A DNA stretch of 51,247 bases from Bacteriovoracaceae bacterium (GTDB lineage: Bacteria > Bdellovibrionota > Bacteriovoracia > Bacteriovoracales > Bacteriovoracaceae), in NCBI GenBank assembly GCA_947446575.1, contig CANFHC010000022.1, positions 1-51,247 of the forward strand. Reading direction: 5' to 3'. Positions within the stretch are counted from its first letter, which is position 1, and every line of letters starts with the position of its first letter. Both the position numbers and the translations under genes were made by a program. The notes beneath the pieces were generated by a model. The model was given only the letters and a program-made list of their open reading frames with translations. It was not told where the DNA came from and searched no databases. Of this stretch, positions 1-51,247 are shown in pieces.

Positions 1-101
<101 letters not shown>

Positions 102-110
102 CTTTATTTT

Positions 111-141
111 AAAAAACCCCGACTTTGTTCGGGGTTTTTTT
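111..141 (+). terminator. Rho-independent terminator of the rRNA operon
   Basis: An A-run leads into CCCCGA (117-122), a six-base loop and TCGGGG (129-134), followed by seven T residues. The A and T runs extend the stem. It closes the rRNA transcript just before ftsK. Confidence 0.93.
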
Positions 142-142
142 A

Positions 143-170
143 TTCCCAAAAATTAAACATCATGTAAAAT
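143..170 (+). promoter_or_regulatory. Candidate ftsK promoter giving a leaderless mRNA
   Basis: TTCCCA (143-148) and TAAAAT (165-170) are separated by 16 bases. The -10 element ends six bases before the ATG at 177, so transcription would start at or next to the start codon. No Shine-Dalgarno sequence lies in front of that ATG. The same six-base arrangement is seen before 38508 and 39983. The -35 match is modest. Confidence 0.45.
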
Positions 171-176
171 TTAAGT

Positions 177-2555
177 ATGAATGCAAAAATACTTAAATAT
201 GAACTTTTCACATTATTTTCTTTAACCGTAGTTACATTAATTGTTTTTTATTATCGGGATACGCTACCTGATAACTATTTATCAATTTCTTCTACATCAT
301 CGCCTGGGTTCTTTGCGTATTATGGAACCAGTCTATTGAATTTTATTAATTATTATTCTGGGCCGTGGGTTCTAATTCCATGTGTTCTATTTACCTCATT
401 CTATGTCTTCATCTTTTCAAAGCGAGCCGACTGGATCGATGCTTTGAATGTCATTTCATTAAGTATGTTCAGTGTATGGACTGCTTTCTATCTACAACCG
501 ACTCTTCTTGGAGCGGGTCTACATCAAATTTTATCCACATCATTTTCTCCATTTGTTTCTTTTTTATTATGGTTAAGTTCACTTGTTGGCTTCACATGGG
601 GCTCTTTTAGAGGTGATTTTACTGAAAAAGTAAAATTGATTGCAAGTGAAGTGAAGAAGGTTGATATAAAGTCACCGGCTGAAAAAATCCATGCAATTAC
701 AGTAAAATATTTAGGACTATTTAAAGCAAAATTTAATAAGAATAATAAATTGGATGAGATTGAGCATAATGAACAATTTGCAGAGGCTCTTCAAGAGAGG
801 ACTTTGGCAAAAAGAAAAGAAGAAGTTCATGTGATTCAAATTGCACCAGTAGAAGAAAATGCAGTTGCCTCTTCTGAGGAATCTGTAGAAAATTATCCAG
901 TTATGATTACAAATCGTCAGGAGTTAAGTGAAGAGTTGGTGGGCGAAATTCACGAAGATAGCTTCGAAAATGAAGATGAAGATGAGTATGTTGATGAATC
1001 GCAAATTGGCTTATCTTTAAAAAATAATTCTCCATCAAGCCGAACAAATGAAAAATTTAATGATGATAAATATTACGATCTAGTTAAAGTCGCTGCTAAT
1101 AAAAAACAAGAACAAAAATTTTCTCAACCTGAAGATAAATACTTTCGAGATATCATTGGAATTATTCAAATGAAGCTTGGGGAATTTAAGATTCAAGGGA
1201 GGATTATTAACGTACTCAAGGGTCCTGTTGTAGATACTTTTGAGTGGGAGCTTGGTGCTGGAGAAAAAGTTAACAGACTAATTGCAACTGCTGATGATTT
1301 AACATTAGCACTTTCTGGCTCGCCGATTCGTATGGTTTACCCAATGAAAGGTAGAACGACGGTGGGAATTGAAGTTCCGCGCAATCCACGAGAATTTATT
1401 TTCTTGGATGAGATTATTAGTTCAAAAGATTTTATGAATACAAATCATCAGCTGCCTCTAGCGATGGGAAAGAGTGCTCATGGTGAGCCGTTTGTTACTG
1501 ACTTAGCGACTATGCCCCACATGTTAGTTGCAGGATCAACGGGGGCAGGTAAATCTGTTTATATCAACGCTGTTTTGGTTTCACTTTTGATTAAAAAATC
1601 TCCAAATCAAATGAAACTTATTTTAATAGATCCAAAACAATTGGAGTTGGCGCTTTATTCGCGACTGCCTCACTTGTTAATGCCAGTGATTACTGAAGCA
1701 AAGACGGCGGCAACGGCACTTTTATGGGCTTGCCAAGAAATGGATCGTCGTTATTCGATTATGTCTGAGTTCGGTGTAAGAAATATCGAAGGATTCAATC
1801 ATAAGTTAAAGCGAGCTCCCCGTGAAACGATGGATAAAATTAGAAAATTTTATGAATATTCTAGTGAAGATACTTACGAACTTCCCTATATCGTTATCAT
1901 TGTCGACGAGTTTGCGGATTTAATGTTGAGTGCAAAAAAAGTTGAAATTGAAACTCAGATTGCTCGCTTAGCTGCAAAAGCGAGAGCCTCAGGTATACAT
2001 TTAATTCTTGCGACACAGAGACCATCAGTTGATGTTATAACTGGGGTTATTAAGTCTAATTTCCCGACACGAGTTTCTTTCCGAGTGACCTCAAGTCAAG
2101 ACTCGCGAACAATTTTAAACTCTATGGGAGCTGAAAGATTGCTTGGAAAAGGGGATATGCTTTTCCGTCAAGGAGTAGAGACAACACGTATACATTCGGC
2201 GTTCATTGAAGAGGAAGAGATCGAATTACTAACTGATAAATTAGCGGAAATGTCACCAAGCTTTGATCCAAATATTATGGAATTTTTAGAAAATGGAGGC
2301 GAAGAAGAAGCAGAAGTTAGTGTTGTAACGCGAGATGGTGAAAGTGGAACCGAGCGCGATGATAAATATGATGAAGCGGTTAGAGTCGTGGTTGAGCATC
2401 GTTCAGCTAGTGCGTCATTATTACAAAGAAGACTTGGGGTGGGCTATAACCGTGCAGCAAATCTAATCGAAGAAATGGAATCGAAAGGCGTTGTTGGTCC
2501 GGCCCAAGGATCAAAACCAAGAAAAGTTTTGATGGGTTCTGAATCGTTGACTTAA
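177..2555 (+). CDS. ftsK: DNA translocase FtsK/SpoIIIE
   Basis: FtsK is the septal, ATP-driven DNA pump that clears and aligns chromosome termini at division. About four hydrophobic segments within residues 8-145 form the membrane anchor. A charged, acidic linker (about 150-330) precedes the motor domain. Walker A, GSTGAGKS, is at residues 453-460 and Walker B, VDEFAD, at about 576-581. A C-terminal winged-helix gamma domain (about 728-790) would read KOPS-like polarity sequences. At 792 residues it matches short SpoIIIE-type FtsK proteins rather than the 1329-residue E. coli protein with its very long linker. The gene stands alone between the rRNA terminator and the rpsB block. Its start is the first in-frame ATG after the terminator and it lacks a Shine-Dalgarno. 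Confidence 0.96.
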   Translation: MNAKILKYELFTLFSLTVVTLIVFYYRDTLPDNYLSISSTSSPGFFAYYGTSLLNFINYYSGPWVLIPCVLFTSFYVFIFSKRADWIDALNVISLSMFSVWTAFYLQPTLLGAGLHQILSTSFSPFVSFLLWLSSLVGFTWGSFRGDFTEKVKLIASEVKKVDIKSPAEKIHAITVKYLGLFKAKFNKNNKLDEIEHNEQFAEALQERTLAKRKEEVHVIQIAPVEENAVASSEESVENYPVMITNRQELSEELVGEIHEDSFENEDEDEYVDESQIGLSLKNNSPSSRTNEKFNDDKYYDLVKVAANKKQEQKFSQPEDKYFRDIIGIIQMKLGEFKIQGRIINVLKGPVVDTFEWELGAGEKVNRLIATADDLTLALSGSPIRMVYPMKGRTTVGIEVPRNPREFIFLDEIISSKDFMNTNHQLPLAMGKSAHGEPFVTDLATMPHMLVAGSTGAGKSVYINAVLVSLLIKKSPNQMKLILIDPKQLELALYSRLPHLLMPVITEAKTAATALLWACQEMDRRYSIMSEFGVRNIEGFNHKLKRAPRETMDKIRKFYEYSSEDTYELPYIVIIVDEFADLMLSAKKVEIETQIARLAAKARASGIHLILATQRPSVDVITGVIKSNFPTRVSFRVTSSQDSRTILNSMGAERLLGKGDMLFRQGVETTRIHSAFIEEEEIELLTDKLAEMSPSFDPNIMEFLENGGEEEAEVSVVTRDGESGTERDDKYDEAVRVVVEHRSASASLLQRRLGVGYNRAANLIEEMESKGVVGPAQGSKPRKVLMGSESLT

Positions 2556-2568
2556 GTAGTTTCTCATT

Positions 2569-2602
2569 GAGAGTTTTTCGCCTTTTCAGGGGGAAAACTC
2601 TC
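2569..2602 (+). other. Strong hairpin after ftsK
   Basis: GAGAGTTTTTCGCC pairs with GGGGGAAAACTCTC, giving about 13 pairs with one G-G mismatch around a six-base loop. It lies 13 bases after the ftsK stop and is the likely 3' end of that transcript. It lacks the T-run of a standard terminator on either strand (ATAATCC follows), so it could be an atypical terminator, an RNA-stability hairpin or a binding site. Confidence 0.5.
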
Positions 2603-2609
2603 ATAATCC

Positions 2610-2638
2610 TTGCCCATTGTTCGGGCGTATGTTATCAA
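2610..2638 (+). promoter_or_regulatory. Possible rpsB promoter
   Basis: TTGCCC (2610-2615) and TATCAA (2633-2638) stand 17 bases apart, just after the ftsK hairpin and before the structured rpsB leader. Both elements match the housekeeping consensus at four positions, so this is a weak prediction supported mainly by position. Confidence 0.35.
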
Positions 2639-2658
2639 TCTAACTCATTAATAATTTC

Positions 2659-2731
2659 AGTTGTCTGAAAAGTTGGTCCGCCTAAAATTATTGAAAAAGC
2701 GGCTCACAGACAATTCGATTAACCAACGGAG
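2659..2731 (+). promoter_or_regulatory. Structured rpsB leader with pseudoknot, likely S2 autoregulatory element
   Basis: AGTTGTCTG (2659-2667) pairs with CAGACAATT (2707-2715), nine pairs including one G-U. Inside, CCGC (2678-2681) pairs with GCGG (2699-2702). The unpaired GTTGGT (2672-2677) is exactly complementary to ACCAAC (2722-2727), which abuts and overlaps the Shine-Dalgarno ACGGAG (2726-2731) of rpsB. The result is a pseudoknot next to the ribosome-binding site. In E. coli the rpsB leader is known to mediate S2-dependent repression of rpsB-tsf. The same role here is inference from position and shape. Confidence 0.6.
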
Positions 2732-2736
2732 TTACT

Positions 2737-3537
2737 ATGTCAGAAGAATTATCTCTTAAAGGTCTTTTAGAGGCCGGCGCCCACTTCGGTCACCAGACTG
2801 AAAAGTGGAATCCCAAAATGAAGAAATATGTTTTCGGTGAAAAGAACGGTATCTACATTATCGATCTTGCTAAAACTATTCCGCTAGCTAAAAGTGCTTA
2901 CGATTTCCTTAAGAAAACTGCTGCTGAGGGTAAGCCAGTTCTTTTCGTAGGAACAAAAAGACAAGCTGCTCCAGTTGTTGAAAAAGCAGCTCAGGACTGC
3001 GGAGCAAACTACGTAACTTCAAGATGGTTAGGTGGAATGCTTACGAACTACAAAACGGTAGCTCTATCGATTGATAAAATTCGTAAAGTAGAAAAAATGA
3101 AAGAAACAGGAGATTTCGGTCTTCTAACTAAAAAAGAAAGAATCAACATTGAAAAAGAAGTAATCAAGCTAGAAAAAGTTCTAGGCGGGATTAAGGAAAT
3201 GAGAAAGCTTCCAGGAGCTCTTTTCGTTATCGATCCAAATAATGAAAGAATTGCAATCCAAGAAGCAAACAACTTAGGAATTCCTGTTGTTGCTATTACA
3301 GATACAAACTGTGATCCAACTGGTGTTGACTATGTTGTTCCAGGAAACGACGATGCGATTAAATCAGTAATGATGTTTACTGAGTATTTCGCTAACTCTG
3401 TTACTGAAGGGATGAACCTTGCTAAAAAGAACAACAAACTTGAAAAATCTTCAAAAGATTCTACTCGTGACGTTGCTCTAGAAAAAGAAATCATCAGCAA
3501 ATACGAAAAAGATATCGATCTAGCAGATGAAGAATAA
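2737..3537 (+). CDS. rpsB: 30S ribosomal protein S2
   Basis: S2 is an assembly and structural protein of the small subunit and helps dock S1 in Gram-negative bacteria. The N-terminal GAHFGHQTEKWNPKMKKYVFG stretch (residues 13-33), the RWLGGMLTN motif near residue 96 and the PVVAITDTNCDP segment near 192 are diagnostic of the family. It has 266 residues; the extra length relative to E. coli S2 (241) lies mostly in a charged C-terminal tail. The start codon is preceded by ACGGAG, and the leader folds into a pseudoknot touching that site. It is co-transcribed with tsf 50 bases downstream. Confidence 0.98.
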   Translation: MSEELSLKGLLEAGAHFGHQTEKWNPKMKKYVFGEKNGIYIIDLAKTIPLAKSAYDFLKKTAAEGKPVLFVGTKRQAAPVVEKAAQDCGANYVTSRWLGGMLTNYKTVALSIDKIRKVEKMKETGDFGLLTKKERINIEKEVIKLEKVLGGIKEMRKLPGALFVIDPNNERIAIQEANNLGIPVVAITDTNCDPTGVDYVVPGNDDAIKSVMMFTEYFANSVTEGMNLAKKNNKLEKSSKDSTRDVALEKEIISKYEKDIDLADEE

Positions 3538-3587
3538 GTCGAATAAGTAAGAATTATTATTTTTTTGAGAATTGAAGGATTAAAGAT

Positions 3588-4244
3588 ATGACACAAATTA
3601 CTGCAAAGCTTGTTTCTGAATTAAGAGAAAAAACTGGTGCTGGAATGATGGACTGTAAAAAAGCCCTTGGTGAAGTTAACGGCGATATTGAAAAAGCTGT
3701 TGATTACCTAAGACAAAAAGGTCTTGCAGCTGCTCAAAAGAAGCAATCTCGAATTGCTGCTGAAGGTGCAGTTGGATCTTATATTCACGGTGGAAAAATG
3801 GGTGTTCTTGTTGAAATTAACTGCGAAACAGATTTCGTAGCTAAGTCAGAAGATTTCCAAACTTTCGTTAAAGACGTAGCTATGCATGTAGCTGCTGCTG
3901 ATCCAAAATTTGTTAGATCATCAGAAATGGATCAATCATTTGTAGATAGAGAAATTGCAATCTATACTGCGCAGTTAAAAGAAGAAGGGAAACCAGAAAA
4001 CATGATCCCTAAAATCGTAGAAGGAAAAGTGAAGAAGTTAGCTTCTGAAGTTTGTCTTCTGGATCAAAAATTCATTAAGAATCCGGATATTTCAGTTCAG
4101 GATCTTATCAATGAACTTACTATTAAAGTTGGAGAAAAAATCGACGTAAGAAGATTTGTAAAATTCAACCTTGGAGAAGGGATTGAGAAAAAAGTGGACG
4201 ACTTCGCAGCTGAAGTTGCTTCTATGACTGGTGGACAACACTAA
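3588..4244 (+). CDS. tsf: Elongation factor Ts
   Basis: EF-Ts exchanges GDP for GTP on EF-Tu. The N-terminal UBA-like region contains [16 protein letters not shown] (residues 11-26), and the [10 protein letters not shown] motif that contacts EF-Tu is near residue 80. At 218 residues the protein is of the short type, smaller than the 283-residue E. coli protein, with a reduced C-terminal half. GAAGGA precedes the ATG. It follows rpsB as usual, and an intrinsic terminator directly after its stop separates it from pyrH. Confidence 0.97.
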
Positions 4245-4252
4245 GAATTATC

Positions 4253-4289
4253 AAAAAAAAAAGGGGCTTTTAAGGCCCCTTTTTTTTCG
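4253..4289 (+). terminator. Intrinsic terminator between tsf and pyrH
   Basis: A ten-base A-run, GGGGC (4263-4267), a short loop, GCCCC (4275-4279) and a long T-run form a textbook terminator. It sits only 29 bases before the pyrH ATG. It would end or attenuate the rpsB-tsf transcript, so pyrH and the genes after it depend on read-through or on a promoter in or near the short gap. Confidence 0.9.
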
Positions 4290-4317
4290 TACACAAAAAA
4301 CATTTTTAGGAGAGCTA

Positions 4318-5028
4318 ATGAAATACGGTCGAATCCTATTAAAATTATCTGGCGAAGCTCTTTCTGGAAAAGAAGGACATGGAATTTCAGTCGATGTTCT
4401 CAATACAATTTCAAATGAAGTAAAAGAATTGATTGAAATGGGCGTAGAAGTCGCGATCGTTATTGGTGGTGGAAATATTCACCGTGGAGTTGCTGGAGCC
4501 ACGATCGGAATGGATCGCACTACTTCAGATCACATGGGGATGCTTGCTACTGTTATCAACTCCCTTGCTCTTCAAGATAGCCTTGAAAGACATGGAGTGA
4601 ATACTCGAGTTTTAACGGCGATTGATATGCAAGAAATCGCTGAACCATATATTAGAAGAAGAGCAGTTCGCCACCTTGAAAAAAAACGCGTGGTGATCTT
4701 TGCTGCAGGTACGGGAAATCCATATTTCACAACTGATACGGCGGCAGCACTTAGAGCAAATGAAATTGATGCAAACGTAATTATGAAGGCCACTAAAGTG
4801 GATGGAATTTACGATAAAGATCCAATGAAGTTTAAAGATGCTGTAAAAATTGATAAACTAACGTTTATGGATGTTCTCAATAAAGGTCTGACTGTTATGG
4901 ATTCAACAGCAATCAGTCTTTGTATGGACAACGAAGTTGATATTCTCGTTTTTAATATGTTTGAAAAAGGAAATATCAAACGCGCAGTAATGGGCGATAA
5001 CACTGGTACAATTGTAACGAATAAATAA
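4318..5028 (+). CDS. pyrH: Uridylate (UMP) kinase
   Basis: PyrH phosphorylates UMP to UDP in pyrimidine nucleotide synthesis and belongs to the amino-acid kinase fold. KLSGEALSG at residues 8-16 is the phosphate loop; [10 protein letters not shown] follows near residue 50 and [12 protein letters not shown] near 140. Length is 236 residues, close to the 241 of E. coli. The open frame runs upstream through the terminator into tsf, but the ATG at 4318 with AGGAG eight bases ahead is clearly the start. It leads the pyrH-frr-uppS-cdsA-rseP run. Confidence 0.97.
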
Positions 5029-5051
5029 AAGCCAAAAATAAGGGGACCATT

Positions 5052-5609
5052 ATGATGGATAAAATTAAAACTTCATTAAATGATTCAATGAAAAAAGCGA
5101 TTGATTCATTAAAGCATCACTTAACAAGAGTGCGCACAGGAAGAGCTTCGGCTTCTATTTTAGATGGGGTACAAGTTGATTATTACGGATCATTAAGTCC
5201 GATTGCTCAATTGGGGCAAATCTCAACACCTGAAGCGCGTCTTCTTCAAATTCAGCCGTTTGATAAAACGATGATTCCAGCAATAGAAAAAGCAATCTTT
5301 GGAGCTAACCTTGGTGTAACTCCAACTAGCGATGGAAATTTAGTTCGTTTAAATTTTCCTTCTTTAACTGAGGATAAACGTAAAGATTTAGCTCGTGAAA
5401 TTAAAAAAATTGGTGAAGATACAAAAGTTATTATCAGAAATGCTAGACGTGATCAAAACGATGCTGTGAAAAAAGCTGAAAAAGATAAAGTTGTTTCAGA
5501 AGATGAGTCGAAAAAAATTCAGGCTGAAATTCAAACGATCACAGATAAATTTACAAAAGAAGTTGATGTGATTGTAACAGCGAAAGAAAAAGAAGTTTTG
5601 GCGATCTAA
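5052..5609 (+). CDS. frr: Ribosome recycling factor
   Basis: RRF splits the post-termination ribosome together with EF-G. Seen here are the three-helix-bundle signature HHLTRVRTGRAS (about residues 22-33), the central beta-domain motif LLQIQPFDKT and the conserved NARRDQND segment near residue 130. Length is 185 residues, as in E. coli. Two consecutive ATG codons (5052 and 5055) follow AGGGGA at spacings of five and eight bases, so either may be used. The gene is 23 bases after pyrH. Confidence 0.97.
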   Translation: MMDKIKTSLNDSMKKAIDSLKHHLTRVRTGRASASILDGVQVDYYGSLSPIAQLGQISTPEARLLQIQPFDKTMIPAIEKAIFGANLGVTPTSDGNLVRLNFPSLTEDKRKDLAREIKKIGEDTKVIIRNARRDQNDAVKKAEKDKVVSEDESKKIQAEIQTITDKFTKEVDVIVTAKEKEVLAI

Positions 5610-5616
5610 TTTAAAT

Positions 5617-6384
5617 ATGATTTTAGCGAAACCAAAACATTCGATTAAACACGTAGCCATCATTATGGATGGCAATGGCCGTTGGGCCAGTATGCGAGCT
5701 CACCCTAGAGTGTGGGGGCATGTGCGTGGATCTGGAATCGTTGCGGATATAGTGGAAGCAGCGGATGATGCTGGAGTTGGAGCGCTTACCATGTACGCGT
5801 TTTCAACTGAAAACTGGTGTCGTCCGCAAACCGAAGTAAGAGTTCTCTTTAATCTCCTTCATAAATTTTTAAAACGTGAACGCGATCGTATTTTAAAAAA
5901 CAATATTCGATTTAAAATTATGGGAGATATTACCAATCTTCCCGTTTCTACAAAAAACCTTATTGCTCAACTTGAAAACGAAAGCCGATTAAACACAGGT
6001 CTTAAATTAACTTTTGCTTTTGGCTATGGTGGACGATCTGAAATTACTCAGGCCATGAATTTATTTGTAAAAGAAAATCCTGGTCGTGATGTAACTGAAG
6101 AAGAGTTAGCAAAATATTTAATGATTCCAGATTTGGGCGACGTAGATCTGTTAATAAGAACTGGTGGAGACCACCGGATTTCTAATTTTTTATTATGGCA
6201 AATAGCTTACGCTGAACTTTATTTTACAGACACGAAATGGCCGGACTTTAGTGTTGTTGAGTTCGATGAAATTCTAGATATTGTTTCAAAAAGAGAAAGA
6301 CGCTTTGGCGCTATAACCTCCGCTCCGGACTTGAAATCAAATATTGAACAAGCCAGAACGAACAAAAGTTTATTAAGAGGCTAG
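5617..6384 (+). CDS. uppS: Isoprenyl (undecaprenyl) diphosphate synthase
   Basis: This cis-prenyltransferase makes the C55 lipid carrier for peptidoglycan and O-antigen. HVAIIMDGNGRWA near residues 12-24 holds the catalytic Asp. The C-terminal RTGGDHRISNFLLWQ stretch matches the family signature, except that the Glu of the usual GGEHR, a magnesium ligand in E. coli, is Asp here (a conservative change). Length is 255 residues. It lies seven bases after frr and one base before cdsA, so the genes are very probably translated from one mRNA. No clear Shine-Dalgarno is present. Confidence 0.96.
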   Translation: MILAKPKHSIKHVAIIMDGNGRWASMRAHPRVWGHVRGSGIVADIVEAADDAGVGALTMYAFSTENWCRPQTEVRVLFNLLHKFLKRERDRILKNNIRFKIMGDITNLPVSTKNLIAQLENESRLNTGLKLTFAFGYGGRSEITQAMNLFVKENPGRDVTEEELAKYLMIPDLGDVDLLIRTGGDHRISNFLLWQIAYAELYFTDTKWPDFSVVEFDEILDIVSKRERRFGAITSAPDLKSNIEQARTNKSLLRG

Positions 6385-6385
6385 A

Positions 6386-7219
6386 GTGTCCAATACAAAG
6401 CAAAGAATAATTTCGGCTCTTATTATGACCATCTTGGTGATCGTGAGTGTCATTATTGGAAAAGTTCCAACACTTCTTCTATGCATGCTCGTTGGGATTT
6501 TATGTATTGATGAATTGTTAGTGAATTTTGCGGAACTTAGGCGTAAAAGTTTTTTATACCGTTATATTATCTTCTTTTTTACTCTTTTTTTTCTAACCAT
6601 CAATATTGCTTTTGAAGCGAAGCTCTCTAGAAGCTTTTTTACGATGGCTGCACTCTTTCTAAATCTTTTTATGATGTATTATTTATTTAAAATACCACTT
6701 GAAGATGGTTTTATGAAAAAGAGTACAGGTAAAGGTCCGGGGTTGTTGAGCATCATTGTAATTCTTCCCTTACTTTCTTTTGGAATTCATTTTGATACTG
6801 AATATTGGCGTTACGTACTTGGTCTACTTTTGATTATTACTTTTGGGATGGATACAGGAGCTTGGTTTTTCGGAAAAAATTTTGGAAAACATAAACTTTG
6901 GCCAGCTATAAGTCCTAAAAAAACAGTTGAAGGGTTTTTTGGTGGAGCTTTTACATCTGCTGTTTTGGGATCACTTGCCTGGCATTATATGTTTCATGAT
7001 TTCCAATGGTATTACTCGGTTATTTTTGCTTGCTGTGGAGCTATTTCACAAGTGGGCGATTTAGTTCAATCAAAAATCAAACGCGAGTTTGGAATCAAAG
7101 ATAGTTCGAATCTCATACCAGGACATGGTGGTATTTACGATAGAATAGACAGCCTTATCTTTCTATCGCCTTTTTTCGTGATTGTTGTAAAATATCTAGG
7201 ACGCCATCTTCCTCTCTAA
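6386..7219 (+). CDS. cdsA: Phosphatidate cytidylyltransferase
   Basis: CdsA makes CDP-diacylglycerol, the precursor of all phospholipids, and feeds pssA further along this block. The protein is polytopic with about eight hydrophobic segments. The C-terminal family signature SKIKREFGIKDSSNLIPGHG, followed by GIYDRIDS, is intact (about residues 229-256). Length is 277 residues. Translation starts at a GTG one base after the uppS stop, which suggests coupling. In many proteobacteria dxr follows cdsA; here rseP follows directly. Confidence 0.95.
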   Translation: MSNTKQRIISALIMTILVIVSVIIGKVPTLLLCMLVGILCIDELLVNFAELRRKSFLYRYIIFFFTLFFLTINIAFEAKLSRSFFTMAALFLNLFMMYYLFKIPLEDGFMKKSTGKGPGLLSIIVILPLLSFGIHFDTEYWRYVLGLLLIITFGMDTGAWFFGKNFGKHKLWPAISPKKTVEGFFGGAFTSAVLGSLAWHYMFHDFQWYYSVIFACCGAISQVGDLVQSKIKREFGIKDSSNLIPGHGGIYDRIDSLIFLSPFFVIVVKYLGRHLPL

Positions 7220-7252
7220 ATTGAATCTTAATGGCTATTTTATGAGGCTTTC

Positions 7253-8827
7253 ATGTTATTAGAAAAAATTGCGATTTTTATACTTTTCCTTGGGCCCTTG
7301 GTTTTTTTCCACGAGCTTGGTCACTTTTTATTCGCCCGACTTTTTGGAGTGCGCGTAGAAGTTTTTTCAATTGGTTTTGGTCCAAAAATATTTAAGAAAA
7401 AAATTGGCGAAACAGAATATGCACTTTCAGCAATTCCTTTAGGTGGATATGTGAAAATGTTTGGTGATGATCCATTTAACAAAGATGATATTCCTCCAGA
7501 AGAACGAAAGTTTAGTTTTACTCATCAAGGAAAATTTGCACGTTTCTGGATCGTCATGGGTGGGCCATTAGCTAATTTTATTTTAGCGTTCTTTATTTTC
7601 TTCTCTTTGCTTATTTCGGGAGAAAGAATACCTGAAATTAAATTGGGATTAATATCAAGTGAGTCGAGTCTTTATAAAGCAGGACTTAGAACTGGAGATA
7701 TCTTAACGAAAGTTAATGAAACTGAAGTATATAATCCGACTGATTTGATGGTGGAAGGCAAAGACGAAATCAATTCAATAACGGTTAAACGTGCTGGCCT
7801 GGTTGTGGCCCTACCAGTTAATTTTCGGGGTGATAAATTTTTTGAAGAAGTCTTAAAGTATCCTCCATTTTTTAGAAAACCATTTTTAGTAGATGCCAAT
7901 TCAAAACGTTTTGTTTTAAGTCTGGAAAAAAATAAAATAAATCTTCAGGCTTCTTTAGAAGAAATTGCGGCAGCAAGTGGGGCAAAAGCTTTATTTCTTT
8001 ACCCTGTTCTTCCTGATCAAGATATTTCAAGTGAGAGTCTTAAAGTTGATTTAAATGCCGTACTAGAAATTGCTGTCAGCTATTCGGATATGAAATCTTT
8101 AGTTGCATCACTTGAAGCCAAAGGATTTCGAACTATAGATTTAATGGTTCGTAGCGTGAATATGAATTCTCCTGCTGATAAAGTTGGAATTAAAGAAGAT
8201 GACGTTTTTATCAGCCTAGAAGGGCAAAAAGTTTTTAGTTTTGAAGAACTTCGCACACGACTTCAAACTTACGATAAAAAAGACGTAACAGTTGAAGTTT
8301 TACATCAAGGGAAAGTTAAACAATTAACAGTAACTCCTGACGTGACTCAACAGGAAGGCAAGACTGTTCGCTTGTTAGGTGTTTATAGTTTTATTGAAAT
8401 TCAAAAATTGAATTTTGTTCATACTAAGTCAAAAGGTCTATTTGGCTCAACTAAATATTCTGTTATTCGCACTTGGGATTCCGTGAAGAAGACGATCGAT
8501 GGCTTTGTAAAACTACTTACGAATCAAATCTCCCTTAAAACGATTGGTGGACCATTAGCGATTGGAAAAGTTGCTCATGATTCTTTTAATACTTCTCTTT
8601 CATACTTCTTTCAATTAATGGCACTCATTTCTGTCAATTTAGGAGTCATTAACTTGTTTCCCATTCCCGTTTTGGATGGTGGGCATATTATGTTTATTGC
8701 TCTGGAAATTATCAATGGTGGTCCCTTATCAAGAAGAAAAATGGAGATTGCTCAGCAGGTAGGTTTATCAATTCTATTGATGCTTATGGTAGGAGCAATC
8801 TTTAACGATGTAAGTAGGTTTTTCTAG
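7253..8827 (+). CDS. rseP: Site-2 intramembrane zinc metalloprotease RseP
   Basis: RseP cleaves membrane-spanning anti-sigma factors and remnant signal peptides. The active-site HELGH is at residues 20-24 in the first transmembrane helix. The third zinc ligand lies in NLFPIPVLDGGH (Asp about 475) near the C-terminus. Two PDZ-like segments lie between (about residues 125-190 and 300-370), the second containing NSPADKVGIKEDDVF. At 524 residues it is some 75 longer than E. coli RseP; the extra sequence is in the periplasmic middle region (about 190-290). It overlaps the next start by one base. Confidence 0.95.
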   Translation: MLLEKIAIFILFLGPLVFFHELGHFLFARLFGVRVEVFSIGFGPKIFKKKIGETEYALSAIPLGGYVKMFGDDPFNKDDIPPEERKFSFTHQGKFARFWIVMGGPLANFILAFFIFFSLLISGERIPEIKLGLISSESSLYKAGLRTGDILTKVNETEVYNPTDLMVEGKDEINSITVKRAGLVVALPVNFRGDKFFEEVLKYPPFFRKPFLVDANSKRFVLSLEKNKINLQASLEEIAAASGAKALFLYPVLPDQDISSESLKVDLNAVLEIAVSYSDMKSLVASLEAKGFRTIDLMVRSVNMNSPADKVGIKEDDVFISLEGQKVFSFEELRTRLQTYDKKDVTVEVLHQGKVKQLTVTPDVTQQEGKTVRLLGVYSFIEIQKLNFVHTKSKGLFGSTKYSVIRTWDSVKKTIDGFVKLLTNQISLKTIGGPLAIGKVAHDSFNTSLSYFFQLMALISVNLGVINLFPIPVLDGGHIMFIALEIINGGPLSRRKMEIAQQVGLSILLMLMVGAIFNDVSRFF

Positions 8828-9411
8828 TGCACTCTTTGTTTTTAGATAGTACATCGGGGCTAGTGGTAGGATTACTTGATTCAAAGTTTAATTGGGTTGA
8901 ATACAAGAGTCTCGATGAAAAGAAGCCTTCTGAAATTATTCATTTTGAAATATTTAATCTCTTAAAAAAACATAATCTCGATTTAAAAGACATGCGCACA
9001 TTTATTTCGAGTGGGCCTGGATCATATACAGGCATGAGATTGAGTGAAGGTTTTGTTCAAGTTTTTGAATTAAACCATATGCCTGTTTATTCTTTTTATC
9101 ATTTCGATGTTCCAAGATTAAGCGGAGTTGTAAAGGGATACTGGGCTACAAATGCATTTAAGGGCGAAGTTTTTGTTTATAATTGGAATGGAGAAGAAAT
9201 TAAAAAAGAACTTCTTTTAAAAGATGTTTTCTCTCAAGCTGGTCGGAACAATGGATTTACTCTTGATGACACTGATCCAATTTTTTCTGGTTTAACCTCA
9301 ACTAAAAAATTTATTAAAAATGAATCCGCTAAATTATTTGCTAACGTACTTGAAAAAAAACTCAGAGTCCCACCTTATTATTTTAGGTCGCTTGAAGAGG
9401 AGTTTCGGTAG
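8827..9411 (+). CDS. tsaB: TsaB-like protein for tRNA t6A modification
   Basis: TsaB is the non-catalytic ASKHA-fold partner that activates TsaD in making N6-threonylcarbamoyladenosine at tRNA position 37. The FLDSTSG N-terminus and SSGPGSYTGMRLS (about residues 60-72), matching the GPGSFTGLRIG signature of TsaB, support the call. At 194 residues it is shorter than the 231 of E. coli, and the C-terminal half is poorly conserved. The GTG start shares its G with the rseP TAG stop, implying translational coupling. The second half alone would not be recognisable. Confidence 0.8.
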   Translation: MHSLFLDSTSGLVVGLLDSKFNWVEYKSLDEKKPSEIIHFEIFNLLKKHNLDLKDMRTFISSGPGSYTGMRLSEGFVQVFELNHMPVYSFYHFDVPRLSGVVKGYWATNAFKGEVFVYNWNGEEIKKELLLKDVFSQAGRNNGFTLDDTDPIFSGLTSTKKFIKNESAKLFANVLEKKLRVPPYYFRSLEEEFR

Positions 9412-9413
9412 TC

Positions 9414-10073
9414 ATGTTGAAGTCGTATTTGCCTGCAAAGTTTAACACTCTCGCAACTTTTTTATTTTTACTCTTTTGGGTTTTTGGTTTTTATAAAATC
9501 TTAATTATTTTAGTAATTGCTTATGCTCTTTTATATATAGTATTAAGAAAAAGCCGAAACGATTTCCGTGATGATCCAGTCAGTACGAAAGGTGTTATAT
9601 TTTCACCTGCCAACGGAAAAATTATTCATATTGAACATAATGTTTCTCATGGGCTCTACGGAGATCAGTTAATAGAAATTCAAATAATGGTTCCGTGGTG
9701 GAAAGAAATGGGAATTTTTCTTCCACTTTCTTGTGAGATTAGACATTTACTGGTGCTAAAAGGTCAGTCTTTTTTTCGCTCTTATAAAGCAATCGAGGTC
9801 ATCGGAACTAAAGAAGGTAAAGGCGTGAGCCTTGCTTTAGATAATCGAGGAGAGTGTATAGGACTAACATTTTTTAAATGCAAACTTGGTTTGTGGCCAG
9901 AAATTATGGTTATGCCCGGGGATCGCGGAGGAAGGAGAGTTAATATTGGTTACTTTCCCTTCGGTGGAACAGTGATGCTTTATTTACCAAAAAAGTATGA
10001 GATACTAGTTAAAACGAATGACGAAGTGAATGCCGGGGAGACAATTTTTGCGGTAGTTCCTGATAATACTTAA
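9414..10073 (+). CDS. Phosphatidylserine decarboxylase-like protein lacking the catalytic serine
   Basis: The protein resembles short-type Psd proenzymes: a hydrophobic N-terminus (about residues 12-43), DDPVSTKGVIFSPANGKII near 53-71 (compare the family's SPADG), and a C-terminal FPFGGTVMLYLP segment at 181-192. Psd normally self-cleaves at the Ser of a GST/GSS motif to form its pyruvoyl cofactor. Here that position is Gly185 (codon GGA). The usual SPLDVHVNR region is also replaced. It is therefore unlikely to work by the known mechanism. It sits 11 bases before pssA, the standard psd-pssA pairing, so a lipid-related role is still likely. Inactive homologue, divergent enzyme and regulatory subunit are all possible. 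Confidence 0.7.
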   Translation: MLKSYLPAKFNTLATFLFLLFWVFGFYKILIILVIAYALLYIVLRKSRNDFRDDPVSTKGVIFSPANGKIIHIEHNVSHGLYGDQLIEIQIMVPWWKEMGIFLPLSCEIRHLLVLKGQSFFRSYKAIEVIGTKEGKGVSLALDNRGECIGLTFFKCKLGLWPEIMVMPGDRGGRRVNIGYFPFGGTVMLYLPKKYEILVKTNDEVNAGETIFAVVPDNT

Positions 10074-10084
10074 AAGGTACTGTT

Positions 10085-10861
10085 ATGTTAAATACACCAA
10101 GACGCTTAGCTTTTTTTCTTCCTAATACATTTACAGCCCTTAATATGGCCTGTGGATTCTTTTCAGTTATTTTAGGTTGGAAAGGGGAATTTTATCCTGC
10201 ATCAATGCTTTTAGTTTTGGGTGCAATCTTTGATTCAGTTGATGGCCGAGTGGCAAGAATGACTCACACTCAATCTGCTTTTGGTGAACAATTCGATTCA
10301 ATTTCAGATGTTGTGACTTTTGGAGTGGCACCAGCTTTTCTTGTTTATAATAAATTCTTTTTTGATTTAGGCCGACTTGGCTTAATCACTTCATTTATCT
10401 TTTTATTATGTGGAGCACTTCGTTTGGCTAGATTTAATGCCAATATTGATAGAGTGAGTTCGGACTTTTTTCAAGGCTTACCAATACCAAGTGGAGCTCT
10501 CGCCATGGTTGGCTTGGTTCTTTTTTCCTTAGAGAGACCAGAGGTAAATGACTTTTATCCTGCAATAATTCTTTATGTTCTCTTCTTTTCTTTTTTAATG
10601 ATTTCTAATATTCCTTTTAATTCATTCAAGAAATCTGAGTGGGTACGCCTGCATAAAAAGCGTGTGCTATTTACTATTTTTTTACTATTGATTTTAACAT
10701 TCTTGCGTGAACAAATAATGATTGGCCTGATCATTAATATTTATGTTTTTGCGTCTCTGCTTTATTTCATTAAAAATAAAGGTGCGCTTGAAGATATGTT
10801 CCAGTGGAAGAGTGAAGATGATGAAGTGGCCGGAGAACCCCAGAATGAAGAACAAATCTAG
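10085..10861 (+). CDS. pssA: CDP-diacylglycerol-serine O-phosphatidyltransferase
   Basis: The enzyme joins serine to CDP-diacylglycerol to give phosphatidylserine. The CDP-alcohol phosphotransferase motif is perfect: DGRVAR, eight residues, then GEQFDSISD (about residues 56-78). About seven transmembrane segments follow the soluble start. Length is 258 residues with a charged C-terminal tail. It uses the CdsA product made upstream in the same block, and its own product would be the substrate of a Psd. Its last codons overlap the next gene by 17 bases. Confidence 0.94.
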   Translation: MLNTPRRLAFFLPNTFTALNMACGFFSVILGWKGEFYPASMLLVLGAIFDSVDGRVARMTHTQSAFGEQFDSISDVVTFGVAPAFLVYNKFFFDLGRLGLITSFIFLLCGALRLARFNANIDRVSSDFFQGLPIPSGALAMVGLVLFSLERPEVNDFYPAIILYVLFFSFLMISNIPFNSFKKSEWVRLHKKRVLFTIFLLLILTFLREQIMIGLIINIYVFASLLYFIKNKGALEDMFQWKSEDDEVAGEPQNEEQI

Positions 10862-11828
10862 AAATTTACTCTTTTTATTTTTCGTTTTACTTGTATCTAT
10901 TGCAAAGGCGACGGATTTAGAACAGGTGGTTTCTGGCGGTGATGTTGAAGATTTATTGGGGAAAATGAAAAATCCGACTGAGACAAACCCGTATCTCGTC
11001 ACAACTCCTGATAATAATGATGTTGAAAAAAATGAATTGCCGAAACAAGCACCAGAAGATTTTATATTTAAAACTGATCACGAAACTGTTTCAGTTAAAA
11101 ATGCAGAAAGAAAAAATTTGGATGATTTCGGTTACGCTCAGCCAAGTTCAATGGGACAAAGTGATGTCTATTTAGAAATAAATAAAAAAAGCATAGCCCG
11201 GGATTTCAGAAAGCATTCTAGTGGTGCTTTAAATATGGCTTATATCCAAAATCATTTCGCTTATGATTCAGCAAACGATATTATTAATAGAACAATCTCC
11301 CAAGGCTATAAACACGTTAAAGGTGGAGCCATTTATATACGCAATGATCAATATTTTCTTCGTCGTGATTTCCTAAATACCTATTGGAGTTTAGGTGGAG
11401 GTATTGGTTATAATAGTGGTCGTGGAATTTTTGTTGGGGGTGAGCAAAGTGACGCAACTTTTCGCCTTTGGGAAATTCCTGTCGATGCAGGACTTGGTTT
11501 AGAAATACCAATCTATCACTGGTTTAAAATTGCAGGAACCGTTGGCCCAAGTGCTACAATCCTTTATCAAAATAGAAGTGACTTTCAAAATGGTGAAAAG
11601 GGAAAAAATAAAACTCAAGTGAGTTATGGCCAGTTTGCTAACGCACAATTTAAAATTAATATTGGCGGATTTAATGACAATGCAGCTTACGAAATGTTTA
11701 CTGAAAGTCGCATAACTAATCTTTTATTAAATCTTGAAATCCGTTACCAAAATTATCAAAACTTTCAAGATGCCATAAAAATTTCAGGCACGTCGGTAGG
11801 CCTTGGATTTACCTTTGAATATTTATAA
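10845..11828 (+). CDS. Predicted outer-membrane beta-barrel protein, unknown function
   Basis: I do not recognise the family. The open frame extends further upstream within pssA, but the ATG at 10845 begins a typical signal peptide (MKNKSRNLLFLFFVLLVSIAKA) and has CGGAG nine bases ahead, giving 327 residues. After an acidic linker of about 90 residues come alternating strands rich in Gly and aromatics (for example WSLGGGIGYNSG), ending in TSVGLGFTFEYL, which resembles a barrel's last strand with a near-terminal aromatic. It overlaps pssA by 17 bases and truA by 26, so it is probably expressed with the lipid genes. Confidence 0.7.
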   Translation: MKNKSRNLLFLFFVLLVSIAKATDLEQVVSGGDVEDLLGKMKNPTETNPYLVTTPDNNDVEKNELPKQAPEDFIFKTDHETVSVKNAERKNLDDFGYAQPSSMGQSDVYLEINKKSIARDFRKHSSGALNMAYIQNHFAYDSANDIINRTISQGYKHVKGGAIYIRNDQYFLRRDFLNTYWSLGGGIGYNSGRGIFVGGEQSDATFRLWEIPVDAGLGLEIPIYHWFKIAGTVGPSATILYQNRSDFQNGEKGKNKTQVSYGQFANAQFKINIGGFNDNAAYEMFTESRITNLLLNLEIRYQNYQNFQDAIKISGTSVGLGFTFEYL

Positions 11829-12582
11829 ACTGACGGTTCAATATAAAGGAACGAGCTATTTGGGCTTTCAAGTTCAATCAGTGGGTCAGACTATTCAAGG
11901 TGAACTTAACAGTGCACTAAAAATTTTATCAAAAACTGAAAATGTTAAAACAATCGGATCTGGTCGAACAGATGCGGGTGTTCACGCTTTTGCTCAAGTA
12001 GTTAGAATTGAAATTCCTGTTGATATTCCGCCGGAGAATTTAGCTCGGGCCATTAACTCACAATTGGCTTTAGATATTCGAGTGACTGACGTCAGTCGAA
12101 CGACTATGGATTTTCATCCCATTTTTAGCGCGAAGTCTAAAGAATATAATTATGTCTTTTCCAATCGTGAAGCGATTTCACCATTTGCTCATGAACTAGT
12201 TACTCTTTTTCCATATGACCTCGACATCGAGCTTATGCGGGAGGGTTGTAAAATATTTTGTGGCGAACATGATTTTATAAATTTTCAATGCACTGGAACA
12301 GAGGTGGGAACCACTGTGCGCCAAATTTTTGAATGTGAAATCCTGCATTTTATGGGAAGTGGACACTTTGCGCATATGCTAGAGGACTATTATGTTTTTC
12401 GCGTTGTGGGAAATGGGTTCTTAAAGCAAATGGTGCGTCTCATGATGGGAGCTATTTGGAGTCTTGGAAGAGGGAAAATTACATTAAAAGACCTTAAAAA
12501 AGCGTTAAAAATACAGCAGGACCAAAGGCTCGGGGCAACTGCTCCTCCTCAGGGACTTTATCTAAAAGAAGTGCATTACTAA
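11803..12582 (+). CDS. truA: tRNA pseudouridine(38-40) synthase
   Basis: TruA converts uridines 38-40 of the anticodon arm to pseudouridine. The catalytic Asp lies in GSGRTDAGVHAF (Asp57 if the first TTG is the start), and the C-terminal GNGFLKQMVRLMMG motif is typical. Length is about 259 residues. No ATG start is available: TTG codons occur at 11803 and 11815, both inside the preceding gene. The second gives MNIYKLTVQYKG, closer to the usual N-terminus. The true start is undecided between them. Confidence 0.95.
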   Translation: MDLPLNIYKLTVQYKGTSYLGFQVQSVGQTIQGELNSALKILSKTENVKTIGSGRTDAGVHAFAQVVRIEIPVDIPPENLARAINSQLALDIRVTDVSRTTMDFHPIFSAKSKEYNYVFSNREAISPFAHELVTLFPYDLDIELMREGCKIFCGEHDFINFQCTGTEVGTTVRQIFECEILHFMGSGHFAHMLEDYYVFRVVGNGFLKQMVRLMMGAIWSLGRGKITLKDLKKALKIQQDQRLGATAPPQGLYLKEVHY

Positions 12583-12594
12583 GATTCTCTTTCA

Positions 12595-12623
12595 TTGACA
12601 ATTAAGGCCCTGTTTAATACTTT
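12595..12623 (+). promoter_or_regulatory. Candidate tig promoter
   Basis: A perfect TTGACA (12595-12600) is followed after 17 bases by TACTTT (12618-12623), about 30 bases before the tig start, in the 71-base gap after truA. The -35 is strong and the -10 weak. Confidence 0.5.
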
Positions 12624-12653
12624 GAGAGAACTAATTTTCAAAGAGGATTTCGT

Positions 12654-13937
12654 ATGTCTTACACTGTAAAAAGCGTCAATGGATGCACAAAGAAACTAGA
12701 ATTCAACTTCGCTACACTTGATCTTTCAAAAGAGATTAAACAGGCTGTTGTTAAAAAACAAAGTTCAACAAATATTAAAGGATTCAGAAAAGGCAAAGCT
12801 CCGTTAGCAATGGTAGAGCAAGTTTATGGACCTCAAATTGAATCGGATGCTTTAAACCAATTTGTTCAATCACAATTGTTTGAAGCAGTTAATAAAGAAA
12901 AATTAAAAACTGTGGGATACCCAGCTTTTGAAAATGTAAAATATGACTCTGGAAAAAGTGTAAGTTTTGAAGCAGTAGTTGAAATTTTTCCCGAAATCAA
13001 ACTTGCTGACTATTCTTCATACTCATTCAAAAAAGATAAAGTTGAAGTGACTGCAGACGATTTAGATAAAGTGACAAAAAACTACCTTGGTTCAAAAGCT
13101 GAAATGAGTGAAGTAACTGATGCAGAAGCTAAACTTTCTAAAGGTCAATTTGCTGTTTTTAACTTCGAAGGAGTTAAAGAAAACGGTGAAAGACCAGAAA
13201 ATATGAAAGGATCTGAATATCTTCTAGAAATCGGTTCAGGACAATTTATTCCAGGATTCGAAGATGGAATGATTGGACTTAAAAAAGCTGAAAAGAAAAA
13301 CATCGTTTTAACTTTCCCGGCTGATTACCATGCAACTGAACTTCAAAATGCAAAAGTTACTTTCGAAGTTGAACTTGTAGAAATTAAAGATAAAAAATTT
13401 CCTGTTTTAAACGATGAAATGGCAAAAGAATTTGGTTACGAATCAGTTGCTGATTTCACCGAGAAAAATAAGAAGAGTCTTCTTGCACAAAAAGAAAGAC
13501 AAGCGGCTGAAAAACTTCACCAAGAAATTCTAGAAAAATTAGTGAATGAAAATAAATTTGATGTTCCAGCTACCCTTGTTCAAAACCAAGAAAAATATCT
13601 TCAAGAAGATCTAGCGAAAAATTTAAAGTCACAAGGCTTTAACGAAACTATGGTTGGCGAATATTTTAAAAGATGGGCGTCTGATATAACAACTAAAGCA
13701 AGCTTCCAAGTACGCTCAGGACTAGTTTTAGACCATTTAGCACAGGAGTTTAAAATTGAGACTTCTGACGCTGATTTCAACAATAAAATTGAAGAAAGTG
13801 CAGCTCAGGCAGGTATGGATGTTGAAACTGTAAAAAAATACTACTCTGGAAACTCTCAAGTTAAGAGCAATTTGATGTATGCGATTCGTGAAGAAAAGAC
13901 TTTCGAAGAGTTAAAGAAGAAAGTTAAGGTTTCATAA
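12654..13937 (+). CDS. tig: Trigger factor
   Basis: Trigger factor is the ribosome-bound chaperone that meets nascent chains at the exit tunnel. The L23-binding signature GFRKGKAP is at residues 43-50. An FKBP-type prolyl isomerase domain spans about 160-245, with GQFIPGFEDGMIG. The C-terminal substrate-cradle helices follow. Its 427 residues compare with 432 in E. coli. It starts at ATG behind AGAGGA and is closed by its own terminator, so it is probably a single-gene unit. clpP and clpX, frequent neighbours, are not present. Confidence 0.97.
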   Translation: MSYTVKSVNGCTKKLEFNFATLDLSKEIKQAVVKKQSSTNIKGFRKGKAPLAMVEQVYGPQIESDALNQFVQSQLFEAVNKEKLKTVGYPAFENVKYDSGKSVSFEAVVEIFPEIKLADYSSYSFKKDKVEVTADDLDKVTKNYLGSKAEMSEVTDAEAKLSKGQFAVFNFEGVKENGERPENMKGSEYLLEIGSGQFIPGFEDGMIGLKKAEKKNIVLTFPADYHATELQNAKVTFEVELVEIKDKKFPVLNDEMAKEFGYESVADFTEKNKKSLLAQKERQAAEKLHQEILEKLVNENKFDVPATLVQNQEKYLQEDLAKNLKSQGFNETMVGEYFKRWASDITTKASFQVRSGLVLDHLAQEFKIETSDADFNNKIEESAAQAGMDVETVKKYYSGNSQVKSNLMYAIREEKTFEELKKKVKVS

Positions 13938-13964
13938 TTTCAAATAATAAATTAAGAAAATGTA

Positions 13965-13988
13965 AGGCTCCTTAGGGAGCCTTTTTTT
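13965..13988 (+). terminator. Rho-independent terminator of tig
   Basis: AAGGCTCC (13965-13972) and GGAGCCTT (13977-13984) form a perfect eight-pair stem with a TTAG loop, followed by a T-run. Confidence 0.93.
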
Positions 13989-14047
13989 GTTGCGCTGCCC
14001 TTCAGTTTGTGATTTTATCAACCTCCAGGTTTTAGAGGTATTTTTGT

Positions 14048-14524
14048 ATGAAACTATTAATCTTTTTAATGATTTTTTTATCGCTAAATTCAGTAGTCTT
14101 TGCCGAAGGCTATACCGATCTTGCAAACACGTATGAAGAAGCGAAACTCCCAAATTTTTTACCATTAGTGGGTAAAGGCTTAGCTGGAAGATGCTATATA
14201 GCCACGAGTTCGAATAAAAAAATTGCTTCGATACTTATGGTTAGTTTTGAAGAAGATGGATTTGAAATTGCTCCTTTTGATGCTGAAAAAAAGAGACCAG
14301 ATTTCTTTGATAAATTAATTTACGAAGATGTTTTAAACAAATTTCCAATGATTAAAAAAATGTTCTTGGATGTAAATGAAACAGCTGATGGGGCGATAGC
14401 TTATAAAGAACAAGGTGCGGATGAGTATCGCTATGAAATAAGAGAAAGTGATAAATATTTGATAATGAGAGTTTACTTAAATGATAAGATTATAAAAAAT
14501 TGTAATTATTATAAAAGAGATTAA
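14048..14524 (+). CDS. Small secreted protein, unknown function
   Basis: No family is recognised. A clear signal peptide (about residues 1-19, ending VFA before EGYTD) marks it for export, leaving a mature protein of about 139 residues with two cysteines (one in GRCYIA, one in NCNYYKRD near the C-terminus) that could form a disulfide. The Shine-Dalgarno AGAGG at 14034-14038 lies in the 3' arm of a short hairpin (ACCTC 14021-14025 with GAGGT 14035-14039). It is a single gene between tig and the valS end, sharing a bidirectional terminator with valS. Confidence 0.75.
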   Translation: MKLLIFLMIFLSLNSVVFAEGYTDLANTYEEAKLPNFLPLVGKGLAGRCYIATSSNKKIASILMVSFEEDGFEIAPFDAEKKRPDFFDKLIYEDVLNKFPMIKKMFLDVNETADGAIAYKEQGADEYRYEIRESDKYLIMRVYLNDKIIKNCNYYKRD

Positions 14525-14554
14525 AAAAAGCCCTCAGAATGAGGGCTTTTTTTT
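14524..14554. terminator. Bidirectional terminator between a secreted-protein gene and valS
   Basis: AAAGCCCTC and GAGGGCTTT flank an AGAAT loop, with an A-run on the left and a T-run on the right. It serves as an intrinsic terminator for both converging transcripts. Confidence 0.92.
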
Positions 14555-17210
14555 AGCTTTTAAATTGGATTAAGTTTTCGCGAAGGCTACTAATTTTCTC
14601 ACGAAGCTCAGCTTCATTTTGGCGAACTTCATCACGCACATTTTCTGGAGCGTTCTTCATGAAATTTTCATTGTTCATTTTAGCCTCATATTTTTTATAA
14701 TCAGCCTCTGTTTTCGTCAGTTCTTTTTCAAGGCGGGCAATCTGCTCTTTTAAATCGATAACACCTTCAAGGGGAACAAAAACTTCCGTATGTGTCGTTA
14801 TGTTCATGATTGATTTATTAGGGCGATTTAATTCTTTATTTCCAACTTTTAAATCTTTGACTCGTGCTAGTCCTTGGAAGTTTACTAGGTTGGCTCGGAA
14901 GTAATTTACAAGATCTTGATTGTCAGAAAAAAGTTCAACGTTAACTTCGTCTTTGGGTTTGATATTTACGCTAGCTCGAAGATTTCTGATGCTAGTTACG
15001 ACCTCAACAAATTTGTTCATTTGTTCTTGATCGTTTTTAAACTCAAGAGTGCTATCGTATTCCGGGTAATCTTGAGCAATTAATAAATCTTCATTAGCTT
15101 CTTTTAAGTGGGACCACAATTCTTCAGTAATGAATGGAGTAATTGGGTGAAGAAGAGCTAAGATTTTTCTGAAAACGAATTTTAAAACAGAAATTCTTTG
15201 TGCACGAACAGGCCCATTGTCCCCATTTAAAATATTTTTTGAAAGTTCGATGAACCATGAACAGTATTTGTCATAAACAAAAGAATAAACAGCTGCTGAA
15301 GCATCGTCGTAGCGATAAATCTCAAAAGACTCGTTCATTGCCTTTGCGGTTGTATTTAGTTCAGAAAGAATCCATCTTTCGTGGTGATCGAGCTTGCTCA
15401 AGTCAGAAATTTGAGCTGAGCCTGCTTGAAGATGTGGTTGAATAAAGCGGTAGGCGTTCCATACTTTATTGATGAAATTTCTGTAGCCACCAATTCTTTC
15501 TGGATCAAGATTAATTCCACGATTGTATCCTGCACCTGAAGCTAGAGAAAAACGGAAAGCATCTGTTCCGTATTGTTCGATCATATCAAATGGATCTATT
15601 CCATTTCCAAGTGATTTACTCATTTTTCTTCCAAGCTTATCGCGAACGATGGCGTGGATATAGACGTCTTTAAAAGGTACTTTGTTTTGAGTTTGCAGAG
15701 ACATCATCATCATGCGAGCTACCCAGAAAAAGATGATATCGAAGCCTGTTATTAGAACTGAATTGGGAAAAAATGTTTCGAATTTTTTTTCCTTCATCGC
15801 TTCTGCATTTGGCCAGCCTAATGTTGACATTGGCCAGAGTCCAGATGAGAACCATGTATCAAGTACGTCTGGATCTTGCTGAACATTTTTTGACTTACAC
15901 GTAGGGCATTCAGTATCCACTTGCTCACTTGCCCATTGGTGATTTTTGTCACAATAGAAAACTGGAATTTGGTGTCCCCACCAAAGTTGGCGCGATATGC
16001 ACCAGTCTTTTGGATCACGAAGCCAAGAAAAATATGTGTTCTCCCATTCTTTTGGAAAAAATTTAGTTTCTTCTGTTTCAACAGCAGCAACTGCGCGAGC
16101 ACTCATCTCTTTTACGTTTACGAACCATTGTTTTGAAATCATCGGCTCGATAACAACACCTGATCTTTCGCCGTGACCAACTGGGTGTACGTGTGCTTTT
16201 TTATCTAAAAGTAGTCCAAGTTCGTCTAGCTTTTTGGAAACAACATTACGGGCTACTTTAGCAGCTAATCCTTTAAACTCCATTCCTTGATCGTTAAGAG
16301 TTCCGTCAATGTTTAGGATGTTGATGATTGGAAGATTATGACGTTTTCCAATTTCAAAGTCATTGAAGTCGTGGCCTGGAGTTACTTTTAAACATCCAGT
16401 ACCTTTTTCAAGATCAACGTGTTCGTCACCGATGATAGGAACTTCGCGATTACAAAGAGGAATGATGGCCATTTTTCCGATGAGATGTTTGTAACGTTCA
16501 TCTTCTGGATTAACGGCAACAGCAGTATCACCAAAAAGTGTTTCTGGTCTTGTTGTTGCTACTTCTAGAGTTTCATCTGAGCCTTTGATTGCGTATTTAA
16601 TATGAAAAAAGTTTCCTTGAACATCTTTATGCTCTACTTCCGCGTCAGAAACAGCTGATTGTAAAGCTGGATCCCAATTTACGATATAGTCACTTTGATA
16701 AATAAGTTTTTGATTATAAAGATCAACGAAGAATTTTTTTACAGCTTGATTTGGAATAGGATCAAGAGTGAAAGTGAGGTAATCCCAATCACAGCTTGCT
16801 CCCATCGCACGTTGTTGATCCAGGATTGTATTTCCGTACTGCTCTTTCCATGCCCAGATTTTTTTTAGGAAATCTTCACGCGTGAAATCACGGCGAGTTT
16901 TTTTCTCTTCTTCCCAAACCATTTTTTCAACCACTGATTGAGTTGAAATTCCAGCATGGTCAAGACCAGGTAAGAAAAGCGTTTCGTATCCTTTCATTCT
17001 TTTAAAACGAATGAGTGTATCTTGAGTGGTAATATCGAGAGCGTGACCTGCATGTAATTTACCTGTTACGTTTGGAGGTGGAACAATAATGCAATATGCT
17101 TTATTGGCTTTACCTTTTTTAGGTTTGAAATATTTTCCTGCTTCCCAAGCTTTGTACCACTTTGCTTCAACTTCTGTAGGAGAGTAGGTTGTCGATAATT
17201 CTGTGCTCAT
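14553..17210 (-). CDS. valS: Valine--tRNA ligase
   Basis: This class I synthetase charges tRNA-Val. The HIGH-type motif is HAGH (residues 53-56, within PPPNVTGKLHAGH) and the KMSKS loop is at 529-533. The editing (CP1) domain lies between (about 190-340), and a C-terminal coiled-coil arm (about 820-885) is visible in the Glu/Lys-rich stretch. Length is 885 residues. It lies four bases after hisS in what looks like a long minus-strand operon and ends at the shared terminator. Confidence 0.98.
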   Translation of the reverse strand: MSTELSTTYSPTEVEAKWYKAWEAGKYFKPKKGKANKAYCIIVPPPNVTGKLHAGHALDITTQDTLIRFKRMKGYETLFLPGLDHAGISTQSVVEKMVWEEEKKTRRDFTREDFLKKIWAWKEQYGNTILDQQRAMGASCDWDYLTFTLDPIPNQAVKKFFVDLYNQKLIYQSDYIVNWDPALQSAVSDAEVEHKDVQGNFFHIKYAIKGSDETLEVATTRPETLFGDTAVAVNPEDERYKHLIGKMAIIPLCNREVPIIGDEHVDLEKGTGCLKVTPGHDFNDFEIGKRHNLPIINILNIDGTLNDQGMEFKGLAAKVARNVVSKKLDELGLLLDKKAHVHPVGHGERSGVVIEPMISKQWFVNVKEMSARAVAAVETEETKFFPKEWENTYFSWLRDPKDWCISRQLWWGHQIPVFYCDKNHQWASEQVDTECPTCKSKNVQQDPDVLDTWFSSGLWPMSTLGWPNAEAMKEKKFETFFPNSVLITGFDIIFFWVARMMMMSLQTQNKVPFKDVYIHAIVRDKLGRKMSKSLGNGIDPFDMIEQYGTDAFRFSLASGAGYNRGINLDPERIGGYRNFINKVWNAYRFIQPHLQAGSAQISDLSKLDHHERWILSELNTTAKAMNESFEIYRYDDASAAVYSFVYDKYCSWFIELSKNILNGDNGPVRAQRISVLKFVFRKILALLHPITPFITEELWSHLKEANEDLLIAQDYPEYDSTLEFKNDQEQMNKFVEVVTSIRNLRASVNIKPKDEVNVELFSDNQDLVNYFRANLVNFQGLARVKDLKVGNKELNRPNKSIMNITTHTEVFVPLEGVIDLKEQIARLEKELTKTEADYKKYEAKMNNENFMKNAPENVRDEVRQNEAELREKISSLRENLIQFKS

Positions 17211-17214
17211 ATAA

Positions 17215-18525
17215 TTATGCCTTAATGATTTTTAAAATCGCCTCTAGATCTGCTAGATCAAGAGAGTGTTGTTCTTTTGTTTCTAAGTTTTTTAACTGGA
17301 TTTGATTTTTTGCAAGCTCATCGCTTCCCATGAGAGTGACGAATTTCACGCCTTTTTTCTCAGCGGTTGGAAAAACTTTTTTAAATTTTAGCGCTTCTAA
17401 GCTAGTGACAATTTTTAATCCGTTTTTACGAAGAGATTGAGCAAGTTTTAATGTTGCATCCAATCCGTCGTCTTCTTGGAAAGTAACAAAAACGTCGTTG
17501 ACTGGAATTTCTAAATTAGGGAGAAGTTTGTGAACTTCAAGAAAGTCTCTTAACGTTACATCACCTAAGCCAAATCCAACTCCAGAAAGGGGGTCTTCAT
17601 TAAAAATCTGAAGAAGGTTAGCGTACGCTCCACCACCACAAAGGGCCCTGCGGTTATCCGGGTGTTTATCGAAAATTTCAAAAACAATTCCAGTATAATA
17701 ATCCAGACCTCGTACTATTGTCGGATCATATTTTAAGTATTCAGTAAGATTTGCTTTTTCTGTAAATTCAACAAAGCTTGAAAAAGCAGTAGCAATTTCA
17801 GTTTGATCATTTTTTTCTAAAAAACTTTTTACACCTTCAAATGTCGATAATTGCAGATAATGGTAAAAAATATTTTCCGCAATTGTATCAAGACCAACTT
17901 CAGAAACCATTTTATGAAGAGCTTCGTGAGTGATCTTTTTTGCTTTATCCACTATTTTATATAAGCGATAAGTTTGAGCGTCTGTCGCTTTCATCATGTT
18001 TTTGAAAACAGCATCAACAATTGCTCTGTCGTTTAAAAGGATTTCAAAGTGCGAGCTGCTGGCTCCGTAATTTTGGAAAAGTTCAACGGCCACTTGGAGG
18101 ATTTCAACTTCGCCTAAACGCCCAGGTGTTCCGAAAACATCACAGTTTAATTGCCAATGCTCGCGAACGCGTCCACGTTGGGGTTTTTCATATCTCATTA
18201 AATTTGGAATAGAAAACCAACGAAGAGGCTTGCTTTGTTCACGGTGAACTTGGGCGACCATCCGAGCTAGAGTAGGAGTCATTTCGGGTCTAATTGCAAC
18301 AAAACGTTCACCACGGTCAGTGAATGAATAAATTTGTTCGTTGATTAATTCTTCACCAGACTTTGCTTTATACAGTTCGACTTCTTCTAGCAGTGGTCCG
18401 TCGTATGATTCATAACCAAAACTTTCTGCCGTTTTTGTCATGACCGTAAATAAATAATCGCGGACTCTTTTATCTTTAGGGAAAAAGTCACGAGTACCAC
18501 GGTAAGGTTGTTTATTAAGGGCCAT
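17215..18525 (-). CDS. hisS: Histidine--tRNA ligase
   Basis: This class II synthetase charges tRNA-His. It shows PYRGTRDF near the N-terminus, the motif-2 region RRGRVREHWQLNCDVFG-like stretch (here after RYEKPQRG), and the HisRS signature RGLDYYTG. An anticodon-binding domain forms the C-terminal 95 or so residues. Two in-frame ATGs occur, at 18531 and 18525; AGGA is seven bases from the second and nearly touches the first, so 18525 is preferred (436 residues). It is followed by valS after four bases. Confidence 0.96.
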   Translation of the reverse strand: MALNKQPYRGTRDFFPKDKRVRDYLFTVMTKTAESFGYESYDGPLLEEVELYKAKSGEELINEQIYSFTDRGERFVAIRPEMTPTLARMVAQVHREQSKPLRWFSIPNLMRYEKPQRGRVREHWQLNCDVFGTPGRLGEVEILQVAVELFQNYGASSSHFEILLNDRAIVDAVFKNMMKATDAQTYRLYKIVDKAKKITHEALHKMVSEVGLDTIAENIFYHYLQLSTFEGVKSFLEKNDQTEIATAFSSFVEFTEKANLTEYLKYDPTIVRGLDYYTGIVFEIFDKHPDNRRALCGGGAYANLLQIFNEDPLSGVGFGLGDVTLRDFLEVHKLLPNLEIPVNDVFVTFQEDDGLDATLKLAQSLRKNGLKIVTSLEALKFKKVFPTAEKKGVKFVTLMGSDELAKNQIQLKNLETKEQHSLDLADLEAILKIIKA

Positions 18526-18578
18526 AATCATTTCCTAGAAAAGAGTATTTTCAGAGGAAAAATTTAACACGTTTAGGG

Positions 18579-19481
18579 TCAAAAGTCTTGTAGCCAGTCG
18601 GCATCATTGCTAGGTTTTGGTAAATTTTTGAGGTTTACAGGAGCATTGTCGTCATTGAGCCAATCTTCTTTACTAGGTTCAGGTAAAGCTAGCTCAGTTT
18701 TACCTTCATCAGTAATTGGAGCAAGGATGTCTTCAACAGTTTTCTCCTTTTTAGCTGGAGTTGGAGTTTTCTTCATAATTTCTTTTCGAGCAAAAAACTT
18801 TAAGCCTTTCGGTGATTTTAAAAGTGCCGGAATTGCATCTCTGGATGAGTTTTTGGCCATGAGGAAAAAACTTTCTTCGATATTTTTTAAAGCTTCAATC
18901 ATAACTGGAATAAGTTCATTTTTTAAAACTTCTATAAAGTCTGGAGTGTCAGGATTTATCTTTGAAACCCAACGATTGAGAAGCTGAACCTTTTTATCAA
19001 TTTTTTTATATTCCAATTTTTCTAAACGACCATTGTTTTTTTGTAAAAGGTAATCTTTATAATTTGCCGTGGCCAACAGTGCTTCACAGTCATGAAGTAA
19101 GGCGTCTAAAATCCATGAAATGAATGGATCATTAGATTTCTTAATAGCAGCTTTTAATGTTTTTAAAGAATCACCATCTATTGAGGCCTTAGGATAAACG
19201 TCATTAGATTTTAAGAGCGTTTTATAAATTTCTATTTTTCCAATTAAAAAGATGTCTTCTTTGTTCAAGACTCTGGCGTAAGTGTCTATCGCCAAAATAT
19301 GAGAAAGTAGATTTTCGTGATCAATTATCTCATTTTCTTCTAAACTATCAATAAGAAGATTTAGCTCTAATGGAAGATCTTTTGAGCCTTGTATTTTGAA
19401 GGGTATAGTTTTTTCTTGTTCTTGCGAAAAAGAAAATATTGGAAAAAATAAAATAATTAAGGTTAGAAAAAATTTATTCAT
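18579..19481 (-). CDS. Secreted protein of unknown function, third of three in the etfD-hisS operon
   Basis: No family recognised. A signal peptide is evident (about residues 1-19, ending FSFS before QEQEK). The mature part (about 280 residues) is mostly helical and charged, followed by a Pro- and Asp-rich C-terminal tail with acidic WLNDD and WLQDF repeats: EDWLNDDNAP and NDADWLQDF near the end. Its start overlaps the upstream gene by eight bases, implying translational coupling; hisS starts 53 bases downstream. It is probably periplasmic and may work with the two genes upstream of it. Confidence 0.72.
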   Translation of the reverse strand: MNKFFLTLIILFFPIFSFSQEQEKTIPFKIQGSKDLPLELNLLIDSLEENEIIDHENLLSHILAIDTYARVLNKEDIFLIGKIEIYKTLLKSNDVYPKASIDGDSLKTLKAAIKKSNDPFISWILDALLHDCEALLATANYKDYLLQKNNGRLEKLEYKKIDKKVQLLNRWVSKINPDTPDFIEVLKNELIPVMIEALKNIEESFFLMAKNSSRDAIPALLKSPKGLKFFARKEIMKKTPTPAKKEKTVEDILAPITDEGKTELALPEPSKEDWLNDDNAPVNLKNLPKPSNDADWLQDF

Positions 19482-20598
19482 CTTCTAAATCTTTCTCCAC
19501 TTCTTCTTTTTCTTTAGTTGTTGATTGGGTTTTTTTTACAGCATCTGGTTTTGCTTTTAAAGTATCAACATTTTTAAAATCAACTTCACCTTTAACAATA
19601 AAGTATTTTCCTTTTTCTTCGGTCAAAAGAGTACCGTCCATATTTATGATATTGTTTATTGTCTTCATTTCGGAAAGTTGAGTTAGAGATTTAGTCGTGA
19701 AGTTTAAATCAACTATATCAAAGCTTGGATTGTTTACACTTCCAGTATTTTTAATAAAGGCAATATTAGATTTATCAAAATCACAAACTAAATGACCCAG
19801 ATCATTCAAATCTGACTTATAAATGGTTTCTCTTTTAGCAAAATCCTTAATTGGGAGATTGCTTTTAGCTATTGAACTGCCAATGTTGCTTCCATGAATA
19901 CCAAAAGTGGCCATCACTAAATTTTCATTATGAAGACAAATTTCTGCTTTCATCATTACACTTTGAGCTTTGAAAATTATTTCACTTTTAGCGGTGTTAC
20001 GTTTAAATTCCAAAACCCCAAAAGAGCCATTTTCGCTTAGGTCTGTATAATAAACTGTATTGTCATCACTCATAAGTACTTGTGGTAGAAAATAAGGATT
20101 TATACGATTATTCAGCTTGATTGAAAATTTTAAAGCAGAGTTTGTCGTATTCTCAAAATATAATATTTTAGTGTATGGGTCATAATACGAAAGCCAATTA
20201 TCGTTGAGTAGGAGAGTTGGGCTCATACCCATTCCAAGTTCTCTTGGAACACTTTCACCGTAATTAACAAGATAAATTTTTTCTTTAGCCCGCAAAGAGT
20301 AAAAATTATTAAAATTTTGGTTTTGAAGAATAATTATTTTTTTTCGAGCTGGGCTAGCAAAAAGTGTGTATTGTGTTCCAATATCACCCTTAATCATTTC
20401 TTGAACTTTATAATTGGTTGAAAAAAGTAAACTCCCTGAACGCTTTTGATAATAAGTAAACTTTCCATCTTGCGAGAGAAAACGAATATTATTAATCGCT
20501 TGTTTGGCCATGAGTTCTGGCAAAGCTATTTTAGCTTTAACTGAGTTAAAGCTAATCAGAGTTAACAAAAAAATTAGAGCACTATTTTTTAATGCCAT
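19474..20598 (-). CDS. Secreted protein of unknown function, possibly beta-propeller-like
   Basis: No family recognised. The signal peptide (about residues 1-22, ending VKA) is followed by about 320 residues with repeated short beta-strand patterns (for example YTLFASPARKKIIIL, KIYLVNYGES, TVYYTDLSENG), suggesting a TolB-like or other propeller. A Lys/Glu-rich tail ends the protein. It overlaps both neighbours by 8-17 bases. The propeller idea rests only on the look of the repeats. Confidence 0.7.
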   Translation of the reverse strand: MALKNSALIFLLTLISFNSVKAKIALPELMAKQAINNIRFLSQDGKFTYYQKRSGSLLFSTNYKVQEMIKGDIGTQYTLFASPARKKIIILQNQNFNNFYSLRAKEKIYLVNYGESVPRELGMGMSPTLLLNDNWLSYYDPYTKILYFENTTNSALKFSIKLNNRINPYFLPQVLMSDDNTVYYTDLSENGSFGVLEFKRNTAKSEIIFKAQSVMMKAEICLHNENLVMATFGIHGSNIGSSIAKSNLPIKDFAKRETIYKSDLNDLGHLVCDFDKSNIAFIKNTGSVNNPSFDIVDLNFTTKSLTQLSEMKTINNIINMDGTLLTEEKGKYFIVKGEVDFKNVDTLKAKPDAVKKTQSTTKEKEEVEKDLEDE

Positions 20599-22471
20599 AA
20601 AGTGTCCAAGTTCCTAGTGGGTGAAGTTCACGATGAGCGCTTACCGAATTGAAAATATTTTGCCATAAAACCAATCGAGGTGAGTGTAGATCGTCGATTG
20701 CTGACCGAAGTACAATCCAAGTTTCTGCATTTTTTAAAACGTATCCGTCGACAATAAAGGGCATTGGATGGCATTGATTCATTACTGTTCTTTGGAACTC
20801 TTCAGGGATGAGGTCCTCAACACAACCAACACCATGGATGATTCCATTAGGGATTTTATCGAGGTAAAATTTCATATCTGTTAGATTCTTTATTGTCCTT
20901 CCTTGGGTTCCCTTTACTTCATTGATCATGTTCAAAAATGAATAACGTTCATTAATGAAAGCAGTTGGGAAATAATCAAAGATCGGTTTTCCAATAAATT
21001 TAATATCAGTTAAGGGCTTTTCTTCCCAAATTACTTTCTTATTGCAAGATAGAGTTGTGCAAGTTTCTGCATCATAAACAATAAAACAACCAAATTTAAA
21101 TTCTGAACGTAGAGGATTGTAAGTTTTTGAGTCTACAATTCGGCATTTCGTTTTTGCAGGTGCTCCTTTTTGCTGATAAAGAATTTTAGCAACAACTTGA
21201 TCTTCGCTCATTAGCTCTTCTTCGCGTGATCCTGGAATATAAGGAACACACATTTCTTTTTCTGAAATATGGTTCATATAACAAATTTTAAGTGGCCACC
21301 CCTCTTCATGCTTGATATCGAAATTAAGACGAGCAAAAGTATAGCTTGCTTCACCTGCACATGTTTCTTTATTGGTCACAATGGTTTTGGGAGCAAAATG
21401 ATTAACAAGGCGATGAATATTTGTGATGGCTTCGTTATCTACATTTCCAGGACAGTCTTGATAATTGGTAATTAGTTTTGATTTGTTGAGTGCCTCTGAA
21501 AGTGTGTTGCAGTTTTGTAACGGAAAATCAGCAGGAAATTTTTTAATTCCCTTGGTCTCACAAATAGTTGGCTCACTATTAAATTTAGCAGCGCAATTTT
21601 TTAAATCAGCAGGTGTTGCTGAAATTTTACCTAAAATGTTTTGACACTTGTAGCTCAACTTATAAGTAGGTACTTCGCCCGTTATGATTTTGCTCCAAAC
21701 GTCGCTTTTTAAATAATTTTCACAAAAACGATCAGGAGTAATTAGGTTATTGCAAAGATTGTCCATATAGGTTCTTTGAAATGCTGGAATTTTACTTTTG
21801 TAAAATTCTATCTGCTTAGTGCTTTTAGATTTTTTTAAAGTTTGCTGTAGACGGCATATGTAAGGGGTAAATGAGTTTTCAAGCCACTCTTTATGAATGC
21901 TTTCGCAATCATTTTTATTTTTTGGTACAGAAAATTTTATTCCTTCTACTGTTTTCGCAAAATTAACTTCGTTGAACAGCGTAGAGAATTCTCGATTATT
22001 GAGACATTTTTTCTTATAGATTTGATCAAAAAAATCTTCTCTGGCCATAGCGGCACTTTCTGTTAGGTTTTCTTTGTTTTTAAAATTGATAAAAATTGAA
22101 TTAACATCACCTTCAGAAGTTTTTAATAAATTATTCTCAAGGGAGGATAAAAATTTACATTCATCGTTAGAAATTAGCCTTAAGTAGCGATCATCAGAAT
22201 GAAAAATAATTGAGCGCATAAATTGCGGATCAATTTTAATTTCTTTTAATTCAGAAAGATCATTTACAACTTTTAAATTAGATTGAATTTTGCTTTTGTT
22301 TTGGTCGTATTGTTTACGATGAACATCTAGAAGGCGCTCTAAACTCTCGATCATGCCTGGATTACTTTGAACTTGAGAAAAGGCCTTACCGCTAAATGCA
22401 ATAAGGCCTGCAAGTATATAGATCTTACAAAACTGAGCGAGCAAGAATTGAGGCGATGTCTTCAACTTCAA
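20582..22471 (-). CDS. Large cysteine-rich secreted protein, unknown function
   Basis: No family recognised. An N-terminal hydrophobic stretch (ILAGLIAFSGKAFS) looks like a signal peptide, and more than 20 cysteines are spread over the 629-residue protein, so it is probably disulfide-bonded in the periplasm or outside the cell. The frame opens with TTG codons only (22471, 22465, 22444). The first is listed, but 22444 gives a more ordinary signal peptide. Either start overlaps the end of the Fe-S oxidoreductase gene (by up to 47 bases). Two coupled secreted proteins follow it. Confidence 0.7.
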   Translation of the reverse strand: MKLKTSPQFLLAQFCKIYILAGLIAFSGKAFSQVQSNPGMIESLERLLDVHRKQYDQNKSKIQSNLKVVNDLSELKEIKIDPQFMRSIIFHSDDRYLRLISNDECKFLSSLENNLLKTSEGDVNSIFINFKNKENLTESAAMAREDFFDQIYKKKCLNNREFSTLFNEVNFAKTVEGIKFSVPKNKNDCESIHKEWLENSFTPYICRLQQTLKKSKSTKQIEFYKSKIPAFQRTYMDNLCNNLITPDRFCENYLKSDVWSKIITGEVPTYKLSYKCQNILGKISATPADLKNCAAKFNSEPTICETKGIKKFPADFPLQNCNTLSEALNKSKLITNYQDCPGNVDNEAITNIHRLVNHFAPKTIVTNKETCAGEASYTFARLNFDIKHEEGWPLKICYMNHISEKEMCVPYIPGSREEELMSEDQVVAKILYQQKGAPAKTKCRIVDSKTYNPLRSEFKFGCFIVYDAETCTTLSCNKKVIWEEKPLTDIKFIGKPIFDYFPTAFINERYSFLNMINEVKGTQGRTIKNLTDMKFYLDKIPNGIIHGVGCVEDLIPEEFQRTVMNQCHPMPFIVDGYVLKNAETWIVLRSAIDDLHSPRLVLWQNIFNSVSAHRELHPLGTWTLYGIKK

Positions 22472-24452
22472 GGTTTTCTGTTTCCTTCAGATGAGCTTTA
22501 GACGAATTAAAGTTAATCATACAATAAGAACATGCTGTGGCCAATTTGTTAACTTCTTTCTCTCCAATATCTTTTAGTCGGTTGTTAGCAATATGCTCTC
22601 CTTCCGGAAGTTCATACCACATATTTCCTCCTCCCATTCCGCAGCAAAGGGCCTTGTCTTTATTGCGTTCCATTTCCTTAATCTCAATTCCTTGAATTGC
22701 CTTTAGGATTGCTCTTGGAGCATTATACTGACCGTGGTGACGGCCTAAATAACATGGATCATGGAAAGTTAGTTTTTCATCGATACGTTTGTATGGTTGA
22801 AGTTTTCCTTTATCGATTAAATCAGCCAAAAGTTCAGTGTGGTGAAGTGTTTCAAATACACCGTCTTCAAATTTAGCATATTCTTTTCCAATCGTGTGAA
22901 GACAATGAGGGCAATGAGTAACAACTTTACCAAAGTCGTATTGTCTCATATTCGCAATATTTTCAATGGCGATTTCATAGAATGAATATTCATCCCCAAA
23001 TCTTCTTACTGGGTCACCATTACATTTTTCAGTTTTTCCCATGACTGCGAAGCTGACACCAGCTTTTTTCATCATAGCAATTGTATCCTTAACAACTTTT
23101 TGGTTTGATCCATCGTATGAACCAGCGCAACCAACGTAGTAAAGATAATCAACTTTTTTCCCCGCTTCTATAACAGGAATATTTAAACCATCGGCCCATT
23201 TAAAACGATCATGTTGAGCAATTCCCCAAGGGTTACCTTGGTTTTTGATTTTATTAACTGCGTCCGCAGCAGCAGGTGGAATATCTCCTAGAGTAAGAGC
23301 TTTGTAGCGTTTTGCTTCCATGATTATATTGACGTGTTCAATATTGGCTGGACACTCTTCCATACAAGCGCCACAAGTTGTACAAGCATCAAGTTCATTA
23401 GAGGTAAACAGTGGAGTGTCTCCCCAGATGTCTGCATCTTTTTCACCTTTTTCAGCTGTGGCAAATGCAAGGTCGCGAGTCTTTGTAATGATCGTTTTTG
23501 GATCAAGACTTTTGCCAGCTAGATTTGCAGGGCATACTTGTGTACAGCGGCCACACTCGACGCAAGTAAGTAAATCAAGATTATTTTTTAGAGAAAGTTC
23601 AGATAATTTTCCCAAGCCAAATGTTTCAGCATTTTCGTTTTCAAAATTCATTGGCATTAAAACTGCACCTCTTCTGGCCGGAGTTACAAGAGCTGCAAAT
23701 GGTAAAGTTATTACGTGCGAAAATTTTGTATATCCAAAACTAGCAATGAACACCATCGTGTTAATCATGTGGAGAAACCATAAGGTTCTGTATGTGAAAG
23801 CCAAGCTCATATCGCTCATGTTAATTTTTGATAGTACGAGAGCAATAATCCAACCAACAGGAGACCAGCGCATTTCATTTATTGGAAAATTATTACCAAC
23901 AATTCGAAGTCCTTCAATTAAGTAACCAGCTACGACCAATGCAATAAGCATCGAGTACATATAAAGTTCTTGTTTTGGTTTTGTTGCTTTTAAATAAGCC
24001 GGGCGGTCTACATAGCGTCTCTTGTAAGCTAGAGCTAAACCTAAAAGCACCATAATCCCAGCGATATCTGATAGGAAAGACAAAATGATATATGTATTTC
24101 CTTGAAAAATTTTGAGTGGTGTATCAGCGTGAATTGCTACGACATCAGTAGTGATCCATAAAATGAGAAATCCATAAAAAATTAAACCATGAAAAATAGC
24201 GACGTTTTTAAAACGAGGAACTTTTCCTGTAAAAAAAAGTGTGTGAAAGAATTTTAAAACGTTTGGCTCTTTTGGAATTAATTTTTCCAGGGCCCCAATT
24301 CCTTCACCTTTTGTAACGAAAAGAATTTTGTTGTAAATTCCTTTGAGCATTACTGTCACGCTGGTGAAAAAAAGAATGTACATTAACAACTTAAATGAAT
24401 GTGGAATATTCCACATAACTTCTCTTGTGGCGAGTGTCGCTACATCTCCCAT
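22425..24452 (-). CDS. etfD: Membrane-bound Fe-S oxidoreductase, EtfD-like
   Basis: The N-terminal 270 residues hold about six transmembrane helices of the nitrate-reductase-gamma type. Two [4Fe-4S] ferredoxin motifs follow: CVECGRCTQVCP with cysteines 297, 300, 303 and 307, and CTTCGACMEECP with 357, 360, 363 and 367. Two CCG domains (VGCAGSYDG, HCPHCLHT; CCGMGGGNMW, CSYCMIN) complete the heterodisulfide-reductase-like architecture. Related proteins (EtfD of mycobacteria) pass electrons from electron-transferring flavoprotein, and so from fatty-acid oxidation, to menaquinone. GGGGGA precedes the ATG. It heads the minus-strand operon behind a promoter overlapped by an inverted repeat. EtfAB are not in the window, so the symbol is by resemblance. 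Confidence 0.82.
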   Translation of the reverse strand: MGDVATLATREVMWNIPHSFKLLMYILFFTSVTVMLKGIYNKILFVTKGEGIGALEKLIPKEPNVLKFFHTLFFTGKVPRFKNVAIFHGLIFYGFLILWITTDVVAIHADTPLKIFQGNTYIILSFLSDIAGIMVLLGLALAYKRRYVDRPAYLKATKPKQELYMYSMLIALVVAGYLIEGLRIVGNNFPINEMRWSPVGWIIALVLSKINMSDMSLAFTYRTLWFLHMINTMVFIASFGYTKFSHVITLPFAALVTPARRGAVLMPMNFENENAETFGLGKLSELSLKNNLDLLTCVECGRCTQVCPANLAGKSLDPKTIITKTRDLAFATAEKGEKDADIWGDTPLFTSNELDACTTCGACMEECPANIEHVNIIMEAKRYKALTLGDIPPAAADAVNKIKNQGNPWGIAQHDRFKWADGLNIPVIEAGKKVDYLYYVGCAGSYDGSNQKVVKDTIAMMKKAGVSFAVMGKTEKCNGDPVRRFGDEYSFYEIAIENIANMRQYDFGKVVTHCPHCLHTIGKEYAKFEDGVFETLHHTELLADLIDKGKLQPYKRIDEKLTFHDPCYLGRHHGQYNAPRAILKAIQGIEIKEMERNKDKALCCGMGGGNMWYELPEGEHIANNRLKDIGEKEVNKLATACSYCMINFNSSKAHLKETENLEVEDIASILARSVL

Positions 24453-24473
24453 AATTTCCCCCGAGTAATTTGA

Positions 24474-24520
24474 TCAACTATCTGCTGTTTTTCTTTTAAT
24501 AGGATAGTTGAGAATCGCAA
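24474..24520 (-). promoter_or_regulatory. Candidate etfD promoter with overlapping inverted repeat (operator or leader hairpin)
   Basis: On the minus strand TTGCGA (24520-24515) and TAAAAG (24498-24493) are 16 bases apart. A perfect nine-base inverted repeat, TCAACTATC (24474-24482) and GATAGTTGA (24503-24511), places one half in the promoter spacer and the other just past the predicted start. This is a plausible repressor operator. If the start site is further upstream it would instead form an RNA hairpin. Confidence 0.5.
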
Positions 24521-24594
24521 AGAATTAAATGAGAAATTCATCTAATTAAGGCATAATAAATCAGACACTATTCACCCTTGTTTTGAGTTGAAGA

Positions 24595-25647
24595 ATGATC
24601 CAGAGAATACAGAAGCTTCTTATCGTCATGATGTTTATTGGATGTGCGAGAGTTCAAACTCTCAATATGGAAAAACACTCTTATTCAGAACGGCCTCATC
24701 ACATCGTTTGGTTTCAAATCGCAGGATTTTCAGAAGAACATCTCCCACTTTTGCGGTTCAATGTCTCTGAAGCTAGTTATAAAACGAGTTTGGAAAAAAT
24801 TGATTGCTTGGGGAAGATGTGGAATTTTAATTTGTTTGGATTGCGGCCAGAAGCGAACATCAGTTTTCTCTCACAAATTAATGGTTCGAAAAATATCAAA
24901 GGTCAATGTGATGATTATCAAGCGCGTCCCGTTTGGGACTATTTAGCTGAGATGGGATATGCATCAAGTATACTTGAAAATGGCTCCAGTGATGAGATGA
25001 GCTTTGAGAAAGCTATGAAGTGTCCACGAAATGGGCTCTTAAATGCAAACAAAGTTAGATTTTACCGCATGGGTCCAGATGCAAATTCACTCGAAGGCAC
25101 TACAAAAAAAGCATTTCATTATCAAGATACATTGGCCAATATCCAAGAAAACATGAATCCAGGGGTCTATTACGATAAGTCATGCCAAAAGAATCTATGC
25201 TATTCGAGCGTCTCAAATAATTTTAAGACACTTTGGTCACAGTTTACGAAAGATCAATTTCAATCATTTTTTCTAGTTCGTGATTTTAATTTCTTGAGAG
25301 CTCTAAAGAAAAAAGATATTGGATATGCCAAAGAATCATTACAAGAAATCGAGAGGATTGTTGGTTGGATTAATTCGCAGAAAAAGGATGATGTGCTCGT
25401 TATTATTACTGGAGCTGAGCCATTGAATATTGAATTCCCGAAAGAGGGAAAAGAGTGGGCAGAATTTGAAAAATCAGGAAAAAATATAATTTATAAGAAT
25501 GCGGCACTTCTGTCACCCGTAATGGCACATGGACCTATGTCGGAAAATTTCTGCGGTCTATTTGATGAATCCGAAATGCTTAAACGTCTCTTGTATAAAC
25601 CTGAAAAAAAACAATTTGACTGGGATTTATTAAATCCGCTTAATTAA
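24595..25647 (+). CDS. Lipoprotein, possible degenerate alkaline-phosphatase-superfamily fold
   Basis: A short signal ends in the lipobox FIGC (Cys17), so the protein is likely lipid-anchored. HIVWFQIAGF near residue 36, RPVWDYLAEMGYASSILENG near 107-126 and the strand LVIITGAEPL near 283 have the rhythm of sulfatase/phosphatase-superfamily proteins. However, I see none of the usual metal-binding Asp/His pattern nor a catalytic Ser/Thr/Cys in the right place, so it may be inactive. The fold suggestion is inference. It is divergent from etfD and its end overlaps convergent hslO by eight bases. No good Shine-Dalgarno precedes the ATG. Confidence 0.65.
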   Translation: MIQRIQKLLIVMMFIGCARVQTLNMEKHSYSERPHHIVWFQIAGFSEEHLPLLRFNVSEASYKTSLEKIDCLGKMWNFNLFGLRPEANISFLSQINGSKNIKGQCDDYQARPVWDYLAEMGYASSILENGSSDEMSFEKAMKCPRNGLLNANKVRFYRMGPDANSLEGTTKKAFHYQDTLANIQENMNPGVYYDKSCQKNLCYSSVSNNFKTLWSQFTKDQFQSFFLVRDFNFLRALKKKDIGYAKESLQEIERIVGWINSQKKDDVLVIITGAEPLNIEFPKEGKEWAEFEKSGKNIIYKNAALLSPVMAHGPMSENFCGLFDESEMLKRLLYKPEKKQFDWDLLNPLN

Positions 25648-26476
25648 CAAATTCTTTTCTTAAAAGTAGATAACTGGTTTTGCAATAATCACATTTTGTT
25701 TCGATTTCATTTTCGTCTGCGGCAAACACATGCTCTATTCCACTACTTTTCACGAGTGAACGAACGCCTTGAACCATCCTTTCACGCGAACAATGACATT
25801 TAAATTTAACTTCTCTAGAGCCTAAAAACACAAGCCCCATACCTTCAATATGTTTTTCGATGGTCTGGTAATCATCGGTGTGCTTAGCATGAAGTTCGTC
25901 CATGCTAGGCTTAATTTTATTCCAGTATTCAGTGATATTTAAAGTGTAATTGGTTTCAATCTTATTAATATTAATTGAAGGCAATTTCATAAGCATGACA
26001 CTTTGGTCACTTTCATCACTTAAAAAAATTTCACTTTTAAGCTGGTATGATTCTCTTAGGATATTGTTAACCACTTCATCAAAATTGACATGATTTAGAC
26101 TGATGATAGATGTATAGGGATGTGTTTCTTCAGGAACTGTTTTAACAACTCGGCATTTTCCATTAATACTTTTTGGAAATTCATTAAAGTCTTCTGGTAA
26201 AAGCAAAGTTCGCATTTGGCCTTGTTCGCTCATTTCAACTTTTAAGCGAAAATAGGGTTCTTCAGAATCAATATAAATCCCCAAACCTTCACCAGGCTTG
26301 AGATAGGAAATCATTAATTGGATTGAAAGAATAGCATCACGGAAATACTGAAAACCACCACCTGTATTGGTGTGGATAACAGCTAAGTCCTGAATCAACT
26401 TTTGTCCCTCTAAGAAGTGCAAAGTGAAGCCGGCATTTTGATCAATAAAACTATACAATCGACTTTCTGAAAGCAT
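25640..26476 (-). CDS. hslO: Redox-regulated chaperone Hsp33
   Basis: Hsp33 is a holdase switched on by oxidation of four zinc-binding cysteines. These are present as C227-X-C229 and C262-X2-C265, with 32 residues between, which fits the family pattern C-X-C-X27-32-C-X2-C. The rest of the 278-residue protein is divergent, but TNTGGGFQYFRDAI near residue 36 and the GVRSL segment after the first pair agree. It is divergent from addB with only about 48 bases between starts. OsmC, thioredoxin and GroESL genes elsewhere in the window have related stress roles. Confidence 0.88.
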   Translation of the reverse strand: MLSESRLYSFIDQNAGFTLHFLEGQKLIQDLAVIHTNTGGGFQYFRDAILSIQLMISYLKPGEGLGIYIDSEEPYFRLKVEMSEQGQMRTLLLPEDFNEFPKSINGKCRVVKTVPEETHPYTSIISLNHVNFDEVVNNILRESYQLKSEIFLSDESDQSVMLMKLPSININKIETNYTLNITEYWNKIKPSMDELHAKHTDDYQTIEKHIEGMGLVFLGSREVKFKCHCSRERMVQGVRSLVKSSGIEHVFAADENEIETKCDYCKTSYLLLRKEFVN

Positions 26477-26524
26477 AAAATCAAATTAACAAAACCAGTT
26501 CATTTTGTCTTGGAGAAAAGCGTT

Positions 26525-28807
26525 GTGCTAGATGTGATCTTTTATCAATCTACAAAAGATCTAACTCATGCAGATACGACTACTGTAAAACCACTGATTA
26601 TTTGCCCAAGTCCTCTAGTTGCAGATGGGTTAAGGCGTTTAATGCCAGATGCGGCAGAGATTATTACTATTTCCAAATGGGTTAGTGACTTTTTAAAAAC
26701 AAATAATCAAAAAAAGTCAAACAAAGCAGAGCTAATGCTTAGACTGTCTTCGGTCTGGCGTCATTATTTTCCCAATGAAGAAGCCCACCTCTTTTTTAAA
26801 GCTTTCGAAATATTTACGGACCTTCGGTCATTTTCATTGAACTTAGATTTGTTGTCGGAATTTTTAAAAGAGCTAGATCCTATTAGTACTAAATCAATTT
26901 TACTTTTTTGGACCTTTCTCGAAAATGAACAAATTATTGATGAGCATAAAAGCTATCAGATAATTTCAGAAATTGAAATCGATAGACCTATTTGGATTAT
27001 TGGATTTAAGCATTTGAGTGGTATTCAGATTGATATGCTTAAAGTTTTAGGTGAAAAAATAGATGTAAATGTTTTTTTCCCTAAGGATGTTTATACCGAA
27101 ACATTGAATAGTGACTGGATCCGTTGGCTTGTTCCTGAAACCAAAATTGAAGTTGAGAAAATAGATAAAAAATTAAAAATAATTTATTTCCCCAAAAATA
27201 AATTAAATATCGTTTTAAAATCATTAAAAAAAATTGTTTCTGAGTTTGATGTCACACTTGCAACACCACATTTAAATTTTAATGCTAGACAAGAGGCAAT
27301 TACAGAAAATCAATTCCTCAAGTCCCAAGAGGATTTGTTTAGAAATAAACGAGATAAATTAATTGAAGAATTAATGCTCGAGTTCGAAAACAAAACGATC
27401 TCCCTTCGAGAGTTCTCAGCTTCGCTAGAGGAAAAGAAAATCAATTCGCTTAAAATGGAAGATTTTATTCTTTATAAAATTGTTACTTTGCTTTTTGAAG
27501 CATTGGCACTTTATGCAGAATTTCAAACGACTGTTGATACTTTTACGTTAAAGGTTTTAAGAGTCATATTAGAACTTAACTCCCCCAGAGTCGCCCTGGC
27601 CACATTAACACCAAACCCAGTCACTAGATTGTTAGAGATTAATGAGCTGCCATATAAAGAAAGCAGCAATGCTCTTGTTATGATTGCTTCTTCAAATTAC
27701 GGACCACTTAAAAGTGGTGAGAGTAAGTATAGTGAAAAAATGGTTGAAGCTCTAAAAGTTATTGCCCCAATAAAAAGAGCAGGTTTGGATTTTTCTTATT
27801 TGAAAAGTGAATTAATTCAAACTTTAAGCGATAAGAAAAACATTCTTCTTATGGAAGAAGGCTTGGAGCTTGTAGATCTGGCTTGGCGAGAAATATTAAA
27901 CGGCTTTGATTTGGAACTTTTAGACACCAATACTGATTATACATTAAAAGAAAAACAAGATTATCTTCACAACAAGATCAAGCCCGGTCCATATAAGTCC
28001 AAGAGTTTCTCTGCCTCTAGATTGCAAAGTTTTATTGATTGCCCAAGGAAATACTATTTTTCTTATGTCGAGAAAGTCGATCATCGCCCCGAAGAGCGAT
28101 TAAAAATTGCTGCTGATGAAATGGGAACTATTGAACATAGTATTATTGAAAAGTATTTTGCTAATAAAAAGATAGAATCAAATTTGATTTTTAATCGAAA
28201 AGAGCACGAAGAATTCTGTCTTTTTGCTTTAGATGAATTTTCAAAAAAGAATAAAATCTTTTTAAATGAGAAAACAAAACTAACAACTTATTATGAACTT
28301 CTTCATTATTCTCAAAATGGAATTGAATTTCTTATAAAGTTTTGCAATGAAAATAAAGCAACTCAAGTTGAGTTTGAACGTCAATTAGGGGACAATCCCT
28401 GGGGCCTTGTTGGTTCTATTGATTGTTTAATTCAATTACCAGAAAATCAAGTTGGTCTGTTTGATTTTAAACGCTCTGGAGCTGCAATTGGATCTAAGAA
28501 GGACACTATGGCCTTTGATAAAATCCAAATATGGACTTATTTACTCGTAATGATCCGTCATCAAAAAATGCAGATTCATAGTTGGGGTTATTTAAATCTT
28601 TCAGAAATAGAAGCTTCGCAAACATATAGCGAAACAGAAACATCTGTATTGAGTGATACGCTTTTGGATGAATTTGAAAAGCTTCTTTTAACTAGTATTG
28701 AAGATGTAAAAACTGAAGTTACATTCTTGGCAAATCCTAGAGTTCCTAAAGTATGTGATTTTTGCGAAGTGCAGATGTTTTGCAACAAAGGGAGTGCTCC
28801 TTGCTAA
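26525..28807 (+). CDS. addB: AddB-like subunit of a helicase-nuclease, PD-(D/E)XK domain with iron staple
   Basis: This is the likely partner of the adjacent AddA in double-strand-break end resection. The N-terminal two thirds look like a worn-down superfamily 1 helicase core; where Walker A should be the sequence reads IICPSPLVADGL, so ATP binding is improbable. The C-terminal RecB-type nuclease contains VGSIDCL and VGLFDFKRS (Asp, then DxK). Cysteines 506, 744, 747 and 753 form the C...C-X2-C-X5-C iron-staple pattern. At 760 residues it is much shorter than B. subtilis AddB (over 1100). The start is taken as GTG 26525, with TGGAGA eight bases ahead; a TTG at 26510 is possible. Confidence 0.82.
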   Translation: MLDVIFYQSTKDLTHADTTTVKPLIICPSPLVADGLRRLMPDAAEIITISKWVSDFLKTNNQKKSNKAELMLRLSSVWRHYFPNEEAHLFFKAFEIFTDLRSFSLNLDLLSEFLKELDPISTKSILLFWTFLENEQIIDEHKSYQIISEIEIDRPIWIIGFKHLSGIQIDMLKVLGEKIDVNVFFPKDVYTETLNSDWIRWLVPETKIEVEKIDKKLKIIYFPKNKLNIVLKSLKKIVSEFDVTLATPHLNFNARQEAITENQFLKSQEDLFRNKRDKLIEELMLEFENKTISLREFSASLEEKKINSLKMEDFILYKIVTLLFEALALYAEFQTTVDTFTLKVLRVILELNSPRVALATLTPNPVTRLLEINELPYKESSNALVMIASSNYGPLKSGESKYSEKMVEALKVIAPIKRAGLDFSYLKSELIQTLSDKKNILLMEEGLELVDLAWREILNGFDLELLDTNTDYTLKEKQDYLHNKIKPGPYKSKSFSASRLQSFIDCPRKYYFSYVEKVDHRPEERLKIAADEMGTIEHSIIEKYFANKKIESNLIFNRKEHEEFCLFALDEFSKKNKIFLNEKTKLTTYYELLHYSQNGIEFLIKFCNENKATQVEFERQLGDNPWGLVGSIDCLIQLPENQVGLFDFKRSGAAIGSKKDTMAFDKIQIWTYLLVMIRHQKMQIHSWGYLNLSEIEASQTYSETETSVLSDTLLDEFEKLLLTSIEDVKTEVTFLANPRVPKVCDFCEVQMFCNKGSAPC

Positions 28808-31800
28808 TCACAAATAAAAAAACTCCTAACTCCGAGCAAGAGCAGGCGATCTTCCATAGCGGAGGAAAACTTCTTTCTGCGGGGGCCGGTTCGGGAAAAA
28901 CATTTGTACTTATCGAACATTTAATTTTTCTTTTAACGAATGTAAAAAAAATGTCACCTGCTCTTGATTGGAATAAAAGTATTTCTTCTGAGCTGTCAAA
29001 AATTGTCTTGATGACTTTTACAAAAAAAGCAGCTGGTGAAATGTCCGTTAGGATGATGAGACGAGTAGAGGAAATTTTAAAAGAAGCTCAAGATGATACA
29101 GACGAAAGTAACGCTCTTTTTTGGAGTTACGTCAGACAAAATCTCTCATTTTTAAATATCACTACAATTCATGGATTTTGCCATCGAATACTCAGAATGG
29201 GATATTGGAGTGATTTTCCTCAAGATATTAATTTAGTTTCGAGCATCGAGCATAAAGATAAGATTCAAAAATTATTTGATAAATGGTTTGCTACTAAACG
29301 CGAAATTCTCGACCCTATTTTCCTAGCAAGTTCACACTCACTGTTGGCCGCGATGGAAGAAATTTTTGCTTCTCCAGAACTACGTGTTTTATGGTCAGCT
29401 CCAAAAATACCTAAAAGTGCGGAAGCGGAGATTGATCAATTTTTTACACAACTACTGGCTGTCAAAGGTTATGCCTCTCTTTTTGAAGTGAGCATCGATC
29501 TTGCCTGTGACCCAAAAGAAGAAAAGAAAAAATGGTTTGAACTTTTAGTGCAATTTAATGACCTGATGAATACCCATGGGACAATTAGTGCTTCCAACTA
29601 CCAAGCATACAGCGCTTATTTTAAAACGATTTCTCGTTTTCCTCCATCAAACTCCAAGGAAATATCGGCTGGCCAAAAAGAGACGATGGGCCAGATCAGA
29701 GAACTAAAAGATGATTTAAAAGATTTAGTTGAAGACTTAAAAGCGATGAGCAACGAGTTTGAAACTTATCAAGAATGGGTTAATACCATTTCTGAATTGT
29801 TTTCATATATCGATTCACACTATTTTGAAATTGATGGCTTCTCTTTTTCTGACCTAGAGTACTACGTTTTACAAGCACTAAAGCATCCAGAAGTTCTAGG
29901 TAAAATCCAAGAAAGTTATTCTTATTTTATTGTTGATGAATTTCAGGATACTTCTTTTATACAGTTTGAGATTTTAAAAAATCTTATTGGTGGAAAACCT
30001 GAAAAAATATTTTGTGTTGGTGATAGAAAGCAAGCCATCTATGGTTTTAGAGGTGGAGAGTTGCAAGTTTTTTCAGATTGCGCTGCTTTATTAGGAGAAT
30101 CCAATAATTATTTTCTAAAAAATAATTTCAGATCATTTTCAGCAATTATTAAATACAATAATGAATTATTTGAAACCGTTTTCCCGTTAGGGATAAAATT
30201 TGAGGGACACGATCCCCATAGTGTAGAAATGGAAGCTCAAGTTATTCCGGCAACTAGTTCAAGCGCCGGAGAAGTTGTTTCACTTCGCAGTGAAGTAACT
30301 GGAGAAGGCGACAAAGATTTAGATCAATTAGAAGCGGAAGTCTTGAACTTACAAGTCCAAGAATTAATAAAACAAGATAGCTTTCAATCGATTTGCATAC
30401 TCTATAGAAAACTAAAACCAAGTGCTTTGCTTTTAGATTATTTTCTAAAAAGCGATATTTCTTTTAGTGCCCAAATCAAAATTCAATTTGGTGATGATCC
30501 TTTAATTAATTTATTTCTCTATTTGATTGAGTTAAAGCTCAATCACAACAATCCAAAGAAAAAAGAATCGACTTATTTCCTACTGGATGCATTGTTTTCC
30601 GTTTTAAATATTAAAAAAATTGAACTTGAAAAAGTCGATCAATTCTTTTTAGATTTAAATTTGTTTGGACTTCGGATTGCGTTTCATAAATTTGTTTTCT
30701 CTATTGGTCTTTCAAACTCTTATCACGCCCAAAACGCGGAAGTTGTCGATGCCATCTGTAGATTAACAAAAGAAGATATTGTGAAAGTGTATCATCTTTT
30801 AAAAAATGATGAAGGTGAAGAATATGCTTGTGAGATGATGAGTGGCGGTGGAGTTGGAAAAAAACGAATTATAATAATGTCCGCGCATGCTTCGAAAGGT
30901 TTAGAGTTCGATGCTGTTCTCTTAGGTGGGGTCCATACAAATGGTCGCTATAATGGAATGAAAGAACACATCGGAAAATTCCCTCATAGTTTCAAATGGA
31001 AAAAATCATTTGATCAAAAGAAATTTTACAAATCTCCTTTTTATCACTTGGAATCTGAAATCTTAAAGTTAAAGGATTTTTCAGAGAGCAAAAGATTGCT
31101 TTATGTTGCCTGCACTAGAGCAGTAAAGCATTTGGCCTATGTTGATCTTTGGAACATTGAAAAAGAGGCGCCAAAAGATCTTCATCTCTATGACAATAGC
31201 TGGATTCAAGCTTTGCGTTTAATAAAAACAACCCAAGTCGAGCATAGTCTTTTTACTCACGCAAAAAAAAGAAATGAAATTGCCTTAATTCAACAGGATT
31301 CTTTAGGACTTTTACCTCAAGAGCATCATGCATCCTTAGGAATGATTTCAGAACTCTCAGTTACCAGACTGGCAACAATTGCCGATTGTCCCTTTAAGTT
31401 TTATCTCCAAAATATTTGCAAAATTGATCCCGGCGATGCTCCAATTCTTTTTCAAACAATAGATGAAGAGGCAGATGAAGTTATTTTTTATTCCTCAAAA
31501 AAAAGAGGAACGGAAGTTCACGGGTATTTATCTAAATTATTTTTGAAGGAAATCAGCGAAGAGATTCTCCCGCTTAAAGAAAAAGATAAAATAATGTGGA
31601 CCTATGATCAGGCGAAAGAATTCCGAAATGGTTTTGAAATCATCAGCGAGCAAATGGTTAAATTTTCTTTTTTTGGGCAAATGATCAGTGGTACACCAGA
31701 TCTCATCTTTGTAAGTGGTGAACGTTTAATTGTTTGGGATTTTAAAACTGGAATTCGTGACGAGGCGGAAGAAGCAAGTTACTGGTTTCAACTTATGAGT

Positions 31801-32040
31801 TATGCTTATGCCTATGGAAATATAAAGCAATTTGCTCAGGATAAAGTAATTGATTTGTCTCTCTTGTATTTAGACCAAAAAGATCTCGTTACAAAGAATT
31901 TTACTCTTAACGAAATTACTCAGACTCTTTTTATATATTGGAAAAAAACCGAGTCACTTAATCAAGTTAATCCACTTCACTGTTGCAACTGCGAATACTC
32001 AAAAATTTGCCAGAAAGGCAAAACATCGACCCTTCTTTGA
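28801..32040 (+). CDS. addA: AddA-like UvrD-family helicase with C-terminal nuclease
   Basis: This ATP-dependent helicase-exonuclease subunit has Walker A SAGAGSGKT at residues 26-34, motif II VDEFQDTS at about 378-385, motif III GDRKQAIYGFRGG, and ASKGLEFDAVLLGG with CTRAVKHLAY further on. The C-terminal PD-(D/E)XK nuclease has GTPDLIF and VWDFKTG. Unusually for AddA, it also has C863 (in ADCPFKFYL) plus C1061-X2-C1064-X5-C1070, the iron-staple spacing found in AddB. The frame extends upstream, but AAGGGAG six bases before TTG 28801 sets the start (1079 residues), with a seven-base overlap with addB and hence coupled translation. Confidence 0.88.
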   Translation: MLITNKKTPNSEQEQAIFHSGGKLLSAGAGSGKTFVLIEHLIFLLTNVKKMSPALDWNKSISSELSKIVLMTFTKKAAGEMSVRMMRRVEEILKEAQDDTDESNALFWSYVRQNLSFLNITTIHGFCHRILRMGYWSDFPQDINLVSSIEHKDKIQKLFDKWFATKREILDPIFLASSHSLLAAMEEIFASPELRVLWSAPKIPKSAEAEIDQFFTQLLAVKGYASLFEVSIDLACDPKEEKKKWFELLVQFNDLMNTHGTISASNYQAYSAYFKTISRFPPSNSKEISAGQKETMGQIRELKDDLKDLVEDLKAMSNEFETYQEWVNTISELFSYIDSHYFEIDGFSFSDLEYYVLQALKHPEVLGKIQESYSYFIVDEFQDTSFIQFEILKNLIGGKPEKIFCVGDRKQAIYGFRGGELQVFSDCAALLGESNNYFLKNNFRSFSAIIKYNNELFETVFPLGIKFEGHDPHSVEMEAQVIPATSSSAGEVVSLRSEVTGEGDKDLDQLEAEVLNLQVQELIKQDSFQSICILYRKLKPSALLLDYFLKSDISFSAQIKIQFGDDPLINLFLYLIELKLNHNNPKKKESTYFLLDALFSVLNIKKIELEKVDQFFLDLNLFGLRIAFHKFVFSIGLSNSYHAQNAEVVDAICRLTKEDIVKVYHLLKNDEGEEYACEMMSGGGVGKKRIIIMSAHASKGLEFDAVLLGGVHTNGRYNGMKEHIGKFPHSFKWKKSFDQKKFYKSPFYHLESEILKLKDFSESKRLLYVACTRAVKHLAYVDLWNIEKEAPKDLHLYDNSWIQALRLIKTTQVEHSLFTHAKKRNEIALIQQDSLGLLPQEHHASLGMISELSVTRLATIADCPFKFYLQNICKIDPGDAPILFQTIDEEADEVIFYSSKKRGTEVHGYLSKLFLKEISEEILPLKEKDKIMWTYDQAKEFRNGFEIISEQMVKFSFFGQMISGTPDLIFVSGERLIVWDFKTGIRDEAEEASYWFQLMSYAYAYGNIKQFAQDKVIDLSLLYLDQKDLVTKNFTLNEITQTLFIYWKKTESLNQVNPLHCCNCEYSKICQKGKTSTLL

Positions 32041-32045
32041 TTTTG

Positions 32046-32073
32046 TTGCGAGCCATTCAGCCTGTGGTAAAAT
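32046..32073 (+). promoter_or_regulatory. Promoter of the barrel/TPR envelope cluster
   Basis: TTGCGA (32046-32051), a 16-base spacer and TAAAAT (32068-32073) lie about 50 bases before the cluster's first start codon, in the only gap ahead of five tightly spaced genes. The -35 hexamer and spacer length equal those of the etfD candidate promoter. Confidence 0.6.
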
Positions 32074-32124
32074 AGTCCTAATTCTATTAGCGTAATGGAT
32101 GATGACATTTAAAGCAGGATGCGT

Positions 32125-32835
32125 ATGAAATCAAAACTTTTGGCCTTGTTCCTTTTGCTCTCTCTTTGTGTAACTTCTAAACTTTTTGCAAGTGAAAAAG
32201 ACATTTATGAATTTTCATGGCTTGATCCTGATAAAGAAGTTTACGTTCTTCAAAATAGAAAGTTTAGAAAAGCAGGTCATTTACATCTCAACGCCGGTGG
32301 AGGGATCACTACTTCTGGAGCATTTGTTGATTCAACATCTATCCAAGGACGCGCGGGATATTTTGTAAGCGAAGATTTTGGATTTGAAGGACTTTATTCA
32401 AAAAATTCAGGAAAAGAAAACACTACAGCACAAGGGGTTAGAAGTTCTGGTCCTCAAGGAACTGGAGTAACACCATTCAGAAGAATTGTAGATAATTACT
32501 GGGGAGTAATGGCGCTTTGGTCTCCGTTTTACAGTAAGATCAACACATTTAATAAAATTGTTTATATGGATTGGATTTTCGGAGTTGGGTACGCACAACT
32601 AAAAGAAAAAAATAACAAACTTGCTTTTCAGAGTGCAGCACTCGCAACAGTTGAATCAATAGAAAGTCATAGTGGGATTATTTGGGAAGCAGGATTGAAA
32701 TTTTACCTTGATCAATCTTTTAGCATAAGAACGGACTTAACAGCTGTTCACTATAGTGCAAATAATATTTCTACTCCTGGAACAACGATGAAATCAAACT
32801 TTGATGCCACTGTATCTTTAGGGTACTCATTTTAA
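32125..32835 (+). CDS. Outer-membrane beta-barrel protein of the myxobacterial gliding-associated type
   Basis: An N-terminal signal peptide (about 22 residues) precedes VYVLQNRKFRKAGHLHLNAGGG, which resembles the start of the outer-membrane barrel family found in myxobacterial gliding and related clusters. The rest alternates amphipathic strands and ends LGYSF with a terminal Phe, as barrels do. Two in-frame ATGs exist; AGG at 32116-32118 touches the first (32119) and lies six bases before the second (32125), which is preferred (236 residues). It leads a cluster with three TPR-type proteins. The family match is by eye. Confidence 0.72.
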   Translation: MKSKLLALFLLLSLCVTSKLFASEKDIYEFSWLDPDKEVYVLQNRKFRKAGHLHLNAGGGITTSGAFVDSTSIQGRAGYFVSEDFGFEGLYSKNSGKENTTAQGVRSSGPQGTGVTPFRRIVDNYWGVMALWSPFYSKINTFNKIVYMDWIFGVGYAQLKEKNNKLAFQSAALATVESIESHSGIIWEAGLKFYLDQSFSIRTDLTAVHYSANNISTPGTTMKSNFDATVSLGYSF

Positions 32836-32850
32836 TTAAGGGAGGGGTCC

Positions 32851-34278
32851 ATGAAGAATTCATTCTTATCAATTTCTCTTCTCGTTTCGATGACCTTTGG
32901 ATCAACAGCTTCCGCATCTATTCAAGAGGCGTGGAAGATTTATCAAAGTGGAAATAAGAGTCGATATCCCCAAATGGTGTCGGAGCTGATTCAAGAGAAA
33001 ATGTATTTTAGCGCGATTCCTTTTATAAAGGAATACTTAGTCACTACAAACAAAGTAAACGATGTTGCAGTTGATAAAGTTTTGGATCAACTCATCACAG
33101 AAGTTGGCGTAAAACAATTTGAAGTTTTACCTACCAATGTTTTAGAAAAATCTAATGCACCAACAATTCGTTATATTTTAGCAAGAAAGGCATTTCGCCA
33201 GGGGAAATATGAATCAGCGCTAAAATATTTAGATAAACCAATTGAAGATTGGAATCCAGTAAAGCCGTTTGCTCTTTTACTTGAAGGAAGTATCTATTCA
33301 GTAAGTAAAAAAGAAGATCAAGCAACGCGAGTTTTTAAAGAGTGTGTAGATGTGGCAGAAGATCATATCAAAAAAGAAAAAGATAAAGATCGTCTAAGAC
33401 AATTAAAAATCAGTAGAGATTACTGCATCGTGGGCATTCCACGTTCACAGTTTGCTATGCAAAAGTTTGAAGCTGCCTATTCAAGTTATCTTGACCTAGA
33501 AAAATCATCTTATATATGGCCGGAAATTTTATTTGAAGAAGCTTGGAATAGTTTCTATTTAAAAGATTATAATAGAACATTGGGAAAACTTGTTACTTAT
33601 AAAGCCCCAGTTTTTAATTACATCTTTAACCCAGAGACAGAAGTTTTAAAAGCCCTTTCATATATGGAGCTTTGTTTGTGGGAAGATTCAAAAAAGACGG
33701 TAGAAAATTTCTATAGTAAATATGAAAACGATAATGTTGCTTATAAAAAATATATCGATTCTATGGGGAAAGATTACAAGTTGTATTATTCGTTAGTAAA
33801 AGATCAAGCTGACGGAAAAATAAAAAATAATGCAATTTTAAACACCGCCTTAGCTTCCATTTCACGCGATCCTGCTTATCTCGAACTCTATAGCTCGTTC
33901 AATGCTGGTAGAGATGAAATTGAGAAAATGAAATCAATTAACAATGAGAAACTACGATCAGTTCTTAATGAAAATCTAAGAGAGTCACTGAACTTACAAA
34001 GAAATTTAATTGGAAGTTATATCCGCGGACAATTACAATTGTTTGCTGCTCAAATCGTAAAAGCATTTGAAGATATGAGTTATATTAAATTGGAAGTCCT
34101 CTCTAAGAGAAAAACCGAACTTTACGGGGATGTTTCAATGTCGGCAGACGGACGCGCTAGAGGTGATATTGCTCAATTAAAAAGAACGGACAAACAATAT
34201 TTTTGGACTTTTAACGGAGAATTTTGGGCAGATGAACTAGGTGACTATGTTTTCTCGCTCAAATCAGAATGTAAATAA
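32851..34278 (+). CDS. Secreted TPR-like repeat protein
   Basis: No exact family recognised. A signal peptide (about 23 residues, ending ASA) precedes an all-helical protein with TPR-like units: FRQGKYESALKYLDKPIEDWN and, further on, FEEAWNSFYLKDYNRTLGKL. The C-terminal region ends in a conserved-looking YFWTFNGEFWADELGDYVF patch. Length is 475 residues. AAGGGAGG gives it a strong ribosome-binding site. It lies 15 bases after the barrel gene and three before the next TPR gene. A periplasmic scaffold role is inferred from repeats and context. Confidence 0.78.
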   Translation: MKNSFLSISLLVSMTFGSTASASIQEAWKIYQSGNKSRYPQMVSELIQEKMYFSAIPFIKEYLVTTNKVNDVAVDKVLDQLITEVGVKQFEVLPTNVLEKSNAPTIRYILARKAFRQGKYESALKYLDKPIEDWNPVKPFALLLEGSIYSVSKKEDQATRVFKECVDVAEDHIKKEKDKDRLRQLKISRDYCIVGIPRSQFAMQKFEAAYSSYLDLEKSSYIWPEILFEEAWNSFYLKDYNRTLGKLVTYKAPVFNYIFNPETEVLKALSYMELCLWEDSKKTVENFYSKYENDNVAYKKYIDSMGKDYKLYYSLVKDQADGKIKNNAILNTALASISRDPAYLELYSSFNAGRDEIEKMKSINNEKLRSVLNENLRESLNLQRNLIGSYIRGQLQLFAAQIVKAFEDMSYIKLEVLSKRKTELYGDVSMSADGRARGDIAQLKRTDKQYFWTFNGEFWADELGDYVFSLKSECK

Positions 34279-34281
34279 TAT

Positions 34282-37170
34282 ATGAAAAGAAAATTAATTC
34301 TCATTTTATGTTTTGGATTTCTTACTTCAGTTGTTTCAGTTAAGTTTGCTCATGCTGATGTTGAACAAAGACGAACTGAACTGTTGAAAGTTTTGGACGA
34401 AGAGTTGCGTGAAGTCACAAGACTTAATAAGCAAATCGGAGCTCAAAGACCGGATCTTATGTTGCGAATGGCACAAATTCTTCTAGAGAAAGGTCGATTA
34501 TTGAAAGATCTAGAAAACCAAAAATATTTAGAAATTCCAGCTGCTGAAAGAGAAAAATCAAATAAAGATGAAGTTTTCAAAGAGTCTCGTAGATATTTTG
34601 ATCAAGCTCAAAAGACAGTTTTAATTCTTCTGAAAAAATTTCCGAGATTTGAAGATAGATCAGATGCTTATTATATTCTTGCTTATAATGCCAAAGAAGT
34701 TAAACAAGAAGATCAGTCAAAAAAATATTTCCAAAAAGCTTTAGATGAATCTCGCAGTGGAACAGTCATTGCGGACAAATCACGGATAGCTCTGGCAGAA
34801 ATTTACTTCAATAAAGGATCATTCGATAAGTCGATGAATCTCTATGAAGCAGCACTAAGAACGAAACGTGATAAGTGGTGGACTAAAGATGCTTTTAACT
34901 TAGCTTGGAGTTATTTCAAGATGGGGAAATACGATAAGGCCATTAATACAATGACCGAATCGTATGAGTTATCAAAAAACAACAAATATATTGATATGTC
35001 GAAAAGCATTGAACGCGATCTGGCGTTCTTTTATACAGAAGCTGGAAAATCTGATGAAGCCATTGCTTTTTACAAAAAGAATGGAAAAAGTGTTTCGGAA
35101 GTTATGCTTAAGGTAGGGCGATATTTAAAGACTCAAGGAAAATTTGCAGCTGCAGAGAAGACGTTAAGTGATGGTTTTCAATATAAGCAAAATGAAAAAG
35201 AAGAGGCTGATTTTAATATTGAACTTATCAGTTTGTATGAAAAATTCGGTCGCGACCAAAAACATTTGGAAGCTTGCAGGGCACTGGCTGCCCAGTTTTC
35301 AAAAGGAAATTTAAACCCTGATCAAATCGAAATTTTAAAATATAATGCTGAAAAAATGTCTGCGCTAATTCAACAGCAACTTGTGGCCAAGACTTATGAT
35401 CATCAAGGTGATGTTCGAGATAAAAAAGCCGAAGCAGCTAACGAATATTTCATGATCAATGCTCTTCTTACACCCGCGAAGTCACAAATGGATTATTTTC
35501 ATTCTGGTGAAACTTTTTTTGCAATCGGTAAGTTTGATAAAGCGATTCCATTTTATGCTGAATCGATTAAGCGCTCACAGAAAAATGCAGATAAAAAAAC
35601 AGAAAGCTTAGCAAGTAATGCCTTAATGGTTTCACTTGGAAAAGGCGTTAAGAAAACTACGGCTGAAGAATACTTAATTCCGGCGTATGAAAGTTTTCTT
35701 TCGACTAACCCGAAAGGTGAAAAATCAAGTGTCGTTTACCAACGTTTATTCTCAGCTCATATGGATAAGAAAAATGTAGCTGCAGCTTCATCTGTTTTAG
35801 TAAATTACAAAAATGCCTTTCCTGCTGAAAATGAAACTCAAGAAAAAATGCTCGCTCAAATTATGGATAACTATAAAGATGCGGGTGATAAAGCAGCTCT
35901 GGCCAGTTGGGTAAAGCGAATTGAAGCCGGCGAATTTAAGGTTAGCCCTGATTATGCCAAAAAAGTAAAAACCCTAGTTCTTGGAATGCAATTTGAAAAA
36001 GTAGAGCAAGCCAGTACGAAGGGTGATAAAAAAGGTGCACTTCGCGGTTATTTACAAATCTACAAATCTCCTGAGAGCGATCCAGAAGCTAAAAAAACTG
36101 CAGCCTATAACATCGCTGTATTATTTTACGAAACAGGTGATAGTAAACAAATGGTCGCATGGGCAGATCGTTCTGCCAGCATGATGACGCCACCAGAGCT
36201 AGTGAAATTTGAAAAAGACTATATTCTTTTTTCAACAGATTTATTTCAAAGACGTCTTTTTAATGAGTCAGCTAATTTAAGCGAAAAAGTATTCGATAAA
36301 ATTTGCTCGACCGATTCAAAGAATAAACGTGTCTTTTTTAAGAATGCCAATGTTATTTACCTTGCTGAAAAACAATTTGAAAAAAGTAAAAACCTTATGA
36401 CTAAAGCGCCTAAGTGTGGAATCGGTAACGAAATTATTCTTCCAGCCTATTTAGATCATTTAAATGAATTAGCAGCCAGCAGTAAGTGGAGTTCTTTTAA
36501 TGATATTATTAAATCGTTAGAAGTATCTAAAGAAATGTGGCCTCAATTAATTTACCCTTCGTCTCTTCTGGCCAATGAATTAGAAAGCATCGGTCGTGGC
36601 GAAGATGCTAGAAAAGTTAGAAGCAAAATGATGACTTATTATGAGAATGCAAAAAAGCAGAAAATGGATATTCCACTTGAAGGTTTAGATGCAATTTCTT
36701 TAATTCGACTCTCTTTGCTTGAAGAACAAGTAAAAAAATTAAACTCCGTAAGGCTTGCGTTTCCAGAGTCTGAATACAATAAAAACTTAAAAGGTAAATT
36801 CATTCAATTAGATCGCATTTCGACTGAGGCCGTTTCAATCGCTGAAATGGGATCAGGAATTGGTATTGTAAAAGCTTACAAGTTGTTAGTTGCAGCTGAT
36901 GAGTCTGTTTATAATGAAATTATAAATTTTACTCCAGATGGAAAATCTCCAGAGTATGTGGCTTCTTTTAAAAAAGGAATGAGTGGATTGGCAAAACCCC
37001 TTGATAAGCAAGCGCAAGAATTTAGAGCAACAGCAATTAAGAAAATTGAAAAAGATAATATTTTATCTCCAGAAAATGCCTGGTTCTTAGTTAAAAATGA
37101 GTACTCGTTTATTCCAGAATTTTACAGTGAAAATGGAGCTGCCCTAATGGATAAGGCAGGTGGGAAATGA
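34282..37170 (+). CDS. Large periplasmic TPR protein (AgmK/GltI-like candidate)
   Basis: A signal peptide (about residues 1-25, ending AHA) is followed by some 930 residues of helical repeats, with TPR units evident at about 120-160, 165-195 (AEIYFNKGSFDKSMNLYEAAL), 205-240 (AWSYFKMGKYDKAINTM), 410-435 (GETFFAIGKFDKAIPFY) and 610-635. The N-terminal segment with RRTELLKVLDEELREVTRLN is typical of large TPR proteins in deltaproteobacterial gliding clusters such as AgmK of Myxococcus. That comparison is from memory. Its stop overlaps the next start by four bases. Confidence 0.8.
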   Translation: MKRKLILILCFGFLTSVVSVKFAHADVEQRRTELLKVLDEELREVTRLNKQIGAQRPDLMLRMAQILLEKGRLLKDLENQKYLEIPAAEREKSNKDEVFKESRRYFDQAQKTVLILLKKFPRFEDRSDAYYILAYNAKEVKQEDQSKKYFQKALDESRSGTVIADKSRIALAEIYFNKGSFDKSMNLYEAALRTKRDKWWTKDAFNLAWSYFKMGKYDKAINTMTESYELSKNNKYIDMSKSIERDLAFFYTEAGKSDEAIAFYKKNGKSVSEVMLKVGRYLKTQGKFAAAEKTLSDGFQYKQNEKEEADFNIELISLYEKFGRDQKHLEACRALAAQFSKGNLNPDQIEILKYNAEKMSALIQQQLVAKTYDHQGDVRDKKAEAANEYFMINALLTPAKSQMDYFHSGETFFAIGKFDKAIPFYAESIKRSQKNADKKTESLASNALMVSLGKGVKKTTAEEYLIPAYESFLSTNPKGEKSSVVYQRLFSAHMDKKNVAAASSVLVNYKNAFPAENETQEKMLAQIMDNYKDAGDKAALASWVKRIEAGEFKVSPDYAKKVKTLVLGMQFEKVEQASTKGDKKGALRGYLQIYKSPESDPEAKKTAAYNIAVLFYETGDSKQMVAWADRSASMMTPPELVKFEKDYILFSTDLFQRRLFNESANLSEKVFDKICSTDSKNKRVFFKNANVIYLAEKQFEKSKNLMTKAPKCGIGNEIILPAYLDHLNELAASSKWSSFNDIIKSLEVSKEMWPQLIYPSSLLANELESIGRGEDARKVRSKMMTYYENAKKQKMDIPLEGLDAISLIRLSLLEEQVKKLNSVRLAFPESEYNKNLKGKFIQLDRISTEAVSIAEMGSGIGIVKAYKLLVAADESVYNEIINFTPDGKSPEYVASFKKGMSGLAKPLDKQAQEFRATAIKKIEKDNILSPENAWFLVKNEYSFIPEFYSENGAALMDKAGGK

Positions 37171-38087
37171 AAAAATTATTACCTTTACTACTTATTCTTA
37201 CTGCTTGTGCTGGCAATTCTAATTATAGAAAAGGAGCTGCAGACGAAGCAGTTATGCCAGAAGAGGATTACAGTTGGGTTGACCAACTTAATTTTGATAA
37301 GAAGACTGAGAAAAAATATCAAGCAGACAACGATGAGTTTAAACTCTCGTCTGAAGAAGAAAGCCATGCTTTAGTGAAAGAATCTTTGACAAATCTTCCA
37401 GCCCCCCGCCTCGATGAAGCTTTGCTAAAAACTGATGATGTTCTCACTAAGATGAACATTAAATGTTACCAAGGTAAATTTGATGAAGCGCTCAAGATGG
37501 CCGATGATGCCTACGGACAATTCAAAAACAATACGAGTTATTGGAATCAATTAGGAAGTTGTTATTACTTAAAAGATGATTATGCTAAAGCGATTCTTTT
37601 TTATAATAAATCACGTGATCTCGATGCCAAATTTATTCCGGCAATAAATAATCTCGGTGTTGTTTATAGCAAACAAGGAAAATTTCAAAAAGCATTGGCC
37701 GCATTCAAAAAAGCCGCCGATATGGGCACTTTTAGTGTGACACCAACTTATAATTTAGCCGAACTCTATTTGCGCTTTGGATCTGTCGGTAAGGCACTAC
37801 CTATTTTTCAAGGACTTGCTAAAAAAAGTCCGCAAGATATTGATGTAAATTCAGCACTAGCTGCTGCAAATTTATTGAAAGGTGATTACGCTACTGCTAT
37901 TACAATCTATGGAGCATTCGATAAGGCCACTCTTACTAAACCAAGCATTGGATTGAATTATGCGGTTGCTTTAAAATTATCCAATAAGCCAACAGATGCG
38001 CAGGCAGTTTTGGGAAATATCGTGGCAGCAACAAGCGCAGATATGAAAGACTACTCTCAACGGGTTGATCAATTTATTAGGAAATGA
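37167..38087 (+). CDS. TPR lipoprotein (AglT/GltE-like candidate)
   Basis: The lipobox LTAC (Cys14) marks a lipoprotein; the residues after Cys (AG) favour release to the outer membrane. An acidic linker of about 75 residues leads to five or so TPR units (about 100-290), for example YWNQLGSCYYLKDDYAKAIL and AINNLGVVYSKQGKFQKALA. It has 306 residues. Its ATG overlaps the stop of the large TPR gene by four bases, so the two products are coupled. In Myxococcus a TPR lipoprotein (AglT/GltE) belongs to the gliding envelope complex; equivalence here is a hypothesis. Confidence 0.82.
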   Translation: MKKLLPLLLILTACAGNSNYRKGAADEAVMPEEDYSWVDQLNFDKKTEKKYQADNDEFKLSSEEESHALVKESLTNLPAPRLDEALLKTDDVLTKMNIKCYQGKFDEALKMADDAYGQFKNNTSYWNQLGSCYYLKDDYAKAILFYNKSRDLDAKFIPAINNLGVVYSKQGKFQKALAAFKKAADMGTFSVTPTYNLAELYLRFGSVGKALPIFQGLAKKSPQDIDVNSALAAANLLKGDYATAITIYGAFDKATLTKPSIGLNYAVALKLSNKPTDAQAVLGNIVAATSADMKDYSQRVDQFIRK

Positions 38088-38089
38088 TT

Positions 38090-38383
38090 ATGAAAAACTT
38101 TTTAGCACTAACTTGTGTTTTTGTTTCGCTCGCTTCTTTTGCTCAAGATAACGAGAAAGCTGTTGTTGATGGAAAGGAGACAATGGTAGGGAATAAAAAA
38201 ATTATTTATACTTACAAGCAATATGAAAAATTTGATTTTGATGATTTGAATATCGAAGGAGACACTGGTGCTCCGAGTGATCTATCTATTCCATCGATTC
38301 ACGAAAAACGCTTCACAAATCGTCTACCTTACCGCAGGTCCTTTACAGTAGAAATTAAGAAGGGGATTGAGCGCGTCCGTTAG
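38090..38383 (+). CDS. Small secreted protein with basic C-terminal tail, last gene of the TPR cluster
   Basis: No family recognised. It has a signal peptide (ending SFA before QDNEK), a short acidic middle and a conserved-looking basic tail, NRLPYRRSFTVEIKKGIERVR in pieces near residues 77-97. Two in-frame ATGs exist: one overlaps the upstream stop (38084) and one at 38090, which has AGGA at proper spacing and is preferred (97 residues). The 90 or so bases that follow hold no clear terminator. It may be a small partner of the TPR proteins. Confidence 0.65.
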   Translation: MKNFLALTCVFVSLASFAQDNEKAVVDGKETMVGNKKIIYTYKQYEKFDFDDLNIEGDTGAPSDLSIPSIHEKRFTNRLPYRRSFTVEIKKGIERVR

Positions 38384-38472
38384 TCTGACAAAGTTTTATG
38401 GCATTTAGAACTTAGCGGGGCTTATGGTCCACTACCATCTTACGAGTGGTTAACATCAAAACTGAAGCCTTC

Positions 38473-38501
38473 TTAGACCCTTGGATGATAGGGGTTATAA
38501 T
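38473..38501 (+). promoter_or_regulatory. Promoter with consensus -10, giving a leaderless mRNA
   Basis: A perfect TATAAT (38496-38501) lies six bases before the ATG at 38508, with TTAGAC (38473-38478) 17 bases upstream as a modest -35. Initiation seven bases after the -10 would fall on the A of the start codon. There is no Shine-Dalgarno. Confidence 0.6.
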
Positions 38502-38507
38502 CAGTAT

Positions 38508-38972
38508 ATGGAAGCCTTTTTAAAGTTAGTTCGCAACATTCCACAGGCACGTAATCTGACGAAGTTGAAACTTGGTTTGCTCCTGTCGTTTATTGTCTTG
38601 TTACTTTTTCAATTCATCGTTGGATTTAGAGAATTCGAAGACTATCTCATTATTTTTATCTTCATACTTTTTCTCAACGACCTTTACTATAAATTGACGA
38701 AGCCCCAGCCATTGGTATTTCACGAAGAGAGAATGACAAGATTGATTATGTCTGGAGTGTTTCTATTTCTACTTGTATTGCCCTTTGCAATTGATTCAAT
38801 GAATGTTTCAAATACTACCAGGCTTACTATTTCTAAATTAGGTTTTGTCTTATGGGCCCAAGTCTTTTTACTAGATTCATTTTTTCAATACAAACAAACT
38901 CATTCCAAACAATGGTTAGTGTTTGCCAATGCAGCAGTCATATTAATTATTATTGGGGCGTTTGTGAATTAG
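38508..38972 (+). CDS. Integral membrane protein, unknown function
   Basis: No family recognised. The 154-residue protein has about five hydrophobic helices (near residues 21-39, 45-58, 80-96, 108-124 and 134-152) with short polar loops, one containing the HEERMTR segment. The frame opens at a TTG (38481), but that codon lies inside the promoter, so ATG 38508 is the likely start and the message should be leaderless. Its stop overlaps that of the convergent gmhA by three bases. Confidence 0.65.
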   Translation: MEAFLKLVRNIPQARNLTKLKLGLLLSFIVLLLFQFIVGFREFEDYLIIFIFILFLNDLYYKLTKPQPLVFHEERMTRLIMSGVFLFLLVLPFAIDSMNVSNTTRLTISKLGFVLWAQVFLLDSFFQYKQTHSKQWLVFANAAVILIIIGAFVN

Positions 38973-39547
38973 AGGTAGTTTTCAGGAAAAAGAGTACGCT
39001 CAATTCCTTCGATAAAAATATGAATACATTTAATATGCACTTCTTGAATACGATCGCTGACTTTTGAATCAACAACCAAGCTCACATCCACCATGTCTTT
39101 AAGAATTCCTCCGCCCTTTCCTAAAAGGCCCACAACCTTCATTCCTTTTTTCTTAGCTGCTTCAACAGCTAAAAGAACATTCGGTGAATTTCCAGATGTA
39201 GAAATGGCAAGCAGAACATCACCTTTATTTCCCCATGCTTCTACGTAGCGAGAGAAAACAAAATCATATCCATAGTCATTAGAGACACAAGTTAAATGAG
39301 AAGCATCATTAATGGCCATAGCTGGGAGTGGTGCACGCTCTTTTCTAAAGCGTCCTGTCAGTTCTTCAGCAAAGTGCATGGCATCGCACATTGAACCACC
39401 GTTTCCACAGCTAAAAATTCTTCCATTATTTCTATATGATTCGACCATCAACTCGATGGCCGAATTAATATTTTCAATATTGGTTTGATTGCTTACGAAA
39501 GCATTTAAAACTTTTTGTGCTTCAACGAGTGATTCAGTTACGAACAT
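38969..39547 (-). CDS. gmhA: Phosphoheptose isomerase
   Basis: GmhA converts sedoheptulose 7-phosphate to D-glycero-D-manno-heptose 7-phosphate for the LPS inner core. The SIS-domain sequence follows E. coli GmhA closely: SCGNGGSMCDAMHFAEELTG, ISTSGNSPN and DRIQEVHIKCIHI, in a 192-residue protein (E. coli 192). The related replication factor DiaA has the same fold, but the AMHFAEELTGR motif with its His and Glu favours the isomerase. It lies three bases after trxA and is probably co-transcribed with it. Confidence 0.92.
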   Translation of the reverse strand: MFVTESLVEAQKVLNAFVSNQTNIENINSAIELMVESYRNNGRIFSCGNGGSMCDAMHFAEELTGRFRKERAPLPAMAINDASHLTCVSNDYGYDFVFSRYVEAWGNKGDVLLAISTSGNSPNVLLAVEAAKKKGMKVVGLLGKGGGILKDMVDVSLVVDSKVSDRIQEVHIKCIHIFIEGIERTLFPENYL

Positions 39548-39550
39548 TTT

Positions 39551-39874
39551 TTAAGCCATCTCTTCTAGTGATTTTTTGATTTCATCTTTACCTTGAACAC
39601 CAACTAAAGTTTTTGATGCTTGGCCATTTTTGAAAAAAATCATAGTTGGGATACCACGGATTCCGTATCTCTGAGCTAGCTCAGGATTATCATCAACATT
39701 TACTTTTACGATTTCTGCTTTTTCGCCAAGTTCTTTAGCAACTTCATCAAGTATTGGTCCCAACACGCGACATGGTCCACACCATTCCGCCCAAAAATCT
39801 ACTAAAACTGGTTTGTTTGCTTTTAAAACATCATTTTCAAAATGTGCTACGTCTGTTTTATTCACTGATCCCAT
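39551..39874 (-). CDS. trxA: Thioredoxin
   Basis: This is a small cytoplasmic disulfide reductase. The active site WCGPC is at residues 31-35 in the classical VDFWAEWCGPCR context, and the cis-proline loop GIRGIPTM follows near residue 75. Length is 107 residues. AAGGAG stands seven bases before the ATG. gmhA follows after three bases. Confidence 0.98.
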   Translation of the reverse strand: MGSVNKTDVAHFENDVLKANKPVLVDFWAEWCGPCRVLGPILDEVAKELGEKAEIVKVNVDDNPELAQRYGIRGIPTMIFFKNGQASKTLVGVQGKDEIKKSLEEMA

Positions 39875-39901
39875 AACGGACTCCTTCTTAATGTTGTAAC
39901 T

Positions 39902-39929
39902 ATTCTACCTAAGTCATACAGTAGTGAAA
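39902..39929 (-). promoter_or_regulatory. Candidate trxA promoter
   Basis: On the minus strand TTTCAC (39929-39924) and TAGAAT (39907-39902) are 16 bases apart, about 28 bases before the trxA start. The -10 matches at five of six positions; the -35 is weak. It diverges from the promoter at 39949-39976. Confidence 0.45.
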
Positions 39930-39948
39930 AGCCTTTAAATTTTGTGCT

Positions 39949-39976
39949 TTGCTTTTCTTTATGCTGTCACTAAGAT
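39949..39976 (+). promoter_or_regulatory. Candidate promoter giving a leaderless RDD-protein mRNA
   Basis: TTGCTT (39949-39954), a 16-base spacer and TAAGAT (39971-39976) end six bases before the ATG at 39983, the same geometry as before 177 and 38508. No Shine-Dalgarno is present. Confidence 0.45.
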
Positions 39977-39982
39977 TGATTT

Positions 39983-40483
39983 ATGGATAGAAAGTATCTT
40001 CTGGAAAAAGCCATTCGTGTCGCCAAGTTAACTCGCCTCATTGCGAAAGGAATTGATGTTTTAATCGTACTTTGTTTCTCTATTTTGTTCTATCCAGTCG
40101 GACTTATTCTAGGCATTGTCTATATCTCACTTGCAGATGGTTTAAATCTTGGGCAGTCTGTTGGAAAAAAATTTATGGGGTTTGCAGTCAAATCTTTAGA
40201 AGATGGATCCCCTTGTTCATATAAACAATCAGTCATACGAAATTTGCCTTTTATCTTACCTCTCATCTTGGCCATTGTTCCTTTTTGGGGCTGGATATTA
40301 GGAGGAATTTTGGGAGTTGCTCTCGTCGGATTGGAACTTTACTTACTTTACAATCTCGATTCAGGTCATCGCTTAGGTGACGTTATGGCCGATACTTCTG
40401 TTATGGCGAACGATGACAATTTCGTTGGGGTCAAGAATAGAAAAGCAAGTTGGTTCACCACTAAAACAACTACCACAATCTAG
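39983..40483 (+). CDS. RDD-family membrane protein
   Basis: RDD proteins are small membrane proteins named for conserved Arg and Asp residues; some have been linked to ion transport, but most are uncharacterised. Here RLIAKGIDVLIV carries the first Arg/Asp pair near residues 18-26, GQSVGKKFMGFAV is the typical second motif (residues 53-65), and the C-terminal HRLGDVMADTSV (near 133-144) holds the last Asp. Three or four hydrophobic segments and 166 residues are normal. It diverges from trxA and precedes polA by 51 bases. Confidence 0.85.
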   Translation: MDRKYLLEKAIRVAKLTRLIAKGIDVLIVLCFSILFYPVGLILGIVYISLADGLNLGQSVGKKFMGFAVKSLEDGSPCSYKQSVIRNLPFILPLILAIVPFWGWILGGILGVALVGLELYLLYNLDSGHRLGDVMADTSVMANDDNFVGVKNRKASWFTTKTTTTI

Positions 40484-40534
40484 ATTTCTTTGTTACTTTT
40501 AGCCTTATCAAAAAGTAATATCTAAGGAATCAAC

Positions 40535-43192
40535 ATGACCAAAAAACGTTTGATTATCGTCGACGTCTCGAACTTTATATTTCGTGCATTCTTTGCCATT
40601 CGACCAATGCATTCACCGGATGGAGTTCCAACCAACGCAGTGTATGGAATGTTCACAATGCTTTTAAAACTTTTGGCCGATCACAAACCGACACATGTTT
40701 TTTTAGCTCGCGATACGAAAGGCGGATCATTTAGAAATGAACTTTATTCAGAATACAAAGCCAATCGAAGTGAGCCACCTGAAGAACTAATTCCTCAGTT
40801 TGCACTAATAGATCAATTAATCAGACAAATGAACTTACCCACTTTTAGCCATAATAATTATGAAGCAGACGACATTATTGGTTCAGCTTGTGTGCAATGG
40901 AAGGATCAATTTGATGATATTTGGATTGCTTCTGGTGATAAAGATTTAATGCAGTTTGTAGGAGGTAATACAAAATTGCTCGATACAATGAAAGATAAAC
41001 TTTACTCACCAGATGATGTTGAAGAAAAAATGGGTGTGCGCCCTGAACAGATTGTCGACTATCTTTCTATTGTTGGTGATACTTCTGATAATATTCCAGG
41101 AATGAAGGGTATTGGTGCCGTTGGAGCTGCAAAACTTTTAAAAGAATTTGGAACACTCGAAAACATAATTGCCAATAAAACAGAGCTGAAAGGCAAAAAA
41201 GTCATTGAAGCTTTTACAGATCATTTAGAAGCGGGCCTTCTTTCAAAAAAATTAGTTCAAATCGTAACAGATATTGAACTTGGTCACACGCCTGATGAAA
41301 CAGCAGTAAGTTTTTATCCTACCAATGAGCTTAGTGAGTTTCTCAAAGATTTAGGATTTAAATCTGCCTTGGTCAAATTACAAGAATTGCGTTTTCAATA
41401 TCACCTTTCTAAAGAATCAGATAAACGAGTCGATGGAATTGTTGATGAAACAATTGATACTTCAAAATTTAATCCAGTAAATATTCCAACAGTCGTAATG
41501 ATTGAAGTGGATGGAAATAATTTAGATGAAATTATTAGTAGTATGTTGGCAGAAAAAACGGCAGCTATGCACATTCTTTATGACGGCGAAGATATCTATG
41601 CTCGTCAAATTCATCGCGTTTATTTGACAGCAAATGGTGAAACCGCCTACGCCGCTGATCGCGAATTTGCGAGCCTTATCGTTCAAAAGATTTGGGCCAA
41701 TAAGGAAGTGGAAGTCATTGGGGAAAACCTTAAACGAGATTGCGTGCATGCCTTGATTAATAAATGGGAATTTGTATCAAAACGTTTTGATATTTCACTA
41801 GCTCATTTTAACATTAACACCAATACGCGCCACGATCTGGATTTATTAATGCAAGAATATTTGCAAAAAGAAGTTAATGTCGATGAACATGTGGCCCATG
41901 CTGAAAGAGCTCAAGGATTAATTGAAATAGCGAAAATTTTCAAAAAACGCCTAGAAGAACTCAACGTTTTAGAAATATATAATTCGATCGATTTAAATAT
42001 CATTCCAGTGCTTGCTAAAATGGAAAAGGAAGGTATTTCTTTAAACGCAAATTACCTTCGTGAGTTTGAAGTCGAACTGGCCCATGAAATTAAGCGCGTT
42101 GAAACAGAAATTTTCAAAGTGGCTGAAACTGAAATAAATTTGAATTCACCAAAACAGGTTGGAATTCTTTTGTTTGAAAAACTGCAATTGCCAGCACTTA
42201 AAAAAACAAAAACTGGATATTCAACCGATGCAGAGGTTTTAGAAGAGCTCGATGGTATGGATTTAAGTCCCATCCCCGGACTCCTTCTCACTCATCGTGA
42301 GTATGGCAAAATTCTTTCAACTTATGTAAAAGCATTGCCAGAATTAGTGAATCCTCTCACAAAAAGAATTCACACGAATTATAATTTAACTGTTGCTCAA
42401 ACAGGAAGACTCTCTTCAACAAATCCTAATTTACAAAACATTCCCGTGAAAAGTCCCATGGGAGAAAAAGTCCGTAAGGCTTTTATTGCTAAACCTGGAC
42501 GAATACTTCTTTCTGCCGATTATTCACAAGTAGAATTGCGATTATTAGCTCATTTTTCAGAAGATCCGACTATGCTGAAATCATTTCAAGATGATTTAGA
42601 TATCCACTCTCAAACAGCAGCAGAAGTTTTAGGCATTCCATTAGGGTCAGTAACTTCACGCGACCGATCAATGGCAAAAACGGTTAACTTTGGTCTTATG
42701 TATGGTCAGTCTTCATTTGGTTTAGCTTCTACTTTGAAAATTACTCGGACTGAAGCCAAAGCTTATATTGATCGATACTTCAGTCGTTTTAGTTCGATTA
42801 AAACATTTTTAGACACTTTAAAAGATAAAGCAGAACAAACAGGTTACGCAGAAACCTTCCATGGAAGAAAAAGATTTTTGCCGGATATTCATTCTCAAAA
42901 TAGGACAATTAAAGCTCAAGCAGAACGTATGGCCATCAATAGTCCAATTCAAGGGACGGCTGCTGATATTATAAAAATTGCGATGATTCATATCGATGCA
43001 GAAATGGTTCAAAGAAATTTAAAATCAAAAATGTTATTGCAGGTTCACGATGAACTTATTTTTGAAGTGGAAGAAGAAGAAATTGATATTATGAAAGATC
43101 TTGTAAAGCGCGGGATGGAGTCTGTTGTCAATTTACTAGTCCCACTCGGAGTCGATATGGGACTAGGTGTAAATTGGTACGATCTTAAATAG
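40535..43192 (+). CDS. polA: DNA polymerase I
   Basis: Pol I removes RNA primers and fills gaps. The 5' nuclease domain (about residues 1-290) starts with LIIVDVSNFIFRAFFAI and has the DDIIGSA and SGDKDLMQF motifs. In the polymerase domain, motif A LLSADYSQVELR has Asp662, motif B is RDRSMAKTVNFGLMYG and motif C QVHDELIFEV has Asp839. The middle 3'-5' exonuclease domain (about 310-470) has lost most acidic residues (IEVDGNN in place of the first DTE motif; the last YxxxD motif is absent), so proofreading is probably missing. Length is 885 residues. AAGGAA precedes the ATG. Confidence 0.97.
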   Translation: MTKKRLIIVDVSNFIFRAFFAIRPMHSPDGVPTNAVYGMFTMLLKLLADHKPTHVFLARDTKGGSFRNELYSEYKANRSEPPEELIPQFALIDQLIRQMNLPTFSHNNYEADDIIGSACVQWKDQFDDIWIASGDKDLMQFVGGNTKLLDTMKDKLYSPDDVEEKMGVRPEQIVDYLSIVGDTSDNIPGMKGIGAVGAAKLLKEFGTLENIIANKTELKGKKVIEAFTDHLEAGLLSKKLVQIVTDIELGHTPDETAVSFYPTNELSEFLKDLGFKSALVKLQELRFQYHLSKESDKRVDGIVDETIDTSKFNPVNIPTVVMIEVDGNNLDEIISSMLAEKTAAMHILYDGEDIYARQIHRVYLTANGETAYAADREFASLIVQKIWANKEVEVIGENLKRDCVHALINKWEFVSKRFDISLAHFNINTNTRHDLDLLMQEYLQKEVNVDEHVAHAERAQGLIEIAKIFKKRLEELNVLEIYNSIDLNIIPVLAKMEKEGISLNANYLREFEVELAHEIKRVETEIFKVAETEINLNSPKQVGILLFEKLQLPALKKTKTGYSTDAEVLEELDGMDLSPIPGLLLTHREYGKILSTYVKALPELVNPLTKRIHTNYNLTVAQTGRLSSTNPNLQNIPVKSPMGEKVRKAFIAKPGRILLSADYSQVELRLLAHFSEDPTMLKSFQDDLDIHSQTAAEVLGIPLGSVTSRDRSMAKTVNFGLMYGQSSFGLASTLKITRTEAKAYIDRYFSRFSSIKTFLDTLKDKAEQTGYAETFHGRKRFLPDIHSQNRTIKAQAERMAINSPIQGTAADIIKIAMIHIDAEMVQRNLKSKMLLQVHDELIFEVEEEEIDIMKDLVKRGMESVVNLLVPLGVDMGLGVNWYDLK

Positions 43193-43595
43193 CAATATAT
43201 AAAAAAGTAATTGGAACAAGAATTTCAGGATGCAGGCTGTGTTTGACGGGACAAGTATTGGCAACACTTTCTAGTGTCCGACGTTGTTCAATTGTTAATG
43301 TTTCTGGAAGAGTCAATTCCACCGTTAATGATGCGATTCGCCTTGGTGCTGCATTCATTTCTTTTTGCACTTTTACGCGTGAGCCTTTTATGTCGATATT
43401 GTTTTTATCTGCGTAAATTCCCATGACGGTTAGCATGCAACTTCCCAATGCCGCAGCGACCAGATCCGTTGGCGAGAAGGCTTCACCTTTTCCATCATGA
43501 TCAAGGGGAGCATCAGTGTGAATGATGTGTTGAGAAGGGCCATGAGTCATCTGGCAATGCTTAAATCCCTCGTATAGGCCTGTCGTTTCAACCAT
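43185..43595 (-). CDS. OsmC/Ohr-family peroxidase-like protein
   Basis: OsmC-family proteins reduce organic peroxides with two cysteines. Cys53 (in ALGSCMLTVM) and Cys115 (in ANTCPVKHSL) fit the pattern, and the short 136-residue form resembles the YhfA/OsmC-like branch. The frame can open at a GTG at 43607, but its GGAG is better read as the Shine-Dalgarno of the ATG six bases beyond it (43595). Its 3' end overlaps the convergent polA end by eight bases. Which subfamily and which substrate are unclear. Confidence 0.88.
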   Translation of the reverse strand: MVETTGLYEGFKHCQMTHGPSQHIIHTDAPLDHDGKGEAFSPTDLVAAALGSCMLTVMGIYADKNNIDIKGSRVKVQKEMNAAPRRIASLTVELTLPETLTIEQRRTLESVANTCPVKHSLHPEILVPITFLYIAI

Positions 43596-43723
43596 AAAAT
43601 TCTCCACTTTATTAGTCCATTAATACGATCCATACAGGCGATCTTAGTTAAATTTTCTTTAAAAAGCCAAAATGACATTCTTCGGCATGTTTAAATGTTA
43701 GAAAATTTTTTTACGGCATCACC

Positions 43724-43752
43724 CTTGACACTAATGGGGTCTGATACCACAT
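43724..43752 (+). promoter_or_regulatory. RpoH (heat-shock sigma-32) type promoter of groESL
   Basis: TCACCCTTGACA ends at 43730 and matches the extended sigma-32 -35 (TCNCCCTTGAA) closely. After 16 bases CCACATTG (from 43747) matches the CCCCATNT -10 element well. No good housekeeping -10 fits the TTGACA. A GAGTGTTAA at 43756-43764 resembles one half of a CIRCE operator, but the other half is not there. Confidence 0.6.
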
Positions 43753-43786
43753 TGAGAGTGTTAATTTTTTATACTGGAGGAAACCT

Positions 43787-44074
43787 ATGCAACTAAGACC
43801 ATTACAAGATCGCGTTGTTGTTCAACGTTTAGATGAGGAAACAAAAACTGCTGGTGGAATTATCATTCCAGACAATCACGCAGAAAAACCATCTCAAGGA
43901 AAAATCCTTGCTGTGGGAACTGGATACAGAAATACTGACGGAACAGTTCGCAACTTAGACGTAAAAGTTGGTGACCATGTTCTTTTCGGAAAATATTCTG
44001 GAACACCTGTAAAGGTTGAAGGAAAAGAAGTTCTTGTTATGAAAGAAGAAGAAATTCTTGGTGTTTTACAATAA
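43787..44074 (+). CDS. groES: Co-chaperonin GroES
   Basis: GroES caps the GroEL cavity. [27 protein letters not shown] at residues 3-29 (in pieces [10 protein letters not shown], the mobile loop, GGIIIPD) and the dome and tail motifs [14 protein letters not shown] are diagnostic. Length is 95 residues. ACTGGAGG supplies a strong ribosome-binding site. It is the first gene of the groESL pair behind an RpoH-like promoter. Confidence 0.98.
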
Positions 44075-44093
44075 TCAAATTTTTTATTAATAA

Positions 44094-45749
<1,656 letters not shown>

Positions 45750-45780
45750 TTCGTCTTTTTCTCAAAAATTTATACGCACA

Positions 45781-45809
45781 AAAAAAGGGGGACTTCGGTT
45801 CCCCTTTTT
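45781..45809 (+). terminator. Rho-independent terminator of groESL
   Basis: An A-run, GGGGGAC, a C(UUCG)G tetraloop, GTTCCCC and TTTTT form a very stable intrinsic terminator (stem 45787-45804). Confidence 0.94.
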
Positions 45810-45842
45810 GTTAGCCTTTTAGGAAACGGCCATGGAGAGTCT

Positions 45843-46283
45843 ATGAAATTCTTAATTGCATCAGCGGCTTTGATTTTTAGTGTTACTACTTTTGCTTGCA
45901 CTGATTTTTCTGGAGAATACTTCGACGAGATGGATGGGACATATTTTTCAATGGCTCAAGATGGGTGCACGAGCATTACCTACCAATATGACGAAGGCCC
46001 AGTCGAGAGACTGATGGACGGAAAAGACTATTTGGTTAATGACTATGACATCGTCGTTGAAGAAGGAAAAGTTTTGGCCAACGTAAAAATTTATTCAACC
46101 AATGAATTCAAAGGCGACAAGTTGATAACAAGAGATAGATCTGAAACAACCTACACTAGTGGGGTAGTAGAGATTGAAAAAGTTTGGAGTGAGACTACTT
46201 TAAATAGAAAAGCGGATATGGTTGTTGTCTCTCATCCGAGTAGAGGCCCTAAAGAGACAACCATTAATAAACGAGTGAAATAA
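45843..46283 (+). CDS. Small secreted protein, unknown function
   Basis: No family recognised. A signal peptide (about 18 residues, ending TFA) is followed by a mature region of about 128 residues starting CTDFSGEYF, which has the FSGxY look of small lipocalin-like or lipid-binding beta-barrels; this is a weak impression. Two cysteines near the start of the mature region (19 and 42) could pair. GGAG lies five bases before the ATG. The gene ends two bases before the convergent caspase-like gene. Confidence 0.7.
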   Translation: MKFLIASAALIFSVTTFACTDFSGEYFDEMDGTYFSMAQDGCTSITYQYDEGPVERLMDGKDYLVNDYDIVVEEGKVLANVKIYSTNEFKGDKLITRDRSETTYTSGVVEIEKVWSETTLNRKADMVVVSHPSRGPKETTINKRVK

Positions 46284-46285
46284 AT

Positions 46286-47698
46286 CTAAAAGACGAAATC
46301 ACTGCAGGCATTTTTTTTCATTTCGCTACTTTCTTTGAGCTCCTTATATTTGGCATCGTAAATTTTACCGGAAATTTGAGCAATTAAGCTTGCTTTCTTT
46401 TGAAGTTCTTTGCCTTGATTTTGCAAAGTTCGTGCAAATCCGTCAGCTTCCTGAAGTTCAGGGTGCGCAGTGGTAATTTTCTTTTTTAACTCCAAAGAAT
46501 ATTTTATTTTTTTAATACTTTCCATGCAACCATTTAGCTCTGAGCCTGGTTTTGCACTTTTTAAATTATCTACAAAATAATCAAGGGTAGATTGATTTGT
46601 TCCTAAAGCCTCGCTCCAAGTAACATTTTCAGAAATCTTTTTATTTGTATCATTTGGATAATATTTTTCAACATTTTTAAGAAGTCCATAATTAGAAGCC
46701 TTCATTTTTGCCAGAAAACTATCCTGCATCTTTTTATAACTTTTTAACTCGTCCAGTAAATTTTCTTCACCTGAGTAGCGACTTCTCATAACTCCATTTA
46801 TTTTTTGAAAATCTTCTACTTGTTTTAATAATAAATCAAACTCAGTTTCTCTTTTACAAACTCCAATCGAGCCTTGGTTGTAAAGACTTTCTAAATAGGG
46901 GGTGAGTTTGTTTGCAAGCCCATTGCTGTAAAACATATAGGGAGTAATCAGTGGATATAAGCTTTGATTGAGTTGTTTACCCTCACTTGTTGAGATCATT
47001 GGGAAACTTGGTGAGTAAGTAAGTGCGCGTGCTTTTAGAAAAACACTTTCTAATGACTCACCTTTTTTCATGTTTTCATAAAAGCTATTGGAAAAATCAT
47101 CATAGCCTAAAAGATTGGGAGCGGTAGAAGTGACTACGCAAGTATTTTCATTGGCAAGCGGCAGCGAATTTCCAGAATGACAGGAAAAATCGACAATCCC
47201 TAATTTGATTTTATAAACTTTGGCGAGTTGCGCGAGCTCTTTAAGTTTATCCATAGAGGCTAGGCGAGCACCTCTAGTATTACCATGTGTGGCCATATCG
47301 ATCATGTGGGTGTCGTTTTTTTCAGTTGAGCTATCATTAGGCTGACCGTGAGAATCGAGTAGTACAAGCAGTTTTTCCCCTGGAGCTATTTTTCCACTTT
47401 TAATTTTTTGTGCATATTCAGCAAGAGTTTTTTCAAAATTTTCAGGAGTAAAATCTTTATTTTGAACCCCTAAAGAATTTTTTAAAATGTCTTCGGTTTC
47501 CTTGTGCCCACCATTAAAACTAGATTTTATATTTAAGCCTACTTGATTTTTTGCAGCTCCAAGTCTTTGGAGTGAGCCATCAAAGATAGTTGATTCTCCG
47601 CTTGGCTCTCCACCGCCTCCAAAGAGAAGAGTTTCGAGCGCATAAGAGTTTTGCATGAATAAAACGAGAACGAATATAAGACTTAATTTTTTATTCAT
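46286..47698 (-). CDS. Secreted caspase-like (metacaspase-type) cysteine peptidase
   Basis: A signal peptide (about residues 1-20) leads to LLVLLDSHGQ with His117 and GIVDFSCHSGNS with Cys173. These reproduce the His-Gly and D-x-(C)HSG dyad of caspase-fold (clan CD) peptidases, and the 56-residue spacing is normal for metacaspases. The strands KLLVLLDSHG and IKLGIVDFSCHSG are the expected core strands. The remaining C-terminal 250 residues (about 220-470) are helical and charged, with no family recognised; Cys285 and Cys389 might matter for the fold. The start overlaps the stop of the small secreted protein gene upstream by eight bases, so the pair is coupled. Its target is unknown. Confidence 0.72.
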   Translation of the reverse strand: MNKKLSLIFVLVLFMQNSYALETLLFGGGGEPSGESTIFDGSLQRLGAAKNQVGLNIKSSFNGGHKETEDILKNSLGVQNKDFTPENFEKTLAEYAQKIKSGKIAPGEKLLVLLDSHGQPNDSSTEKNDTHMIDMATHGNTRGARLASMDKLKELAQLAKVYKIKLGIVDFSCHSGNSLPLANENTCVVTSTAPNLLGYDDFSNSFYENMKKGESLESVFLKARALTYSPSFPMISTSEGKQLNQSLYPLITPYMFYSNGLANKLTPYLESLYNQGSIGVCKRETEFDLLLKQVEDFQKINGVMRSRYSGEENLLDELKSYKKMQDSFLAKMKASNYGLLKNVEKYYPNDTNKKISENVTWSEALGTNQSTLDYFVDNLKSAKPGSELNGCMESIKKIKYSLELKKKITTAHPELQEADGFARTLQNQGKELQKKASLIAQISGKIYDAKYKELKESSEMKKNACSDFVF

Positions 47699-48089
47699 GT
47701 GGGCACTCCATTTTTTTACTTAAAACAAAACCACCGTCGAGATCGGGGTGTAGTGGATCTGGCATTCTCAATTTTAAATTCTCAATTGAAGAAATTTCAC
47801 CCAATGTTCCATTTAGTTTTAAAATAGTAGCATCAAGAGAAACGGATTTATCAATATAGAGAACTGTTTTACTTAATTCATTGGGAGTTATTGTGAATTT
47901 CATTTCAGATTTTGATTTTTCATTGACTAGTAATGCAAGCCCAACCGGCGGGTTTTTTCTAATCACTCCATCTATTGCATATCGGCCGCATTCTTTTACA
48001 GACCAAATCTTTAATTGGCTCATTCCATCTTTTGGAAAGATTGAAAATGTGAGGAGGAGAATAAATAAATGGAGTATAGATTTCTTCAT
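47691..48089 (-). CDS. Small secreted protein coupled to the caspase-like peptidase
   Basis: No family recognised. It has a signal peptide (about residues 1-24, ending GMS before QLKIW) and a 108-residue mature part that looks all-beta, with two cysteines (in KECGRYA and MECPHE) that could link its ends. Its stop overlaps the peptidase start by eight bases, so the two are made together. A role as partner, chaperone or inhibitor of the peptidase is a guess from this coupling alone. Confidence 0.68.
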   Translation of the reverse strand: MKKSILHLFILLLTFSIFPKDGMSQLKIWSVKECGRYAIDGVIRKNPPVGLALLVNEKSKSEMKFTITPNELSKTVLYIDKSVSLDATILKLNGTLGEISSIENLKLRMPDPLHPDLDGGFVLSKKMECPHE

Positions 48090-48374
48090 AATGGACCCTA
48101 AATAATCTTATTTTAACATTGCAGTTTTTTCAATGATGGCTAAATTGGCACACAGGTTTTAGTTGAGCTAATTAGACGGCTATTTAGCGATCTGCTTTTT
48201 CTTTTTTAATTTCAATTCGTCCGTGCTGAAATTTTTCTTAATCATTTTTTATCGTAGACAATATTATTTTCGTCTTACGGATTAGTTTTTCACATAGGTT
48301 TAGTCGGACATTGAATAAAACTTAAATGTTTTTGTTTGGTGGGGTCAAAATTTTGAAGGCCAACATTTTCTTTT

Positions 48375-48400
48375 GACACCTTAACTGGGTTTTAAGTGTC
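48375..48400. repeat. Inverted repeat upstream of the sigma-54 promoter, possible activator site
   Basis: GACAC-C-TTAA (48375-48384) and TTAAGTGTC (48392-48400) form a dyad with one bulged base around a seven-base centre. It lies about 65-90 bases upstream of the promoter's -12 GC, where enhancer-binding activators of sigma-54 often bind. As RNA it could be a weak hairpin followed by TTTT. Confidence 0.45.
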
Positions 48401-48451
48401 TTTTCGTCACTGGGATTCGAGGCTATCAGGGTGTTACATAGGGGCAGAATA

Positions 48452-48467
48452 TGGCACGGACTCTGCA
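48452..48467 (+). promoter_or_regulatory. Sigma-54 (RpoN) promoter
   Basis: TGGCACGGACTCTGCA carries GG and GC exactly ten bases apart and matches TGGCACG-N4-TTGCA at all but one position. Transcription should start near 48478, giving a leader of about 60 bases before the ATG at 48539. It is the only such site I found by eye in the window. It implies control by an ATP-driven enhancer-binding activator encoded elsewhere. Confidence 0.8.
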
Positions 48468-48538
48468 ATTGATATAAGTAGAGATCAAGGATTGGTCTCA
48501 TGGAATTTCAAGGAAGATAAAAATTTAGGAGCTTTAGG

Positions 48539-48877
48539 ATGAAGCATACAAAAGGACTAGGATTGGTCAGCCTCTTATCATTGGTAGTTATTACAATTGT
48601 GGGTCCGATGTCAGCCTTTGGCACCACCCAGTTCGGAGTCGCTTGTCCCCAAAAATTTATTGCAACAGTAACGAATATGACTGAATTAGAATCAGGGTCA
48701 TTTCCAAAAGTTGAAGTAGATTTTCAAGTGATTCAAACTCTTAAAGGTGACGAAATCTCCTCTAAGAAAATACAGATTGTAAAAGACGGACCAGTGCAAT
48801 TTAAAAGCGGAGAGATCTACACTGTAGAATCCCGTGAGAACTGGCTTTGTTCGGCAACTTTATTTTCGAAAAATTAA
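48539..48877 (+). CDS. Small secreted protein under a sigma-54 promoter, unknown function
   Basis: No family recognised. An N-terminal signal peptide of about 27 residues (ending SAFG) precedes a mature domain of about 85 residues that alternates strands (KVEVDFQVIQTLKG, KKIQIVKDG, GEIYTVES), with cysteines in VACPQ and NWLCSA that may pair. This layout recalls small netrin/TIMP-like (NTR) domains, which begin with an exported CP and carry a strand-rich barrel; that is an impression only. AGGAG is seven bases before the ATG. The metalloprotease gene follows after 86 bases, probably on the same transcript. Confidence 0.72.
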   Translation: MKHTKGLGLVSLLSLVVITIVGPMSAFGTTQFGVACPQKFIATVTNMTELESGSFPKVEVDFQVIQTLKGDEISSKKIQIVKDGPVQFKSGEIYTVESRENWLCSATLFSKN

Positions 48878-48898
48878 ATTTTCAAACGGTTCTCTAAA

Positions 48899-48924
48899 GG
48901 CCTTTCCATGGATGGAATAGGGCC
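48899..48924 (+). other. Hairpin between the sigma-54 gene and the metalloprotease gene
   Basis: GGCC-TT-TTCCAT-GG-ATGGAA-(TA)-GGGCC folds into a stem with a small bulge. A T-run follows only about 15 bases later, so it is not a standard terminator. It may partly terminate or stabilise the mRNA, setting the ratio of the two products. Confidence 0.4.
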
Positions 48925-48963
48925 CAGTTAGTAAGTGACTTTTTTTTTACAAGGAAGTAAAAA

Positions 48964-49773
48964 TTGGTACACACAAAAAAATTGGCCATAAGTATTATCC
49001 CCCTCTTATTTATGGCCATTTTCTTGTCTCAAGAATCTCATGCTTACTCATTAACCCAAGACTTTCAAAAAGGTTATTATTGGCAGAGTTTTCCAATAAA
49101 AATGTCTAAATTCATCACTGATCCAAACGATGGTGCATTGTTAGAGCAACTAACAAATCAAGCAGTATCTGATTGGGAAAATGCCGTAGGGAAAAATCTT
49201 TGGGATTTTAGTGCTGTTCAAACTTCATCTTCATATTCGGGAAACTATATTCGCTGGTCTGATAATTTTGGATCAGAAACGGGATACGATCCTAACAAAA
49301 CTTTGGCGATTACAATACGCTACAATCAAGGAACTTATTTTCAACAAACAGTTATTGTCTTGAATGGAAGTTTAAGTTATTTAAGGCAGAATTGGAGCAA
49401 CTCACTAAAGACCACGATTCTTCATGAGATAGGACATACCTTGGGTTTAGACCATTCTAGTGCAAATGCAATTATGGCCGCGAATTTAACATCGCTAACA
49501 ACTCTTCAGCCAGATGATGTGAAAGGTGTGAACGCTGTAGTTGATGAAACAATCAGAAGACAATCGACTGGATATGTTTCTCCTTATTCAGTGCAAACTT
49601 CAGAAAAGAATAGTTTGCTTCCAACTTGCGGGACCGTTGAAGATATCGCTGGCGGTGGAAAAGGTGGGCCTTCAAACGGGGCTGCTAATTTTGTGGGGTC
49701 ACTTTTAATTGGATTTCTGGCCATTAGCTTTGCAAACAAAAGAAAAAGACAAAGTGTAATAATCAAGTACTAA
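48964..49773 (+). CDS. Secreted matrixin-like zinc metalloprotease with C-terminal membrane anchor
   Basis: The signal peptide covers about residues 1-26. The zinc site HEIGHTLGLDH (His154, Glu155, His158, His164) is the metzincin signature HExxHxxGxxH, followed by a Met-turn, AIMAAN (Met171), as in M10 matrixins. After a linker with TCGTVEDIAGGGKGG comes a C-terminal hydrophobic helix (about residues 240-256) and the basic NKRKRQ. This Gly-rich/helix/basic layout resembles bacterial C-terminal sorting signals (GlyGly-CTERM or MYXO-CTERM types), though it could be a plain anchor. Translation starts at TTG, with AAGGAAG six bases ahead. Length is 269 residues. Confidence 0.85.
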   Translation: MVHTKKLAISIIPLLFMAIFLSQESHAYSLTQDFQKGYYWQSFPIKMSKFITDPNDGALLEQLTNQAVSDWENAVGKNLWDFSAVQTSSSYSGNYIRWSDNFGSETGYDPNKTLAITIRYNQGTYFQQTVIVLNGSLSYLRQNWSNSLKTTILHEIGHTLGLDHSSANAIMAANLTSLTTLQPDDVKGVNAVVDETIRRQSTGYVSPYSVQTSEKNSLLPTCGTVEDIAGGGKGGPSNGAANFVGSLLIGFLAISFANKRKRQSVIIKY

Positions 49774-49812
49774 AAAGGTAAAATTTTTTTTGCAAGTGCC
49801 GATAGAATTGGC

Positions 49813-50283
49813 ATGAATGAAGAAAACACATCAGCTATAAATTATATTTTTTACCTTCAAACCAAAAATGAATTGGATAACGGATATTATGTTCTTGCAG
49901 AGGTGCTCAGCAAGATTAATATAAGCCTACTTCCAATTTTTGCGGATGATTTAAAAGTCATTGATCGCAATAAAAAATATCATGTTATTTCTATTCGCAA
50001 TGATCTGTCATCAGCCATGGTCTTCAATCAAATCAGAAAATCCTTTTTAGATTTGGCTATGGCCTCAGGGAAGATTGCTTTATTTGATATAAGTTCATTT
50101 TCAGAGATAGATATTGCTGCAAAAATGCAGAACAAAAACGTATATCGTTATTTTCAACTGCCGCAAAATTTAAAACAAATTGCAATGACTGTAGCCGTTG
50201 ATTATTTTCGTGACAGAAACACCCAAGCACAGTGGCCGGGCGGAAAAAGGGCAAAACTCCCTTCTATGACAAACGAATCATAA
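49813..50283 (+). CDS. Cytoplasmic protein of unknown function
   Basis: No family recognised. The 156-residue protein has no signal peptide or membrane segment. It shows alternating helices and strands (for example YHVISIRNDL and GKIALFDISSF), suggesting a small alpha/beta fold, and a basic C-terminal tail. No Shine-Dalgarno precedes the ATG; TAGAAT (49803-49808) lies just ahead of it, so a near-leaderless message is possible. The next gene starts 18 bases downstream. Confidence 0.65.
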   Translation: MNEENTSAINYIFYLQTKNELDNGYYVLAEVLSKINISLLPIFADDLKVIDRNKKYHVISIRNDLSSAMVFNQIRKSFLDLAMASGKIALFDISSFSEIDIAAKMQNKNVYRYFQLPQNLKQIAMTVAVDYFRDRNTQAQWPGGKRAKLPSMTNES

Positions 50284-50301
50284 TCTTTTAAAATAAAAAA
50301 T

Positions 50302-50760
50302 ATGAAAATAAAAATAAGTGAAGACACCCAAAGAATGCTCATGTTGCTTAAACTCGATGCCTTGCGGTTGTTCGAGCGTATAAAATATAGGGCCCCTGAA
50401 TATATGTATGAATTCTCATTAAAGAGATCGCGTGATCATTTTCCCGCTGTTTTCACAAATCGATATGACCAAACAACGATTGCTGAACTTATGCTTTGTG
50501 GGCAAGAAGTCTTAGCTGGTCTTGATCAATTTTATACAAAAGTTGATGAGGTTCGCTGGTATTTAAATCATACCCAAGACATGCCTAATAGAGTAGAAGA
50601 CAAAATTCACTCACACATTAGAGAGTTGGAAAAATTATTTCAAACACTCAATTTATATATAGATGTAGAGATGGGATTGATTTCTGAGCATCAACAAAAC
50701 GAAGAGATTGAAACAGAAATAGAAATAGGATCAATTCCAGAATATGAAACAGACAATTAA
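50302..50760 (+). CDS. Helical cytoplasmic protein of unknown function
   Basis: No family recognised. The 152 residues are nearly all predicted helical by eye, with an acidic C-terminal tail (EEIETEIEIGSIPEYETDN). There is no export signal. Its 3' end overlaps the following gene by 17 bases, and it stands 18 bases after the previous gene, so the three probably form one operon. Confidence 0.65.
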   Translation: MKIKISEDTQRMLMLLKLDALRLFERIKYRAPEYMYEFSLKRSRDHFPAVFTNRYDQTTIAELMLCGQEVLAGLDQFYTKVDEVRWYLNHTQDMPNRVEDKIHSHIRELEKLFQTLNLYIDVEMGLISEHQQNEEIETEIEIGSIPEYETDN

Positions 50761-51247
50761 TATTTCAATACTAGTCATGGTTCTTTCAATTCCATTTGCT
50801 TTATCGCAAACGAGAAAAGCTATTCCTGCTGGTCGGTATGAAGCACTTTCTGGTGTGAAGATTTCTCATAGTGTGAAAGGAAACGAAAGTACACTGGCCA
50901 AAGATTCATTAGGCTTGTTTTGGACTGAAGTCGCTAAACATATTCCTCAAGGCAGAAAAGAGAATTCTTTTTTTGGTTCTGGTGCAATTGATGCAAATTT
51001 TAAAACCTTTTTATCTTCCAAGGGAGTTTTGGAATCTCATTCTTTTGATAGCAAAGTGAATATTCTTTTAAGCGATGATATTAGTCGAGATTCAGAACTC
51101 TTTAAGAAGATCAAAACGAAGGGCAGTTTAATCATTTTAAAAGATAAGCACGGCCTTAAAGAAATTATTTCGACACTCGCTCGGTACGAAGTCTTGGTTT
51201 ATCAAACTGAAGCTGATAATAATTATTTTCTTCTTAAACTAAAATAA
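50744..51247 (+). CDS. Secreted protein of unknown function
   Basis: No family recognised. A signal peptide (about residues 1-21, ending FALS before QTRKA) precedes a mature domain of about 146 residues with alternating helices and strands and no cysteine. The stop codon is the last three bases of the window, so the gene is complete. It overlaps the helical protein gene by 17 bases and is presumably translated with it. Confidence 0.65.
   Translation: MKQTINISILVMVLSIPFALSQTRKAIPAGRYEALSGVKISHSVKGNESTLAKDSLGLFWTEVAKHIPQGRKENSFFGSGAIDANFKTFLSSKGVLESHSFDSKVNILLSDDISRDSELFKKIKTKGSLIILKDKHGLKEIISTLARYEVLVYQTEADNNYFLLKLK

Follow-up and report, generated by a model that had tools for sequence, protein, structure and literature searches.

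The window, a stretch of 51,247 nucleotides that makes up an entire contig in a 3.39 Mb Bacteriovoracaceae genome, carries on its forward strand a gene for a small secreted protein directly followed by a gene for a matrixin-type protease. The features of this locus are the following:

48452..48467, + strand: sigma-54 (RpoN) promoter element TGGCACGGACTCTGCA, the only place in the window where TGGCACN6TGCW is matched exactly
48481..48499, + strand: leader hairpin with a GGA loop, GAGATCAA(GGA)TTGGTCTC, a putative CsrA/RsmA-type site, of a kind enriched over dinucleotide shuffles in 30 loci
48505..48518, + strand: weaker leader GGA-loop hairpin, ATTT(CAAGGA)AGAT, from the scan of leader hairpins
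48531..48545, + strand: GGA-loop hairpin GCTTTA(GGA)TGAAGC over the start codon of the small gene, present in most members of the genus
48539..48877, + strand: small secreted protein of 112 aa with Cys36 and Cys104, an NTR/TIMP-like five-stranded barrel according to predicted structure and profile homology
48904..48917, + strand: intergenic hairpin TTCCA(TGGA)TGGAA, a putative CsrA-type site whose stem covaries within the genus
48944..48963, + strand: conserved hairpin TTTTTAC(AAGGAA)GTAAAAA, whose loop holds the Shine-Dalgarno sequence of the protease gene
48964..49773, + strand: matrixin-type metzincin of 269 aa with a TTG start and a signal peptide to about A27 (PF00413, alignment)
49423..49455, + strand: zinc site HEIGHTLGLDH, with H154, E155, H158 and H164 invariant in 30 sequences
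49627..49773, + strand: C-terminal tail of the protease, made of an invariant Cys222, a Gly-rich linker, a hydrophobic segment and a basic end (alignment)
49813..50283, + strand: cytosolic protein of 156 aa, directly downstream across the family
50302..50760, + strand: cytosolic protein of 152 aa, downstream across the family

The near-perfect RpoN promoter that an earlier note on this DNA had placed ahead of the pair proved to be exact, unique in the window and conserved in orthologs. It combines GG at -24 and GC at -12 with the correct spacing, and the small gene starts 87 bases downstream. Genome-wide, TGGCACN6TGCW has 15 exact matches and the reversed control pattern has 0, and the genome encodes rpoN (PF04552) together with about 10 strong sigma-54 activator domains. 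Of 30 orthologous loci, 29 have an element scoring at least 9/11 upstream of the small gene, at -41 to -122 relative to this gene; when single upstream regions were shuffled, about 5% reached 9 and about 1% reached 10. One of these 29 loci (L026) offers two rival 9/11 candidates, with an intact GC element in the upstream one only. Several of the 15 exact sites (L061-L075) lie ahead of genes for predicted exported proteins or lipoproteins, including a lytic-transglycosylase-like one, and this set of sites looks rich in envelope proteins.

The 112-residue product has a predicted signal peptide ending at G28, with a mature start at T29 (SAFG before the cut, TTQ after it), and no Cys at +1, i.e., no lipobox. 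Its only two cysteines, C36 and C104 (residues 8 and 76 of the mature protein), are invariant in 30 relatives, which bears out the announced small two-Cys secreted protein. Sequence searches of Pfam, NCBIfam, and the PDB returned zero matches for this protein. TIMP/NTR sequence models run against 30 members of its family and 26 members of the wider family described below gave no match apart from a single weak NtA hit (E 0.03), and among PDB chains neither family had a sequence-level TIMP/NTR match. The Cys1-X-Cys3 and three-disulfide pattern of TIMPs is absent from the small protein, which starts with Thr-Thr and holds two Cys.

The AlphaFold2 model of the small protein, built from an alignment of 13 sequences, is a five-stranded barrel with core blocks mostly above pLDDT 90 and a low-confidence signal region. 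In a Foldseek search against 350,542 PDB chains, NTR domains occupied ranks 1 to 5, with the NTR domain of PCOLCE1 as the best match (E 1.4e-3) and TIMP-2, the NTR domains of complement C5/C3/C4, DUF2500, and the meteorin NTR among the further top matches. After realignment the best match was TIMP-2, with Z 9.6 over 82 residues, and generic OB folds (RecO, PriB) came near it at Z 8 to 9. The model taken alone is thus that of a predicted NTR-like OB fold and nothing beyond. The earlier note had offered an NTR/TIMP-like layout as a speculation to be judged by fold prediction, with a non-NTR fold lacking interaction among the outcomes against it; the predicted fold agrees with the speculation, PCOLCE1 NTR, TIMP-2, and complement NTR domains leading the PDB ranking, and a non-NTR fold was not seen.

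The downstream protein matches Peptidase_M10 (PF00413) at 36.9 bits, with a cutoff of 24, and holds the HExxHxxGxxH zinc motif and the Met-turn of the matrixins (M10A), so that the matrixin-like protease with a full zinc site and a C-terminal hydrophobic segment is found as described. No cysteine-switch pro-domain of the animal MMP type is present: only ~126 residues separate the predicted signal peptide from HExxH, with no N-terminal Cys, and these leave no room for a pro-domain. An invariant Cys-Gly begins the C-terminal tail, followed by a hydrophobic stretch and then basic residues, a layout that would suit a membrane anchor or a sorting tail. The tail resembles MYXO-CTERM-type sorting tails, and the same Cys-Gly, Gly-rich, hydrophobic, and basic succession was seen on three further proteins of the genome (G000:C37, C26, and C3), at least two of which are matrixins. 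A general MYXO-CTERM-type sorting tag was considered; with so few carriers, at least two of the three being matrixins, a sorting tag and family homology are inseparable for this tail.

By single-sequence search, the small protein was found in 32 of 97 genomes, all of them Bacteriovoracaceae. A matrixin ortholog lies directly 3' of the small gene in all examined loci but one, G045, where promoter and small gene are kept and no matrixin is adjacent. The converse occurs in G016, G053, and G040:C111: the small gene is missing, and the matrixin is immediately preceded by a sigma-54-like element. In G028 an additional small gene that escaped the single-sequence search precedes the matrixin. Another locus of G040 (L079, contig C122, 6189-6549) has a different small exported two-Cys protein in the slot upstream of the matrixin, perhaps an NTR partner that has diverged, perhaps a substitute for it. 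Given the exceptions in G045, G016, G053, and G040, the pair is coupled strongly but not absolutely. Across 27 genomes, the pairwise distances of the small protein and those of the matrixin show a correlation of 0.92, which joint vertical descent would lead one to expect. The unit of two genes proposed earlier is conserved as a pair, but the conserved unit runs past position 49773 into the two cytosolic ORFs, which persist in synteny in nearly all relatives, even where the protease or the small gene is absent. The 156-aa protein has no Pfam or NCBIfam match. Judging from this gene order, the ORFs at 49813-50283 and 50302-50760 probably belong to the same operon as the pair.

Beyond this family, the small-protein profile had weak matches in other phyla to exported proteins of ~220 residues whose genes sit immediately 5' of matrixin genes. 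A profile built from three of them re-found a wide family at many matrixin loci, these loci having been obtained by protease search. Apart from the ortholog set, 68 loci were compared with a 26-sequence profile, and in 34 of them the wide-family gene adjoins an ORF with the zinc motif. Its members, of about 200 to 220 residues, occur in Gammaproteobacteria, Verrucomicrobia, Acidobacteria, Rhodospirillales, and Planctomycetota, as well as in Myxococcota, Binatia, Thermodesulfobacteriota, and Bdellovibrionales; those scanned had no meaningful Pfam or NCBIfam match, and relatives of the representative L112 were absent from plasmid and phage collections. With signal peptides removed, the profiles of the two families match at 93 to 94% probability (E 1e-7 to 3e-7), against a maximum of 27% in 40 column shuffles. 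By profile comparison, the small protein of the window is thus homologous to this matrixin-linked family. The L112 model (pLDDT 88.7) also shows the five-stranded OB barrel of NTR type, TIMP-2, TIMP-1, and agrin NtA leading its Foldseek ranking, and after realignment all 50 of the 50 top entries listed were NTR-domain proteins.

In 20 genomes with such loci, a sample preselected through these very loci, 38 of 39 family matches have a same-strand M10 protease as a neighbor, and in 37 cases the NTR gene is the upstream one. Since these genomes had been reached through NTR-matrixin loci, we turned to 13 others, all from a single order and retrieved with nothing but the NTR profile. Two cases lay at contig ends and were left out; among the 11 assessable ones, 9 adjoin a zinc-motif protease, a lower share than in the preselected sample, with the NTR gene upstream in 7 and downstream in 2 (L231 and L233, protease first). 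The other two (L226 and L227, in G197 and G253) have no neighboring zinc protease within the 1.5 kb checked. Moreover, several matches share an unbroken reading frame with the protease; four loci (L206, L207, L209, and L210) were confirmed to encode a signal peptide, an NTR domain, a linker, and HExxHxxGxxH in a single ORF, and such fusions are independent evidence that the NTR and matrixin parts work together. It could be argued that an operon is all that the small protein shares with the protease and that it is an envelope protein of generic OB fold; OB folds are common, and for the window model other OB proteins differ in score by no more than one to two Z units. Against this stand the same-ORF fusions and the homology, by profile, to a family that goes with matrixins in several phyla, and we regard it as very improbable.

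The same gene order and fusions bear on another role, that of a folding or secretion chaperone, a pro-domain in trans needed to obtain active protease more than to inhibit it. The NTR gene comes first in the unit, the NTR part is N-terminal in the fusions, which is the position of a pro-domain, and the enzymes have no room for a pro-domain of their own. However, family proteases without an NTR neighbor exist, some with the same promoter type, the matrixin paralogs of the window genome have no partner gene, and the fold, which in itself shows no function, resembles inhibitors and binding modules rather than known chaperones. We therefore consider a chaperone unlikely.

A new element of the unit is the series of GGA-loop hairpins ahead of both genes, which we regard as putative CsrA/RsmA-type sites. 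At least one intergenic hairpin of this type occurs in 30 of 35 loci and at least two in 23 of 35; shuffles gave means of 11.7 loci (maximum 17) and 1.8 loci (maximum 6), respectively. The leader of the small gene has at least one in 28 of 30 loci and at least two in 19 of 30, with shuffle means of 13.4 and 4.0. Among the 41 genes of the window, three have at least two such hairpins, two of these being the small gene and the protease gene; the third is a gene call at about 43188 on the - strand. In helix 1 of the intergenic region, four pairs have changed on both sides within the genus, and across the family the stems vary while the GGA is retained. In relatives, the Shine-Dalgarno hairpin carries ACAAGGATGT, which forms the core of the consensus RUACARGGAUGU obtained for CsrA by SELEX (PMC7652899). 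The features of a CsrA/RsmA target are thus found together, with GGA loops, at least two sites, one of them over the Shine-Dalgarno sequence, and csrA in the window genome (and in 46 of 55 genomes searched). A terminator between the two genes was also considered, given the hairpin and T-run there; the terminator scan found none in this region, and sites of RNA-protein contact are a better match for the conserved GGA loops. The arrangement recalls the repression of glgC by CsrA, with one GGA site in the loop of an upstream hairpin and another over the Shine-Dalgarno sequence (PMC7652899). It differs in being a layout read from sequence, in Bdellovibrionota, and in concerning two genes of one unit. 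As both genes carry candidate sites, we do not claim that repression would be limited to the protease.

The principle of a metzincin with an adjacent inhibitor is already known from AprI, BamI, the potempins, and Tim. AprA/AprI of Pseudomonas is likewise a metzincin with its cognate inhibitor; the barrel of AprI is of another fold, and its targets are serralysins. Hege et al. (2001; listed in PMC4334185) attribute the block of the metzincin by AprI to a zinc-NH2 bond. The bamI gene lies directly upstream of the gene for the Pseudomonas secreted metzincin Mep72 and is bicistronic with it, and BamI binds Mep72 and relieves its toxicity (PMC4334185). The potempins of Tannerella are small exported inhibitors whose genes directly precede those of the KLIKK proteases, which include the matrixin-like karilysin (PMC7296668). 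The upstream-inhibitor layout of these systems, a gene for a small exported protein directly ahead of that of a metzincin, is found at our locus. By their published descriptions, on which both comparisons rest, BamI is partly natively unfolded (PMC4334185) and the potempins are lipoproteins (PMC7296668), unlike the small protein.

The Mtz-Tim pair of Listeria (PMC8235301) also unites a bacterial metzincin and a TIMP-like protein, but the mtz gene precedes that for Tim, Mtz cleaves Tim, which is a lipoprotein, and the pair is prophage linked. The TIMP similarity of Tim rested on a threading prediction, and in 2021 its authors found no literature record of bacterial proteins with a TIMP-like structure (PMC8235301). 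The cleavage and release of Tim by Mtz, which alters the cell wall (PMC8235301), together with the PCOLCE1 NTR domain as the best single PDB match, could suggest that the NTR protein is a substrate, an effector, or a localizer of the matrixin, cut or transported by it to act on the envelope in the way proposed for Tim, or a PCOLCE-like enhancer of substrate capture. Nevertheless, the window protein has no lipobox, no conserved cleavable linker was seen, and the tight N-terminal conservation of the wide family indicates a function of the N-terminus, so that we hold such a role to be quite unlikely.

With the animal TIMP/MMP pairs and other NTR modules (PCOLCE, agrin NtA, C345C of C3/C4/C5), our families share the predicted fold and, as in TIMP/MMP, a matrixin partner. 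In L112 as modeled, T25 and T26, the residues that open the mature chain after the predicted cleavage, align with TIMP residues 1 and 2, placing the mature N-terminus at the position of Cys1. This placement, which depends on a predicted cleavage site, was seen in L112 only, the N-terminal region of the window model being of low confidence. After the predicted cleavage site, the wide family has Thr or Ser at the first position in 22 of 26 sequences, Thr or Ser at the second in 24 of 26, and Val or Ile at the third in 24 of 26. The window family is looser, with Thr at +1 in 15 of 30 and Thr or Ser at +2 in 20 of 30. In TIMPs, the mature N-terminal Cys1 coordinates the zinc, and the disulfides are Cys1-Cys70, Cys3-Cys100, and Cys13-Cys123 (PMC9409782). 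By analogy, the role of Cys13-Cys123 could fall to Cys36, which stands just ahead of strand 1, and Cys104, within the last strand. In contrast to animal TIMPs, both families are bacterial, are encoded beside or fused with the protease, have no sequence-level match, and are without Cys1-X-Cys3, the six-Cys pattern, and the C-terminal TIMP subdomain.

Altogether, the best explanation, which we consider probable with some reserve, is that of an NTR-fold partner dedicated to the matrixin, with TIMP-like inhibition and double-gated expression. A sigma-54 activator would switch on the unit, whose genes would be cotranscribed, and a CsrA-type protein would probably restrain translation of both genes by binding their GGA-loop hairpins. 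The small protein would most likely be exported first and would keep the protease, which has no pro-domain of its own to hold latency, inactive until it reaches its site of action in the envelope. We infer that the barrel of the small protein would bind by packing on the rim of the protease, while its free Thr-Thr N-terminus, the product of signal peptidase, would enter the active-site cleft and block the zinc in a TIMP-like and AprI-like manner. Inhibition was ranked first because of the missing pro-domain, the zinc-NH2 precedent of AprI, the precedent of BamI, and the predicted placement of the mature N-terminus at TIMP residue 1. The following count against this explanation: the lack of a sequence-level TIMP/NTR match and of Cys1-X-Cys3, the near-equal OB folds, a pairing that is not obligatory, the partnerless paralogs, and the less conserved N-terminus of the window family. 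The inhibitor-like partner that the earlier note had imagined thus finds support at the level of predicted structure and gene linkage rather than activity.

As far as the open-access subset of the literature shows, the NTR-fold partner family for bacterial matrixins, with its breadth and its fusions, appears to be new, as does the apparent sigma-54 plus CsrA-type layout in Bacteriovoracaceae. As only this literature was covered and BamI, the potempins, and Tim were compared by description, part of the wide family may be known under another name. Homology, gene order, and fusion tie the TIMP-fold partner, which has no Pfam or NCBIfam model, to bacterial matrixins; the link provides a concrete hypothesis of function for a large set of hypothetical genes and opens the origin of the MMP-TIMP pair to testing. 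It is possible, and we propose it only tentatively, that bacteria of many phyla hold true matrixin inhibitors with the TIMP fold, encoded next to the protease or fused to it and acting in the active site through a free N-terminal Thr-Thr. If this is true, the MMP-TIMP principle would exist outside animals as a general bacterial device. For the Bacteriovoracaceae, a family known for predatory bacteria, our analysis indicates that an envelope protease may be under both sigma-54 and CsrA-type control.
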